Source: Saprospiraceae bacterium (GTDB lineage Bacteria; Bacteroidota; Bacteroidia; Chitinophagales; Saprospiraceae). Taken from it: 64,000 bases of DNA. Positions 1-64,000 of this stretch are shown piece after piece. Below the pieces are notes generated by a model. The model searched no databases. It saw only the letters and a list, made by a program, of their open reading frames with translations, and was not told the origin of the DNA. Numbering within the stretch: the first letter of the stretch is position 1; each line of letters opens with the position of its first letter. The stretch spans positions 1 to 64,000 of the forward strand of contig JAHDFX010000002.1 of the NCBI GenBank assembly GCA_020627965.1. Reading direction: 5' to 3'. The position numbers and the translations under genes were made by a program.

Positions 1-584
1 ATATTGTAGATAAAAGACTGAATACCTGAAATATCTGCACACAGCATTAAAATAGGTTTTTCTTTATCTTCCGCTCTGTAGATAGCATTGGCTAATGCTG
101 CTCGTATTTTTAAAAACTCAAATAAAGAAACATAAGGTGAACGCTCTGACAGCCCCACATTAGAGGTATATTTCTTTAGTAAATAGACAAAAGTTTCCAG
201 GAACAAACGAGTTGATCCGGTAGTTGGAATTCTGCTAAAATCATCTGCAAATTTCCCCCAATATTCTGCCCAGTTTATTTTACACTGTTCAGCAGGAAGT
301 ATTTTGTCTCTATCAATAGATAAGGCAGTTAAAGGATACATGACTCCTTGATTTTCACCAATTCCATTTTCTGTTTTTATATTTTGGAATATAGGAGTTA
401 ATGGTACAGGTTTGGTCAATTGAAATTCGCTTCCTACAGCTATTCGGGTAGCTGTTTTTATGAGTTCATCAAACCCCTCCGGGCGATTCATAGTAAATTT
501 AGCTATCATACTATCTAAATCAGGAATAACCTGATTTAAGCCTTCCACTAAAGCAGTAAGATATATATTGTTAGATGATTTCAT
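1..584 (-). CDS. cas10: Cas10/Csm1-family type III CRISPR effector, N-terminal part (runs off the window edge)
   Basis: Own reverse-strand translation, open to base 1: MKSSNNIYLTALVEGLNQVIPDLDS...YVSLFEFLKIRAALANAIYRAEDKEKPILMLCADISGIQSFIYN. ADISGIQSFIY is the hallmark Cas10 motif (GDISGIQxFI). The start lies 2 bp after the cas6 stop. Not in the supplied ORF track. Confidence 0.88.
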   Translation of the reverse strand, partial: MKSSNNIYLTALVEGLNQVIPDLDSMIAKFTMNRPEGFDELIKTATRIAVGSEFQLTKPVPLTPIFQNIKTENGIGENQGVMYPLTALSIDRDKILPAEQCKINWAEYWGKFADDFSRIPTTGSTRLFLETFVYLLKKYTSNVGLSERSPYVSLFEFLKIRAALANAIYRAEDKEKPILMLCADISGIQSFIYN

Positions 585-586
585 CC

Positions 587-1336
587 TCAAAATGATTTTT
601 CAGTTTTTCTAATCGTCCGCACCAGCCCAAACCCCTTACTACATCCCTTTCCCAGTCCAATATATTCAGGAAGAAAAATGTTGGTCTTGAATTGAATATC
701 AATGCAATGTATTTTCAGCCTTTTGTAACTGACAGGTTTGATGCGGATAATTCTAGCAATGGAAACTTCCAGTCTTTTTTCCAGTTGCCAGTCTATTCCC
801 GTAGCAAAGCCAAGAATGTGTCCAACCAATATTCGTTCGATGAACTCATAGCGTTCTTCCTCAGTTTTAAGTTCTTTGTATATCTCATAATTTCGAGAAT
901 TCAAAGCCTGCCATTTATATAGCTTATACTCGAAGTCTTTTTCCCAGACCTGCATTTTAAATTCCCGCATATCCAGCCGGTCGATCTTCATATTGTGATG
1001 CTGACCGGCGATATTGAGCGACCAGTCGGGCTGACTGAAGAATTTGTGGGCTTCTTCCACACATTCATCCAGAAAAACAATCATTGGGCGGTTGTTCTTT
1101 ACCTTGTACTGAATCTTAGGATAGCGATAATGGTAGCGCCGGTCTGATAGCTTTTCAAACCGCTGTGGCGCACGTCCTTCATTATCGTGGTTGTGAAACC
1201 ATTCATGTTCCAGTCCGACTTTCGCAGCTATAGCACCACGGAAGTTTTTGACTTCGTAAGGGGCTATTTCGGTATCGAAAGTGACGGTTAACATTCGGAG
1301 CTTTTTCATGGACTCTAAAATAGCAGTTTGTTTCAT
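587..1336 (-). CDS. cas6: CRISPR-associated endoribonuclease Cas6 (Cas6b-like)
   Basis: 249 aa; C-terminal glycine-rich loop GLGKGCSKGFG matches the Cas6 GhGxxxxxGhG signature; directly upstream of the Cas10 ORF. Confidence 0.83.
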   Translation of the reverse strand: MKQTAILESMKKLRMLTVTFDTEIAPYEVKNFRGAIAAKVGLEHEWFHNHDNEGRAPQRFEKLSDRRYHYRYPKIQYKVKNNRPMIVFLDECVEEAHKFFSQPDWSLNIAGQHHNMKIDRLDMREFKMQVWEKDFEYKLYKWQALNSRNYEIYKELKTEEERYEFIERILVGHILGFATGIDWQLEKRLEVSIARIIRIKPVSYKRLKIHCIDIQFKTNIFLPEYIGLGKGCSKGFGLVRTIRKTEKSF

Positions 1337-1386
1337 CTTTGCAAATTAAAATATACTTAAAAATGATTTGTGGGATCACAGGTACT

Positions 1387-1671
1387 TTATTTGCGTTCTC
1401 TCAGGGCTGTCCAGATAGTGCGCTCCGAAATATGTAGTCTATTAGCCAGCATTTGTACAGCCTTTGTTTTATGTTTGTGCTGTGGATATTCCTGTTCGTA
1501 CACTTTTGTGATGACAAAACGACGCACAGCAGGAGGAGCTACTAACTGTTGGTCTATCATGTAGGTAATCAATCCGTCGAAGCTGGCTTCGTATTTGTGC
1601 CGTTTACAATAGTTTTGATAGCCTTCATTCAACTCCACCTGGAATAAGTCTAGTATTTTTTTATTCATCAT
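1387..1671 (-). CDS. small helix-turn-helix protein, putative regulator upstream of cas6
   Basis: 94 aa; C-terminal HTH-like segment KTKAVQMLANRLHISERTIWTALRERK; same strand as cas6. Confidence 0.6.
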   Translation of the reverse strand: MMNKKILDLFQVELNEGYQNYCKRHKYEASFDGLITYMIDQQLVAPPAVRRFVITKVYEQEYPQHKHKTKAVQMLANRLHISERTIWTALRERK

Positions 1672-1836
1672 AACTCTTTTCCTTTTATTATTGCAAAGAT
1701 GAATAGTATATCCACTGTAAGCAAAGACATTTTAAGGGCTATTCCCTTCTTTTTTTAAAAGAAAAATAAAAAAACGCCTATACAACTAACTGACTTTCAA
1801 TTCTTTTTCAAATAACCAATTCCTCTCAAAAAACCT

Positions 1837-3234
1837 ATGAGTTATACTAAAACAAACCTCTTACTGAAAGCATTGCCAACAGAAACACTGCAACTTTTTG
1901 CTAAAACACTTGACACTAAGTCAGTCCTTTATCGCCTGTTCCAATGTCTTCGTCCTGATGGAGGAAAAGACATTGAAGACTTAGAAAAAAGAGCAAAATA
2001 TGTTTTTAGAGCTGATCGAAAAAAGCCGCAAAAAGCATTGAGTAATGAAGCTCATAAACTTTATAAACTACTCCGCAAATGGCTAATCATACAAGAACTC
2101 GAACAAGATGGATTAGCTGAAAATCAACTATTTGCTCAGGTAATCAAAAGACATAAAGTAAACAAATTGTACAAAGAAACCCTGAATAAAAACGGCGATC
2201 TGCTCAATGAATTTCCAAATAGAGATATGTGGTATCAACTAGAGCAGATGCGATTGTTTCATGCCCTTTATTTCGATTCTACCAATGATTTTCTAAGTGA
2301 TGAAACAACATCAAATTTCCAAGCGGCTGTCAGGCATCTGGATGATTTTTATGCCATTGCCCGACTCCGTTATATCATTGAGCAAAATACCCGTAATTTT
2401 GTACTGAATCAGACCACCAAGCTTCCCCGACAAAAAGAAATACTGGCTCAGGATTTTGGTGATTCACCCATCGTACAACTGTTTCATATGGCTGCCCGAC
2501 TTTCAGAACAAAAAGATAATACACTCTTTATCAGTCAATTTTGTCCTTCTTTAGAACAATACATCCATCTTGCAGATACTGAAAACCAGGCTACGCTGGT
2601 TAACTTTAGGATCAATTATGCTGTAATGCGAGCACAGGGCGGCAATGCTGATTTTATGAAACAGCAGTATGAGGCTTATTATTTTGCCATAGAAAAAGGT
2701 TATTTGGGTGAAGCCAATTACATGCATCCCGATCATTATATTAACGCCGTTGGTTCGGCAGCCGCATTAAAGGATTTCGATTATGCTTCTAATCTGTTGG
2801 CTCAGTCTGAAAAATATCTGGGACAGCAAATGGAAAACACTCATCAATTAGCCGAGGCTTATTTTCTTTTTTACAAAAAAGATTTTGACGAAGCAACTCA
2901 ACTATTGAGTGTCATTCAGTTTGAAAATTTTCATTTTAAATTGCGAGTACGTTCTCTTGCTGCACAGTGTCATTACGAGATATTTCTTACAAATACAGTA
3001 AAAAACTATGAGAGCGTTTTGGACAGACATCTTGATAGTTATCAAAAATTTATCCAACGTCATCAAGCAGAAATCACTCAACAAGTCAGCATATCTAATC
3101 AAAATTTCATTAGTATACTCAAACAATTATCTGGCAATTTAAAAGAAAAACGCCCAGCAATACTGGAGAATTTCCTAACGAATGAACCCCGTGTTATCCT
3201 AAAAATCTGGCTAAAAAGCCTGCTAAAAAAATAG
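1837..3234 (+). CDS. hypothetical helical-repeat (TPR-like) protein
   Basis: 465 aa ORF, divergent from the HTH/cas6 unit; alpha-helical composition. Confidence 0.7.
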   Translation: MSYTKTNLLLKALPTETLQLFAKTLDTKSVLYRLFQCLRPDGGKDIEDLEKRAKYVFRADRKKPQKALSNEAHKLYKLLRKWLIIQELEQDGLAENQLFAQVIKRHKVNKLYKETLNKNGDLLNEFPNRDMWYQLEQMRLFHALYFDSTNDFLSDETTSNFQAAVRHLDDFYAIARLRYIIEQNTRNFVLNQTTKLPRQKEILAQDFGDSPIVQLFHMAARLSEQKDNTLFISQFCPSLEQYIHLADTENQATLVNFRINYAVMRAQGGNADFMKQQYEAYYFAIEKGYLGEANYMHPDHYINAVGSAAALKDFDYASNLLAQSEKYLGQQMENTHQLAEAYFLFYKKDFDEATQLLSVIQFENFHFKLRVRSLAAQCHYEIFLTNTVKNYESVLDRHLDSYQKFIQRHQAEITQQVSISNQNFISILKQLSGNLKEKRPAILENFLTNEPRVILKIWLKSLLKK

Positions 3235-3259
3235 ACCTCCCAGTCAAAGCCGGGAGGTC
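3234..3259. terminator. hairpin between convergent genes
   Basis: GACCTCCC-agtcaaagcc-GGGAGGTC. Confidence 0.65.
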
Positions 3260-3267
3260 GGTAGTAC

Positions 3268-3606
3268 TTACTCTATATCTACAGTTTCCACAAATACCTT
3301 CCCATCGACCATCTCCGCCTGTACTACGTATGTACCTGCTTTAAGTCTGGAAAAATAAAAGACATCAGGTGCAATACCTGTCTGCGTAGCAACTGGCGTA
3401 TCTTCCTGCTCAAAGAACAGTTTTACAGATACCGATCCTTCGGCATATACCTTTACAGTCAAGGCTCTTCCTTGAGAAATGACGACAATTCCGTGATTTC
3501 TACATTCAGAAACCCCCTCTGGTGCAGATGTGATAATAAAATCTGCATGCAGGGCAGAATAAAAAAACATTGAAGCAAAAAACAAAAAGAAAAATCTCAT
3601 AAACAA
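3268..3606 (-). CDS. small secreted hypothetical protein
   Basis: 112 aa with N-terminal signal peptide (FFLFFASMFFYSALHA) and C-terminal beta-strand-rich region (RLKAGTYVVQAEMVDGKVFVETVDIE). Confidence 0.6.
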   Translation of the reverse strand: MFMRFFFLFFASMFFYSALHADFIITSAPEGVSECRNHGIVVISQGRALTVKVYAEGSVSVKLFFEQEDTPVATQTGIAPDVFYFSRLKAGTYVVQAEMVDGKVFVETVDIE

Positions 3607-4100
3607 CTGAAATTTAATTAGTTAAAAAAATCTTATTTATTTAATTCGATTTTTAAAACCTTATTTCAGTTGTTATTTTTCAACTATATAGACCTGTTAT
3701 TTTGATAATACTTCGTATTGAGAAAAGGGTTTGCTGGTATTTGAATATCAATAGTTTCTAAACTTTTGAATCAAATATCCGATAAGCCCCAAAACCAATA
3801 CATGGTATTGTAACCAATGCTGTAAATATTATGAAATGTATGTATATAAAAGAGAGCATTTTGCAGAACTGCAAAATGGATAAGAAATGTATACAACAGT
3901 TTACCAGCTTATTTCAAAGAACATTAAACACTTTCGTTTTTTTAATATTGATGTCTAACGTTTTGAAAATATCTGACGACTGCTTTTTAGTCGTGTTTTT
4001 TGGTGTTCGTTATTCCAAACGCACATTAGAATAAAAAAGTTCCAATTGATTAAACTTTATTCTGAACCACTAGTGTTCTGTAAACTAGCTACAGTATAAT

Positions 4101-5606
4101 TTAAGCCTGCTCCTTAGAAGTCAATTGCTTGATCTTGATATGAAAAGCGGCAAATAGCAAAGTCATGAATGGACTGACGTAATTGAAAATAGCATAGATA
4201 AAATAATCTGCAACAGATACGCCTAAGACCCCTGCCTGGTAAGCTCCACAGGTATTCCAGGGTACCAATACGGAAGTTACGGTACCTGAATCTTCCAGGG
4301 TTCGACTGAGATTTTCGGGGGCAAGTCCTTTATCTTCATAGGCTTGTTTAAACATTTTGCCAGGAATAACAATCGCTAAATACTGGTCGGAAGCGGTAAT
4401 GTTCAATGCCAGACAACTCGCTACTGTACTAGCAAATAAACCGAATACGGATTTCGCCATACTTAGTAAAGATTTAGTGATTCTTGATAAGGCACCAATA
4501 GCATCCATCAGTCCTCCAAATATCATTGCACAAATCACTAAGTATACTGTCCACAACATGCCGGTTACTCCTTTTCCGCTTAATAATTTTTTCAGATTAC
4601 CCTTTACTTTATCTCCCAATTCAGCGTTGTTTTGAACAGCATCGGGCAAGGCTAATTCAGGACTTTTTATCAAAGCTTCCCAAACTGCCTGAAAATAAGC
4701 TCCGCCATTCAATGTTTTTACATCAGCTATTTCTTTAATGATATTGGGTTGAAAAATAATCATAAAAACTCCACCTAGCAATGCACCAACAGTCAAGGCT
4801 GCAATAGGTTTTACTTTCAAAAGCACCAGGGCAATAACTGCTAATGGTACTAAGAAAAGCATAGGGCTGATATTAAACTTACTTAAAAGCATTTCATTGA
4901 TAACTGTATTATCAGTATCTACATCGGAACTCCCTTTGACTAAACCAATAATGATAAAAACGAAAATGGCTATTAAAATAGAAGGTACTGTAGTCAGGGA
5001 CATATATCTAATATGACTAAATAATTCCCCACCCGCCATCGCAGGTGCCAAATTCGTTGTATCGCTCAATGGCGACATCTTATCTCCAAAATAAGCGCCT
5101 GAAATCACTGCACCAGCAGCCATACCCGGACTAATCCCCATCTGACTGGCAATACCGATCAGAGCAATCCCCACAGTAGCGGAGGTAGTCCATGAACTTC
5201 CCGTTGCCAATGAAATAATGGCACAGATCACAACAGCGGCCGCCAAAAATATGGTAGGATTTAATATTTTCAATCCATAATATACCATAGCTGGAACCAC
5301 TCCACTCATCATCCAGGTACCAGCAAGTGCCCCTACCAATAATAAAATAACGATCGGTATGAACACACTTTTTATATTCTCCCAAACTTCCTTGAACATG
5401 GTGACAAAACTCACCTTATTGAATAATCCAACAACAGCAGCCACTACACCACCCATCAATAAAATATAATGGTTGGAATAGTCTCCTAACCATGCACCGT
5501 CTTTAAAGAAAATATTATAGATCAGTAGTGCGATGAGGATAATGACGGGAATTAATGCTTCCCAGATATTGAGTTCTTTGTTCTCGACAATATTTGTGTC
5601 TTTCAT
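4101..5606 (-). CDS. nhaC: NhaC-family Na+/H+ antiporter
   Basis: 501 aa polytopic protein; AGAVISGAYFGDKMSPLSDTTNLAPAMAG and ATGSSWTTSATVGIALIGIA are typical of NhaC. Confidence 0.88.
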   Translation of the reverse strand: MKDTNIVENKELNIWEALIPVIILIALLIYNIFFKDGAWLGDYSNHYILLMGGVVAAVVGLFNKVSFVTMFKEVWENIKSVFIPIVILLLVGALAGTWMMSGVVPAMVYYGLKILNPTIFLAAAVVICAIISLATGSSWTTSATVGIALIGIASQMGISPGMAAGAVISGAYFGDKMSPLSDTTNLAPAMAGGELFSHIRYMSLTTVPSILIAIFVFIIIGLVKGSSDVDTDNTVINEMLLSKFNISPMLFLVPLAVIALVLLKVKPIAALTVGALLGGVFMIIFQPNIIKEIADVKTLNGGAYFQAVWEALIKSPELALPDAVQNNAELGDKVKGNLKKLLSGKGVTGMLWTVYLVICAMIFGGLMDAIGALSRITKSLLSMAKSVFGLFASTVASCLALNITASDQYLAIVIPGKMFKQAYEDKGLAPENLSRTLEDSGTVTSVLVPWNTCGAYQAGVLGVSVADYFIYAIFNYVSPFMTLLFAAFHIKIKQLTSKEQA

Positions 5607-5678
5607 AGCTGTTCAAGTTGATTGTAGCTGCTAATTTATCTTTATAATGTTAGAAATCACATTGTTTTCATAAAAATA

Positions 5679-5709
5679 AAAACGCTGACTCAAATTGAAC
5701 CAGCGTTTT
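5679..5709 (-). terminator. hairpin plus T-tract terminator
   Basis: AAAACGCTG...CAGCGTTTT between the LRR gene and nhaC, followed by a U-tract on the minus strand. Confidence 0.65.
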
Positions 5710-5758
5710 ACCTCATTTAAATCTTTATGTTTAAACTTTACTTCGTACAGCACAAGCT

Positions 5759-8200
5759 CTAATTCCCTCCTACATTTGGGCAACCTTCAATTTCTGCGGA
5801 AAAGTCGGCTTGCTCGTCAGCAGAGAATCCGTTATCTAGCAGGATTTGCTGACCAGCTTTGAATAGTACTGCACCATTGGCAGGCACCTGACCGGCTGAA
5901 TTAACCGTTTGCCCTGCCTGATACAAGCCATCCAATATTGGAACATTATTTACCGTAAGGGTAGCCGGACAAGTATTTACTTCATTAATACAAAGATTAT
6001 CTAATTGAATGATCGCCTGTTCTGGTCCAGTAGAAGCCGCCGCCACTAAGAAGGGATAAAACCAGAGTTGGGTCTTGTTGGTCATTGGTGTATAATTAAC
6101 GGTTATCGTATTCCAGCCCGTTGGCGACCAATTTTGTGTATACACAAGTTCAGAGCCTGCTGTTGACGGGATAGGAAAAGAAAAACTCCCATTAACAGGA
6201 GATAAATTATTCGTTGCTCTTACATAAAGTATACCCCCTGGTAATGCTCCACTATTCATAGATACATCAAAGGTAATTTCATAGGTCTTTCCCATATCAA
6301 AATTATAAGACGTGTATACGCCTTCGCCAACAGAATTAGACGACCAGATATATCCAAATTTATTTCCATCAAAGTCAGGAGTACCATGACTTACAAACCA
6401 GTTAGATAGATTATTATTAATAAATACATTTCCAGACATCAGACTACCCGTATATTGATCTATTGCTCCATTTATGTTTTCACAATTACTATTCACTACG
6501 GTAATCAGAAAATCACAAGTAGCAGTATTACCTGAATCATCCGTCACCGTGTACGCAACCGTGCTTACTCCCACTGGAAAAGTATCTCCGGAATTGGAAG
6601 TACTCGTCACCGTATTGACCATACAGTTATCTCTGATTAGCGGTGTTGTCCAGGTCACCACAGTATTAGTGGCTCCGGGTCCTGTACCAATAGTAATATC
6701 TGCCGGACAGCTAATCAGTGGGTCTTCAGTATCTTCTACTGTCACGGTAAAACTGCAGGTAGTCATATTTCCTGAGGCATCGCTTACCGTATATATGACG
6801 GTGGTCGTACCTAATGGATAAGTAGCCGAAGCATCAGCTACATTGGTATAATCATTAACAACTGTAAAGAGATCACAATCTGCTGCGATAGCAGGAGGAA
6901 TAGTAACAAAAGCATCACAAAACCCTACATCGGTACTGACGGTAATATCTGCCGGACAGATAAGCAGCGGATCTTCATTATCTAATACGGTAATATTTAA
7001 ACTACAAGTAGCCACACCACCATCAATATCTGTTACAGTATAGGTGACAGCGGTGTTCCCTAATGGATAAACACCTGAGGCGTCGGCGGTATTCGTAAAG
7101 TCATTCGTGATAGAAGCAGCCGCACAGCCACTCGTCGTCAAAGGAGGTATACTGATTATGGCATCACAGGCACCAAGATCGGTGAAGGCGATCATACCTA
7201 AAGGACAAGTAATCGTAAGGCAAGGACAAGCGCCTGTGCCTAAATTACAAAAACTCTCCCAGGGAGCATCAAAATTATTGCCATCGCTGATACTAAAATT
7301 AGTACTAGAAGTGGGGAGTAATTGGGTACATAGGAAGGACAAAGCCGGATCATAGCAGCCACTCATTTGATTCAGGGATATATTCAAAATAAGTATGCTG
7401 GATAGATTGGCAAAAGACGCCGGAATACTGCCTGTCAATTGATTGAAATTAAAGGACATCACCTGGACATTACTTAGGTTGCCCAAATTAGCTGGTAGGT
7501 TACCACTCAACAAATTGAAATCTATGCTCAAGACTATTAGATTACTTAGATCACCCAGATCAGGCGGTATGGCTCCACTGAGTTGATTAAAATCCAGATC
7601 TAATGTTTGCAAATTAGCCAGGTCGCCCAATTCAGCAGGAATGTTGCCTGTGAGCTGATTGAATTCCAGCACCAGATAGAGCAAATTACTTAAATTACCC
7701 AGTGAAGTAGGAATAGCTCCACTTAATTGGTTATTATTCAGTACTAAATATTCCAAGGCACTTAAATTGCCATAAGCAGCAGGAATATTACCCGTCAGCA
7801 TATTATTAGGCAGGTCTATCACCCTCAAATTAGCGACATTCCCCAGATCAGCAGGAAGGGTTCCGACCAGGTTATTGCCATCCATATTCAGGTCGGTCAC
7901 ACAGCCACTTCCATTCACCATCACACCAAACCAGGTACTCATATCCGTTCCTGGTGGAATGGTAGGATTAGCAGTAAATGTCGTAGCATCCGGCCAACCT
8001 ATATTATTGATCCAGTTGTCGCCATTGGTATTCAGGTATAAAGCGCGTAAGGCTTCATAATCTGTGCCAGGGGTGGCATAGCTTTTTATGCTTATTCCTT
8101 GTAGCAAGATAATTATCAGCATAACCCACCAATTTCGCGGTGTTGAAATAGCGTATAATTGAACGCTCAGATGGGGTCTCAGCTTATACATGTGTCTCAT
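5759..8200 (-). CDS. secreted protein with plant-type LRRs, HYR domains and a C-terminal coathanger-stack-like domain
   Basis: Repeats LGNLSNLxYLxLxxNQLTGxIPAxLG; three HYR-like blocks (CPADITVSTDVGFCDAFVTIPP...); C-terminus ILLDNGFSADEQADFSAEI. Start refined to 8200 (MRHMYKL..., ahead of a signal peptide); the ORF extends to 8302. Confidence 0.82.
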   Translation of the reverse strand: MRHMYKLRPHLSVQLYAISTPRNWWVMLIIILLQGISIKSYATPGTDYEALRALYLNTNGDNWINNIGWPDATTFTANPTIPPGTDMSTWFGVMVNGSGCVTDLNMDGNNLVGTLPADLGNVANLRVIDLPNNMLTGNIPAAYGNLSALEYLVLNNNQLSGAIPTSLGNLSNLLYLVLEFNQLTGNIPAELGDLANLQTLDLDFNQLSGAIPPDLGDLSNLIVLSIDFNLLSGNLPANLGNLSNVQVMSFNFNQLTGSIPASFANLSSILILNISLNQMSGCYDPALSFLCTQLLPTSSTNFSISDGNNFDAPWESFCNLGTGACPCLTITCPLGMIAFTDLGACDAIISIPPLTTSGCAAASITNDFTNTADASGVYPLGNTAVTYTVTDIDGGVATCSLNITVLDNEDPLLICPADITVSTDVGFCDAFVTIPPAIAADCDLFTVVNDYTNVADASATYPLGTTTVIYTVSDASGNMTTCSFTVTVEDTEDPLISCPADITIGTGPGATNTVVTWTTPLIRDNCMVNTVTSTSNSGDTFPVGVSTVAYTVTDDSGNTATCDFLITVVNSNCENINGAIDQYTGSLMSGNVFINNNLSNWFVSHGTPDFDGNKFGYIWSSNSVGEGVYTSYNFDMGKTYEITFDVSMNSGALPGGILYVRATNNLSPVNGSFSFPIPSTAGSELVYTQNWSPTGWNTITVNYTPMTNKTQLWFYPFLVAAASTGPEQAIIQLDNLCINEVNTCPATLTVNNVPILDGLYQAGQTVNSAGQVPANGAVLFKAGQQILLDNGFSADEQADFSAEIEGCPNVGGN

Positions 8201-8548
8201 GAGTGTATATTGTAAATATATTGAAATATGTGTGTGTGTTCTAAGGAACGTTGTTGGATTTATCCTCTTTTTATCAAAAAAAGTAGGCATTAATTGCTTC
8301 ATTATATGAGGTCATAAACATACAAATAATCCAATATATAACCAACATTAAAAAGAATGAACATGTGTTAAGTTTTTGGGGTTTCATATCTGAGTATTTA
8401 ACAATGGAGCAAAATAAAACCCAATACAAAGTATTTGTCTATTCACAACTTGCTAAAAAAGCCCTATTTTGCAAAAAAATAAATATTTACTCATACAAAC
8501 AGACCTTATTAAACGTTTTGTTATAGTAATATTTAATACATAAAAACT

Positions 8549-10759
8549 ATGAAATACATTTACCTACTTACGCTTACAATATTCCTATTTACATTCACAC
8601 AAGCGCAACCTACCCTGGAGCGCCCTGATATTCCTGTTTTTGAAAATACAGAAAGACTCGATCTGGCACTGACAGGTGGAATGAATAATCCTCAATTTTC
8701 TGAGGTTGACCTAAATAATGATGGTATTCAGGATTTATTTATTTTTGACAAAACGGGCAATGTTTCCATGACTTTTATCAATGGCGGAACACCTAATCAG
8801 GTAGATTATAAATTTGCTCCTAAATATGCAAAAAACTTCCCCAATTTTATCCGTTGGGTACTCTTACGTGATTATAATTGCGATGGTATTATGGATGCTT
8901 TCTCTTATTCGCAGGTGCCTGGTGTAGCAGGTGTACAGGTACATGAAGGTTATTATGATAATAATGAAATTAAATTTACGCTGGCAGAAGATCTTATCAA
9001 ATATCCAGGTTTTAATAATTTTCCAACTAACCTGTATGTAAGTAGTGAAGATTATCCTTCTGTACATGATCTGGATAATGATGGTGATATGGATATTCTG
9101 ACTTTCAGTATCAGTGGTGGCTGGATCGAGTATTATGAGAACCAATCTGTTGAGAATGGAAATGCTTGTAATGACCTGGATTATAGGCTGGTAGATAATT
9201 GCTGGGGCAGATTATATGAAAGCGGAGTTCTTAATGCGCTGGAATTGAGTACAGGTAAAGATAGCTGTGTTAATAATCCCAATTTTATCGGCAGAGGAGC
9301 AACAGACGGCGTACACGTGGGGTCTACTTTGCTCAATTTTGACATTGATAATGATAATGATTACGAAATTCTGCTGGGTGATGTTTCTTTTACCGATATG
9401 GTACTTGGGATAAATGGTTTAAATGCTGATACTGCCTGGATGAATGACCAGATAACAGGTTTTCCTGACTACACGACCAATGTAGATATTCCGATATTTC
9501 CGGTCGCATTCTATATGGATGTCGATAATGATAATGTTAAAGACTTACTTGCTGCACCTAATGCAAGAAATATCTCCGAGAATTATTTCTGTTCCTGGTA
9601 TTACCACAATTCTCAGGCTACTGCTGAACCACTTTTTGAATACCGTCAAAATGATTTTCTAATTGAAAAAATGGTAGACTGGGGTTCGGAAACTGCCCCT
9701 GCCTTCTTCGACCACAATAGCGATGGTTTGCTGGATATTGTTATTGGTACTTACGGACGTTTTGAGGCTGGTGGAAACTATATTGCTACACTAGCATTGT
9801 ATGAAAATACGGGAACGCTTGATTATCCTGAATACACATTGGTCAATAGTAATTATGCCAATGTACAGGCGACTCCTGATTTACGTGCTATCAATCCTGG
9901 TTTTGGCGATTTCGATGCTGATGGAGATATGGACATGGTAATCGGAGAGGAATTTGGAAAGTTATTTTATTTTGAAAATATGGATATTGGTGACGGACTA
10001 GCAGTTTTCTCCAGCTTTACGCCTTTACAAAATATAGATGTTGGGCAATTTGCTGCCCCCTACCCTGTTGATATGGATAGAGACGGTCTGTTAGATCTGG
10101 TGGTTGGTGAACGTAATGGTAATCTGAATTACTGGCGTAATGAGGGCTCTGGCACTAATTATAATTTTGTTGAAACCAATACACTATTGGGTAATATTGA
10201 TTGTCGTGAACTAGGCTTCACTGAGGGTTATTGCGATCCGGTCATTATTGATGAGGGAGGTGAATATGTGATGTATATTGGTAGTGAGCCAGGTAATATT
10301 CGTCGCTATATCAATATTGAAGACAGCCTGATGACCAACCAGGGTTTTGAATTAGCAGACAGTCTGTTTGGTGAGATCGTACAGGGTAATCGTACACGTC
10401 TTGATGTTGCTGACATTAACGGCGATGGTGCGCTTGAATACCTTGTCGGGAATCGAAGAGGTGGTTTTACACTCTATTCTGCTGGCGAGGTGCTGACTTC
10501 TACTCAAACACCGATCGTTACTGATTTTACTTTTAATATTTATCCAAATCCAGCTAATGACCAGTTGAATATCAGCTTTCCGCAAATGTTGACTCAACAG
10601 GCTGATATTCGTATTTTTAGCGCTTTGGGACAGCAATTACATCACAGTATAACAACTGAAAACACCCAAATAAGCCTGGATCATTTTGCTCATGGTATCT
10701 ATTTTTGTCAGGTGCAAATAGGGCAAGATGTAGTTGTGAAAAAATTTGTCAAAGGATAA
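8549..10759 (+). CDS. secreted FG-GAP/VCBS-repeat protein with T9SS sorting domain
   Basis: Repeated DxNxDGxxD motifs (DLNNDGIQDLF, DLDNDGDMDIL, DFDADGDMDMV); C-terminal FNIYPNPANDQLNI...GIYFCQVQIGQDVVVKKFVKG. Confidence 0.88.
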   Translation: MKYIYLLTLTIFLFTFTQAQPTLERPDIPVFENTERLDLALTGGMNNPQFSEVDLNNDGIQDLFIFDKTGNVSMTFINGGTPNQVDYKFAPKYAKNFPNFIRWVLLRDYNCDGIMDAFSYSQVPGVAGVQVHEGYYDNNEIKFTLAEDLIKYPGFNNFPTNLYVSSEDYPSVHDLDNDGDMDILTFSISGGWIEYYENQSVENGNACNDLDYRLVDNCWGRLYESGVLNALELSTGKDSCVNNPNFIGRGATDGVHVGSTLLNFDIDNDNDYEILLGDVSFTDMVLGINGLNADTAWMNDQITGFPDYTTNVDIPIFPVAFYMDVDNDNVKDLLAAPNARNISENYFCSWYYHNSQATAEPLFEYRQNDFLIEKMVDWGSETAPAFFDHNSDGLLDIVIGTYGRFEAGGNYIATLALYENTGTLDYPEYTLVNSNYANVQATPDLRAINPGFGDFDADGDMDMVIGEEFGKLFYFENMDIGDGLAVFSSFTPLQNIDVGQFAAPYPVDMDRDGLLDLVVGERNGNLNYWRNEGSGTNYNFVETNTLLGNIDCRELGFTEGYCDPVIIDEGGEYVMYIGSEPGNIRRYINIEDSLMTNQGFELADSLFGEIVQGNRTRLDVADINGDGALEYLVGNRRGGFTLYSAGEVLTSTQTPIVTDFTFNIYPNPANDQLNISFPQMLTQQADIRIFSALGQQLHHSITTENTQISLDHFAHGIYFCQVQIGQDVVVKKFVKG

Positions 10760-10779
10760 ATATTGGCTATATTTGATGG

Positions 10780-10818
10780 TTTTTAGTAGACTATTTTAGT
10801 TGAATAGTCTGCTAAAAA
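10780..10818. terminator. hairpin terminator
   Basis: TTTTTAGTAGACTATT...AATAGTCTGCTAAAAA, 16-bp stem with one mismatch. Confidence 0.6.
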
Positions 10819-10838
10819 TCATAATCTATAAGCACTAA

Positions 10839-12386
10839 ATGAAATTAATATCAGAGTCTCAGTTATACAATGAACAGGCATTGTCGGCTTCGGTTGTGCC
10901 TATGGCTATATATAATAGACAGACAAAGAAATTCATTGACTGTAATGATAAAATCCTACAACTTTTCGGCTACACAAATAAAGCAGAATTCCTTTCTCTA
11001 CAACTAGAAGATTATCTTTATGAGAATCAATTTGATGATACATCACGCTCAGAATTGATTCAAAAAATAATGGGTTATTTTGACCAACATGAAATTTTTA
11101 ATTCTTCCCTTATAGGACTTCGGCAGGATAAATCGCTAATACTACTTGAGTTTTTTGCTACTAAAAACTATTTCTCGCAAGGCACACATACCATTTTCTA
11201 CTTCAAAGAGATCAATCCAGATTATTTAATTAAAAAGATCGTTCTGGATAAAAATCTGGTATATAAATCAATTATAGAAAAGGCATTTGATTATATAGAT
11301 ATACACAAAGTTCTGATCATCAACAGAGACAACTTTGAATATCAAGGTGTTTTGCTTCATAGAAGCAATAGTATGAAAAAAGAATTAGGTATTGGTAATG
11401 AGCCGCTTATCTCTAACAAGGCAATAACACAATTAACTCCTCCCCGTTTTTTAGAGGAAAATTCTTCTTTAATGATTGATTATATTGTCGAACTGCGGGA
11501 TAATAAAAATGTAGTCTTTAATTGGCAATTTATCAAAACCGACCAATCAATCGTTGATCTTAATATTTCTTCCACGCTAATAACACTAAATAACAATATA
11601 TATCTCATCAGGATCATGAGAAATATTTCTGCCCAAATACAACGAGAAAAGCTTATTCAATTACAAAATGAAGAACTTCAACTCAATAATACCAAGCTTA
11701 AAGAGTATATAGAAAGCAATCTGGCATTACAGAACTTTGCTAATATAGCCTCGCATGATATGAAGGCTCCCTTACGAACGATTGTAGGCTTTAGTAAAAT
11801 CTTAAAAAACAGAGTTAGCGACAAACTGGATGAGTCTGAAAAAAAGATGTTACAATACATAGAGGAAGGTGGTCATAATTTATCGTTGCTTGTCGATGAT
11901 CTATTGAATTTTTCCAGTATCAATGAGAAAAAGATCACGTTGGAACTTATTGACACGAAACAATTACTAGATAATCTGCTCATTCATTTAGATGCTATTA
12001 TCACAGAAAATAATGCTCAGATCCATATTCTTGAAATACCAAAAGAGATCGTAGCTGATAAATTAAAGATTCTTCGGGTTTTCCAAAACCTTATTCAAAA
12101 TGCCATAAAATTTAAGAAGGAAAACACTAATCCATCCATTAAAATTTTTGGCTCGCAAGATGCTGATTTTTGGTATTTTAATATTAATGACAATGGCATT
12201 GGTATCAAAAAAGAGTTCCATGAAACTATTTTTTCTATGTTCAGTAAACTTAATGGACAAGAGATAAAAGGCACAGGCATGGGGTTATCCTTGTGCAAGA
12301 ACATTGTTGAACAACATGAAGGCTCCATTACAGTCCGTTCAGAATATGGACAAGGCAGTACCTTTACTTTTTTGATCAAAAAATAA
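10839..12386 (+). CDS. PAS-domain sensor histidine kinase
   Basis: H-box IASHDMKAPLRTIVGFSKIL; N-box NLIQNAIKFKK; G-boxes DNGIGIKKEF and GTGMGLSLCKNIVEQH. Confidence 0.92.
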   Translation: MKLISESQLYNEQALSASVVPMAIYNRQTKKFIDCNDKILQLFGYTNKAEFLSLQLEDYLYENQFDDTSRSELIQKIMGYFDQHEIFNSSLIGLRQDKSLILLEFFATKNYFSQGTHTIFYFKEINPDYLIKKIVLDKNLVYKSIIEKAFDYIDIHKVLIINRDNFEYQGVLLHRSNSMKKELGIGNEPLISNKAITQLTPPRFLEENSSLMIDYIVELRDNKNVVFNWQFIKTDQSIVDLNISSTLITLNNNIYLIRIMRNISAQIQREKLIQLQNEELQLNNTKLKEYIESNLALQNFANIASHDMKAPLRTIVGFSKILKNRVSDKLDESEKKMLQYIEEGGHNLSLLVDDLLNFSSINEKKITLELIDTKQLLDNLLIHLDAIITENNAQIHILEIPKEIVADKLKILRVFQNLIQNAIKFKKENTNPSIKIFGSQDADFWYFNINDNGIGIKKEFHETIFSMFSKLNGQEIKGTGMGLSLCKNIVEQHEGSITVRSEYGQGSTFTFLIKK

Positions 12387-12481
12387 TTATTCTCTACCGG
12401 GTGACTTTCTAATTCCTCACCGCATATAGTTGTAAACATCCTCAAGTATTATTTCAAAACAACTAAAAAATTAGAAAGACT

Positions 12482-13258
12482 ATGATTAATTTTCTCGTCA
12501 AACAGGCCAAATGGGTACTTTGTTTTGTATTCATTATGGTCTTCAGTTTTCCTTCATTTACAGGTAATCGTGAAATCGGTGGTTATGTTGACCAGGCAGA
12601 AAGTCGATTTAAAAGAAATGTCTGGAACTTTATTAAAAACTTTCAAAGCAATCAGACAGTAAGTTCACATAGCTGGAAATACTATCAGTACTATTGGGCA
12701 GAGCCTTATATGTTTGAAGGTGGCTCCCATGACAATTATGTGGATGCTATGGATCTTGCTTATGTAGCAGGGCATGGTAATTATCACTATATCCAAACAA
12801 ACCAAAGTACCAGTCAGGGTGTGAATCTAAAAACAGTTCCTCCTTATGGCGACAGTGGTGACGATTTGGAATGGATGATTATAGAATCTTGTTATACGGT
12901 ATCTTCTGCACCTGAGAAGTCGAACTGGTGGTCAGATTATGCAGGTATGTTTGGCGGCATGCACCAATTGGTCGGTTTTCATACACTAAGCTGGTCAGAC
13001 AATGGTATTCCAAACAATTATGCCGGCAAATTAAAAAACAATGGTTGTATCTGGCAGTCTTGGTTTGATGCGGTCAACGAAGAACGCTGGTGGATTTTCA
13101 ACCCCAATTATTGGGATGGTCAATATGGTAGCGATGTACCTTATCCGGGATTAGCTAGTGTAGTCGTAGCTAAAGGCTGCAAATATGATCGTCTGGGTTC
13201 TTATGCAGCTGATCCTCCAGCAGGAACGTCCGGTATGAGAACTTACTGGCAGTATTAA
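12482..13258 (+). CDS. DUF6345-like secreted protein with caspase-clan-like His/Cys signature
   Basis: Signal peptide; DLAYVAGHGNYHY and EWMIIESCYT resemble the hhhhHG and hhhhExC blocks of clan CD peptidases. Confidence 0.65.
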   Translation: MINFLVKQAKWVLCFVFIMVFSFPSFTGNREIGGYVDQAESRFKRNVWNFIKNFQSNQTVSSHSWKYYQYYWAEPYMFEGGSHDNYVDAMDLAYVAGHGNYHYIQTNQSTSQGVNLKTVPPYGDSGDDLEWMIIESCYTVSSAPEKSNWWSDYAGMFGGMHQLVGFHTLSWSDNGIPNNYAGKLKNNGCIWQSWFDAVNEERWWIFNPNYWDGQYGSDVPYPGLASVVVAKGCKYDRLGSYAADPPAGTSGMRTYWQY

Positions 13259-13303
13259 TCCCCCCTACCCCATATTTTATTATCACTTAATAACTATCAT
13301 AAA

Positions 13304-14344
13304 ATGAAACGTTCAATAAAAATGCTTATTCTGATGTTAGTTGCTGTAGGTTTTGCAGTATCTATGATGTCATTAGAATACCAAAATATTTCTCCAGGAG
13401 GAGACCTTGAAAAAATAACACCTACTGCTTATAAAAACTTATTGACTTATCAGGAAGGTGAATTGTCTCTATTTCGCACCACTGCCCCTAATGGACAAAA
13501 GATAGAGAAATTTAAAACTATTAGTCGAAAAGCACTTGGCAGACAAATGCAGCTACCTACTTCACGTACAGGGGCAGTAACACGTTATGGCAAGGAAGAC
13601 CCTACCGCTTTCTACTCGGAAGATATTAAGTCTGGTAAACTTTCTTTCAACAAAGGCATGAAGCCTTACCTTGAAAAAGGAGGACGTGACTTACCGTCTC
13701 AAAGAAAAGCTAATGAGTTATCCAGAGCATTTCTGCAAGAAAGTGGGCTTGCGCCTAAAAACAAAGAAGAAATAAAAATGATGCACTCAGGCGGATTACG
13801 AGCATCTGAAGCTGGTTCCGAGCGTGTAATTAATGTCCTGCGTACGGTTACTTACGGACGCTTTCTAAATGGAGTACCCGTATATGGTTCAAGTTCGAAA
13901 ATCATTGTACAGGTAGGTAATGGCGGTGAGATTGTCGGTGCTTCTTCTCTTTGGAAAGAAGTGGATACAAATACTCGTCGTAAAGTCAGCAAAGCAGAAA
14001 CCAAAACAGCTAAAGAAGCAGAAGTAGAAATGAAAAAACGCTTACTCACTGATTTTGGAAAAAGCGCAAGAGCCGAGATTAAAAATATGGCATTAGCCTA
14101 TTATGATGGAGGTAAAAACTATATCCAGCCAGCTTATTTCTTTGAAATTGAAGTGAATATCCCGCAGGCAAGAAATGCCCCTGAAGTTAAGTTTAATTAT
14201 ATGGGGATTATTCCTGCACTCAGGAAAGCTCCGGAAGCTATAGAGGCATTACAAACGCCACGTGCAGCCGACAGCAATATTGAAAAACTATCGACTAAGC
14301 CGCCAACCAATGTGCGCAAGAAAGACCCTAGGGATATTGATTAA
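13304..14344 (+). CDS. secreted protein with PepSY/FTP propeptide-like region, partner of the DUF6345-like gene
   Basis: Signal peptide; ANELSRAFLQESGL...VTYGRFLNGVPVYGSSSKIIVQVGNGGEIVGASSLWKEV resembles protease propeptide domains; same strand, 45 bp downstream. Confidence 0.55.
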   Translation: MKRSIKMLILMLVAVGFAVSMMSLEYQNISPGGDLEKITPTAYKNLLTYQEGELSLFRTTAPNGQKIEKFKTISRKALGRQMQLPTSRTGAVTRYGKEDPTAFYSEDIKSGKLSFNKGMKPYLEKGGRDLPSQRKANELSRAFLQESGLAPKNKEEIKMMHSGGLRASEAGSERVINVLRTVTYGRFLNGVPVYGSSSKIIVQVGNGGEIVGASSLWKEVDTNTRRKVSKAETKTAKEAEVEMKKRLLTDFGKSARAEIKNMALAYYDGGKNYIQPAYFFEIEVNIPQARNAPEVKFNYMGIIPALRKAPEAIEALQTPRAADSNIEKLSTKPPTNVRKKDPRDID

Positions 14345-14346
14345 GA

Positions 14347-14457
14347 AGGGGATGGTGAGTGGTGAGTGGTTGAGTGGTGAGTGGTTACTTCCTAACTACT
14401 CACTACTTAACTACTCACTACTTAACTACCCACTACTTAACTACTCACCACTCCCCA
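14347..14457. repeat. tandem 15-bp repeats with inverted flanking half
   Basis: (AACTACTCACTACTT)n, about 3.5 units, preceded by an inverted GGTGAGTGGTGAGTGG block; the ends can pair (GGGGATGGTGAGT / ACTCACCACTCCCC). Confidence 0.85.
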
Positions 14458-14485
14458 ATTTTATCCAAAAAAAATACTTTATCAT

Positions 14486-14809
14486 ATGAAAACGCTATCA
14501 CAAATCACCCTGATTAGCCTTTTGGCTTTATGGTCTGTTGCTTGTAATCCACAATTGAAACAACCTAAAGAAGATAACCCTGCTGAACCTACAACAGCTA
14601 CGCCACCAGATGGTTATCAGGCACCTAACAGCCCTATTCCTTTAGAAGATTTAGATGAAGACTGTTATGAAGCGGTCACCAATACTGAATCTATTCCTTG
14701 CCCTGATGTCTATGCACCTGTTTGTGGTTGCGATAACCGAAACTACAGCAACTCATGTCAGTCCGAACGTGCTGGTATCAAGAAATGGACATCAGGAAAT
14801 TGTAAATAA
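14486..14809 (+). CDS. Kazal-type protease inhibitor lipoprotein
   Basis: Lipobox LWSVAC; DCYEAV...SIPCPDVYAPVCGCDNRNYSNSCQSERAGIKKWTSGNC fits the six-cysteine Kazal pattern. Confidence 0.82.
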   Translation: MKTLSQITLISLLALWSVACNPQLKQPKEDNPAEPTTATPPDGYQAPNSPIPLEDLDEDCYEAVTNTESIPCPDVYAPVCGCDNRNYSNSCQSERAGIKKWTSGNCK

Positions 14810-14810
14810 T

Positions 14811-15407
14811 TTATTCCAGTTTATTTTGTTGTTCGATCGCATTGACAGCTTGTATATCCATTCCTGACTTTTTTAAAATATTGATAATAAAATCCGTTTT
14901 ACCATCAATGTAAGCATCTATATCATATGGAAATTTAAGAGCTAATTCTTGCTTTAAAGCACCATATTCTGCAGCTGCATCAGGATTTGCACGCAGATAA
15001 TTTCTAAGATTTAAGTGGTTTTGCAGACCTATATTTCCCTCTTTACAAACATATAAATTATGTAGCATCCAATCTCTGCCAGAACCATCTAAAGGTATCT
15101 GATTATTGGAACGCAAAAAAGCTTCCCGCCCTGGGACACCACGATCTCCTGCATATTCATAGCCTAGTTTTTCCAGGCCTTGAATTATGCTCTGCAGCAC
15201 CTTATTATCATCTTCAATAATAATGTCAATATCTATTTTAGGTTTAGCTGCCAGTCCGGGAACAGAGGTACTGCCTACATGCTCTACGCTAAGAAGGTGC
15301 TTTCCTACATGTTCCTCATAAACAGCTTTTAATTCCTGAAAGCGTACTGCCCAGTCGGGATCATGGGAAACAACTACTATTTTATTATTATTCCTACTCA
15401 TAAGCAT
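14811..15407 (-). CDS. GrpB/UPF0157 family protein
   Basis: VEHVGSTSVPGLAAKPKIDIDIII and YLRANPDAAAEYGALKQELA are characteristic. Confidence 0.9.
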   Translation of the reverse strand: MLMSRNNNKIVVVSHDPDWAVRFQELKAVYEEHVGKHLLSVEHVGSTSVPGLAAKPKIDIDIIIEDDNKVLQSIIQGLEKLGYEYAGDRGVPGREAFLRSNNQIPLDGSGRDWMLHNLYVCKEGNIGLQNHLNLRNYLRANPDAAAEYGALKQELALKFPYDIDAYIDGKTDFIINILKKSGMDIQAVNAIEQQNKLE

Positions 15408-15462
15408 ATAGACCTAATTGAACTTGCCCATTTTAATTAAGGTAAATTGTAATTCGCTACGA

Positions 15463-17880
15463 TTATTGTTTTGCGAAAATAATTTCTACTCTTCTATTTT
15501 TTGCTCTGCCTGCATCCGTACTATTGTCTGATATAGGTTGGGATTCTCCAAAACCTTCTGTGGCAATTTGTCCATCACTCATTCCTCTGCTCAACAGGTA
15601 TTTTTTCACGGCTTCTGCACGACGTTGCGATAATTGGATATTATAAGAATCAGCGCCCTGATCGTCGGTATGACCTGCGACAGTAATACTGGTTCCCGAC
15701 TGGACAAGCTTAGTCGCAATCTGATCCAATTCACCGTGAAAAGCCGAATTGATCTCATAGGAATCATAATCGAATAAAAGGTCTGGAAAAGAATAGGTCA
15801 ATCCTTCTTCAACTGCTTTATCTAGGTCCAACACTTCTACATCTACTGTAGAGGTAATATCGGTCTCTGTACCAGGCAGAGCAACTTCATTACCACTAGT
15901 TTCTGCCTCTACGGTTGTTTTGCGGGAAAGAATGCCTTCGCCGGTTACCCGTACATTTGTTTTGACACCTTCCGGTACAACAGCCGTTATTTTTCCTGTT
16001 TCCGGATCAGGTCTGTATTCACCGATAATTTCACCAGTCTCCGCATTTTCAACGACAACAGTCTGATCTTTATCTGGCGCTACATTGACTTGGCTTTCTA
16101 TGATATTCACTGCTCCGGGGCGGTAACGTTCTGGCAACTCTACTTCATATAGGTCAAGATTATCTTTGACACCGGAAGAGAAAAAAGCTCTGCTACCATC
16201 TGTCGTAATTTTATAATCCCAGTCATTTCCTGTGGTGTTCATATCCTTTCCCAGATTGACCGGCTCGCTCCAGCGTGTCCAAGTGTCGTCAAGGCGTGTA
16301 GTCATGAATACATCTAGTTCTCCCAGCCCATTATGTCCTTTAGAACTAAAGTAGAGCGTTCTCATATCGGCATGTAAGAAAGGTGTACGTTCGTTTTCTT
16401 TTGAATTGATAGTACTACCAAGATTTACAGGTGTCCCCCATTGATTCTGACCTTTTCTTTCTGCATAGAAAATATCAGAATTACCATTAGTGTAAATCAC
16501 CCATAACATTCCCCTTCCGTCGGGCGTTATCATGGCATCCGACTGCCATTCGTATGTATTGATGGGTGCAACCAGTTTTACTGGCTTGGTCCAGCCTTTA
16601 GCTGTTTTGTCCATGAATGCGATTTTACCGCTTTCAAATACCAGCATTCGAGTGCCATCTACATTAATCGACAATGGGGCTTCATTCCCTGCCGTCGGTG
16701 TGCCTTTGACAATAACTGGGCGACTCCACTTATCATTGACAAATTTGGTCACAAAAATATCTTCTCCTTTTATACTGCCGGGGCGTTTATCCCCACAGAA
16801 ATACAGTGTTTTACTATCGGTAGATATACAAACGCTGTGTTCATGTCCATCGGTATTGACAGTGGCAAGTCCCTTCCTTTTTATGCTTTCCGAAGGACGA
16901 CTAAGAATTTCAAATAAGTTGTCAAATTCAGCATTACCGCTAAATTTACTTTTAAATTCTGTCATTTTACGTGTGGCAAGATCCCAGTAACTGGAGTCCA
17001 TATCTTCTTCTATCCATTCCTTCATAATGCTCCACCCTTCTTCTTTTCCTGCACCTTTTATTTCTTGTCTGGTTTCTTCATCTCTCAGCAAAGTCGCTTT
17101 TTTGAGTGCCAGTGTTTGCATGGGGCTGCCTTCATTCGCTTCGGCAAACCTTTCGAGGCTCTCCGCAGTATTCTCCTTTAATGCTTTGATAAAAGCACTC
17201 ATTACACCACCTCGTACAAAGGGGCTTTTGGGGTGAGCTTCCTTGAATTTGTCCAGATTATCATAGCCTTGTTCAGCTATAAAACTTTCAAATAATAATA
17301 GTTCTGCTTCATCCGATATGTCTGGCGTATAACGGGTAAATTCTTTACGCTCATAATCTGTAAATAGTTTGGAATACCCTTCGTAGCTATCCTTCTGTCT
17401 GGCAACATCAAGCGCGGCACCGTTGCGCAGGCGGTACATTTCTTTTCTACTTTCGTAGGATAGTTTGAAATTCTGAATGGCATAGTTCAATGCTTCCTCC
17501 GTATTTTCGTTCTTAGCATTATTAACAACCGTGATCAGTATATCATCGCGAAGCGTTTTGATTGGTCTGTATTTCAATCCATTCTCTTTCAGTGTCTCCT
17601 TCTGTTTACTGCTAAGTTCTTTGTACATGTCTCGACTTTCTGTAGCATAATCGTAGGCTTGCTTTAGGTCTTTCTCAGGATAGCGGTCATCGGAGTATAC
17701 CAGTCCCAGTCCGAATGCACCGACCAAACGTGTTTTTTTACTTTTATGTAAATTCTCGAAGGCTGTTTTGGCTGCGTCCAGATCGCCGCTTTTCCAGGCA
17801 TCAAAACCCTCATAATTTTGTGCCTGCATGTTTGAAATGAAAATAAAAAGTGCAATAGTGCTTAGCAGAATAAATCTCAT
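15463..17880 (-). CDS. OmpA-family protein with PD40-like beta-propeller repeats
   Basis: C-terminal ITVAGHTDDQGADSYNIQLSQRRAEAVKKYLLSRGM...NRRVEIIF; internal TLYFCGDK/TLYFSSKGHNGLGELDVF repeats. Confidence 0.9.
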   Translation of the reverse strand: MRFILLSTIALFIFISNMQAQNYEGFDAWKSGDLDAAKTAFENLHKSKKTRLVGAFGLGLVYSDDRYPEKDLKQAYDYATESRDMYKELSSKQKETLKENGLKYRPIKTLRDDILITVVNNAKNENTEEALNYAIQNFKLSYESRKEMYRLRNGAALDVARQKDSYEGYSKLFTDYERKEFTRYTPDISDEAELLLFESFIAEQGYDNLDKFKEAHPKSPFVRGGVMSAFIKALKENTAESLERFAEANEGSPMQTLALKKATLLRDEETRQEIKGAGKEEGWSIMKEWIEEDMDSSYWDLATRKMTEFKSKFSGNAEFDNLFEILSRPSESIKRKGLATVNTDGHEHSVCISTDSKTLYFCGDKRPGSIKGEDIFVTKFVNDKWSRPVIVKGTPTAGNEAPLSINVDGTRMLVFESGKIAFMDKTAKGWTKPVKLVAPINTYEWQSDAMITPDGRGMLWVIYTNGNSDIFYAERKGQNQWGTPVNLGSTINSKENERTPFLHADMRTLYFSSKGHNGLGELDVFMTTRLDDTWTRWSEPVNLGKDMNTTGNDWDYKITTDGSRAFFSSGVKDNLDLYEVELPERYRPGAVNIIESQVNVAPDKDQTVVVENAETGEIIGEYRPDPETGKITAVVPEGVKTNVRVTGEGILSRKTTVEAETSGNEVALPGTETDITSTVDVEVLDLDKAVEEGLTYSFPDLLFDYDSYEINSAFHGELDQIATKLVQSGTSITVAGHTDDQGADSYNIQLSQRRAEAVKKYLLSRGMSDGQIATEGFGESQPISDNSTDAGRAKNRRVEIIFAKQ

Positions 17881-18045
17881 GTTAGCTGTTTTTTATACTT
17901 TATGTACAAAGTAGTTTTTTAGGCAATAAATTGAATTTGCAAAGATAATCAATATCATTATATAATGCTCTATTGAGCTGTAGTATAACATATAAAGCCT
18001 GACTTACAAACGCAAATCAGGCTTTAAATGTTATACCGAATTTCT

Positions 18046-18323
18046 GTATACAGGACAAAATTGAAATGTACTTATCAGATTATCCAAAATCATAATTTAT
18101 GATTAGTCATATGATGTACCTACGGCACATAAAAATGAGGGACGTACTTAAATCTACCGATATTTTGTCTTCCGATCCCTATCGGAAACGAGACTGCTTG
18201 TAAAGCCCTGTCCTGTTAGGGACTATATATTGGTAGCAAAATATTGTAAACCTTGATTCGCGTGCTGTTAAGTACGCCATATGTTCTACGCATATTACGA
18301 AAATAGATTTTTGTCCTGTACAT
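18046..18323. repeat. putative noncoding interspersed element with 12-bp terminal inverted repeats
   Basis: TACAGGACAAAA (18049-18060) and TTTTGTCCTGTA (18309-18320); internal palindrome TCCGATccctATCGGA; no ORF. Confidence 0.5.
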
Positions 18324-18354
18324 AGAACCTATGCTTAAAAACTTAAAGTAGGCG

Positions 18355-18526
18355 ATAGACTTGTTACCCTTTAATTAACACCCCTTTGAAAACATCTTTT
18401 TCCGCTATTTTTCCTCAAAAAATGAGTCCGTAGCGGGGCTATGCACTAATTTTTTGAGAAAAACTATCAAAAAAATCTGAATTTCAGAGCGGCACTTATT
18501 AAAGAGTAACAAGTCTAATATAAAAA
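18355..18526. repeat. 172-bp near-palindromic MITE-like element, copy 1
   Basis: Ends TAGACTTGTTACCCTTTAATTAA / TTATTAAAGAGTAACAAGTCTA; 171/172 identical to 34486-34657. Confidence 0.9.
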
Positions 18527-18560
18527 GCCGCAAACATCCTTATTGTATGTTTGCGGCTCA
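18526..18560 (-). terminator. hairpin terminator of the PLD gene
   Basis: AGCCGCAAACAT...ATGTTTGCGGCT inverted repeat just past the 3' end of the minus-strand gene. Confidence 0.7.
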
Positions 18561-18584
18561 AAAGCTTTTATGTAAAGCTGAATA

Positions 18585-20771
18585 TTATCTCACTACTTCG
18601 ATCTTATTCACTTTAGTCAGACCATCAATTGTAAAGGCTACAAAGTAGTATCCAACAGGCAATTGACTTACTTTCATGGTATGAATATATTGACCAGCGA
18701 TATCATCCAACTGGAAAGTATTTACCGGCTTACCATTGACATCAAACACCTCTACCTGAATGTCTTTTGTATTGTCTAATTTCAAGTCAAGATTGATATG
18801 ATCGGAAGCTGGATTTGGATATGTTGCCACACTGAAACCATCAATATTTGGAACTGTTTTAATGCCGACAAGACCATCCCAACGAGCTTCAAATTCTTGC
18901 CAGTATTGGTTAGCGACAGAAGCATCATGAATGATCAGTGTATTTTCATCATTGATTGTCTCTGCACTTACCGACCAGTTGTGAGAACCTGTCAGCACTA
19001 TAGGATCGGAAGAAGGATCATCGGCATCCACGATAACATATTTGTGGTGGATCGTACCAGGTGCAGGATGATCTCTTACATCTACTCCACTAGATAACAA
19101 ATAATCATACTCTGTTCCCTGGTCATTGATATTTTCGATAAATCCACGGACATCTGTATTATCAAAATGCTCAGCTACCAGCGCTGAACCTAAGTCATTA
19201 TAAGTAAAAGAAAGTACTGCAAAGTCGATCTTAGAATCAGCAGAACGGATGACATCTTCAATTCGGCAGGAAACAAAATCGGAAGGAGAAAAGTAATTTT
19301 CTACCATAACACCACCGATATTGAACAGGTGAGGTGTATTATCAGATTTATTGGCACCGGCAACGGCAGCAAAGATACCCGGGGCAGCTCCATCACTTCC
19401 CCACATTTCATTGAATTCCATGGTATAGGCTTTTGCCAAAGCTTGATCTTGAACAGCGATTGTATTATTAAAATCTGTATTGATATTATTATCTGTCCAA
19501 TTGGTAGACCCCGTGATCACCCATGAATTATCAACAGACTCAGCATCAATTACCAATGTTTTATTGTGCATAAGTCCGGTACCTCCCTGTACCCTGAAAA
19601 CCTCAAAAGGGATAGATATATTAGACAAAGCCGAATTAAATTCATCGCTGTCTGTAATGTAACGTACTGTAATGCCATTATTATGGGCATCAATAAGCGC
19701 CTGCGTCAGATCGGTACGATTATTATTATACACCATCACATCAATAGAAGTTTGTGCCGATGCGATCATGTCTTTATAGTATTGTAATAATTGTGGTCCG
19801 TACAAAACGGCAGCATCTGTACCTGAAGAAACAGAGTTATCAATGATATTATTGAAATAAGGCTGAATAACACCTGTAGAAGTAGAAGCCGTACTTACTA
19901 CTTTCACTTCTGATTCTACCATATCACCACCGATCATGGAGTAGGTCTGTACATAAACAAATGTAGCAGGATCAAAGCCTGTAAATGTATAAGAACCTTG
20001 CATGCTGTTGGTACCGGCAGGTAGATCTCCTAGTTCTAAAGCTGGTGTCAAACCATAACGAATACCGTGTGTAGCTAGGGCATTTGCTTCCCATGTCATG
20101 GTGAAACCATCTGTAGTAATATTAGATTGTTTTGGAGATTCTTCCATAAAAACAGAAGCAACATATTCTATATCCCCTAGCCCTCTTGGCAGTAACTGAG
20201 CTGCGGCATTATAAGCAGATGAAATACCCGTAAGATTGACTTCACCGTAAGGCGTGGCTGTACATAGTAGTGGGTGTCCTGAACGAACGTAGATGTAGCC
20301 TACTTCGCCGTTTGTTGTTTGTGTAAATTGGTGTATACCTACCGTAAATGGACGTCCTTGGTTTGTAAAAAGTACGTTGTTAATCTGAACTAACTCAGCG
20401 TCATAGTCCGGCCACATATCATTGGGAGAAGTCACCTGAGCTGCATAAGGAGTATTACCTGATGAGTTTATAGTAGCACTGCTTGTATTGACCACTTGAA
20501 TAGCTCCGCCAAAACTGCCTATTTCTCCGGTTATGGTAACATTGTCGCCCTGATTCCAATCGGTGCTAACTCCCGGATCATATACAGGAATACCAGCCGT
20601 TCCATCCTGAATGTATCGAATAATTCCCAAAGATGAACCGTTCATTACGGTACCCGTGATCGTAACAGTAGTGCCTTGTGCAAAGGTTCTTGCTTCAGCA
20701 ATATCAGCCTGTGCGAAGAGCATAGGAATTGAGCTGAGTAAGATAATAGTCGTAAGTAGAATATTTTTCAT
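18585..20771 (-). CDS. secreted phospholipase D-like nuclease with OB-fold-like N-terminus and T9SS sorting domain
   Basis: Two HxKxxxxD motifs (HNKTLVID...GSTNWT; HHKYVIVD...GSHNWS); N-terminal TVTITGTVM...GTAGIPVYDPG; C-terminal YPNPASDHINLDL... Confidence 0.85.
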   Translation of the reverse strand: MKNILLTTIILLSSIPMLFAQADIAEARTFAQGTTVTITGTVMNGSSLGIIRYIQDGTAGIPVYDPGVSTDWNQGDNVTITGEIGSFGGAIQVVNTSSATINSSGNTPYAAQVTSPNDMWPDYDAELVQINNVLFTNQGRPFTVGIHQFTQTTNGEVGYIYVRSGHPLLCTATPYGEVNLTGISSAYNAAAQLLPRGLGDIEYVASVFMEESPKQSNITTDGFTMTWEANALATHGIRYGLTPALELGDLPAGTNSMQGSYTFTGFDPATFVYVQTYSMIGGDMVESEVKVVSTASTSTGVIQPYFNNIIDNSVSSGTDAAVLYGPQLLQYYKDMIASAQTSIDVMVYNNNRTDLTQALIDAHNNGITVRYITDSDEFNSALSNISIPFEVFRVQGGTGLMHNKTLVIDAESVDNSWVITGSTNWTDNNINTDFNNTIAVQDQALAKAYTMEFNEMWGSDGAAPGIFAAVAGANKSDNTPHLFNIGGVMVENYFSPSDFVSCRIEDVIRSADSKIDFAVLSFTYNDLGSALVAEHFDNTDVRGFIENINDQGTEYDYLLSSGVDVRDHPAPGTIHHKYVIVDADDPSSDPIVLTGSHNWSVSAETINDENTLIIHDASVANQYWQEFEARWDGLVGIKTVPNIDGFSVATYPNPASDHINLDLKLDNTKDIQVEVFDVNGKPVNTFQLDDIAGQYIHTMKVSQLPVGYYFVAFTIDGLTKVNKIEVVR

Positions 20772-20812
20772 GTTCTTATTTTTGTTGTTTAGTAAGTTAA
20801 TTAACTCAATAA

Positions 20813-23632
20813 TTAAAAAGTAAGTTGAAAAGATGTATTAAAGCGTCTGCCCTGTCCGAGGAATACAGAAGCAGACTTAGCATCAAAATCACTATAAGCT
20901 GGTGACAGAAAATCATCATTATTAGTCGCATCACCGATATATTTAGTGTCCAACAGATTCAGCACATTAAAGCGTAGCCCCATTCTGATGTCATTTACTT
21001 TAAAATTATAACCTGTGTGAAGATCTGTCAGGAAGTAAGTTGGCATTTTCCAGGACTCTCTTCCTCCATTGGAACCCTGTAAGTCTTCTGGGTTGAAATT
21101 GGCAAAATTCTTAGCAAAATAAGTTCCTTTCAACTTGAAGTAAAGCCCCTTAATCGGTTCATAACGAACAAGTCCACCCAATTGAGTTTGAGCAGCATCA
21201 CCTACATGAACACCTTTGGCATCGAAGGCATACACTTCGCCATTGGGCAAAATAGTTTCTGCACTTGAATTCCATATCCAGTCGCCGAATGAAGCCAGTC
21301 CTTCTACCTTTAATTGCTTATTCGCTTCATAGGCAAAGTCAATTTCTACGCCCATATGGCGGGCTGAAATACCATTGATATTCACCGTAAAACGTTCGGA
21401 TTCCGGATCACTAGGGTCACTCAATACTGTAGGTAAACGATCAACAGGCTTATTATTCCAATTGGTAAAATAGGTATTTACATTGGCTGCAAACTTCTTA
21501 CTTTTAAAATTATAACCGGCTTCAAAGGCTAGTACTTTCTCATTCTCGGCATTTTGTACAACATAATACTTGCCCAGAGAAGCGTTCAAGCCAGTAACTG
21601 TATTGATTAAGTCCTGACCATAATTATCATCAATGACATTACTAAAACGAGGCGCACGAGATAAGAATCCGGTATTTACAAATACACGATGTGAGGAATT
21701 GATATTATAGCCCAGTCCCGTTTTAAAAGTAAAACTTGGTTTCCATATCCAGTCAATTACCTGATTTTGTGCGGAGGTAGAGTCTACTGCCAAACCTTGT
21801 GCAATAGCATATTCTACATCATTCGGATCAGGACGGTCAACGGTATACAATGTTCCGTTATACTCAGCAGGATCAGCATAAGAAATGTAAAATTCCTCAT
21901 CATCAATAGCCAGATATTTGTTGAACATATAGTCTTGTAATTTGTAACCTGTTTCTGCAAAAGACAGATTAACAAAGGCAGAAAGGCGGTCTTTTTTATA
22001 TTCCAATAAGCCAAATAAACCAGCCCAGCCAACATAGCCATCATTGTGATAGAAATACTTATCGCCTTCTACCAATTTGGATGCTCCCTGGTCAATTCTG
22101 GCATTTCGTACGCTACGGAAGTAATCGCCGCCCAACAAATCATGTACTTCACGATAATGTTCTCCTTTGTAATACCTTAGATCCAGTCCACCTGAAAATT
22201 CTAATCTTTCTCCTATAGATTGACGGAAAGTAGATAAAGCACCTACCCAGAAATGGTTATTGACGCTAGAGCGTAATATACCAGAAGATATTTTTTCATA
22301 GTTGGTAAAAATACTTTGAGTAGAGTTACCATCATAGGCAATTTGTAAGCCTTCTCCATCGTATTCACCTGGTATATCAACGGTGCCTGTTCCTCCTCCG
22401 TTTCCGATAGAGACGTAAACTACATTAGACAAAGAAGTACGTTCTCCCGGAGACCAGAAATGACGAAGGCTAAACTGTGGTTTGTGGTAATAATTTTTTC
22501 TGACATTCAATTGTTCTATCCCTGGGCGAAGTGTATCGCCATCAGTTGCGACCCAACGTTCCAATTCGCCATAATGTTGGTTCCATCTGCGCCCAAAACC
22601 GCCACCTGTTTCTGCAATAGAATCTGGCACGCCTACTTGTTTAGCATACTCAATATCAAAATCTTGAATACGGGAACGGAAGGTACGTTGTCCATGTTCT
22701 TGTGGTGCTCCAAAACCAGATACACTAAAAAGATGATTACCGATTTCTTTATCCAGACGCAGGTAATAGAAATAGCCTTTGGTATATGTGCCGTCTACCC
22801 AGCCATTCCCTTGTTTATAAGAGCCTGCCAATGAAACACCCCAGCCATTTTCCAGTCGACCAGTAGTCAGCCCAAGTGTAGAGCGCAAATAACCATCATT
22901 CCCGACTTCCTGTCTGAAACGCAGGCTACGCTTGGAGTTTATGCCTTTTGTCAGGATATTAATTGTACCACCAACAGAGGGCAAAGCCAACTTAGAGGCT
23001 CCCAGTCCGCGCTGTACCTGCATCGTTTTAGTGACCAGATCTAGTCCAAACCAATTAGACCAGTACACCCATCCATTTTCCATGTCATTGACAGGAATAC
23101 CATCTAGCATAACAGCCACATTTCGTTGGTTAAAACCACGTATAGTTACTCTGGCATCACCATCTCCTCCTCCCGACTGGGTGGCATAAGCCCCCGGAGT
23201 AGAGTTGAGTATCATAACGACTTCCTGTGCAGCCAGTTCTTCTTCTAATTTTATGGTCGGTACATTTGTAAAAGCTACTGGTGTTTCTCTTTCGATAGCA
23301 ATATCCGCAGTAACAACAACCTCTGTCAATACTTCAGAAGATTCGCCCATTCTGATGTCTTTTCTGACGGCTGTATTTTCTATGGTAATCGTTTCTTTCT
23401 GGTCTTCAAAACCAACATAAGAATAGACTACTTCATAAGTGCCGCTTGCTAATTCAAATGCGTATTCTCCATTAAAATCTGTAACGGCTCCTTTATCACC
23501 TGCCATAACCGTAACACCGATCAGCGGTTCCATTAGATCACCATCAGTAACTTTTCCGCTAAGGGTGTAAGTCTGGGCAAATAAAGAAAAAGATGAGATG
23601 AAGAATATTAGAGTAATTATATGCTTGAGCAT
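20813..23632 (-). CDS. TonB-dependent receptor with carboxypeptidase-regulatory-like N-terminal domain
   Basis: SGKVTDGDLMEPLIGVTVMAGDKGAVTDFNGEYAF; plug VTIRGFNQRNVAVMLDGIPVND; beta-barrel ending FNTSFQLTF. Confidence 0.95.
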   Translation of the reverse strand: MLKHIITLIFFISSFSLFAQTYTLSGKVTDGDLMEPLIGVTVMAGDKGAVTDFNGEYAFELASGTYEVVYSYVGFEDQKETITIENTAVRKDIRMGESSEVLTEVVVTADIAIERETPVAFTNVPTIKLEEELAAQEVVMILNSTPGAYATQSGGGDGDARVTIRGFNQRNVAVMLDGIPVNDMENGWVYWSNWFGLDLVTKTMQVQRGLGASKLALPSVGGTINILTKGINSKRSLRFRQEVGNDGYLRSTLGLTTGRLENGWGVSLAGSYKQGNGWVDGTYTKGYFYYLRLDKEIGNHLFSVSGFGAPQEHGQRTFRSRIQDFDIEYAKQVGVPDSIAETGGGFGRRWNQHYGELERWVATDGDTLRPGIEQLNVRKNYYHKPQFSLRHFWSPGERTSLSNVVYVSIGNGGGTGTVDIPGEYDGEGLQIAYDGNSTQSIFTNYEKISSGILRSSVNNHFWVGALSTFRQSIGERLEFSGGLDLRYYKGEHYREVHDLLGGDYFRSVRNARIDQGASKLVEGDKYFYHNDGYVGWAGLFGLLEYKKDRLSAFVNLSFAETGYKLQDYMFNKYLAIDDEEFYISYADPAEYNGTLYTVDRPDPNDVEYAIAQGLAVDSTSAQNQVIDWIWKPSFTFKTGLGYNINSSHRVFVNTGFLSRAPRFSNVIDDNYGQDLINTVTGLNASLGKYYVVQNAENEKVLAFEAGYNFKSKKFAANVNTYFTNWNNKPVDRLPTVLSDPSDPESERFTVNINGISARHMGVEIDFAYEANKQLKVEGLASFGDWIWNSSAETILPNGEVYAFDAKGVHVGDAAQTQLGGLVRYEPIKGLYFKLKGTYFAKNFANFNPEDLQGSNGGRESWKMPTYFLTDLHTGYNFKVNDIRMGLRFNVLNLLDTKYIGDATNNDDFLSPAYSDFDAKSASVFLGQGRRFNTSFQLTF

Positions 23633-23716
23633 GGAGAGATTTCTTTATAGTCATCAGTCATCAGACCTAAGTCATCAGACAAAATTATTCAAGTGAATGG
23701 TTAAACGCTATCGGAA

Positions 23717-23759
23717 AACAGATTGTCCATGGTCGGCTATCGACTATGGACAATCTGTT
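23717..23759. terminator. strong hairpin terminator
   Basis: AACAGATTGTCCAT...ATGGACAATCTGTT, 14-bp perfect stem extended by GTCG/CGAC. Confidence 0.65.
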
Positions 23760-23769
23760 ATCACATAAT

Positions 23770-24885
23770 TTACTGGATAATCAGCTTTCTGATCGTGCGT
23801 TTATTATCATCAAAATGAACATTGACGATATACATACCGGCTTCCAGATGATTTGTATTCAATCGTACTTCATTATTTTGACCAGAGAAGATTTCATTGT
23901 ACATTCTTCTTCCCATCATGTCAAATAGTTCTACTTGCTGGATAGCTTCCATAGCATTAACCAATACCCAATCTTCAGCAGGATTTGGCAGAATAGCTAC
24001 AGATACTTCGTTAAGTACTTCATTTACACCAACAAAATTTGGATCACAATCGCAACCATGCGAACCCAGATTTGAGAAGTCATTATTACAATAGTAATCC
24101 CATTCAGAATAGGCTAATGTATCTTGCACCCCTGTAATAGCAGCCACAATACCTGTTCCTCCCTGTGTAGTAGAATTACGAACGATGGTAATATCACGAG
24201 TCACCCACTTATTATTGTTATCAACCCAAGCTGGTTGACCAATGGTATTCTGGGGGTCTTCACCGATAACACCAATAACATCAAGGATATTACTACCGTC
24301 ATTGGCAACTGTTGATCCTGAGATTAAAAATACAGCATCATTTCCATTATAGCTCATGTGGCTATTGGCATTATAATCCGGGCAGGCAAAAGTATCGGCT
24401 TTGCCTTGCAGATCATATAAAGCATCATAAGTTGTGCTGTAATCAAATGAATTATCTGAATTATCATCGACATATTGTACAAAAAGGCGTGGCTCGCCCG
24501 TACAAAAATCGATGAGAGGGTCGCCAGTCAATGAATCTATAGCTGTCTCGAATATATTATAACCATTCCATACGGGCAGGTCGAAACCAGTTCCATTTTC
24601 TGTTCTTCTATCCAATACGATCACATATGCATCGTAAGGAGCGAGCATTACATTTGGTAAGACCACCGGATCTCCGTTTGTATTGGCGGTAGTTGTAGAA
24701 CCATTACTAAAACGTCCGATAGCATAACCACTTAAATTGATGGCAGAGCTGGTCGGATTGTAAATTTCCAGGGCTTTGTTGTTATTAGAGCCTTCTATAT
24801 ATTCAGAGATAAACAAATCGCTACATTGTGCGAATAAACCTCCGGTAATAAATAGTGTGCAAATTGCGAGTAAAACTTTTTTCAT
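23770..24885 (-). CDS. lamin-tail-domain secreted protein with T9SS sorting domain
   Basis: DLFISEYIEGSNNNKALEIYNPTSSAINLSGYAIGRFSNG; C-terminal ILPNPAEDWVLV...GMYIVNVHFDDNKRTIRKLIIQ. Confidence 0.88.
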   Translation of the reverse strand: MKKVLLAICTLFITGGLFAQCSDLFISEYIEGSNNNKALEIYNPTSSAINLSGYAIGRFSNGSTTTANTNGDPVVLPNVMLAPYDAYVIVLDRRTENGTGFDLPVWNGYNIFETAIDSLTGDPLIDFCTGEPRLFVQYVDDNSDNSFDYSTTYDALYDLQGKADTFACPDYNANSHMSYNGNDAVFLISGSTVANDGSNILDVIGVIGEDPQNTIGQPAWVDNNNKWVTRDITIVRNSTTQGGTGIVAAITGVQDTLAYSEWDYYCNNDFSNLGSHGCDCDPNFVGVNEVLNEVSVAILPNPAEDWVLVNAMEAIQQVELFDMMGRRMYNEIFSGQNNEVRLNTNHLEAGMYIVNVHFDDNKRTIRKLIIQ

Positions 24886-25220
24886 ATTGATAATTGATCT
24901 AAAATTGATGAATTGATTTTTTTAGCGCTCAAAATTACGATAAAAGCGGCAAAGTATCGTTCTGGTATTTTAATTTTATATTAAATTGTTGTTTGGTTTA
25001 CAAAACTCCATGATTATTAGAAATATTAACCCATTAATTAAACTATTTTTCATTTTTTTTGTCACTTTTTTTTTAACAAAGCAAAAAAACGCTTCCTATT
25101 CACAAACAAATAACTATCAATTGATTAGAAACTTAATGTACAAAAAACACTAAGCATTAAATTCTCCCTTTACTCTATTTCCTTCCTGTTTCAAAATGAA
25201 TAATCATTCCTCATTTTATA

Positions 25221-25228
25221 TATCTTTG
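25221..25228 (+). promoter_or_regulatory. Bacteroidota -7 box (TAnnTTTG) upstream of pckA
   Basis: TATCTTTG about 84 bp upstream of the start codon. Confidence 0.5.
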
Positions 25229-25311
25229 CGCTTTATTTTTCGTCTCAAAAGACGTTAGGCTTACTAAAAAATTACATTCCCAGTTATTACAGTCGTTAAA
25301 ATCTATTAATT

Positions 25312-26928
25312 ATGATGGAAGTAGGGACAAAAAACCCAAATGCAGATTTGGGTAAATTAGGTTTGAAAAACATTAAGGCAGCCCACTGGAATCTCAGTCC
25401 TGCCGAACTAACCAAAAAAACAGTAGACGCCGGAGAAGGCTCCATAGCAAATTCAGGCGCCCTGACCATAAAGACCGGAGAATTTACTGGTCGCTCTCCT
25501 AAAGACCGCTTTATTGTAAAGGACAGCAAAACAGCCAATACTGTGGACTGGAATGCTATTAATATGCCTTTTGATGCTGATAAATTTGATGCATTGTACA
25601 ATAAAGTAACTGCTTATTTTGAAAATAAGGAAGTCTTTGTTCATGATGCTTATGCATGTGCGGACAACAATTATCGTCTTAATCTCCGTTTGGTTGCTGA
25701 GAAGCCCTGGAGTGCGATGTTTGCTAACAACATGTTTTTGCGACTTCGGAAAGAGGAAATTCTTAAAGCTGAACCTGAATGGACGATTTTATGTGCACCA
25801 GGATTCATGGCAGATCCAGTAGTAGACGGTACTCGTCAGCATAATTTTGCGATCATTAATTTTACGCATAAGAAGATTATTATTGGCGGAACTGGTTATA
25901 CTGGTGAGATTAAAAAAGGTATTTTTTCTGTATTGAATTATGTACTTCCTGTTGAACGTGATGTATTGTCTATGCATTGTTCCGCTAATCAGGGTCCTAA
26001 AGGAGATACAGCAGTTTTCTTTGGTTTGTCGGGTACAGGAAAAACAACGCTTTCCGCCGATGAGCATCGCAATTTGATTGGTGATGATGAGCACGGCTGG
26101 TCAAAAGAAGGTGTTTTCAACTTTGAAGGTGGCTGTTATGCCAAATGTATTGATCTCTCGGAAGAGAAAGAGCCACAAATTTATAAAGCAATCAAGCCTG
26201 GTGCTATTCTTGAAAATATTGTTTTCAAAACAGGTAGCAACGAGCCTGATTTTGAGGACGATAGTATTACTCAAAACACTCGGGTTTCTTACCCTATTCA
26301 CCATATCAGCAATGCAATGGAGCCGTCGAAAGGTGGTCATCCGAAGAATATTTTCTTTCTGACTTGCGATGCTTTTGGTGTGTTGCCTCCTATTTCCAAA
26401 TTAACTATTGGTCAGGCAATGTATCACTTCGTTTCGGGCTATACGGCTAAGGTAGCTGGTACTGAAGCTGGTATTACTGAACCTGTTACAGCTTTCTCGG
26501 CTTGTTTTGGCGCTCCATTTCTCCCCTTACATCCAACAGCTTATGCAGAAATGCTGGGTAAGAAAATGCGTGCAGATGAAAGTATAAATGCCTGGCTGGT
26601 GAATACTGGTTGGACTGGTGGTGCCTATGGCGTGGGTTCTCGTATGAAATTGCGTTATACTCGTGCAATGGTTACCTCAGCTTTGAATGGAGAGTTGAAT
26701 GATGTCATGTATGAGCAACATCCAATCTTTGGTCTGCATATGCCAGCAACTTGCCCAAATGTACCCGATGAGGTATTGAATCCAAGAAATACCTGGACTG
26801 ATAAGAATGCTTATGATGCGAAAGCCAATAAACTTGCTCAATCGTTTATTGACAACTTCAGTCAGTTTGCTGATAAAGCAAATGAAGAGACTATGGCGGC
26901 TGCGCCGAAGGTGGCTGTTTCTTTATAG
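25312..26928 (+). CDS. pckA: phosphoenolpyruvate carboxykinase (ATP)
   Basis: GRSPKDRFIV; FFGLSGTGKTTLSADEHRNLIGDDEHGWS; GGCYAKCIDLS. Confidence 0.97.
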   Translation: MMEVGTKNPNADLGKLGLKNIKAAHWNLSPAELTKKTVDAGEGSIANSGALTIKTGEFTGRSPKDRFIVKDSKTANTVDWNAINMPFDADKFDALYNKVTAYFENKEVFVHDAYACADNNYRLNLRLVAEKPWSAMFANNMFLRLRKEEILKAEPEWTILCAPGFMADPVVDGTRQHNFAIINFTHKKIIIGGTGYTGEIKKGIFSVLNYVLPVERDVLSMHCSANQGPKGDTAVFFGLSGTGKTTLSADEHRNLIGDDEHGWSKEGVFNFEGGCYAKCIDLSEEKEPQIYKAIKPGAILENIVFKTGSNEPDFEDDSITQNTRVSYPIHHISNAMEPSKGGHPKNIFFLTCDAFGVLPPISKLTIGQAMYHFVSGYTAKVAGTEAGITEPVTAFSACFGAPFLPLHPTAYAEMLGKKMRADESINAWLVNTGWTGGAYGVGSRMKLRYTRAMVTSALNGELNDVMYEQHPIFGLHMPATCPNVPDEVLNPRNTWTDKNAYDAKANKLAQSFIDNFSQFADKANEETMAAAPKVAVSL

Positions 26929-26939
26929 AAGAGTTTTTG

Positions 26940-26993
26940 AACATGGGACATCCCGAATTTTTGAACATTCAAAAATTCGGGATGTCCCATGTT
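26940..26993. terminator. bidirectional terminator, 26-bp perfect inverted repeat
   Basis: AACATGGGACATCCCGAATTTTTGAA-CA-TTCAAAAATTCGGGATGTCCCATGTT between convergent genes. Confidence 0.85.
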
Positions 26994-27007
26994 TTTCTTT
27001 GCTTTTA

Positions 27008-28144
27008 CTAACCTGGCAATGAAAAGAAGAATGTGGCTCCTTGCCCTTCCTTACCCTCTGCCCACACTCTACCTTCGTGGCGTTCTATAATACGCCTTAC
27101 TGTTGCCAAGCCTACCCCACTACCTTCAAAATCCTTTGTTGCATTATGAAGCCTGACAAACATATTAAATAAACGGACTGTGTAAGCCATATTGAAACCT
27201 ACACCATTATCTTTAATTGAAAAGATGATTTCATCACCTTCTTTCTCTGCTTTAATTTCCACTACAGGTCTTTCCTGCATACTAGAATATTTTACAGCAT
27301 TTTGTATAAGGTTATAGAATACTTGCTCGATCAACACAGGATCTCCCTTTACCTTAGGCAGTACCCCTACATCATAATATGTAGATAATAATGGATTGGA
27401 GCGAGTAAGTTCATCAACGATCCTTAAAACTATTTCCTGTGTGTCAAAAAAATCAACCTTTATACTAACGACCTCCATTCTTGCAAAATCCAGCAATTCA
27501 GAGATCATGTTATTTATTTTTTTTGCTCCTTCTTCTACATAATCAAAAAGTTCCTGAGTTTCTTTATCTAAACTTTCCAGATTTAGTCTTTGTTTGAGTA
27601 AGGCCACAAAACTGCTGATTGTACGAACAGGTGCCCGAAGATCGTGGGAAACCATTGCTGTAAAGCCGTCTAATTCTTCGTTTTTCTTTTGCAGTTTTTC
27701 TGTTTTTCCCTTGAGTGCTATGTTAGCCGTTTTTAAATCATCTTCCGCTTTTTTTCTTGCTGCTTTCTCCACCTGCATTGCTCTATGCGTATTGATAGCC
27801 CGACTGATTCTAAGGTGCAGTAGATCTATATCCAGTGGTTTCTCTACAAAATCAGTTCCTCCATTTCTCATAAATTCAATCACCAAATTCATAGAAGAAT
27901 GAGCTGTCATCATAATTACTGGTACTTCATATGTATCACGAAAGCTAAGAAAAAAATCATATCCATTCATATCCGGCATCATATAGTCCAACAAGACCAG
28001 ATCAACGGGAGAGCTAGATAAAACGGCAATAGCTTCTTCTTTACTTTGAGAGGTAAGCACCTGATAACCACCGATTTTATTCAATCTCCGCTTCAACATT
28101 TGGAGGATATTTCCCTGATCATCGACGACTAGTATACGATTCAT
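27008..28144 (-). CDS. response regulator-histidine kinase fusion
   Basis: N-terminal receiver (RILVVDDQGN...VDLVLLDYMMPDMNG), then H-box MVSHDLRAPVRTISSFVALL and HATPase GSGVGLATVRRIIERH. Confidence 0.92.
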   Translation of the reverse strand: MNRILVVDDQGNILQMLKRRLNKIGGYQVLTSQSKEEAIAVLSSSPVDLVLLDYMMPDMNGYDFFLSFRDTYEVPVIMMTAHSSMNLVIEFMRNGGTDFVEKPLDIDLLHLRISRAINTHRAMQVEKAARKKAEDDLKTANIALKGKTEKLQKKNEELDGFTAMVSHDLRAPVRTISSFVALLKQRLNLESLDKETQELFDYVEEGAKKINNMISELLDFARMEVVSIKVDFFDTQEIVLRIVDELTRSNPLLSTYYDVGVLPKVKGDPVLIEQVFYNLIQNAVKYSSMQERPVVEIKAEKEGDEIIFSIKDNGVGFNMAYTVRLFNMFVRLHNATKDFEGSGVGLATVRRIIERHEGRVWAEGKEGQGATFFFSLPG

Positions 28145-28155
28145 AAAATTAAATT

Positions 28156-28524
28156 TTAGGCATGCTCATCAAGTAATTTTAGTATAATCTCTTCAAAATC
28201 TTTCCCTATTGGCTTAGGAATAAAATAATCACAGCCAGCCGCTATTGTTGATTCGCTATCCTGCGCTCTCACTGATGCTGTGCAGGCTACAACAAGCTTA
28301 TTATAATTCAACTCGCGAAGTTTTCTGACCATCTCATGCCCATCCATTACAGGCATTCTGATATCCATTAACACCATGTCCGGTTGTAGATTCAAAGTTT
28401 TCCCAAGTCCTTCCTGCCCATCTGAAGCAACATAAATAGTCAGCTTCAGCTTCTTCAGTCTGCGGACAAGCATTCTGACGATTTTCTCATCATCATCAAC
28501 AATAAGTACTACTTTGTTATTCAT
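28156..28524 (-). CDS. stand-alone response regulator receiver protein
   Basis: VVLIVDDDEKIVRML...PDMVLMDIRMPVMDGHEM...ACTAS...YFIPKPI. Confidence 0.93.
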   Translation of the reverse strand: MNNKVVLIVDDDEKIVRMLVRRLKKLKLTIYVASDGQEGLGKTLNLQPDMVLMDIRMPVMDGHEMVRKLRELNYNKLVVACTASVRAQDSESTIAAGCDYFIPKPIGKDFEEIILKLLDEHA

Positions 28525-28530
28525 AGATTC

Positions 28531-29646
28531 TTAAACCTCAAGTAAGGGAACTATAACATAGAAATCGCTGCCTAATCCATATTCGCTTTTTACGTTTATG
28601 GTACCTTTTTGCATTTCAATAAGCTTTCTGGAGATTGCAAGCCCCAAGCCTGAGCCACTAGCTGCCCGTGCAGAAGAACCATCTACCTGTTTGAATACTT
28701 CAAAAATCTGCTTATAATTTTCTTTCTTAATACCACAGCCAGTATCTCTAACAGTTATTTTACCCTGATTGCCTATCATTTCACTGATTATAGTAATCGT
28801 CCCTTCTTTAGTGAATTTAACTGCATTACCAATCAGGTTAATAAAAATTTGTTTTATTCTGATCGGATCTCCCATAAAAGAAAAATCCTGTATTTCCTGA
28901 GTGAGTTTCAGTCCTTTCTTATCGATCATGGGCATAATTAAATGCAAAGCTTCCTGAATACAATTTCCAATAGATAAAGGTTCTAAATTCAGCTCTAGCC
29001 TTCCTTCTTCTATTCTTGAAATATCAAGGAGTTCATTGATTAGTTTTAGTAAGTGTATACCCGAATCTTCAATATCTGTTGCAATTTCAACAATTTCCTG
29101 TACATCAGGCATATCTTCAGGGTCGGTAAGTAAAGGCAGATTACCTAACATTACTGTAAGTGGAGTACGTAATTCATGACTAATCACATTCAAGAATTCC
29201 ACCTTGAGTCGATCTGCATCTTCAGCATCTTTCTTGGCTTTAAACAGTGCTTGCTCCATTTCTACACGAGTAGTAATATCATCTTGTATTCCTATAAATC
29301 CGATCACCTCTCCGTCTTCTTCTATCGGCGAAATACTAAGTTCATTCCAGAATTTAGTCCCGTCTCTTTTGTAGTTCAGCAAAATTACTTTACAGGGTAC
29401 TCCCTCTTTGATAGCCGTTCTGATCTTTTCTACTTGTTTTTGGTCTGTTTCTGGCCCTTGCAGAAAGCGACAATTTCTACCAACGGTAAATTCTCTGGAA
29501 TAGCCTGTTATGGTTTCAAAAGCAGGATTGACGTAAGTCAAGGGCATATCCGCTTGCTTAGTATCTGCTATAACAACACCAGTAGTCGCGCTTTCGACTG
29601 CTCGTTTTAATACATTTAAAGAATTAATATTTCCCATAGGTAACAC
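28531..29646 (-). CDS. LOV-domain (blue-light-type PAS) sensor histidine kinase
   Basis: GRNCRFLQGPETDQKQVEKIRTAI...LLNYKRDGTKFWNELSISPIEEDGEVIGFIGIQDDIT matches the LOV consensus with flavin-adduct Cys; H-box VISHELRTPLTVMLGN. True start probably 29637 (MGNINS). Confidence 0.9.
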   Translation of the reverse strand: MLPMGNINSLNVLKRAVESATTGVVIADTKQADMPLTYVNPAFETITGYSREFTVGRNCRFLQGPETDQKQVEKIRTAIKEGVPCKVILLNYKRDGTKFWNELSISPIEEDGEVIGFIGIQDDITTRVEMEQALFKAKKDAEDADRLKVEFLNVISHELRTPLTVMLGNLPLLTDPEDMPDVQEIVEIATDIEDSGIHLLKLINELLDISRIEEGRLELNLEPLSIGNCIQEALHLIMPMIDKKGLKLTQEIQDFSFMGDPIRIKQIFINLIGNAVKFTKEGTITIISEMIGNQGKITVRDTGCGIKKENYKQIFEVFKQVDGSSARAASGSGLGLAISRKLIEMQKGTINVKSEYGLGSDFYVIVPLLEV

Positions 29647-29981
29647 AATGATAAGAAAAACTTATTAGAGTTCTCCCCTGTGTGTATAACAATCAGACTA
29701 ATAACCTATAGCTCGATAATTAAGTCCTTCTAAATGAGAAGAAGAGGGAGAAAAATAAAATTAGGATCAATAAATGAGACTAGCAGGATCGGTGACAACT
29801 ACGTTATTCTGTGAAGCCCAGGTATTCCAGAATAAGTGCTAGGACTCAATTAATTTACACTTATAAAGGCATCTTTTGTCAGCACTTTTTGTTCTTGAAA
29901 TATTCGCCTTGCGACTATATACCTTACATTAGTCGAACACCTCTGAAAATTGATGTCCTTATTTTTGTTTTGCCATATGGG

Positions 29982-31925
29982 TTATTGCAGGCTATCCAGT
30001 TCTTCCTGCTTGGATTCCCAGTTTTCCATGGCAATTTCTAAATCTGCTTGTGCTTTTTGGTAAGCTTCTATTGTTTTGGCTGAGTTTTCACTTTCATAAA
30101 AACCGGATTCTGCCATCTTAGATTGATATTCAGAGATTTGTTTTTCGAGTTTTTCTACTTTTCTTTCCGCATTGTGTACATCTCGCTTGAGCTGACGAAT
30201 CTTGTTTTCTCTTTCCTTTTTTTCTTCAGGCGATAATACGATAACTTCTTCTTTTACCGTCTGTGTAAGGGGTTTCGATGGGTTATTTTCTCCCAAACTA
30301 ACCGATCTGAAATTGTCTACATTTCGTTTTTTGAGGAAATAATTAACATCGCCAAGATATTCGTGCAATTGTCTGTCTCTAAATTCTATAGTACGCTCCG
30401 TCAAGCCATCCAGAAAATCACGGTCATGCGATACTACGATTAAGGAGCCATCATAAGCCAGGATCGATCTTTTTAGTATTTCTTTTGAAATAATATCCAG
30501 GTGATTAGTAGGCTCATCCAGTATCAGGAGATTAGCAGGGCGAAGTAACATTTTAGCTAAAGCCAGGCGCGCCCGTTCTCCCCCAGATAAGACAGAAACT
30601 TTCTTTTCTGCGTCTTCTCCACTAAACAAAAAGGCACCTAATATACTACGCAATTTAGTTCTTAGTTCGTCAGGACAACCATCTTCCATAGATTCCAGTA
30701 AAGTCATTTTAGGGTCTAGTGTTTCCGCCTGATTTTGAGCATAGTAGGCAATAGACACATTATGTCCCAAATTCACTTCGCCGTCTGTACTGCCCAATAC
30801 TCCTGCAATGATTTTTGATAAAGTAGATTTACCTTCTCCATTTCGTCCAACAAAAGCCACACGCTCGTTTCTATCCAGTTTAAACCCAACTTTGTCTAAG
30901 ACCATTAAATCACCGTATTGCTTGACAACACTTCGTGCTTCTACTACGACTTCTCCTGAGCGTGGAGCTGGTAAGAAGCGAAGTTTCATAGCTGAAGCAT
31001 CTTCATTATCCACCTCAATTTTATTCATTCTGTCCAGTTCTTTCATGAGCGACTGGGCAAATTTGGCTTTGGTATTTTTAGCACGAAAACGCTCAATCAA
31101 TCTTTCCTTTCGGGCAATTTCTCTTTGCTGGTTCGCATAAGCCTTTTCTTGTTGCTCGCGGCGTTCTTTACGGAGTTCCAGATACTTGGTATAGTGGGCT
31201 TTATAATCATAAATTTGAGCTAGTTCAATCTCTATTGTTCTGTTGGTTACATGATTTAGGAAGGTCTTATCGTGCGAAATCACGACGACTGTTCCTTCAT
31301 AGTTTTTCAACATATTCTCCAACCATATAATGGATTCTATATCCAGATGGTTGGTAGGCTCATCCAGTAGGAGGTAATCTGGTTTTTGTAGAATAATTTT
31401 AGCCAGTTCGATCCGCATTTGCCAGCCTCCACTAAATTCGCTGGTTTGCCGATCCATATCTTTCGACTTGAAGCCCAGCCCTTTTAGTACTCTTTCTGCT
31501 TCGGCATTCATATTATGTCCGCCAAAAATTGAGAATCGGTCGGTAGCATCAGATAATTCTTGTAATATTCTTGCGTAAGCATCACTTTCATAATCTTCTC
31601 TTACCCCCAATTCTTCATTGATTTCCTCTATACGCTTTTCCAGCCTTTTGATTTCATCAAAAGCTGTCAGGGCTTCCTGCAGAACAGTTTTCCCCTGTGG
31701 CAATTCCAATTCCTGATGCAGGAATCCGAGCGTATAGACTGAAGGGTAAGTTACCGTACCACTATCAGGACTTTGGTATTGGGCTATGATCTTTAGGATG
31801 GTTGATTTTCCAGTACCATTTTTTCCTACCAAACCAATGCGTTCGCGTTCGCCTATAACGAAGTTGACGTGGTCGAGTAATATACGGTCGCTGTACTTTA
31901 CAAATATGTTGGATACGGTAATCAT
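29982..31925 (-). CDS. ABC-F family ATP-binding protein
   Basis: Two ATPase domains (GKNGTGKSTILK/EFSGGWQMR; GRNGEGKSTLSK/VLSGGERARLALAKMLL), ABC-F linker and coiled-coil C-terminus. Start set at MITVSNIF (31925); the supplied ORF extends to 31991. Confidence 0.95.
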   Translation of the reverse strand: MITVSNIFVKYSDRILLDHVNFVIGERERIGLVGKNGTGKSTILKIIAQYQSPDSGTVTYPSVYTLGFLHQELELPQGKTVLQEALTAFDEIKRLEKRIEEINEELGVREDYESDAYARILQELSDATDRFSIFGGHNMNAEAERVLKGLGFKSKDMDRQTSEFSGGWQMRIELAKIILQKPDYLLLDEPTNHLDIESIIWLENMLKNYEGTVVVISHDKTFLNHVTNRTIEIELAQIYDYKAHYTKYLELRKERREQQEKAYANQQREIARKERLIERFRAKNTKAKFAQSLMKELDRMNKIEVDNEDASAMKLRFLPAPRSGEVVVEARSVVKQYGDLMVLDKVGFKLDRNERVAFVGRNGEGKSTLSKIIAGVLGSTDGEVNLGHNVSIAYYAQNQAETLDPKMTLLESMEDGCPDELRTKLRSILGAFLFSGEDAEKKVSVLSGGERARLALAKMLLRPANLLILDEPTNHLDIISKEILKRSILAYDGSLIVVSHDRDFLDGLTERTIEFRDRQLHEYLGDVNYFLKKRNVDNFRSVSLGENNPSKPLTQTVKEEVIVLSPEEKKERENKIRQLKRDVHNAERKVEKLEKQISEYQSKMAESGFYESENSAKTIEAYQKAQADLEIAMENWESKQEELDSLQ

Positions 31926-31944
31926 TCTTTTGTATTGAAGAGTA

Positions 31945-31952
31945 CAAAGATA
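31945..31952 (-). promoter_or_regulatory. Bacteroidota -7 box for the ABC-F gene
   Basis: TATCTTTG on the minus strand, 20 bp upstream of the refined start. Confidence 0.5.
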
Positions 31953-32087
31953 GGAATAAGATAGATAAATTGCACCTTGGGGCAAACACAAGATTTTTAA
32001 ATAAATTATTCAAATCAAAAGTTGTTGTAAGTCCTTCACAATTCCGAAATTTGAGCTAAACATGTAAGACAGCCAAATTATAGATAA

Positions 32088-33047
32088 ATGACAACAATAA
32101 TACATTTAAAAGAGATCGCCTCGATTGTCGAAGAAATGGACGTGATACATGCCATGCAGGAGGGCTTTATTCAATACAGTAACGGAAACTCTGTAGTACC
32201 TCCGGTTGGAGAATTAATTTTTGATAAGCCACCAGGAGATGTTCATATTAAATACGGCTATATCAGGAATCAGGATTTTTATGTGATAAAAATAGCTTCC
32301 GGATTTTATAATAATGCTCAATTCGACATTCCTTCTAGTCAGGGACTAATGCTTTTATTCAATCAAAAAACAGGACAGACAGCAGCTATTTTGCTAGACG
32401 AAGGCTATCTGACCAATATACGAACAGTGGCAGCCGGTGCTTTGGCAGTTCAATATTTCACCCCAGAAAATGTACAGGCAGTAGGCATTGTAGGCACCGG
32501 AACCATCGCAAAATTACAGATACAACAACTTCAAAAAATTGATTTTTGCAAAACCTTTTGGTTGTGGGGAAGAAATCAGGACAAAGCAAAACAACTAATA
32601 TCCGAACTGGGCAATGGCATTGATATACGTATTGCAACTAGCTGCACCGAGCTTGCTAAAAATACCAATGTCATTATCACTACAACTCCAACTGAGACTC
32701 CATTGCTCTTTGCTGATGATATTAAAGCCGGAACATTGATTGTAGGGATCGGGGCAGATACACAACATAAACAAGAATTGGATGGTGCTATTTTGAAAAA
32801 AGCAGATCTGGTGATCGCAGATAGTATTCCTCAAAGTAAAAGTCGGGGTGAAATTTATCAGGCGCTTAAAGCAGGGATGATTTCAGAAGAAAAGGTAATA
32901 GAACTTGGTAATGCACTACAAGCCCCCCATTTGCGACGAAGTACAGAAGAACAAATCATCGTCGTTGACCTAACAGGAGTAGCCGTTCAGGACATTATGA
33001 TAGCTTCGGCTGTATATTCAAATTTCAAAGCCAAGAAACCATGTTAA
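32088..33047 (+). CDS. ornithine cyclodeaminase/mu-crystallin family protein
   Basis: LTNIRTVAAGALAVQYF...VGIVGTGTIAKLQI...LWGRNQDKAKQLISEL. Confidence 0.9.
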   Translation: MTTIIHLKEIASIVEEMDVIHAMQEGFIQYSNGNSVVPPVGELIFDKPPGDVHIKYGYIRNQDFYVIKIASGFYNNAQFDIPSSQGLMLLFNQKTGQTAAILLDEGYLTNIRTVAAGALAVQYFTPENVQAVGIVGTGTIAKLQIQQLQKIDFCKTFWLWGRNQDKAKQLISELGNGIDIRIATSCTELAKNTNVIITTTPTETPLLFADDIKAGTLIVGIGADTQHKQELDGAILKKADLVIADSIPQSKSRGEIYQALKAGMISEEKVIELGNALQAPHLRRSTEEQIIVVDLTGVAVQDIMIASAVYSNFKAKKPC

Positions 33048-34489
33048 AATTTGTCAGCAATAAAGGTGGTGGAAAACCTGTTGATATTGAAACTGCCATC
33101 CTGAATGGTTATGCGCCCGATGGTGGATTGTATGTACCAGAACAACTTCCTCAGCTTTCCTTCGAGCAATTGGAACAATGGAAGAATTTATCTTACAAAG
33201 AATTGGCTTTTGAGCTTTTAAGTTTATTTATCGACAGCAGTATTGTTTCTGCTCAGGATTTAAAGACAATTATTGCTAAAGCATATGGCACCTTTGAAAA
33301 AGAAGAAGTCATTCCTATCCCCAAATTAAAATCGCGAAAGAATGCTTACATCATGGAATTGTTCTATGGTTCAACACTTTCTTTCAAAGATATTGGTCTT
33401 GCATTTCTGGTCAATCTGGTTGATTTTTTTCTAAAGAGAAAACAGAAAAGACTCTCTATTATCGTGGCAACAACTGGCGATACCGGTCCCGCAGCAGCAA
33501 ATTATATTGCCGGAAAATCTACTTTAGATGCCTGGGTATTATATCCTAAAGGCATGATAACAGAGGAGCAGGAACGACAGATGACCACTTTGCATCATGA
33601 TAATGTCCATCCTGTTGGAGTTTATAATTGCCCTGAAGGTGGCGATGATCTCGACGCTGTTATCAAACAATTATACGCCAATCAGACATTCAAAGAAAAG
33701 GTAAACCTTTCCAGTGTCAACTCCATAAACTGGGGACGCATTATGGTGCAAACCGTACATTATTTTTATGGTTATTTCCAAATTGCGGATAAAATAGGCG
33801 AGGAAATAAACATGGCAGTACCTTCAGGTGGTTTTGGCAACCTGTGTGCGGGTGGTCTGGCTCGCAAAATGGGATTACCAGTAAAAACTTTAATTATAGC
33901 CAATAACAAGAACGCATGCCTTAACCGGATATTTAAAGACGGTGTTTTTTCAATGGCTCCCATTCACGAGACCGTTTCATCAGCCATTGATATTCTTGTC
34001 CCAATCAATTTCTGGAGATTTTTATATTTCTGCGTTGGTAAAGATGCCCAAAAAATAAAAGAATGGATGGAGGAATTTGACAAAAACAGAGTCGTCCATT
34101 TTGACGAAGCTTCCTTTAAGTCCTATAAAAAAGGCTTTCTTTCGGGCAGTGTATCCGATGAACAAACCATGAAGGTCATTAAAGAAGTCTTTGAGGAAGA
34201 AGGGTATTTACTTGATCCACATGCCGCCGTTTCATTAGCTGTTGCACATTCGCTGAGAGAAGAGATAGGTGACGCTAAAATCATTTTTTTCGCAACAGCA
34301 CATCCTGCAAAATTCTCTAAAATCATCCAGAAGGCGCTTGGTTGTGAATCCTTGCCAAAAGCTGCTTTACACCCTTCTATAGAACGAGCAAAATGGCAAT
34401 GTCAAAAAGGTTATACCGCCGAACAAGCTCATCTGGAAGCGGCATTATTAGATGCTATGGAAAATCATTGGGAACGAAATTTAAAATAG
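33041..34489 (+). CDS. thrC: threonine synthase-like PLP enzyme
   Basis: APDGGLYVPEQLP; FYGSTLSFKDIGLAF; TTGDTGPAA; SVNSINWGRIMVQTVHYFYGY; overlaps the upstream gene by 7 bp. Confidence 0.88.
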   Translation: MLKFVSNKGGGKPVDIETAILNGYAPDGGLYVPEQLPQLSFEQLEQWKNLSYKELAFELLSLFIDSSIVSAQDLKTIIAKAYGTFEKEEVIPIPKLKSRKNAYIMELFYGSTLSFKDIGLAFLVNLVDFFLKRKQKRLSIIVATTGDTGPAAANYIAGKSTLDAWVLYPKGMITEEQERQMTTLHHDNVHPVGVYNCPEGGDDLDAVIKQLYANQTFKEKVNLSSVNSINWGRIMVQTVHYFYGYFQIADKIGEEINMAVPSGGFGNLCAGGLARKMGLPVKTLIIANNKNACLNRIFKDGVFSMAPIHETVSSAIDILVPINFWRFLYFCVGKDAQKIKEWMEEFDKNRVVHFDEASFKSYKKGFLSGSVSDEQTMKVIKEVFEEEGYLLDPHAAVSLAVAHSLREEIGDAKIIFFATAHPAKFSKIIQKALGCESLPKAALHPSIERAKWQCQKGYTAEQAHLEAALLDAMENHWERNLK

Positions 34490-34657
34490 ACTTGTTACCC
34501 TTTAATTAACACCCCTCTGAAAACATCTTTTTCCGCTATTTTTCCTCAAAAAATGAGTCCGTAGCGGGGCTATGCACTAATTTTTTGAGAAAAACTATCA
34601 AAAAAATCTGAATTTCAGAGCGGCACTTATTAAAGAGTAACAAGTCTAATATAAAAA
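34486..34657. repeat. 172-bp near-palindromic MITE-like element, copy 2
   Basis: 171/172 identical to 18355-18526; starts at the thrC-like stop codon and ends at the next ATG. Confidence 0.9.
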
Positions 34658-35604
34658 TGGAGCAATACACACGATTAAATAAAGAAGAGCTTGTAAAGAT
34701 TTTAGCCCGTTTCAATATTCATAATATTTCATCTTTTAAGTTACTGAGCGGTGGTTCTGAAAACACCAACTATTTGATCGAGTCAGTCAAGAGAAAATAT
34801 GTCCTTTGTATTTGCGAACAAAAAACACCAAAAACAGCAGAGGAATTAGTTGAGCTTTTAAAATATTTAGGAAAAAATCATTTCAAAACATCAACAACAG
34901 TTTTCACCATAGATCATGAACCTATTACACTTTGGGGAGGGAAGCCGATCATACTCAAGGAATATATTGAAGGAAAAATAAAAAAAGACCTCTCTCCTCA
35001 TTTATTGGAATTGATTGGTAAAGAACTCGGTAAATTACACAAGATTGAGGCGCCTGACTACCTGCCCAGGCAATTAAGTTATGGAAAGGAACAATTTGCA
35101 AATGTCAAAAAATATGCGACTAATACTGAATTTGAAGCCTGGTTGAATAAAGTGCTTGACTATATGTCCCCTTATTTCGACATGAGTTTACCAAAAGTAT
35201 TTATTCATAGCGACCTTTTCTGGGATAATGTCATTATTAGTGAAGATGAAGGCTCCATCACTATCATGGATTTTGAAGAATCCGCCTATTATTATCGTGT
35301 ATTTGATATTGGAATGACGATCATAGGGATTTGCGCAGAAGGCTCAACTATCAATCTGGACAAAGCCAGACATTTTCTAACTGGCTATCGCTCAGAGATA
35401 CCATTGCAGGAAGATGAAATAAAGGCTTTAAAAGCATTTACTATCTACGCCGGTGCATCAATGACCTATTGGCGACACCATAATTTCAATTATGTCAAGC
35501 CTGATCCTAAAATGTTCAAGCATTATTTGGGCTTGAAAGTTTTAGTTGACTTTATGACTGAACAGGCTGACGATTGTTTTGATTTTACTAATGAATTTAT
35601 TTAA
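34657..35604 (+). CDS. homoserine kinase type II / aminoglycoside phosphotransferase-fold kinase
   Basis: LLSGGSENTNYLIE; FIHSDLFWDNVIISEDEGSITIMDFEES; downstream of the threonine synthase-like gene. Confidence 0.85.
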   Translation: MEQYTRLNKEELVKILARFNIHNISSFKLLSGGSENTNYLIESVKRKYVLCICEQKTPKTAEELVELLKYLGKNHFKTSTTVFTIDHEPITLWGGKPIILKEYIEGKIKKDLSPHLLELIGKELGKLHKIEAPDYLPRQLSYGKEQFANVKKYATNTEFEAWLNKVLDYMSPYFDMSLPKVFIHSDLFWDNVIISEDEGSITIMDFEESAYYYRVFDIGMTIIGICAEGSTINLDKARHFLTGYRSEIPLQEDEIKALKAFTIYAGASMTYWRHHNFNYVKPDPKMFKHYLGLKVLVDFMTEQADDCFDFTNEFI

Positions 35605-35645
35605 ATCTTTGCTGATTGACCACAGGCAAAAGCCCTGAAAAAGAA

Positions 35646-35676
35646 ATCCCGAATTTTCATGATGAAAATTCGGGAT
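35646..35676. terminator. 15-bp perfect hairpin between convergent genes
   Basis: ATCCCGAATTTTCAT-g-ATGAAAATTCGGGAT. Confidence 0.8.
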
Positions 35677-35719
35677 AACCTATATTTTGCAGTCATTACA
35701 TGACCAAATATGCTAAGAA

Positions 35720-38700
35720 TTAGCGTCGTTGAACAATCACTAAACGCTCAGTGATAAGTTCTTCTTCTGTCTGAACACTGATCATGTACACACCTGTAGC
35801 CAGCGAGCTGACGTCAAGTATAGTTTGCTCAATGCCCTCGTAGCTACGACGAAGAATTTCACGCCCTTCCATATTAAAAATACTAATGTGCTTGATTTCA
35901 TCCGTTACTTGAATAGAAACTTTTTCCGAAGTAGGATTCGGGAATAGTTTTATATCTTCTTCAATCTCATCGTTTGCATTAAAACTTACTAAGGTCGGTA
36001 GTTCCTCAATAGTGACAACTGGTCCTGTAGAAAAGCCAGATGTTTGCGAGCCTGTTACAGTAACTTCATCAATATATACCTGATCCCCATTACCACTGGC
36101 ATCACACTGAATACGGAACTGTGCACCATCTGTAAGGTTGAATGAAGCAGCGTCTAGTGTTACCGTTGCCGTATAGAAAGAACCATTATTAAAGCTGCTT
36201 CCACTGGCATATGTTGCCACTGTCTGCCAGCCTGATCCATCATTATATCTTACCCAGAAATCTTCTCCATTTTCCATACTGTTTGGATAGAAATAGAAAC
36301 TGATCGCTACGCTTCCCAGTCCATCAAGATCATAGGATGGTGATGTCATAGAAGAAGCAGTACCACTGTTGTCTCTAAGACGAATAGAATAGGAACCTTC
36401 CCAGCTAGCACTGGTACTACGACGTGCGCAATCGCTACCACCATCAGCCCAGCCATCAAGCCCTGACTCAAAGAAGTAGCCTTCCGTAAATGGCGTTCCT
36501 CCTCCATTTGAACAACCAGTGGTTGATCCTATCGTAGTGGCTGTTCCTGAAGCATTTCCTGCTGCGTCAAGTGCACGTACTCCGAAATTATAACTAGTAC
36601 AGGCAGTAAGTCCGGTAACATTAACCGATGTTCCTGCTGTTGTACCAATAGAAGAACCATCAACAAATATCTCATAGCCAGTAACTCCAACATTATCAGA
36701 AGAGGCATTCCATGTTAAAGTCACTTGTGTATCTTGTTCATTGCTAACGCTTAAGTTAGTCGGCTGGCTTGGCGGATCAGTATCTGCTCCTCCACCTCCA
36801 ATACAGAAGTCGGTGGCATCACTGCTTGTAAAGCTTCCACCACTGGCGAGTACTGTGCCGCCATTATTAAGTGTATAGGAGCCATTTCCATAAGAACAGC
36901 AGATTCCATCGCCATAACTATCTGAAATCGTGAACGTGTAACAACCATCTGTCAGGCAAATGGCTTCCGTGATCGTAGAACCATCAGGAGAACTACCATA
37001 AGTACCGCCGCTTGCCACAACTGAACCTGCATCATTAGTAACTTGCCAACTTGTTTCCTCTGGGTAGTTATCTAATGTTATAGATAAGGTTACTTCTGTT
37101 CCATTACAGCCAGTTGGTGGGCAACTTGGACAATCTGGCCCGCCACAATCGACACCAGTTTCCTGACCATTTTGCTGACCATCTGAACAAGTTGGTCCGC
37201 CGCCGCCGCCACCGGCAGCCTGAAGCGCGCCAAGTGCATTGACCCGACCATGTCCATACTCATTATCAAAACCTGAAGCCCCCATATCAATCGCAGTAGA
37301 ATAAAGAATATCTGTTACCTCTGCACCAGTTAGGCTTGGATTATAGCCCAATACCAACGTTGCTACTCCGGCAACTACCGGACAAGCAGAAGATGTACCA
37401 CCAAAAGTAGAAGTATAACTCCCACTACCGTAGCCAGCACTCCCCATACGGTCTGTTGTTCGTACTCCAGCACCGGGTCCGCCAACATTATTGGAAGGAG
37501 CTACGATGTCAAGCGTAGAACCGTAGTTGGAGTAAGCAGAACGAACGCCAGTGTTGGCAAAAGCTCCTACAGCAATTACGTTGCTGTTTCTTGCGGGATA
37601 GCTTACACAGCTACCATAATCATTACCGGAGGCAAAAACAATAACACAACCTAAGCCACCACGACCATTTACCCTCGCATCTGCCATGGCGTTATTTATA
37701 TTGGAGAAATTCGCAGTACATGAAGAGTAGCCCCAACTATTACTCATAACATCAGCTCCCTGATTTTTGGCCCAGGTGAAGCCATCAGCAAGATCCTGAG
37801 TAGATTCTCCGCCTATAAAAATATTAACTGAGATCATATTGGCTAAAGGAGCCAGTCCCCTTACACCTATATTATTATGACTGGCTGATATAGAACCAGC
37901 ACAGGAAACCCCATGTGCACTGCCACTAATAGCATCTCCATTACCATTATTAGCCGGGCTATAACCAGCTGTGTAGCGACTTTGTCCTGAGCTGTTATTA
38001 AAATCCTCATGATCCTCCATACCATCATCGATCACAGCAACAGTCGTACTGGAAGAACCGATTGAAATATCCCATGCTTCAAGTGCATTACAATCAGCAT
38101 CGTTAGCACCAGTAACACCGTCAAGTGTCTGACCAGTATTATGCATCTGGAATTGCTGGCTGAAAAGAGGATCATTGACCTGGAAACGCTCGATTGGAGC
38201 ATAGAAATCAGGCTGAGCAAACTCAAATAAACCACTCTCATGCAAAGTATTAGCAGCAGCGAAAGCTTGATTTACATCTTCTAATTCAATTCGGTACGTT
38301 CCAAATTTTTTGGTAATCGTTTTTACTCCATATCTTTCCGCCATTTCAGTCATCACTTGCACGTCATCCTTGGCAATAAGTTTAGCCACAATCGTACGTG
38401 TAGGATAAATAATAAAACCATCAGAAAGTGCGTAACCAGTGCTAATCTGTACCTCGTCAGCATCAAAACCTAATTCCTCCATCAATTGAGAAGCAGACAT
38501 TGCATTATTCGTCTCAACAACTGCATAAGGCTTGTGTTCCCAACTTTCGTATTTTTTTACATTTTCCGGACTAATGCCCGTAAGAGTAGTGGCAGCATCA
38601 GCAGTAACAATAAAGTGCTTACTGCTTGCAGTCAATTCCATACGGTCGTTATCGACCCAGTAGTAATCAGTAGTTTGGGCAGTCAAAGCAGTGCCCCAGA

Positions 38701-38737
38701 TGAAGCAAATCGCTCCAAATAGTAAATTCCTAAACAT
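35720..38737 (-). CDS. secreted subtilisin-like S8 peptidase with Fn3 and T9SS sorting domain
   Basis: Catalytic blocks VAVIDDGMEDHEDF, HGVSCAGSISA, GGTSSACPVVAGVATL; Fn3 PPSQPTNLSVSNEQDTQVTLTWNAS; C-term FPNPTSEKVSIQV. Confidence 0.94.
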   Translation of the reverse strand: MFRNLLFGAICFIWGTALTAQTTDYYWVDNDRMELTASSKHFIVTADAATTLTGISPENVKKYESWEHKPYAVVETNNAMSASQLMEELGFDADEVQISTGYALSDGFIIYPTRTIVAKLIAKDDVQVMTEMAERYGVKTITKKFGTYRIELEDVNQAFAAANTLHESGLFEFAQPDFYAPIERFQVNDPLFSQQFQMHNTGQTLDGVTGANDADCNALEAWDISIGSSSTTVAVIDDGMEDHEDFNNSSGQSRYTAGYSPANNGNGDAISGSAHGVSCAGSISASHNNIGVRGLAPLANMISVNIFIGGESTQDLADGFTWAKNQGADVMSNSWGYSSCTANFSNINNAMADARVNGRGGLGCVIVFASGNDYGSCVSYPARNSNVIAVGAFANTGVRSAYSNYGSTLDIVAPSNNVGGPGAGVRTTDRMGSAGYGSGSYTSTFGGTSSACPVVAGVATLVLGYNPSLTGAEVTDILYSTAIDMGASGFDNEYGHGRVNALGALQAAGGGGGGPTCSDGQQNGQETGVDCGGPDCPSCPPTGCNGTEVTLSITLDNYPEETSWQVTNDAGSVVASGGTYGSSPDGSTITEAICLTDGCYTFTISDSYGDGICCSYGNGSYTLNNGGTVLASGGSFTSSDATDFCIGGGGADTDPPSQPTNLSVSNEQDTQVTLTWNASSDNVGVTGYEIFVDGSSIGTTAGTSVNVTGLTACTSYNFGVRALDAAGNASGTATTIGSTTGCSNGGGTPFTEGYFFESGLDGWADGGSDCARRSTSASWEGSYSIRLRDNSGTASSMTSPSYDLDGLGSVAISFYFYPNSMENGEDFWVRYNDGSGWQTVATYASGSSFNNGSFYTATVTLDAASFNLTDGAQFRIQCDASGNGDQVYIDEVTVTGSQTSGFSTGPVVTIEELPTLVSFNANDEIEEDIKLFPNPTSEKVSIQVTDEIKHISIFNMEGREILRRSYEGIEQTILDVSSLATGVYMISVQTEEELITERLVIVQRR

Positions 38738-39269
38738 ATAAGTAGTGTTTAATAAGTAAAATGTGAGTATATGCAGTTATATTATTTTGCTCTTCTATAG
38801 ATATGCGAAACAAATGTATTCGTTTTTGTAAAAAAACCAAAAATAAGCTCAGTAAAAACATTAAAAAACAGTGTAATATTTTCATGACATAAAAATATTT
38901 ACAATATTTATTATATTTAATGTCATAAAAGGGCTTATTTAAATTTAAATAAAAAAATATTTACAAAAACCAAACAAGCAGTATTTTATACACAAAAAAT
39001 ACAGCAATACCAGACAAATAATTGTCTCGCCCTTCTGCAACAATGTTGCATTTTTAAAAATCAACTAGAAATGTCTTTAGATTTTGGATAAGAGGATAAT
39101 CTTCCTTTTTAGCAAAGGATAGTTCAGCATTTTAGTCAGAAATTGACTTTTGCCGCAAGTCTAAAACATTTGAGAAAATGAAAAAAGTACTATAAAATAA
39201 ATTAGTGACATCGAATACAATCGAAGAAAATTCATCTGATTTGAGCACTTACTTGGAGCTTGTTTAAAT

Positions 39270-40016
39270 TTATCGCAGCAGATTGATTCGTTCCATTAAT
39301 TGTTCTTTCATTCGCTTACTGACAGGGATATAACGATCACCGACCAAAAGTAGTTGATTGTCTCTGGTGTTAAAATTCTTCACCTGATTCAGATTAACCA
39401 GATAATTATTGTGTACACGCATAAAAAAAGTTGGTAGTTTTCGCCCCATATCTCCTAAAGAATATCGTACCGTGTATTTGCCTTCTTCTGTATATATATC
39501 GGAATACCGCCCTTCTACTGAAACACATTGAATATCACTATAGTGTACCTTAACAAGGTGATCTTGTTTTTTTATAAAAAAGCTGTCCTGCATAGCAGCC
39601 GCATTGGAGGCAGTTTGTGCAAATATACGTTCACCTCCATGAAATTGTTCGACTGCCAGCTCTATAGCAAATTGTAATTCTTTGATATTGTATGGTTTTA
39701 ATAAATAGCTGGAAGGCATTGTTTTTTTTGCTATTTCAAAGGTTGCTTTGTCATTCATTCCTGTAAGGAAAATAATCGGTTTTTTTCTTACGGGGTTTTC
39801 ATTCATTCTTTCGGCAAAAGCAATTCCATCAGGTTGCCCATTTAGCATAATATCAACAATAACCAGATCAGGGTCTTGAGCATAAAAAAGCCCAAAAGCT
39901 TCCTTTAAATCAGGAGCAATTCCGGTTACTTCATAGCCAATATCTTCCAGCGAAAACTGTAGATCTTCCGAAAGATCAGGTTCGTCTTCTATAATCAAAA
40001 TTCTTACTTTACTCAT
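39270..40016 (-). CDS. LytTR-family response regulator
   Basis: Receiver domain (ILIIEDEPDLSEDLQ...DLVIVDIMLNGQPDG) plus LytTR domain (FMRVHNNYLVNLNQVKNF...YIPVSKRMKEQL). Confidence 0.94.
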   Translation of the reverse strand: MSKVRILIIEDEPDLSEDLQFSLEDIGYEVTGIAPDLKEAFGLFYAQDPDLVIVDIMLNGQPDGIAFAERMNENPVRKKPIIFLTGMNDKATFEIAKKTMPSSYLLKPYNIKELQFAIELAVEQFHGGERIFAQTASNAAAMQDSFFIKKQDHLVKVHYSDIQCVSVEGRYSDIYTEEGKYTVRYSLGDMGRKLPTFFMRVHNNYLVNLNQVKNFNTRDNQLLLVGDRYIPVSKRMKEQLMERINLLR

Positions 40017-41989
40017 AATGCTTTTGGGAAATGTAAGCTAAAACAAGTTTTTACATTGGGTACACTCGTGACACTTATCTCCCCTTTATTTTTTGTCATC
40101 ATTTCTTTGCACAGCCATAATCCCAATCCTGTGCCTTTTTCATTTGCAGTACCTCTGCTGACCTTTTCATTGTTGACAGCAAATAGTAAAGGTATTTTTG
40201 CAGGTGGTATTCCCACTCCCCCATCGATAACCTGAATAATTTTTTCTTTTTTATTCTCCAACGCTTTTACTAAAATCACCCCATTTGTATGTGAATATTT
40301 AATTGCATTGGCGATAATATTTCGGAGTACGACCTTCAGTGTATTGGTATCTCCATTCAGCACAAAGCCTTCAGGAATTTCCTGCTTCAAGATAATATTT
40401 TTTCCTGTTAAATCATATTCAAAATCATGACTTACTTGTTCTGTCAATTGTTGTACATCTATTTCATGACGATCAATATGTAGCCTGTCTGTATGAGAAA
40501 ATCCCCAATACAGGATATTTTCAATGAAGCCATTTAATCCCTGAATAACACTTCCCATCTTAGATACAGGTCTAATATTATCACTGGTTTTATAACTTCG
40601 TTCAATTCTTCTTTGAGCTATATTCAGCTTAGACATCATCCCTCTAAGATCATGCCCGATAATGGAAAATAATTGATTTTTAAATGAATTCAGCTCTTCC
40701 AGTTCATTTTTTTGTTTTGAGATCACTTTATTGAGGCGATGTTTCTGACGATACAAAAAGAAGATCAAGCTGGCAATCAAGCCCAATAAACCAGCCGTCA
40801 GTCCAAGATAGGATAACTGTTGTCTTTGTAATTTTATTTGCTGTTCTTTTTCCTGTGTTTTATATTTAGTTCTGAATTCATAGACCAATTCTGTTTTTTG
40901 TTTTTGCTGCAAGCTGTCCTTGGTCATCAATTGTTTTCGAAAATACGTGATTGCAGAATCTGGTTCTTCTACTGTTTCGTAAAAAGTGGCGATATTGGCA
41001 TAGGTGGAGGTCAATAATTCAAGTGCCTGAATATCTTCACTTAATTCAGCCGACTTTTTGAAATATTCGATAGTTTGAACAATGTCATTCCTCATATAAC
41101 TCAGGTAAGCCAAATTATGATAAGAAACCGCTTGTCCGTATGTATTACCTAATTTGTGTTTGATATGGAGACTTTGCTGATAATAATTTTCAGCTTCGTC
41201 TAATGCTTCTTTATTGACAGAGCAAATCCCTAAAAAGTCTAATGTAGTAGCAATTTCAGTATAAGATTGAGTCTTTGTAAAATACCCCAATGCTTCTAAC
41301 AGGTCATTTATAATAAATTCTATTTGCTCAGGATTCCCATTATACCAATAATTTATTCTTGCTTTTTGATAAGTGAACTGACCTTTGATATTTTGATTTT
41401 CACTGGATTCGACAATATCTCTTATTTGCAGCAATTGCTCCATGGCAACTAAAGAATCCTTTAAGGTATAATTGATTCGGGCTAGTTCGATACGAGCCAG
41501 GGCTATAGTTTCGTCGTTATTTTTCTCTTTTGCAATATTTAATGCTTTCAGGCTGTTTAATTGTGCTGCTGATATATCATCATTGCTACGATGTATACGG
41601 GAAAGAAATAATAAAACAGATGCCGAATCCAGAGATTTCTGAGTATTTATTAATGCTTCTTGTGCATAGGTTTTTGCTAATTGGTAATCCGTTTTATTAT
41701 AATAAGTCTTAGCTAAATGAAAGTAGTACTTATCTGGGGCTTCCTGAAAACCTTTCCTTTTATTATTAATGGCATTGTGAAGACATTCCTGCACCTCAAT
41801 ACTATGTGTTTGCTCATAGACTCTTATTGTATTCCAGTCTAATTGATCACAATAAAAAGGAGAAATACTAATTTCTATATTCGTAGCAAAAATCATTTGC
41901 TGACAAAAATAAAGTAGTATAAAGCTCAGTATTTGTTTACTTTTTGGAGAAAAAGAAAAAGTATGCAAACTTTTCATTGAGTCAGCCAA
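40013..41989 (-). CDS. TPR sensor histidine kinase
   Basis: TPR repeats, a TM segment, H-box SIIGHDLRGMMSKLNIAQ and GTGLGLWLCKEMM; overlaps the regulator by 4 bp. Confidence 0.92.
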   Translation of the reverse strand: MADSMKSLHTFSFSPKSKQILSFILLYFCQQMIFATNIEISISPFYCDQLDWNTIRVYEQTHSIEVQECLHNAINNKRKGFQEAPDKYYFHLAKTYYNKTDYQLAKTYAQEALINTQKSLDSASVLLFLSRIHRSNDDISAAQLNSLKALNIAKEKNNDETIALARIELARINYTLKDSLVAMEQLLQIRDIVESSENQNIKGQFTYQKARINYWYNGNPEQIEFIINDLLEALGYFTKTQSYTEIATTLDFLGICSVNKEALDEAENYYQQSLHIKHKLGNTYGQAVSYHNLAYLSYMRNDIVQTIEYFKKSAELSEDIQALELLTSTYANIATFYETVEEPDSAITYFRKQLMTKDSLQQKQKTELVYEFRTKYKTQEKEQQIKLQRQQLSYLGLTAGLLGLIASLIFFLYRQKHRLNKVISKQKNELEELNSFKNQLFSIIGHDLRGMMSKLNIAQRRIERSYKTSDNIRPVSKMGSVIQGLNGFIENILYWGFSHTDRLHIDRHEIDVQQLTEQVSHDFEYDLTGKNIILKQEIPEGFVLNGDTNTLKVVLRNIIANAIKYSHTNGVILVKALENKKEKIIQVIDGGVGIPPAKIPLLFAVNNEKVSRGTANEKGTGLGLWLCKEMMTKNKGEISVTSVPNVKTCFSLHFPKAL

Positions 41990-42004
41990 TTTAATAAATC
42001 GGAA

Positions 42005-42508
42005 TCAATTTCCTCCGCTTCCCACAATCACTGTCAGGTGTCCTTTTTTGTGGGTTTCCGGTTCTACGCATATACAATTTTCCAGATCTTTTACTCTTGC
42101 ATACAAACCATCTTTATGTAATTTTGCCTTGACATCCTTACCTTCACTTCCTACAAAAACATCATAATTATACAAGTCAAATTTCATTAAACTCCGACCA
42201 TTCGGCTTATAATTTTTACCGTTCAAGGCGACACTGATCTCTTTATATACATACTTATCTTTTTTTCCCTTTGATTTATTTTCTGTGAATCTATACCAAA
42301 TTTCTGCTTCGACATTAATAGCTGAATCAGAAAAATCAACCATAAATTCAGCGGGCGGCTCCAACTTCTTTCCGGTCACACTGTCTACTAATTCAAATGT
42401 GTCACTCTCCTTGCAGTAAAAAGCAACATCCAGAATTAAGGCCCCTTTTTCATTTTCGTCCCAATTAATTTCAACAAAAGGCCCTACTATTTTATTTGGT
42501 TCATTCAT
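42005..42508 (-). CDS. hypothetical protein
   Basis: 167 aa ORF immediately upstream of the kinase gene on the same strand; no recognised family. Confidence 0.65.
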   Translation of the reverse strand: MNEPNKIVGPFVEINWDENEKGALILDVAFYCKESDTFELVDSVTGKKLEPPAEFMVDFSDSAINVEAEIWYRFTENKSKGKKDKYVYKEISVALNGKNYKPNGRSLMKFDLYNYDVFVGSEGKDVKAKLHKDGLYARVKDLENCICVEPETHKKGHLTVIVGSGGN

Positions 42509-42714
42509 AGTTTTGTTTTTTTTAATTAATTAAATACTTCATTTGTTTCTCATTCAAATATAATATTTTTCACTTAAAAATATTCAAACATTTATCTATT
42601 TGTGTAAAACAATATCTCCTCCTTCGTCAAATGACACTGCAGCAACTGTCAATTATATGGCTTTGAAGTAAATTTTAAAATTCGGGATGCCCTGTGAAGC
42701 TATTTGAACGTTCC

Positions 42715-43527
42715 TTAATCTTTAAAGACAGCTTCTCGTTTTTCAAAGAAAGCCATCATCGCTTCTTTAATGTCATTGGAAAGCAGCATAGCAGAATTCC
42801 AAGTAGCCACATAATCCAGGCTATCCGCTACTGTATGATCTCTTTGATAAAGGAGGTTTTCTTTGATGCCTCGAATACACAGAGGTGACTTGGTAGCAAT
42901 CATTGTCGCCAAGTCACCAATGCCCATCATCAAGGCATTGCGGTCAGTATAAGCGGTATTGACCAAGCCTATTTTTTCTGCTTCTGGTCCGTAGACTTTT
43001 CTGCCAGTATAAGCTAATTCTGCCATAATGCCGGGGTGAATAATTTTGGGCAGGCGTTGTAGGGTGCCTATATCGGCTACAATACCGAGGTCAATTTCTT
43101 TTATTGTAAAATAAGCATCCTCTGTGCAATAACGCATATCACAGGCAGAGATAATATCGACACCACCACCAATGCAAGCTCCATGAACCGCAGCTAAAAC
43201 TGGTTTACGACACTTTTCAATGCTAGTGATCGTTCTTTGCAACATCAAAACAAAAGCACGGATTTTTTCACGATTTCTGGCTTCACAACTATTATCCAAA
43301 CCTTGCTGCATCTCCATTAAAGCCATTACATCTATACCGGAGCAAAAATGCTTTCCTTCTCCACTTAGAATAATGACTCTGACATTATTGTCCTCATGCA
43401 GTTGACCAAATATCTGCTCCATTTCCTGCCAGGCAGCAACATTAAGAGAGTTTGCCTTTTTCGGAATATTAAAAGCTACATTAGCGATATAATTGTTGAT
43501 GTCCAGTTTGAAATATTGATAAGTCAT
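42715..43527 (-). CDS. enoyl-CoA hydratase/isomerase (crotonase) family
   Basis: VIILSGEGKHFCSGIDVMAL; AVHGACIGGGVDIISACDMRYC. Start refined to MTYQYFKL (43527). Confidence 0.93.
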   Translation of the reverse strand: MTYQYFKLDINNYIANVAFNIPKKANSLNVAAWQEMEQIFGQLHEDNNVRVIILSGEGKHFCSGIDVMALMEMQQGLDNSCEARNREKIRAFVLMLQRTITSIEKCRKPVLAAVHGACIGGGVDIISACDMRYCTEDAYFTIKEIDLGIVADIGTLQRLPKIIHPGIMAELAYTGRKVYGPEAEKIGLVNTAYTDRNALMMGIGDLATMIATKSPLCIRGIKENLLYQRDHTVADSLDYVATWNSAMLLSNDIKEAMMAFFEKREAVFKD

Positions 43528-43529
43528 AA

Positions 43530-44717
43530 TCAATTGAATAAATTTTTCAAAAACTTGCCAGTCTCCATTGCCCATTCCTGTTCATAGGCTTTTGAGAAGA
43601 TATAAAATGTAAATAAAAGATAGATGCTCAGTAAAATATATGCTTTTATGCGCCCCATTCCTTTGCCTATATAGTAAATTAAAAAAGCAATAATCGTCAA
43701 TAAAAACAGTAAAGTCCACAACTCAGTCACTCCGTCTACTGTTCCAGGGCTCATCTCGATAGGTCCTCTCAACAAGGTAAAAATGAATAGCGGAAAACCC
43801 AAAGCAAAACAAATATCAAAAATATTACTCCCTAATGCATTAGCAACAGCATCGTCATATTCACCATCCATAGCATCACGATAAGAAAGAATAGTATCTG
43901 GCACACTGGTAGCCGCAGCAGCCAAAATAACCGCTACAAAGTAAGTATTGATGCCTAGTCCATGAGCAGTCAGTTCGCAGGCATACACCAAAAAGAAACA
44001 GGCTATTCCGATAATCAGCATTGAGGTCAGCAATAAAGACCAGGCGTTCTTTGAATTGATTTCTTTCTTAACCAAAACTGGTGCTAAATTTAAGCTCAGT
44101 AAGTTCTGAACAGTGCTGCTTTCACTATCATTTTCATAATATTCTTCACCTTCGTCTTCTTCTGACTTTGCAGACATCGTGCTGAACATGACTGTTACAT
44201 ATACGGCATATAACAACATCAATGTCAATCCATGCCACCAATACAGTGTTGTTCCTGAGATCAACATAATCAGGCAAAACTCAGCGACCAACAAGGACAA
44301 ACCATCTCTTAAAATAACTTTCCGGGACACCTCTACACGACTAACCATCCCCACACCGATGACAGCTAAAATAACCACTGCCGGAATAATCATTCCGTTA
44401 AATACTGCGCTACCAGCTGTAGTTCCTACTCCGCCTGCAAAGCCATCATTAGCCAGATCGGGATTATCTATGAAGTAAGCATAATAAATAAAGAAAAATA
44501 AAGTAGTAAATAATTCTGGCATAGAACTACCTATAGCATTGATAGTTGCTCCACGTACTCCATCCGATAAATTGCGGCCTAAGTACTCAGAAGCTACTTC
44601 AAAACCATCGCTAGCTCGCCATATAACAATACAGCAGATCAGAATAATCAATATGCCCATCAAAATACTCATAGCTGGCAAAGATAAACAAATGCAAATT
44701 CTCCAGATAACTATCAA
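43530..44717 (-). CDS. sodium/calcium exchanger family membrane protein
   Basis: NAIGSSMPELFTTLF and AAAATSVPDTILS...DAVANALGSNIFDICFALG alpha-repeats. Confidence 0.9.
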   Translation of the reverse strand: MIVIWRICICLSLPAMSILMGILIILICCIVIWRASDGFEVASEYLGRNLSDGVRGATINAIGSSMPELFTTLFFFIYYAYFIDNPDLANDGFAGGVGTTAGSAVFNGMIIPAVVILAVIGVGMVSRVEVSRKVILRDGLSLLVAEFCLIMLISGTTLYWWHGLTLMLLYAVYVTVMFSTMSAKSEEDEGEEYYENDSESSTVQNLLSLNLAPVLVKKEINSKNAWSLLLTSMLIIGIACFFLVYACELTAHGLGINTYFVAVILAAAATSVPDTILSYRDAMDGEYDDAVANALGSNIFDICFALGFPLFIFTLLRGPIEMSPGTVDGVTELWTLLFLLTIIAFLIYYIGKGMGRIKAYILLSIYLLFTFYIFSKAYEQEWAMETGKFLKNLFN

Positions 44718-44800
44718 GACAAATTCAAAGTCAAAATCTGAAACTATTTAAACTTTCATGGACATGCATCCTAAATTATGTTTTTTACGTATAATATAAT

Positions 44801-46732
44801 ATGAAAACTATTCAGGTACTAGCACTCATATTCGGATCAATCATGGTCTTATCAGCATGGAGTGAAAAAAAACCAGACACTCCTCCAACACCTCAAAAGG
44901 TACAGAAGTTACACCACGATTATTTTCGGACATTCATGGCAGAAGTAGATACATTGTCCAATATGGCTAGTCAGCAAAAAGGTACCTCATTAACTCAATT
45001 ACAAACACAAATTACCAAAACCCGATACACTTATAAACGCATCGAATTTTTGTTCGACTACATCCATACCAAGTATAATTACTTCAATATCAATGGCGGA
45101 CCTTTATACAAACTGGATGAAGACCAACCTCACATACCGCCAGTCAAACCTAATGGTTTACAGACACTGGATGAATTAATATTCAGTGATGAAGCAGAAC
45201 ATGAACGAGCAACTATAGATACACTAGCTCAGGAACTTCAGACAGCTATTCAATTTATCGGACAAACTCATTTTGCTTATGAATTTGAAAATCATAAAAC
45301 GATTGAGGCTATTCGTTCCGGTCTAATTCGGGTGTTTACACTGGGCATAACAGGTTTTGACACTCCCGGTTCTGGCAATGCTTTTCAGGAAGCCAGGGTA
45401 AGTATAGAAGCCATGCAGGAGACTTTTCGGCTTTTTGAAACGGAATTAAAACCTGAAGCTAAAACTAAGTTTGCAGAAATACTCCACTTATTTGATAAAG
45501 GAATTAGCCAATTGAAAAACCAAACTTTTGATGATTTTAATTATATGGCTTTTTTACAGGAAGTTATCAACCCCTTATACAGATCATTATTAGATTTTGT
45601 TGATCTTAATCAAATTTCACCTGAGCGATTTAAATCACATGCACATAATTATCAGACTGACAATTTATTTGATAAAGACTTTCTGAACAAAGACTTTTTT
45701 CAGGAGATTAGTTACTCGCCTTTAGGCAATCCTAAAAGCATAGAACTAGGCAGGTTATTATTTTATGACCCTATTTTATCTAAAGATCATAAAATGTCTT
45801 GTGCAAGTTGTCATTCTCCCGATAAGGCTTTTGCAGACGGACTTCCTACCAGCAAGGCTAGCATAGAAGGCAAGTTTGTTAGTCGCAATTCACCTACTTT
45901 AATAGACGCAACTTTTTCCAAACGTTTTTTCCATGATCTGCGTGCTATCAATCTGGAACGCCAAATTCCTCATGCTATAGAAAACCAAGAAGAGTTTAAT
46001 ATATCATTTTGGGAGATCATAAACAGGCTTGAGCAAAGTTCTACTTACCTTCAATTGTTTGCCGATGCCTATGGAGGCATTTCTAAAAAAGGCGATATTA
46101 ACCGACGCTCTATCAGCAATGCACTGGCAGCTTATACCAATTCTTTGGTATCATTCAACAGTGATTTTGACAAGTATGTCAGAGAAGAAAGCAATTCTTA
46201 TCCTGAATCTGCTATACGTGGTTTCAATTTATTCATGGGCAAAGCTGCCTGTGCAACCTGCCATTTTCCGCCGGCTTTTAATGGCACTGTTCCTCCTTTC
46301 TACATAGAAACAGAATCAGAAGTGCTTGGGGTTACTAAGGGCTGGGATACTATAAACCCTCAATTAGATGATGACCTTGGGCGATATGCCAATGGTATGC
46401 ACTGGGACAAACAGGCTCATTTTCTTCGTTCTTTCAAAACAGTTGGACTGCGTAATGTAGAACTTACAGCACCTTATATGCATAATGGTAGTTTTGAAAA
46501 TTTGGAAGAAGTGCTTGATTTTTATAATCGTGGAGGAGGTGCAGGAATGGGACTTGATGTTGATAATCAAACCCTGGCTCCTGATCCGCTTGACTTAAAC
46601 CAAGCAGCTATTGATGACATTATTGCTTTTCTCCATACACTTACAGATACGACAGGATTACATCCGGGGGTCATTAATCTGCCGCCGTTTGAAAATAAGC
46701 CTCAATGGAATGAACGTATGCCTAACTATTAG
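44801..46732 (+). CDS. MauG/di-haem cytochrome c peroxidase with N-terminal helical (imelysin-like) domain
   Basis: Two CxxCH motifs (CASCHSPDKAF; CATCHFPPAF) and FKTVGLRNVELTAPYMHNGSFENLEEVLDFYNRGG. Confidence 0.9.
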   Translation: MKTIQVLALIFGSIMVLSAWSEKKPDTPPTPQKVQKLHHDYFRTFMAEVDTLSNMASQQKGTSLTQLQTQITKTRYTYKRIEFLFDYIHTKYNYFNINGGPLYKLDEDQPHIPPVKPNGLQTLDELIFSDEAEHERATIDTLAQELQTAIQFIGQTHFAYEFENHKTIEAIRSGLIRVFTLGITGFDTPGSGNAFQEARVSIEAMQETFRLFETELKPEAKTKFAEILHLFDKGISQLKNQTFDDFNYMAFLQEVINPLYRSLLDFVDLNQISPERFKSHAHNYQTDNLFDKDFLNKDFFQEISYSPLGNPKSIELGRLLFYDPILSKDHKMSCASCHSPDKAFADGLPTSKASIEGKFVSRNSPTLIDATFSKRFFHDLRAINLERQIPHAIENQEEFNISFWEIINRLEQSSTYLQLFADAYGGISKKGDINRRSISNALAAYTNSLVSFNSDFDKYVREESNSYPESAIRGFNLFMGKAACATCHFPPAFNGTVPPFYIETESEVLGVTKGWDTINPQLDDDLGRYANGMHWDKQAHFLRSFKTVGLRNVELTAPYMHNGSFENLEEVLDFYNRGGGAGMGLDVDNQTLAPDPLDLNQAAIDDIIAFLHTLTDTTGLHPGVINLPPFENKPQWNERMPNY

Positions 46733-48074
46733 ATTTCTTTGCTACAGGCTTTCTATATCTTGGCAATTTGTCTTTATAATAAAGATGATAAAAGTTGTAA
46801 AACATCATATAATCCAGCCCGTTCCATTCCTGATAAATGCCATTTTTATTGCCTTTATACTGGCTAGGATGTAACCAGCGATTACTGGATTTCCAGCCAT
46901 TTCCTGCCTGACAGCCTGGTGTTTTGAAACACGGTCCAGTAGCAGGAGCACTATCCACAATTTTGGTAAAGTCTTTGAAATTGAGGCTCTTTCCTATTTT
47001 TTTATTGTTCAATACCGCATCAGCAAGCGCATATAATTCTTCATCTGCATTTTTACAATAAGCCGCCATTTTATTTTTATCCCAGGAATCGGCAGTTACC
47101 ATCAAAGAAAAGATCATAGGATGATTATAGTGTGTTTGTATACCAAATAGCCAATCGTAACTGCCATGCAGAAATTTCCCTAGTCCTCTAGAGCGTCCAC
47201 TCTGATAGGTTTTCCTGTACTTTCCTTTGGTAATACGATCTCCTGTTTTGGCAATACTATAAGAAAATGCCCTGCAATCTCCTCCCCATCGGTTGGGGGC
47301 TTTTTTACCATCTGGCCCTACTATTCTCCACTTATTATTTCTCATAAAAGAAACAATTCTATCTGTATTGACTGCCGCTAATTCTCCAAATGTAGGTTTA
47401 TTTTTATAGCGTTCATTAGGAATGAGTTCAGCGATACAAGTAAAACCCAATAATAAACTGATTGCTTGATCCTGACTCACAAAATATCCACCTTTTATTG
47501 TTGCCGGGGCGCAGCCACCAGCCGATTTGATGCAAGTGTAAGTCACTTTACCATCGGTAAATCTATGCTTTCCATTTTCATCTTTTAAAATATCAATAGT
47601 CACATCATCCCGAATGAAAAAACCATCCTTTTTACCTGTTTTTCTAAAGCGGCGTTCAGCTTCGCTGTCCAGTCTTTCAAAAGCCATGATAGCATAATAA
47701 AGCTCTTCAGCCGTTTTAGAATAATCTGCACTGGCATTTTTGAGCAATTTCAATTCTGTTGCTAAAACAGTAATGTAATACCCAAGATGGATAGTGCCAT
47801 CTCCCCATTGCAACTTTCCTGTTCCTTTAGGCAGTGGGCATTTATCCCGTTTCATCCACCAGTCTTTTTGGCAATTAGCTACAGGGTCACGCCCGCCCAT
47901 AGGAATACTCATTCCCTGCCCCTCTCCTACTACTACAAAACCAGGAATATTTTTATCCGGTTGATTGATTAGTCGTTCTCGGTATTGCCAGTATTTTGCA
48001 AGATTAGAGATAGTTGTTTGTGTGAATATGGGCTTACACATGAGCAACAATAATCCTATTAAGTAAATTCTCAT
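46722..48074 (-). CDS. secreted hypothetical protein, possibly alpha/alpha-toroid-like
   Basis: 450 aa with signal peptide; Trp/Gly-rich blocks (LQWGDGTIHLGYYITVLATELKLL; HGSYDWLFGIQTHYNHPMIFSLM); no recognised family. Confidence 0.7.
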   Translation of the reverse strand: MRIYLIGLLLLMCKPIFTQTTISNLAKYWQYRERLINQPDKNIPGFVVVGEGQGMSIPMGGRDPVANCQKDWWMKRDKCPLPKGTGKLQWGDGTIHLGYYITVLATELKLLKNASADYSKTAEELYYAIMAFERLDSEAERRFRKTGKKDGFFIRDDVTIDILKDENGKHRFTDGKVTYTCIKSAGGCAPATIKGGYFVSQDQAISLLLGFTCIAELIPNERYKNKPTFGELAAVNTDRIVSFMRNNKWRIVGPDGKKAPNRWGGDCRAFSYSIAKTGDRITKGKYRKTYQSGRSRGLGKFLHGSYDWLFGIQTHYNHPMIFSLMVTADSWDKNKMAAYCKNADEELYALADAVLNNKKIGKSLNFKDFTKIVDSAPATGPCFKTPGCQAGNGWKSSNRWLHPSQYKGNKNGIYQEWNGLDYMMFYNFYHLYYKDKLPRYRKPVAKKSNS

Positions 48075-48200
48075 TTAAATATATTTTAGGTAAAAGTACC
48101 AATATTAGTTATAGTTCTCCCAAAAACCGTTGAAACAAGAATATTGTATATCTCGCTCAAAGAGGATTTGATAAAATGGGTGAAACCTACTATCTTGCAT

Positions 48201-48282
48201 ACACTTTGGGGGTTTCCGTATTAATCGGGATGAGATATACCCTTTGAACCTGATACAGTTCACACTGTCGTAGGGAAAAGTC
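48201..48282 (+). promoter_or_regulatory. TPP riboswitch (thi box)
   Basis: ACTTTGGGGGT...GGGATGAGATATACCCTTTGAACCTGATACAGTT...CACTGTCGTAGGGAAAAGT; 60 bp upstream of thiS. Confidence 0.93.
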
Positions 48283-48341
48283 TGAAAACTATCATATAGT
48301 CTATTGATGGTTATCTGATTTTCCTGCCATTTTGCTTCAAT

Positions 48342-50418
<2,077 letters not shown>

Positions 50419-50436
50419 TTCAAATAATATCTATAA

Positions 50437-50470
50437 CTGACATCCCGTTGAATATTCAATGGGATGTCAG
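50437..50470. terminator. hairpin plus T-tract downstream of thiC
   Basis: CTGACATCCCGTTGAA-ta-TTCAATGGGATGTCAG followed by TTTTTATTT. Confidence 0.85.
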
Positions 50471-50477
50471 TTTTTAT

Positions 50478-51260
50478 TTAGAGCTTTGCTATAGCTTTTG
50501 CCTCCAAATCATCAAAAGCATCCAGATCGTATTCTTCTATAATGAACTCCAATTTTTCTGCATACAATTTATCAACTGAATATCCTGCAAGTTCTAATCC
50601 TTTTGCCCAGCGCGCATAATCTGTTCGTTCCAGGTTGGTCAGGTGATTAAACTGTTCTGAAGTCAGATAAAGACTATGATCGCGAAAAGAACGCCATGCG
50701 GACTCGTAATTGCGTAAACAAGTTCCATCATATTCATTAGTTTTATCTGTCCACTTATCTCCACATTCCAAATTGAAGTAATTATTGCTTTCATTGGCTA
50801 TCAGACTAGTTCCAGATTGACTGGCCAGTAGGGATTGAGCAAGTGTAATAGATGCAGGAATATTGTATTTTTCCATTTCGGCAACTCCTACTTTGGCAAA
50901 ACGTCTGATAAATCCTTTTACTGTCTCATCTGATGCCAGAACCGGATTTTCTACAATTACAGGCACATCAGCATCACTACTAAACATTGATAAAATACCA
51001 CTTTTTGTAGTGCTTTCAGTTGCGATTAACTCTTCTGAGGTAATCTTAGTCCGACGCTTTTTCTTGCTCTCCGGAATATCATGAAGTAAAGGCTTTACTG
51101 TTTTTATTTCTTCTTTTTCTTTATCAGGAGCCTTCATTTGAAAACCAACACTCAAATTTTTACTGGCTACCGCAATAAATACTATTGCTATCAGTGACAG
51201 GCTAAACCAATATTTTCTCAGAATTTTTTGGGTTTGCAGTAAATCTATCGGGCTTTTCAT
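50478..51260 (-). CDS. N-acetylglucosaminidase (FlgJ-like) family protein with N-terminal TM
   Basis: MEKYNIPASITLAQSLLASQSGTSLIANESNNYFNLECGDKW...CLRNYESAWRSFRDHSLYL. Start refined to MKSPIDLL (51260). Confidence 0.85.
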   Translation of the reverse strand: MKSPIDLLQTQKILRKYWFSLSLIAIVFIAVASKNLSVGFQMKAPDKEKEEIKTVKPLLHDIPESKKKRRTKITSEELIATESTTKSGILSMFSSDADVPVIVENPVLASDETVKGFIRRFAKVGVAEMEKYNIPASITLAQSLLASQSGTSLIANESNNYFNLECGDKWTDKTNEYDGTCLRNYESAWRSFRDHSLYLTSEQFNHLTNLERTDYARWAKGLELAGYSVDKLYAEKLEFIIEEYDLDAFDDLEAKAIAKL

Positions 51261-51341
51261 TAAATTTTGTTTTAAAATTGTATCAGATATTACAAATATA
51301 AAACAAATTGTTTTCAAAATCAAATAAAAAAATGTTTTTAG

Positions 51342-51531
51342 ATGCATATACTTGATTTTTTTCAAATTTCTCATACCTTCCAATTAGATTATTGGCAATG
51401 GAGTCTTGCGATCATGGCTCCTATGATATTAGGCATATCAAAAGCAGGTGTGAAGGGTATTTCTATCATTTTTGTTACGCATGATTTTATTATTGACGGC
51501 TATTGGCGCTGTATTGATTTTCTTTAGGTAA
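51342..51531 (+). pseudogene. internally deleted TSUP (TauE/SafE-like) permease remnant
   Basis: N-terminal WSLAIMAPMILGISKAGVKGISIIFVT in one frame, then MILLLTAIGAVLIFFR* in the +1 frame from 51481; the central region is missing. Confidence 0.6.
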
Positions 51532-51714
51532 TTCTGATAGTTATTTTACCCTTCATTCAATATTTTTGAATCTTTAAATTCAATGACCATACATATTCTC
51601 AATCCTTTTATGTGTTGGTTCTTTTCCTTTACATAACATAATATGTATCAAAAAATGTATATTTGATTGCATTTTACACAGTGTATTCTTATTTCTATTA
51701 GAACTACGAACCAT

Positions 51715-52302
51715 ATGAAAAAGAAAAAGCAGAAAAAAGCTACCACAAAGGCAATCCCTATATCTAAGCCTTCGATTCAGGAAAGAATCAAGGAGCGGTG
51801 GAATAATCCGGTTTTTCGTTTTTTAGGGCTGTCTATCATAGGTATTGCCTTATTTTATCTATTCTATATCAGCTTGTATGAAACTATGCTGGAAGCTCCT
51901 ATTACCGCCTTTAATGCCTGGCTAAGTAGTGCCGTACTCAACCTGATTGGTTATGGTACGACTGTGCAGGATGCTGCCATTCATGGTACTTTTTCACTTA
52001 ATGTAAAACGAGGTTGTGATGCTATAGAACCTATTGCGGTAATGGGCGTTATATTACTTGCTTTTCCGATGGCAATTCGTCATAAATTATCAGGTGTACT
52101 TGTGGGAATTCTGGTCTTGGCTGCACTTAATATCCTGCGAATTGTTAGTCTTTATCTTATAGGAATTTATGTGCCAAGTATTTTTGAACTAATGCATATG
52201 CAGATATGGCAGGTACTTTTTATTCTGGCAGCACTGGTTTTTTCTGCTTTCTGGATACGTAGAGGTTTACAAAAAGCTAATTTACAGAACACTACCAATT
52301 AA
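51715..52302 (+). CDS. exosortase/archaeosortase family protein (XrtH-like)
   Basis: Polytopic; candidate catalytic Cys in KRGCDAIEPIAVM, Arg in LNILRIVSLYLIG, His in ELMHMQIWQV. Start refined to MKKKKQKK. Confidence 0.85.
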   Translation: MKKKKQKKATTKAIPISKPSIQERIKERWNNPVFRFLGLSIIGIALFYLFYISLYETMLEAPITAFNAWLSSAVLNLIGYGTTVQDAAIHGTFSLNVKRGCDAIEPIAVMGVILLAFPMAIRHKLSGVLVGILVLAALNILRIVSLYLIGIYVPSIFELMHMQIWQVLFILAALVFSAFWIRRGLQKANLQNTTN

Positions 52303-52315
52303 CAATCGCTAAGTC

Positions 52316-52903
52316 ATGACCAATAAAAGTATTATATTATTTGTCGTAAAATGCCTTAGCATTTACATTCTATTAGTTACTATAGCTACCCCTCTATTGA
52401 AACTAGAACGTCCCTGCTCTGAAATCGTTTGTGCCACAGGCAATCTATTTTTTCCTAAAACTCAATGGAAACATGTAGTTGATAAAAAAGATGGTAGTAG
52501 TAGTGTCCAACTTGCTTTAACGGCACAAATGAATGGCAAGAATGTCAGTCGGGTAGGCACGCTAGACAATATGAAAAATTGGGTTTTAATGCCATTTTTG
52601 CTGCTTGTTGCTTTATTACTTGCCTTACCTTTTAATTGGAAGCGAATGTTGACGACTTTTGCCTTAGGTATGCTGGGCATGTGGATATACGTTATTATCC
52701 TTCTAAAATGGTCAATCAACTTTGGTCATGCACTGGCTGCCGGTATTTCTCCAGAAGACACTTTATTTGGTGAGGTATTTAATACCAATGTAGGACATCT
52801 TACGATCATACCGCTTGTTATCTGGGCAATTGTATCTTTCAGACGATCCGACTGGCAATATTTGACTTCAGGAAAGTGGTTGAATAGTAGGGACAATTCT
52901 TAA
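52316..52903 (+). CDS. exosortase-associated membrane protein (putative)
   Basis: 195 aa polytopic ORF 13 bp downstream of the exosortase gene. Confidence 0.6.
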   Translation: MTNKSIILFVVKCLSIYILLVTIATPLLKLERPCSEIVCATGNLFFPKTQWKHVVDKKDGSSSVQLALTAQMNGKNVSRVGTLDNMKNWVLMPFLLLVALLLALPFNWKRMLTTFALGMLGMWIYVIILLKWSINFGHALAAGISPEDTLFGEVFNTNVGHLTIIPLVIWAIVSFRRSDWQYLTSGKWLNSRDNS

Positions 52904-52951
52904 ATTATCCCTACTATTCGTTTTATTAAGTAAGTGCTTGGACAGCATTAT

Positions 52952-54139
52952 CTATAATTTATTAGGTGTCACCAACCAATGGAAGGTCACAATACGTCTG
53001 TTTGGGTCATTATTCTTATCGCAGGACTTATTTACATAAGGGCACTCCTCTCCTCTTCCTTGCGAAATAATATCAATACTAATATTACTGGTATTGGAAA
53101 ACAATTCCTGGTCTCTGCGCAATAACAATTCTCTCATATGACGACTCATTTCATCAGCTCTCAGGCGTGATAATGCTCGGTTCAAATCCTGACGTGAAGG
53201 GTTTGATTTTCCGGTGACTGGTTGTAATTCTCGATACAGTGGGCTACTGGAAGATATAGGAGTAGCATCTGCATAGCCTTTAGCCACAATAGTTAATGTC
53301 ATATCCCTTTCACGATATCGATTGACAAAATCTACAATTGAATTTATGAGTGGTTCAAATGCTGCCTCTACTTTTGGCATATCTGCAGATTTGATTGTAA
53401 AAGCGCCTGGCCCGAAGAAGGCAGCAGCTTCAAATTGCTTGAATTTATCTGTTTCCAGTACATCAACAACAAGTTTCAACTGTTCAAGATTACGTTGCTG
53501 GGCCACGCTACCTTGATTTCTGATTCTTGTGATCGTCTGATAGGCTGATTCAATGATCTGCGTTTCTATTTCTCCTTGCTCTGGAACCGAATATGCAGTT
53601 TTCAATCCTTGTATAGCCTCTTCTTTTTCTTCAATTTCCTTGGTGGTTTCTACCTTAATCTCCTCAACTACATTGGTTACTTTTTCATAAGAGACTGTAT
53701 CAAGCTTACCTACTGAGAGTTCGGCCGTAGCCTTATTTTCTACTTCCGTTGCTTTGATGATGAGTTGTTCATCCAGCTTTTTACTTTCCTCCAGCTCTTC
53801 CAGTAATTTTGGAATAGATTCATTCGGTTTGCTCGTTATGATTTCAATAGCTGATTGTACAGAAGCTTCATAATCTTTGTATGTTCTTCGTCTTTCAGTT
53901 TGCACATAAACTTCAAGACTATCCAGCGTCTGCTCTACTCTCCCCATACGCTCGTCTATTTGTGCTACCAATGTGTCATTGTTAGAGTATACCTGACGGA
54001 AGCGGCGGTCATTCTCCATTAGTTGTTTAAGTGCATCCAGATAACGGGGAGCATTCAGGTCCTTTTTGGCTGTGCAGGAGCTGAACATCATTAAAATAGT
54101 GATGCTACTTATTAGCAGTAGATTAAACTTATTATACAT
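52952..54139 (-). CDS. lipoprotein with coiled-coil region and OmpA-like C-terminal domain
   Basis: Lipobox MMFSSC; LTIVAKGYADATPISS...NRALSRLRADEMSRHMRELL...NDPNRRIVTFHWLV. Confidence 0.8.
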   Translation of the reverse strand: MYNKFNLLLISSITILMMFSSCTAKKDLNAPRYLDALKQLMENDRRFRQVYSNNDTLVAQIDERMGRVEQTLDSLEVYVQTERRRTYKDYEASVQSAIEIITSKPNESIPKLLEELEESKKLDEQLIIKATEVENKATAELSVGKLDTVSYEKVTNVVEEIKVETTKEIEEKEEAIQGLKTAYSVPEQGEIETQIIESAYQTITRIRNQGSVAQQRNLEQLKLVVDVLETDKFKQFEAAAFFGPGAFTIKSADMPKVEAAFEPLINSIVDFVNRYRERDMTLTIVAKGYADATPISSSSPLYRELQPVTGKSNPSRQDLNRALSRLRADEMSRHMRELLLRRDQELFSNTSNISIDIISQGRGEECPYVNKSCDKNNDPNRRIVTFHWLVTPNKL

Positions 54140-54157
54140 ATTTATAGGTTGTTTGAT

Positions 54158-55936
54158 TTATTTATTATCCTTAAACAAACCGGTTCCTTTAATATCTTTT
54201 ATAGGCGAAGATGAACTGGTCAAAGTAATCTTTTGTACGTTATCATGCACTACTCTGTCACCATCTGTCACTTTCACCCGAAGATTGTATTCTCCTGAAT
54301 TTTCATAATTAAAAATTACTCGGCGACCTGTTTTTTGGCTCCCTTGAAAATACCAATTATATTTCAAACCACGTTCATAAGATGCTGTACTTGGTCGGAA
54401 TGATACTTGCCCCTTTTCATAATTAGGTTCTACTCGCACAATTGGGCGTTTATATTTCTTTTCGGTTTTCTTTACGCTTGTTTTCTTTTTGGCTTTTTCT
54501 TTGGGCTCCTTCGTTGTTTCAGGTTTCTTTTTTGGTTTAGGCTTATTTTCTGCAATAGGGTTATCTTTAGCAGCACCACGTTTATCTGGTCTTACTGTAA
54601 TTTGGCGTGTTTGTATATCTACCTGTCCATTGGAATATACTGCAAATTGAATATCTTTTTCTACCGGAACAGATAATTCTTCGTATACATGTACTACTGA
54701 ATCATCTACCATTCTTTCCAGCCCATCACCAAAATCATAGAAAACGCTATCTGCGAAAGGAGAATCATTATATAAAACTATGGTATTGGGGCTAGGGCGA
54801 CTCGTTTTAAACTGAGCTTTTCCGCCAGGGAATATGACTTGAATAGTATCTTTAAACATTCGTTCAGGGTTTTTAGTGTTTTCCAATGTGACAAAATACT
54901 TACCTGGCTTTTCTGGCTGAAAAGTAAATTTACGCTTATTCTTCTCTTGAATAATCTTACGTCCACTATAATCGTGGACAGTCCATTGCAGGCTTCGTCC
55001 GTCTTCTGTATTGCTCATAAAAGAAAACGCACTTCCCAATTCCTGCTTACTATCATGTGCTGCTGTAAAACGAATATCTCTGGGGGTCCCTCCACTATTA
55101 GAGCAGCTCATAAAACGTGTGCCGAAAACCAATAGTAGGGCAAGTGGCGCCAGTAATACCGCCCAACGTGGTATACCTTTTTTCTTGGGTACAACTTTAG
55201 TTTTATTACGCTCCACAACTTTATCTACCAAATGATTATCAATCACCATCCGATAAGCTTCTTCATCTAATCTTTCTTGTGTAGCCTTATCCGGTGGATA
55301 ATCGTGTTCATTGAGTTCATTAAGGACAAAATTATCAAAAGACTCCGGTACAGCGCTTAATTTTGTTACTCGGTTTTTGAAACGGTACAATACATCACTA
55401 ATCGTTCTGAAATACTGCCCCTCTCCTGTACACTTCTTTACAATATCTCGGTAGAAAGCATTTTTCTTGCCTTTTTTTAGCATAGCTTCCAGTACATTTC
55501 CGAAAGCACTGATGTCTTTTTCAGGGTTATTGGAAAGGCTATTGTCTTCACTGACCAGGTATATTTGGTTGTTTTTCAACAAAATATGGTCAGCACTAAG
55601 TCGGTTATGGAACTGTTTTTCCGTATGTAAAAAATTAAGAAAAGACAGCAACTTATTTGACAACTCCATAGTCTTTCCATCTGTCAGACTATTCTTTTTT
55701 AGAAATGCTTCTAATGTCTCTCCTTCAATAAAATTACGATAATAAACTTTCTGCCCATTCACCTCTGCCGATTGGTAAGCCGAAGCAAATCGTGTATCGA
55801 AAGCCTTACGGTCTGCGCCGTTTCTCAACACTTTTATAATAACATCTTTGGCATCCGCCCCTACTCCAAACTGTCCTTTAAACGTTTGATAAATAGTATT
55901 AGAATCTCCAATAGGCTGTCCGTCAAAACGAAGCAT
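54158..55936 (-). CDS. membrane-anchored protein kinase-like (pseudokinase) with C-terminal PKD-like domains
   Basis: Kinase-like N-lobe (VIIKVL) and FLHTEKQFHNRLSADHILLKNNQIYLVSEDNS...EKDISAFGNVLEAML; TM PRWAVLLAPLALLLVFG; PKD-like NWYFQGSQKTGRRVIFNYENSGEYNLRVKVTDGD. Confidence 0.75.
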   Translation of the reverse strand: MLRFDGQPIGDSNTIYQTFKGQFGVGADAKDVIIKVLRNGADRKAFDTRFASAYQSAEVNGQKVYYRNFIEGETLEAFLKKNSLTDGKTMELSNKLLSFLNFLHTEKQFHNRLSADHILLKNNQIYLVSEDNSLSNNPEKDISAFGNVLEAMLKKGKKNAFYRDIVKKCTGEGQYFRTISDVLYRFKNRVTKLSAVPESFDNFVLNELNEHDYPPDKATQERLDEEAYRMVIDNHLVDKVVERNKTKVVPKKKGIPRWAVLLAPLALLLVFGTRFMSCSNSGGTPRDIRFTAAHDSKQELGSAFSFMSNTEDGRSLQWTVHDYSGRKIIQEKNKRKFTFQPEKPGKYFVTLENTKNPERMFKDTIQVIFPGGKAQFKTSRPSPNTIVLYNDSPFADSVFYDFGDGLERMVDDSVVHVYEELSVPVEKDIQFAVYSNGQVDIQTRQITVRPDKRGAAKDNPIAENKPKPKKKPETTKEPKEKAKKKTSVKKTEKKYKRPIVRVEPNYEKGQVSFRPSTASYERGLKYNWYFQGSQKTGRRVIFNYENSGEYNLRVKVTDGDRVVHDNVQKITLTSSSSPIKDIKGTGLFKDNK

Positions 55937-56016
55937 ATATCTTATTTGTATTTTTTTTAATTCACTTAAGTACCAGTGTTCTGTAAACTAAGTTCTCAAC
56001 TTAGTTTATAGAATAA

Positions 56017-57366
56017 CTAGCCCATCATTCCGGCAATAGCTGCTGTTAGAAAACAGGCAATCGTTCCACCAATCAGTGCTTGTATACCAAATTTGGACAG
56101 CGTGTCTCTTTGTCCGGGTGCAATGGCTCCAATCCCGCCGATCTGAATTCCGATGGAGGCAAAATTGGCGAAACCACATAAGGCATAAGTGGCTATTAGT
56201 ATCGATTTTTCACTTAGTATACCTGCTGTTTTCATACTTCCCAGAGAAAGATAAGCTACAAATTCATTCAAAATGGTTTTTTCTCCTAATAACTGACCAA
56301 CTGAGATAATATCCTGTGAAGGTGTTCCCAATAACCAGGCTATAGGAGCAAATAAATAACCAAAGATCAATTCCAGAGATAGTGCTTTATATCTTCCATC
56401 TGTTGCCGCTTCTATGGCTACATTCAAATTTGTACTATCTCCTATAACGTAAAATACCTTATTGAAAAAATAAATAAACGCCATAAATGCTATAAGCATT
56501 GCGCCTACATTTACTGCTAATTTCAGTCCATCAGTAGTTCCTCTTGCCAGAGCATCCAGAACGTTGGAACCAGCCTCATCCCTCGGAACGTTCATATTTT
56601 GATTGACCTTCTCAGGCTCTGTTTCCGGGAATAATATCTTAGCAGCCACAATAGCAGCAGGCGCAGAAATAATGGAGGCTGTCAACAGATGCATTCCAAA
56701 ATATTGAAGTTGTTCAGGGTCTGCACCTCCCAGTATTCCCATATAAGCACCAAACACTCCTCCGGCTATTGTTGCCATTCCTCCTGTCATTAGACACAAA
56801 ACCTCTGAGCGAGTCATCTTTTCAAGATAAGGTTTCACGACTAAAGGGGCTTCTGTCTGACCAATAAATACATTTGCAGCAGCAGCAAGGCTCTCAGCAC
56901 CAGATAGTTTCATCGTTTTTTTCATCAGCCATGCGAAGCCATATACTATACGTTGTAATATTCCCAAATAGTACAGCAATGAGGACAGAGCAGAAAAGAA
57001 TATAATTGTTGGTAAAACGAAAAAAGCAAAGCCAAAACCAAAACCTTTTAGGCCTGTTGCTTCTTCAATAGCTCCGCCCGCCGTTTTATCTGCCAGTTTA
57101 CCGAACATAAACTGTGCGGCTTCCTCCGTACTTTCTATCATTAAGACAAAAAATTTCACGACATAATCAAAGATGGCTCTTATCCAGTCGAAGACAATAA
57201 AGTCAATCGGATTAATAAGTATTATGGCTAAAACCAATTGCAAAGCCAATCCTTTAAGTACCAAACCCCAGTCGATTGCTCTTCTGTTTGTACTACACAA
57301 ATAAGCTATGCCCACTAGTGCCGCAATGCCTAACATTCCTCTAAATATTCCCATCAGCAGTTCCAT
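56017..57366 (-). CDS. nupC: NupC-family concentrative nucleoside transporter
   Basis: SGAESLAAAANVFIGQTEAPLVVKPYLEKMTRSE; YALCGFANFASIGIQIGGIGAIAPGQR. Confidence 0.94.
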   Translation of the reverse strand: MELLMGIFRGMLGIAALVGIAYLCSTNRRAIDWGLVLKGLALQLVLAIILINPIDFIVFDWIRAIFDYVVKFFVLMIESTEEAAQFMFGKLADKTAGGAIEEATGLKGFGFGFAFFVLPTIIFFSALSSLLYYLGILQRIVYGFAWLMKKTMKLSGAESLAAAANVFIGQTEAPLVVKPYLEKMTRSEVLCLMTGGMATIAGGVFGAYMGILGGADPEQLQYFGMHLLTASIISAPAAIVAAKILFPETEPEKVNQNMNVPRDEAGSNVLDALARGTTDGLKLAVNVGAMLIAFMAFIYFFNKVFYVIGDSTNLNVAIEAATDGRYKALSLELIFGYLFAPIAWLLGTPSQDIISVGQLLGEKTILNEFVAYLSLGSMKTAGILSEKSILIATYALCGFANFASIGIQIGGIGAIAPGQRDTLSKFGIQALIGGTIACFLTAAIAGMMG

Positions 57367-57563
57367 AATAGATATTGGTTTTTATTGAAGTGTAAATTTA
57401 AGGCTTTTTTATAGCTTATCCCTCTTATTTTCTGTTGTATTTGTGAACATGATTTGCTTTGTCTTACATTGGGCTTTATTATGAAAAATTTTGTACAACT
57501 CTGAAAGAATGTTTTTTGATCATTTTTTATGTTTTATTTCTGAGTGTATATTCTTGTTTTTTA

Positions 57564-57571
57564 TAATTTTG
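57564..57571 (+). promoter_or_regulatory. Bacteroidota -7 box upstream of udk
   Basis: TAATTTTG 25 bp upstream of the start codon. Confidence 0.45.
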
Positions 57572-57596
57572 CAGGCATAAACATAAGCAACTCTTC

Positions 57597-58217
57597 ATGT
57601 CGAAACCATATATTATAGGAATCACAGGTGGTAGCGGTTCTGGTAAAACCAGCCTGATCTCGGCCTTAGCAAATCAATTTAGTGAGGGCCAAATATGCAT
57701 CGTTTCTCAAGATGATTATTATCGTCCAAGAGAAGAACAACTAACGGATCAGCAGGGCATTAAAAACTTTGACCTTCCTCATTCTATTGATGATGAAGCT
57801 TTTGCTAATGATCTACAAGTTCTATTGGATGGTAAAACAGTCGGTAGGGAAGAATATACTTTCAATAATGATCTGGCTACACCTAAAATGAAGCTTTTTC
57901 ATCCTGCTCCAATTATTATTGTTGAAGGATTATTCATTTTCCACTTTGAGGCTGTAAAACGCCTAATTGATCTGAAGATATTTGTACATGCGAGCGATCA
58001 CTTGAAAATCATTCGCCGGATAAAACGAGATGCAACAGAACGTAATTACCCGCTAGATGATGTATTGTATCGTTATGAGCATCATGTACAGCCTGCTTAT
58101 CAGCGCTTTATTGAGCCTTATTTAAATGAAATGGATTTGATTGTCAACAATAATGACAATTTTAATCCGGCTTTGGAAGTCTTGAGTGGATTTTTAAAAA
58201 TGAAATTAACTCTCTAA
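57597..58217 (+). CDS. udk: uridine kinase
   Basis: IGITGGSGSGKTSLI; ISQDDYYRPREE; NFDLPHSIDDEAF; FVHASDHLKIIRRIKRDATERNY. Confidence 0.92.
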   Translation: MSKPYIIGITGGSGSGKTSLISALANQFSEGQICIVSQDDYYRPREEQLTDQQGIKNFDLPHSIDDEAFANDLQVLLDGKTVGREEYTFNNDLATPKMKLFHPAPIIIVEGLFIFHFEAVKRLIDLKIFVHASDHLKIIRRIKRDATERNYPLDDVLYRYEHHVQPAYQRFIEPYLNEMDLIVNNNDNFNPALEVLSGFLKMKLTL

Positions 58218-58765
58218 GATTTGCCAGCTAATCTTCGCACTAAGCCCGTGATAGTCAATACGACCAAACAGGGAATGCCCACCCAAAAAGCTTCACTTTT
58301 AATGACACGCCAGCCCCATTCACTAAAAAAACGACTGATACTCATAGGCGAAACCTTAATCACACGCCAACTTTCCGGCATAAAATAACGTGTATTGTCA
58401 AATGGAGCAAAAAAGGCTACTCCTTTACCGCCTGTTGTCATAGCATCTAACAGACCATGCGAAGCTGCACAAAGAAACAAATAACTGATAATGAGCAATG
58501 AGGTTTTACTGAACCAAGCCGTTTTATAATAAAATATCCTGGTCAGCACGACTGCCATCAGAAAGGAAAAGAGCAAAGAATGAAAAAAGCCCCTATGCCC
58601 CAGCACATGCCCGTAATCATAACCTAATTTGAACATCAGTACATCAGCATCCGGTATGACAGCACAAAAGACACCCAAGGCAAACAGCTTGAATAAATGC
58701 CTGCGTTTTGGGTAAACTTTACCGATAGTATAAGCAACTAATGCGTGTGTAAATGCTGAAGCCAT
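58214..58765 (-). CDS. YdjM/LexA-binding-type inner-membrane metal-dependent hydrolase
   Basis: ASAFTHALVAYTIG; FCAVIPDADVLMFKLGYDYGHVLGHRGFFHSLLF; AASHGLLDAMTTGGKGVAFFAPFDNTRYF. Confidence 0.9.
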   Translation of the reverse strand: MASAFTHALVAYTIGKVYPKRRHLFKLFALGVFCAVIPDADVLMFKLGYDYGHVLGHRGFFHSLLFSFLMAVVLTRIFYYKTAWFSKTSLLIISYLFLCAASHGLLDAMTTGGKGVAFFAPFDNTRYFMPESWRVIKVSPMSISRFFSEWGWRVIKSEAFWVGIPCLVVLTITGLVRRLAGKS

Positions 58766-58934
58766 CGTTATTGTTGTGTTATTGTGCGTTGTGTTATCGT
58801 GTTATTATTGGGGCATATTGCATATTAGAATTTTATTGCCCGTCAGTTTTGACTTTTTCTATAAAGAAAATATTTTCATCCCTTTGGTAAATTTTAAGTT
58901 ACCATCTAATTTAGATTCATCTTCTATTGTCAAA

Positions 58935-59011
58935 GACGGTCTCTCTTCTCTCAGCGTAGCGGTCTCTCAGTGAGCTTGCAAACGGTCTCGCCTCTCGCAG
59001 CGAAGCGGTCT
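58935..59011 (-). repeat. GAGACCGC-type minisatellite, copy A, 3' of holA
   Basis: Minus strand reads GACCGCTTCGCTGCGAGAGGCGAGACCGTTTGCAAGCTCACTGAGAGACCGCTACGCTGAGAGAAGAGAGACCGTC. Confidence 0.85.
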
Positions 59012-59013
59012 TT

Positions 59014-60015
59014 TCAATGCAAAATTTTGTAAACCATCTCCCTCATCAATTCTCCTTCTGGTGTACTGTCTCGATCTACTCCTTTAGATTTCAGGTCATA
59101 TTCTTTGAGAACAGCGATGGCTTTTTCTGTTTTGGGCTTATTGAAGGTTCTCATGGCTTGTTTATAGTCTTTCACAAACCAGGCAGACCGCAAGCCTAAT
59201 GCCTTTGCTAAAGCATCATCAGAAACATTACGATGAAACTGACAAATATAAACCTTGCTAAAATAATTATACAATGCCCCGATCAATTTAGGTATCGGAT
59301 TATCTTTTGGATTGGCTGCAAAGTAATTGACAATTCGATTCACTTTTAAGACATCGCCTTTCCCTAATGCATTTTGCAATTCAAATACATTATAATCTTT
59401 ACTGATTCCAATGTGCTGTTCAATATGGTCAGGATTAATACTTGTCCCTTCAGGAACATTGAGTAGTAATTTGTCCAGTTCATTAGCGATTTTAGATAAA
59501 TCCGTTCCCAAAAAATCAGCTACTAATCGGCAGGCATCAGGTGAAATCGTATATTTTTTATCTTTCAAATAGCCAGTAATCCAGTCGGGAACCTGATTAT
59601 CATATAATTTTTTGGATTCAAAGATGACTCCATTTTTCTTAATAGCCTTGGCAAAATTGGTTCGCCCATCCAGCTTTTTATGCTTATGTACAACGAGTAG
59701 AAGAGTCGTTGGTGTAGGTTGACTGGCATAAGTTTCCAATTTTACCAAATCCCGCATTTGCTGTGCTTCTTTGAGTATTACGACCTGCCTTTCTGCCATC
59801 ATAGGATAACGACGAGCTACGTCTACTACTGTTGTAAAATTGGTTTCTTTGCCATATAAAACGGTGAAATTAAAACCTTTCTCCGCATCTGTCAACACTT
59901 GTTCTTCTATATATTTTGTAATGACATCAATGAAATACGATTCGGTTCCATGTAGCAGATACATGGGGGCATATTCTTTTTTCCGTAAGGCTGATATGAG
60001 TTCTTTGTGTGTCAT
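59014..60015 (-). CDS. holA: DNA polymerase III subunit delta
   Basis: MYLLHGTESYFIDVITKYIEEQVL; AERQVVILKEAQQM; LGTDLSKIANELDKLLL. Confidence 0.9.
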   Translation of the reverse strand: MTHKELISALRKKEYAPMYLLHGTESYFIDVITKYIEEQVLTDAEKGFNFTVLYGKETNFTTVVDVARRYPMMAERQVVILKEAQQMRDLVKLETYASQPTPTTLLLVVHKHKKLDGRTNFAKAIKKNGVIFESKKLYDNQVPDWITGYLKDKKYTISPDACRLVADFLGTDLSKIANELDKLLLNVPEGTSINPDHIEQHIGISKDYNVFELQNALGKGDVLKVNRIVNYFAANPKDNPIPKLIGALYNYFSKVYICQFHRNVSDDALAKALGLRSAWFVKDYKQAMRTFNKPKTEKAIAVLKEYDLKSKGVDRDSTPEGELMREMVYKILH

Positions 60016-60029
60016 ATTTTCGTGTTGAG

Positions 60030-60069
60030 GTGTTATTGTGTTATTGTGTTATTGTGTTATTGTGTTATA
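60030..60069. repeat. octanucleotide tandem repeat (GTGTTATT)~5
   Basis: Four exact GTGTTATT units plus GTGTTATA, followed by inverted CAATAACACA/ATAACAC copies up to 60117. Confidence 0.9.
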
Positions 60070-60117
60070 GAACCTGCAAGCCGATAACACTATAACACAT
60101 TCGCACAATAACACATC

Positions 60118-61197
60118 CTATTTTTCATCAAAACTGACGACTACTTTCTCCGTCCGGGGGTGCGACTGACAAGTTAGCACAAATCCGGCTTCTACTTCAT
60201 CTGGTTCCAATGCATAATTAATATCCATTTCTACTTTGCCTTCCAAAATTTTTGCTCTGCAAGTACAACAAACACCACCTTTACAGGCAAATGGCAAATC
60301 AGCCCCTTGCTTTAAAGCAGCATCCAGAATATTATCGCCATGTGAATTTAAGGGGAAGTCTATGGCGTCGCCATCCAATATCACAGTGATAATGCTATCT
60401 GTTTTATCGGCTTCATCTATCGTTTCTACTGGTTTTTGCAAGGGCTTTTTCGTGGTATTAGTCGTGAATAGCTCAAAACGGATAGATTTTTGCTCTACTC
60501 CCATCTCTTCTAATGCATCTTTGACCTGAAAGATCATTTCCTCGGGCCCGCATAGAAGATATTCATCTACCTCGCTGGCATCAAAAAACACCTTGCCAAA
60601 CGAGAGGCATTTCTCTCCATTTATACGACCATTAAATAAGGGACTTCCCAACGTTTCTCTGCTCAACACATGGTGTACACCAAGGCGATTTAAATAAACA
60701 TTTTTAAGCGCTTCAATCTCTTCACGAAAGATAATGGAATCAAAATTTTTGTTGCCATAAAACAGCGTGAAAGTACTTTCTGGCTCTTCATCCAAAATAG
60801 TTTTCATGATAGACATAATCGGAGTGATTCCACTACCTGCTGCAAAAGCAACATATTGCTTGTCATGTTTCTTATCAACATCCACGCAAAACTTGCCCAT
60901 CGGGGTCATCACGTCTAATTCATCTCCTGAACGGAGTTTTTGATTGGCATAGCTTGAAAAACGACCGTCTTTAACCAGTTTTACTGCAACTCTTAAATCT
61001 TCTTCATTCGGACTCGTACAAATAGAATAAGACCGACGTACATCTTCCCCTTTGATATCTTTTCTCAGGGTCAGATATTGTCCTGGTTCATAACTGAATT
61101 CTTCCCTAAGCCCTGCTGGCACTTCAAATGCAATAGAAACGCTTTCCGGCGTTTCCCTCCTGACTTCTCTGACTTTTAACGTATGAAATTTTGGCAT
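60118..61197 (-). CDS. ferredoxin-NADP reductase with C-terminal 2Fe-2S ferredoxin domain (PaaE-like)
   Basis: RRSYSICTSPNEEDLRVAVKLV; AGSGITPIMSIMKTIL; 2Fe-2S CKGGVCCTCRAKILEGKVEM...LTCQSHP. Confidence 0.93.
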   Translation of the reverse strand: MPKFHTLKVREVRRETPESVSIAFEVPAGLREEFSYEPGQYLTLRKDIKGEDVRRSYSICTSPNEEDLRVAVKLVKDGRFSSYANQKLRSGDELDVMTPMGKFCVDVDKKHDKQYVAFAAGSGITPIMSIMKTILDEEPESTFTLFYGNKNFDSIIFREEIEALKNVYLNRLGVHHVLSRETLGSPLFNGRINGEKCLSFGKVFFDASEVDEYLLCGPEEMIFQVKDALEEMGVEQKSIRFELFTTNTTKKPLQKPVETIDEADKTDSIITVILDGDAIDFPLNSHGDNILDAALKQGADLPFACKGGVCCTCRAKILEGKVEMDINYALEPDEVEAGFVLTCQSHPRTEKVVVSFDEK

Positions 61198-61277
61198 CTC
61201 AGTTTAATTATTTTCGGAGTACGAAGATAGGGCAATAAGTAAGGATAAAAAAATGACCAGAATTATATTTGTCGTCT

Positions 61278-61285
61278 TATTTTTG
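61278..61285 (+). promoter_or_regulatory. candidate -7 box upstream of the patatin gene
   Basis: TATTTTTG, about 55 bp upstream of the start. Confidence 0.35.
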
Positions 61286-61339
61286 CAATATGCCCCAACG
61301 ATAACACGACACACGATAATACATTAACACAACAAAGAC

Positions 61340-62101
61340 ATGATAGGAATTACATTATCTGGAGGAGGCGCAAGAGGGATGGCGCACATTGGCGTATTAA
61401 AGGCATTAGAAGAACATGCAATTTTTCCTGAGTATATCTCTGGTGCAAGTGCGGGTTCTATTATTGCTGCATTATATGCTTCAGGGAAGACCCCCACACA
61501 AATGCTGGAAATAGCTAAAGAACAAAGCCTTTTGAAAGCAATTCGTCCGGGCATACCAGGCACAGGTTTGACCAATTTGAATTATCTGCGTAAGATTTTG
61601 GAAAAAAATATCAGGTATAATTCTTTTGAACGATTGAAAAAAAAGCTATTCATTTGTGTCTCTAATATCAATAGTGGAGAATATGAGATCATTACCCATG
61701 GCAATCTCTTTGATGCCGTAGTCGCTTCTTCTTCTATTCCTATCGTTTTTGAGCCTGTAGATATGAATGGGAGCCGTTATGTAGATGGTGGTTTGTTAAA
61801 CAATCTTCCTGTAGAGCCTATTAAAGAAAACTGTGATCTCGTTATTGGTGTTAATGTAATGCCAAGAGGTTTTGTTCCGGTTGAAAATGTAAACAGTCTG
61901 CTGGAAATTGGTATGCGAACTTTCGATCTGGTGATCTGGTCGAATGTAAAATCAAGACTGGAACAATGTGATTTTCTCATAGAACCCAAAGGCGTTTTTG
62001 AACATGGTGTTTTTGACTTCGGAAGTGCAGAGGAGATTGCGGATTTAGGCTATGCAGAAGCTCGAAAGGTTATTCCTGAAATTTTGGATAAGATTCTTTA
62101 G
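61340..62101 (+). CDS. patatin-like phospholipase
   Basis: LSGGGARGMAHIGVLKAL; SGASAGSIIAALYASG (GxSxG); YVDGGLLNNLPVEP (DGG). Confidence 0.95.
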   Translation: MIGITLSGGGARGMAHIGVLKALEEHAIFPEYISGASAGSIIAALYASGKTPTQMLEIAKEQSLLKAIRPGIPGTGLTNLNYLRKILEKNIRYNSFERLKKKLFICVSNINSGEYEIITHGNLFDAVVASSSIPIVFEPVDMNGSRYVDGGLLNNLPVEPIKENCDLVIGVNVMPRGFVPVENVNSLLEIGMRTFDLVIWSNVKSRLEQCDFLIEPKGVFEHGVFDFGSAEEIADLGYAEARKVIPEILDKIL

Positions 62102-62205
62102 AGACCGCCCTTCGGGCTGAGAGAAGTGAGACCGTTCGCAAGCTCACTGAGAGACCGCTGCGCTGTGAGAAAGGAGAACGTATCGCAAGCGATACTGAGG
62201 GCGTG
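62101..62205 (+). repeat. GAGACCGC-type minisatellite, copy B, 3' of the patatin gene
   Basis: GAGACCGCCCTTCGGGCTGAGAGAAGTGAGACCGTTCGCAAGCTCACTGAGAGACCGCTGCGCTGTGAGA...GTATCGCAAGCGATAC; homologous to the minus strand of 58935-59011. Confidence 0.85.
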
Positions 62206-62268
62206 AAATACGATCTTGGGCGGGGGAGGATATTCAATTACAATAAAGAGTACATCAACACAAAAATA

Positions 62269-63039
62269 ATGCTCGAACTCAATTATAAAGAATTTGGTCA
62301 AGGTGAACCAATCATCATTTTACATGGCTTATTTGGTACGCTGGATAACTGGCAGACCATTGCTAAAAAGCTAGCAGAAGAATACACTGTTTTCATCATA
62401 GACCAACGGAATCATGGACGTTCCCCACATCATAAGGACTTGAACTATCCTGTCATGGCGGAAGATTTGAAAAACTTCATGGAATCAAATTGGATCTACG
62501 AGGCAAGGATCATCGGACATTCTATGGGCGGTAAGACAGCTATGCAATTCGCACTGAATTATCCCGATATGGTAGAAAAATTAGTGGTTGTTGATATTGG
62601 CCCTAATGAAAACCCTGCTGGACATCAGACTATTTTTGAAGCTTTATTTTCTTTGGATCTAGAGCGTACTGAATCACGCAAAGAAGCAGAGCAGCAATTG
62701 GGGAAATTGATAGATGATATAGCCGTTAGGCAATTTTTATTAAAAAATTTAAGTCGTGACAAAGAAACCGGACATTATAAATGGAAGATGAACCTGTCTG
62801 CTATTCATGAGAATTACGCTAATATTCTGGCTGCGGTGAAAGGTGATGATGTTTGTGATCGTGATGCATTGTTTGTCAAGGGCGGTAAATCGGATTATCT
62901 GGAAGATTCAGACCTACAAGATATTCAAGCTTTATTTCCTGCTGCTAAGATGCAGACAATTGCCGAATCGGGTCATTGGGTGCATGCAGAAGCACCTGTA
63001 CAGTTTTTAGCCCTGTTGCGGAAATTTCTACAATCATGA
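62269..63039 (+). CDS. alpha/beta hydrolase (YbfF-like esterase)
   Basis: IILHGLFGTLDNWQTIAKKLAEEYTVFIIDQRNHGRSPH; IIGHSMGGKTAMQFAL; GHWVHAEAP. Start refined to MLELNYKEF. Confidence 0.94.
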   Translation: MLELNYKEFGQGEPIIILHGLFGTLDNWQTIAKKLAEEYTVFIIDQRNHGRSPHHKDLNYPVMAEDLKNFMESNWIYEARIIGHSMGGKTAMQFALNYPDMVEKLVVVDIGPNENPAGHQTIFEALFSLDLERTESRKEAEQQLGKLIDDIAVRQFLLKNLSRDKETGHYKWKMNLSAIHENYANILAAVKGDDVCDRDALFVKGGKSDYLEDSDLQDIQALFPAAKMQTIAESGHWVHAEAPVQFLALLRKFLQS

Positions 63040-64000
63040 TTTTTTCCAACCATGCAGGTTTTGCTCAACAAATGTTTTAGGATAATCTTCTACACCCGGG
63101 AAACCTAGCTTAATGTCTCTCCCATCATGTGGAATATGTGCCGTACCGAAGATATAATCCCAAATTGCCAATGTCAATCCGAAATTGATACCATAACGAC
63201 GATCTTCCGGCAGATTATAGGCGTGATGCCAAATATGCATTTCAGGGCTGTTGAAAATAATTTTCATAAATGGTCCAACTAATAGGGCAACTAAAGCTGA
63301 TACACTCAACAATACCCCTAAACCTTCTAATATCTCTAATTGCATTTGTATCCAGATAAATAAACCGATCAAGGCACCTAAAAATGCCCCCGAAACTCTC
63401 CCACTGACCGTAATATTGGAATGATTATAATGCCCTACCAATGTTGTAAAGAAATATACCACAAAGAAATCGTCTATACCAAAACCGATCATTGCCAGTG
63501 GAATGTATTGGATAGCACCATAAACAATATTTTCCATCCAATGATAACGCAGGTGTGCCGCAAAGCCCATTTGTTCTACAGAGTGATGTACTTTATGAAA
63601 TTCCCAGAGAAAATTAAACCGATGCAGCAGACGATGTGTCCACCATTGTATAAAATCACGAATAACAAATAGAACCAGCAATTGTATCCAAACTGCCCAG
63701 CTAGCTATCTTTATTGCAACCAGATTAGTAATGCCCAATAAACCAAGAAAGTCTTTAAAGAGATTAACAAATACCTCAGAAGCTGCATTGTAAATAATCA
63801 ATGAAAACAGGAAAAAATTGAAAAACATATAGAAGAAGTCCAACCAGAAATCTTTTCTGAAGCGTGGCTGACCTGCTCTCCAGGGACGCAGTATTTCCAG
63901 TCCAAAAAAGAAGGCCGATACCCCAAGTAGCATATAGAAATAATTATTCCAACCGGGTTGTATGATCTGTTGCCAAAGATACGAGGCATAACCAGTATAG
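63034..64000 (-). CDS. sterol desaturase/fatty acid hydroxylase family protein (5' end beyond the window)
   Basis: His boxes HRLLH, HKVHH, HNNH-like HYNHSN and HIWHHAYN; frame stays open upstream of 63933 (YTGYASYLWQQIIQPGWNNYFYMLLG...). Confidence 0.9.
   Translation of the reverse strand, partial: YTGYASYLWQQIIQPGWNNYFYMLLGVSAFFFGLEILRPWRAGQPRFRKDFWLDFFYMFFNFFLFSLIIYNAASEVFVNLFKDFLGLLGITNLVAIKIASWAVWIQLLVLFVIRDFIQWWTHRLLHRFNFLWEFHKVHHSVEQMGFAAHLRYHWMENIVYGAIQYIPLAMIGFGIDDFFVVYFFTTLVGHYNHSNITVSGRVSGAFLGALIGLFIWIQMQLEILEGLGVLLSVSALVALLVGPFMKIIFNSPEMHIWHHAYNLPEDRRYGINFGLTLAIWDYIFGTAHIPHDGRDIKLGFPGVEDYPKTFVEQNLHGWKKS

What the first reader, a model, noticed from the sequence alone, without database searches (positions are those of the whole stretch)
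18355..18526. 172-bp whole-length hairpin element, copy 1
The two ~72-nt arms pair along almost the full length around the centre CCGTAGCGGGGCTATGC, with ~22-bp terminal repeats. It matches 34486-34657 at 171/172 positions. The single difference (T versus C in CCCCTyTGAAA) keeps pairing in that arm (U-G versus C-G). This fits a recently mobile MITE or a selected structured RNA.
Basis: seen in the sequence. Interest (0 to 1): 0.75.

Follow-up and report, generated by a model that had tools for sequence, protein, structure and literature searches.

The report
Mobile hairpin with conserved RNA-like core
The repeat is a 162-bp mobile DNA element with no genes that has spread through Saprospiraceae genomes; its ends differ between subfamilies but its central hairpin is conserved, mostly in a way that suggests selection on the RNA of one strand.

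Summary
The element is 162 bp (18356-18517; copy 34487-34648), a near-complete hairpin bounded by ~19-bp inverted repeats and TA. The genome has 7 full copies, 2 cut by contig ends and ~16 remnants; over 100 loci carry the same ends in Saprospiraceae/Bacteroidota MAGs. Copy 2 sits in a thrC-kinase junction that is 2-7 nt wide in two relatives. It is a MITE with TA target sites. The transposase for its own end type was not found, but a sister subfamily shares 20/20 end bases with an IS630-family IS in the same genome. Unexpectedly, the centre is conserved (63-88% identity) while the ends differ at chance level between subfamilies (at least seven end types, two of them in this genome). Pairing is kept by compensatory changes, strand-specifically: Watson-Crick pairs change to reverse-strand G-U 40 times versus 10 for the other strand (p=2e-5), and RNAalifold gives -52 versus -16 kcal/mol. 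A model of this subfamily's core finds six or more other end types. All 69 insertions examined avoid long ORFs and show no orientation bias. Best reading: an IS630-type MITE superfamily carrying a conserved structured-RNA core. The RNA is not shown to exist, and two subfamilies show little or no strand bias.

The parts
18356..18517 (+). Element copy 1, 162-bp hairpin MITE; the better-folding strand is the reverse strand
34487..34648 (+). Element copy 2, 162 bp, one substitution from copy 1; lies between thrC and a kinase gene
18356..18374 (+). Left terminal inverted repeat of copy 1, TAGACTTGTTACCCTTTAA, including the TA
18499..18517 (-). Right terminal inverted repeat of copy 1 (TAGACTTGTTACTCTTTAA on the reverse strand), including the TA
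18376..18497 (-). Structured core of copy 1 in its RNA-like orientation; covariance-model match, 134 bits on - versus 61 bits on +
   Evidence: conserved across subfamilies
34507..34628 (-). Structured core of copy 2, 135 bits on - versus 61 bits on +
18426..18446 (-). Apical motif GUGCAUAGC-CCC-GCUACGGAC with G-G and A-C mismatches, shared by most subfamilies
34557..34577 (-). Apical motif of copy 2
   Evidence: same sequence as copy 1
33041..34489 (+). Threonine synthase gene; its stop codon TAG is supplied by the first bases of the element
34657..35604 (+). APH-type phosphotransferase gene downstream of copy 2

Best explanation
This is a non-autonomous transposable element (MITE) that inserts at TA dinucleotides; its sister subfamily's ends match an IS630-family (Tc1/mariner-type) IS. 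It belongs to a superfamily, spread over Saprospiraceae, in which a structured core of about 120 nt is conserved while the terminal repeats have been exchanged between different transposon end types. In most subfamilies the core is maintained as a single-stranded fold of one strand only, most simply an RNA hairpin about 160 nt long with a conserved mismatched tip. Proposed mechanism: transposases of the IS630 type act in trans on whatever ends the element carries. The core, read as RNA from the reverse strand, helps the element propagate rather than serving a particular host gene. Individual copies decay after insertion, including by deletion of the hairpin between short direct repeats. Shown: dispersed near-identical copies, insertion into an operon junction, conserved core with differing ends, compensatory changes, and strand bias in this subfamily. 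Inferred: the transposase of this subfamily, transcription, an RNA rather than ssDNA product, and a role in propagation.
For: Copies and TA ends. Compact thrC-kinase junction without the element in G024 (2 nt) and G026 (7 nt) versus 168 nt here; taking out the element and one TA restores a TAA stop. IS630 IS with the same 20-bp end as the sister MITE in genome G001. Ends at chance identity between subfamilies (0.22-0.36) with core blocks at 0.63-0.88. Hairpin kept with 83 double-change cells versus 28 shuffled and 11-20 slid. Strand asymmetry: 60 A-C versus 19 G-T mismatches; tree-based 40:10, p=2.4e-5; opposite trend at unpaired columns; RNAalifold -52.4 versus -16.1 kcal/mol. Model of the core finds other end types at E 1e-6 to 1e-19; 27 of 37 pairs with double changes across 14 divergent cores. 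Pairing better kept on internal than terminal branches (39 keeping/12 breaking versus 35/36). Exact 27-bp deletion product between ACTT repeats.
Against: No IS with TAGACTTGTTAC ends was found in the places searched. No transcript data; no Bacteroidota promoter consensus or ORF inside the element. The strand bias is weak in the TAAGTAGTGAGAC subfamily and absent in the TACATTGTAAA subfamily of the same genome. Copies are related by descent, so '58 of 58 fold better on the reverse strand' is not 58 independent tests. Tree, ancestral states and the pairing register are estimates from short sequences.
Confidence: 0.62

Rival explanations
1. Ordinary hairpin MITE. The fold is only a by-product of long inverted repeats; arms are kept complementary by template switching or arm-to-arm conversion; the strand asymmetry was inherited from one ancestor and has no function.
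For: Hairpin MITEs are common in bacteria (PMC10969869). The TACATTGTAAA subfamily in the same genome shows no strand bias and the TAAGTAGTGAGAC one only a weak bias. Simultaneous two-sided Watson-Crick changes are frequent (34), as arm conversion would give.
Against: Arm conversion and cruciforms are symmetrical between strands, yet new transition mismatches are 40:10 in favour of one strand, spread over 25 versus 9 distinct pairs, without such a mutational bias at unpaired columns. Conserved tip mismatches persist. The core is conserved while the ends are not.
Confidence: 0.23
2. The strand-specific fold acts as single-stranded DNA, recognised during replication or by a single-strand (HUH/Y1-type) enzyme, not as RNA.
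For: G-T pairs are tolerated in DNA hairpins too, so the asymmetry cannot tell RNA from ssDNA; a conserved mismatched tip would suit such recognition. The 27-bp deletion product fits slippage across a hairpin.
Against: Inverted ends with TA at both sides, and the exact IS630 end in the sister subfamily, point to double-strand cut-and-paste. No search for Y1/RAYT genes was made.
Confidence: 0.1
3. A host regulatory element (attenuator, terminator or mRNA stabiliser) kept at its present positions.
For: None of the 69 insertions lies inside a long ORF, and both window copies lie between co-directional genes.
Against: Orientation relative to flanking genes shows no bias (opposite/opposite 19, same/same 13, mixed 18). 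No T-run follows the hairpin. Relatives lack the element at the thrC-kinase junction. Single copies decay.
Confidence: 0.04

Closest known systems
RUP (repeat unit of pneumococcus) and BOX elements, Streptococcus pneumoniae (PMC3049150)
   Same: Small intergenic mobile repeats with terminal inverted repeats and predicted RNA folds; RUP has ends like IS630-Spn1; BOX elements are sometimes transcribed.
   Different: Other sequences and hosts. BOX varies by repeating internal modules; here the core is constant and the ends are exchanged. I found no report there of a strand-specific compensatory signal or of one core under several end types.
Correia repeat enclosed elements / nemis, Neisseria (PMC2649163, PMC10969869)
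   Same: About 150-bp elements with inverted ends and a conserved core; transcripts are processed by RNase III.
   Different: 26-bp ends form the processed stem; here almost the whole length is one hairpin and the core is shared under different ends. RNase III processing was not testable here.
ERIC, enterobacteria (PMC10969869)
   Same: Short imperfect palindromic intergenic MITE with effects on transcripts.
   Different: Unrelated sequence and host; no multi-end superfamily known to me; no direct comparison was run.
MITECca01, Cardinium (PMC9769881)
   Same: Intergenic MITE in a Bacteroidota genome, with a parental IS.
   Different: IS982-derived, 240 bp, restricted to one strain, no conserved structured core described.

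Membership tests
MITE (general) | 50-500 bp, no transposase gene | tested here: met
   162 bp, no ORF of note in any frame
MITE (general) | Terminal inverted repeats | tested here: met
   19-22 bp ends
MITE (general) | Dispersed near-identical copies at unrelated sites | tested here: met
   7 full copies, 98-100% identical, different flanks
MITE (general) | Target-site duplication shown against an empty site | tested here: inconclusive
   TA at both ends of the full copies; relatives have a 2-7 nt junction without the element, and excision with one TA restores a stop codon, but no nucleotide-level empty allele was found
IS630-mobilised MITE | Same ends as an IS630-family IS | tested here: inconclusive
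   Not found for TAGACTTGTTAC ends; met for the TAAGTAGTGAGACAAAAATA sister subfamily, 20/20 bases in the same genome
IS630-mobilised MITE | TA target | tested here: met
   TA at both ends in the full copies of the window genome and in the paired elements with few exceptions
Known Rfam RNA family | Score above a family's gathering threshold | tested here: not met
   No match in the element or in nine loci with related elements
Structured noncoding RNA | Covariation beyond shuffled and slid controls | tested here: met
Structured noncoding RNA | Strand-specific pairing (G-U allowed on one strand only) | tested here: met
   40:10 in this subfamily with the TAAGTAGG/TAAGTAGCAC ones; weak or absent in two other subfamilies
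Structured noncoding RNA | Transcribed and stable in vivo | not testable with these tools
   No RNA-seq available

The most novel reading that the evidence does not exclude
A mobile noncoding-RNA superfamily of Bacteroidota: a conserved hairpin RNA with a mismatched recognition tip (GUGCAUAGC-NNN-GCUACGGAC) that needs its RNA fold to propagate and has repeatedly acquired the ends of different transposons, so that it parasitises several IS630-type transposases.
Probability: 0.35. Interest if true: 0.82.

Novelty: new variant of a known kind. Interest (0 to 1): 0.6.

Why it matters
MITEs are normally defined by their ends, with an interior that is free to drift. Here the interior is conserved and the ends are replaceable, and the interior carries the signature of a selected single-strand fold. 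If an RNA takes part in spreading a cut-and-paste element, that would be an unexpected layer in bacterial transposition. It is directly testable by directional RNA-seq and by a mobility assay with scrambled cores. It also gives a covariance model with which unannotated intergenic repeats in Saprospiraceae genomes could be classified.

Tried and rejected
1) Parental IS for TAGACTTGTTAC ends: searched through paired ends in 17 genomes rich in the element (its listing was cut off), IS630 loci from two PF13358 surveys and a 196-bp non-hairpin MITE with the same ends; none found. 2) Nucleotide-level empty sites by joining flanks and comparing with all fetched loci: only self matches. 3) Host regulatory role: rejected because orientation shows no bias. 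4) Terminator: no T-run after the hairpin. 5) Known RNA family: none. 6) Plasmid or phage carriage: no match. 7) Scans of viral contigs failed four times because the machine gave no answer; nothing is concluded from that. 8) IS and hairpin as one unit in L383: the hairpin abuts an IS630 but has its own different ends, so it was read as neighbouring elements. 9) Mutational strand bias as cause of the asymmetry: unpaired columns show the opposite trend.

Full report
OBSERVATION. The fold is highly significant (-53.1 kcal/mol, z -8.2). Comparison of all copies fixes the element at 162 bp, TAGACTTGTTAC...GTAACAAGTCTA, 18356-18517 and 34487-34648; the rest of the 172 nt is flank.

COPIES. The draft genome (6.43 Mb, 409 contigs) holds 7 full copies, 2 cut by contig ends (C149, C202), and about 16 further sites with one or both ends only. 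Many of these are a 27-bp form, TAGACTTATTAAAGRGTAACAAGTCTA. With A at the variable position it is exactly what results from deleting the hairpin between the two ACTT repeats of the 162-bp element. Other junctions occur as well (TAGACTTGTTAAAGGG..., C264), so internal deletion seems recurrent. The listed titles are all Saprospiraceae, Chitinophagales or 'Bacteroidetes bacterium' MAGs. About 40 are paired ends enclosing 160-163 bp, others 61-412 bp, some with further palindromes inserted in an arm.

MOBILITY. Full copies have TA at both ends. In the window, copy 2 separates thrC from an APH-type kinase gene. Two relatives from other genera have the same gene pair with 2 nt (G024) and 7 nt (G026) between stop and start, versus 168 nt here. 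Taking out the element and one TA restores a TAA stop codon in thrC, consistent with TA duplication. A nucleotide-level empty allele was not found. None of 69 distinct insertions lies inside a long ORF.

TRANSPOSASE. Congeners G001, G002 and G005 have a sister hairpin with ends TAAGTAGTGAGACAAAAATA. G001 also has a ~1.1-kb IS630-like IS with the same 20 bases at one end; its transposase is split by a frameshift at an A-run. Many IS630 elements in the family have TAAGTA... ends. For TAGACTTGTTAC ends no IS was found. The window genome has one recognisable IS630 gene, with other ends. The IS630 assignment of the window's own subfamily is therefore by analogy.

CORE VERSUS ENDS. Within the window's subfamily the ends are 0.92-0.96 identical, outer arms 0.59-0.69 and core blocks 0.85-0.92. 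Between the window's subfamily and the two others compared, the ends are at chance level (0.22-0.36) while core blocks are 0.63-0.88. A covariance model built from this subfamily's core without the ends finds the other subfamilies, mostly at E 1e-6 to 1e-19, with a higher score on the reverse strand. Their ends include TAAGTAGGTGAC, TAAGTAGCACAC, TAAGTAGTGAGACAAAAATA, TAAGTAGTYGGACAAAAATA, TACCATTTTAAATAATC, TAAGTAAAA-type and TAGAGTTRTTGTA. The window genome itself has a second subfamily with ends TACATTGTAAA, 4 full copies of 158 bp, weakly matched by the model. Most share the apical RNA motif GUGCAUAGC-NNN-GCUACGGAC, with G-G and A-C mismatches, and a UUUUUUC/GGAAAAA segment; much of the stem between is re-written with pairing kept.

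STRUCTURE AND STRAND. On 23 diverged copies the hairpin is 90% paired, with 83 double-change cells against 28 in shuffles and 11-20 when slid. Transition mismatches are unequal: 60 A-C against 19 G-T on the + strand; an A-C on one strand is a G-U on the other. On a tree, first steps from Watson-Crick pairs go 40:10 to reverse-strand G-U, using only pairs common to both strands' predicted folds (p = 2.4e-5), spread over 25 versus 9 distinct pairs. Unpaired columns do not show this bias (14 versus 32). RNAalifold gives -52.4 kcal/mol with 54 pairs on the reverse strand and -16.1 with 30 pairs on the other. All 58 distinct elements of the four end types then compared fold better on the reverse strand, but they are related by descent and do not count as 58 tests. 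Across 14 divergent cores 27 of 37 pairs show double changes. The bias is weak in the TAAGTAGTGAGAC subfamily and absent in the TACATTGTAAA one.

WHERE THE SELECTION ACTS. Orientation relative to flanking genes shows no bias, against a cis role for the host. Internal branches of the copy tree keep pairing (39 keeping, 12 breaking); terminal branches do not (35, 36). This fits selection on propagating source lineages with decay of individual copies, though the data set is modest and terminal branches may carry assembly errors.

INTERPRETATION. A MITE superfamily with TA targets, probably moved by IS630-type transposases, whose constant part is a structured core and whose variable part is the ends. 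RNA is the simplest strand-specific product; ssDNA is not excluded. Transcription, processing and any role in mobility are inferred. No Rfam family matches. Published bacterial MITEs with RNA folds (BOX, RUP, Correia, ERIC; PMC3049150, PMC10969869, PMC2649163; of the last only the abstract was read) are the nearest analogues. One paper in the library holds both 'Saprospiraceae' and 'miniature inverted-repeat', a bioreactor community study that was not read. The statement that exchange of ends around a conserved structured core is not described elsewhere rests on these limited searches.

Noticed in passing
18085-18326: A ~240-bp stretch just upstream of copy 1 is 93% identical to G000 C257:106-344, which also lies near a 27-bp remnant of the element; a second dispersed repeat family.
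   Followed up: no
58936-59001 and 62116-62181: Inverted repeat with 66-nt arms, 86% complementary, 3.1 kb apart, made of GGTCTC-rich repeats, flanking genes for a DNA polymerase III delta-like protein, an oxidoreductase and a patatin-like protein.
   Followed up: partly
48198-48293: TPP riboswitch on the + strand.
   Followed up: no
6684-6765 and 6933-7014: 82-bp direct repeat, 76% identical, inside a long ORF; probably repeated protein domains.
   Followed up: no
L093, L095, L091 (G001, G005): A 196-bp non-hairpin MITE with the same TAGACTTGTTAC ends in congeners; its interior may derive from the missing autonomous element.
   Followed up: partly
G000 C35:4196-4220, C150:25544, C227:5500, C262:4809, C323:7936; TAAGTAGTGAGACA singletons in G001, G002, G004, G005: Solo ends of these elements with no obvious partner end nearby, more frequent than the reversed-pattern control; origin unexplained.
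   Followed up: no
L449 (G000 C294:3400-4400): A copy of the TACATTGTAAA subfamily is interrupted in its apical motif by a sequence that looks like the 5' end of a group II intron (GTGTGCCCAG...); judged by eye only.
   Followed up: no
L115 (G001 C194): IS630-like transposase split into two frames at a run of A, possibly a programmed frameshift.
   Followed up: no
L175:3723-3903, L231:6581-6760, L242:6882-7061: Short palindromes (CCTGTCTACCGACAGGTAG and similar) inserted in one arm of the hairpin; another small dispersed palindrome family.
   Followed up: no
L383:738-2026 (G168 C146): An IS630 element directly abuts a hairpin of this superfamily with different ends, sharing a TA at the junction.
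   Followed up: partly
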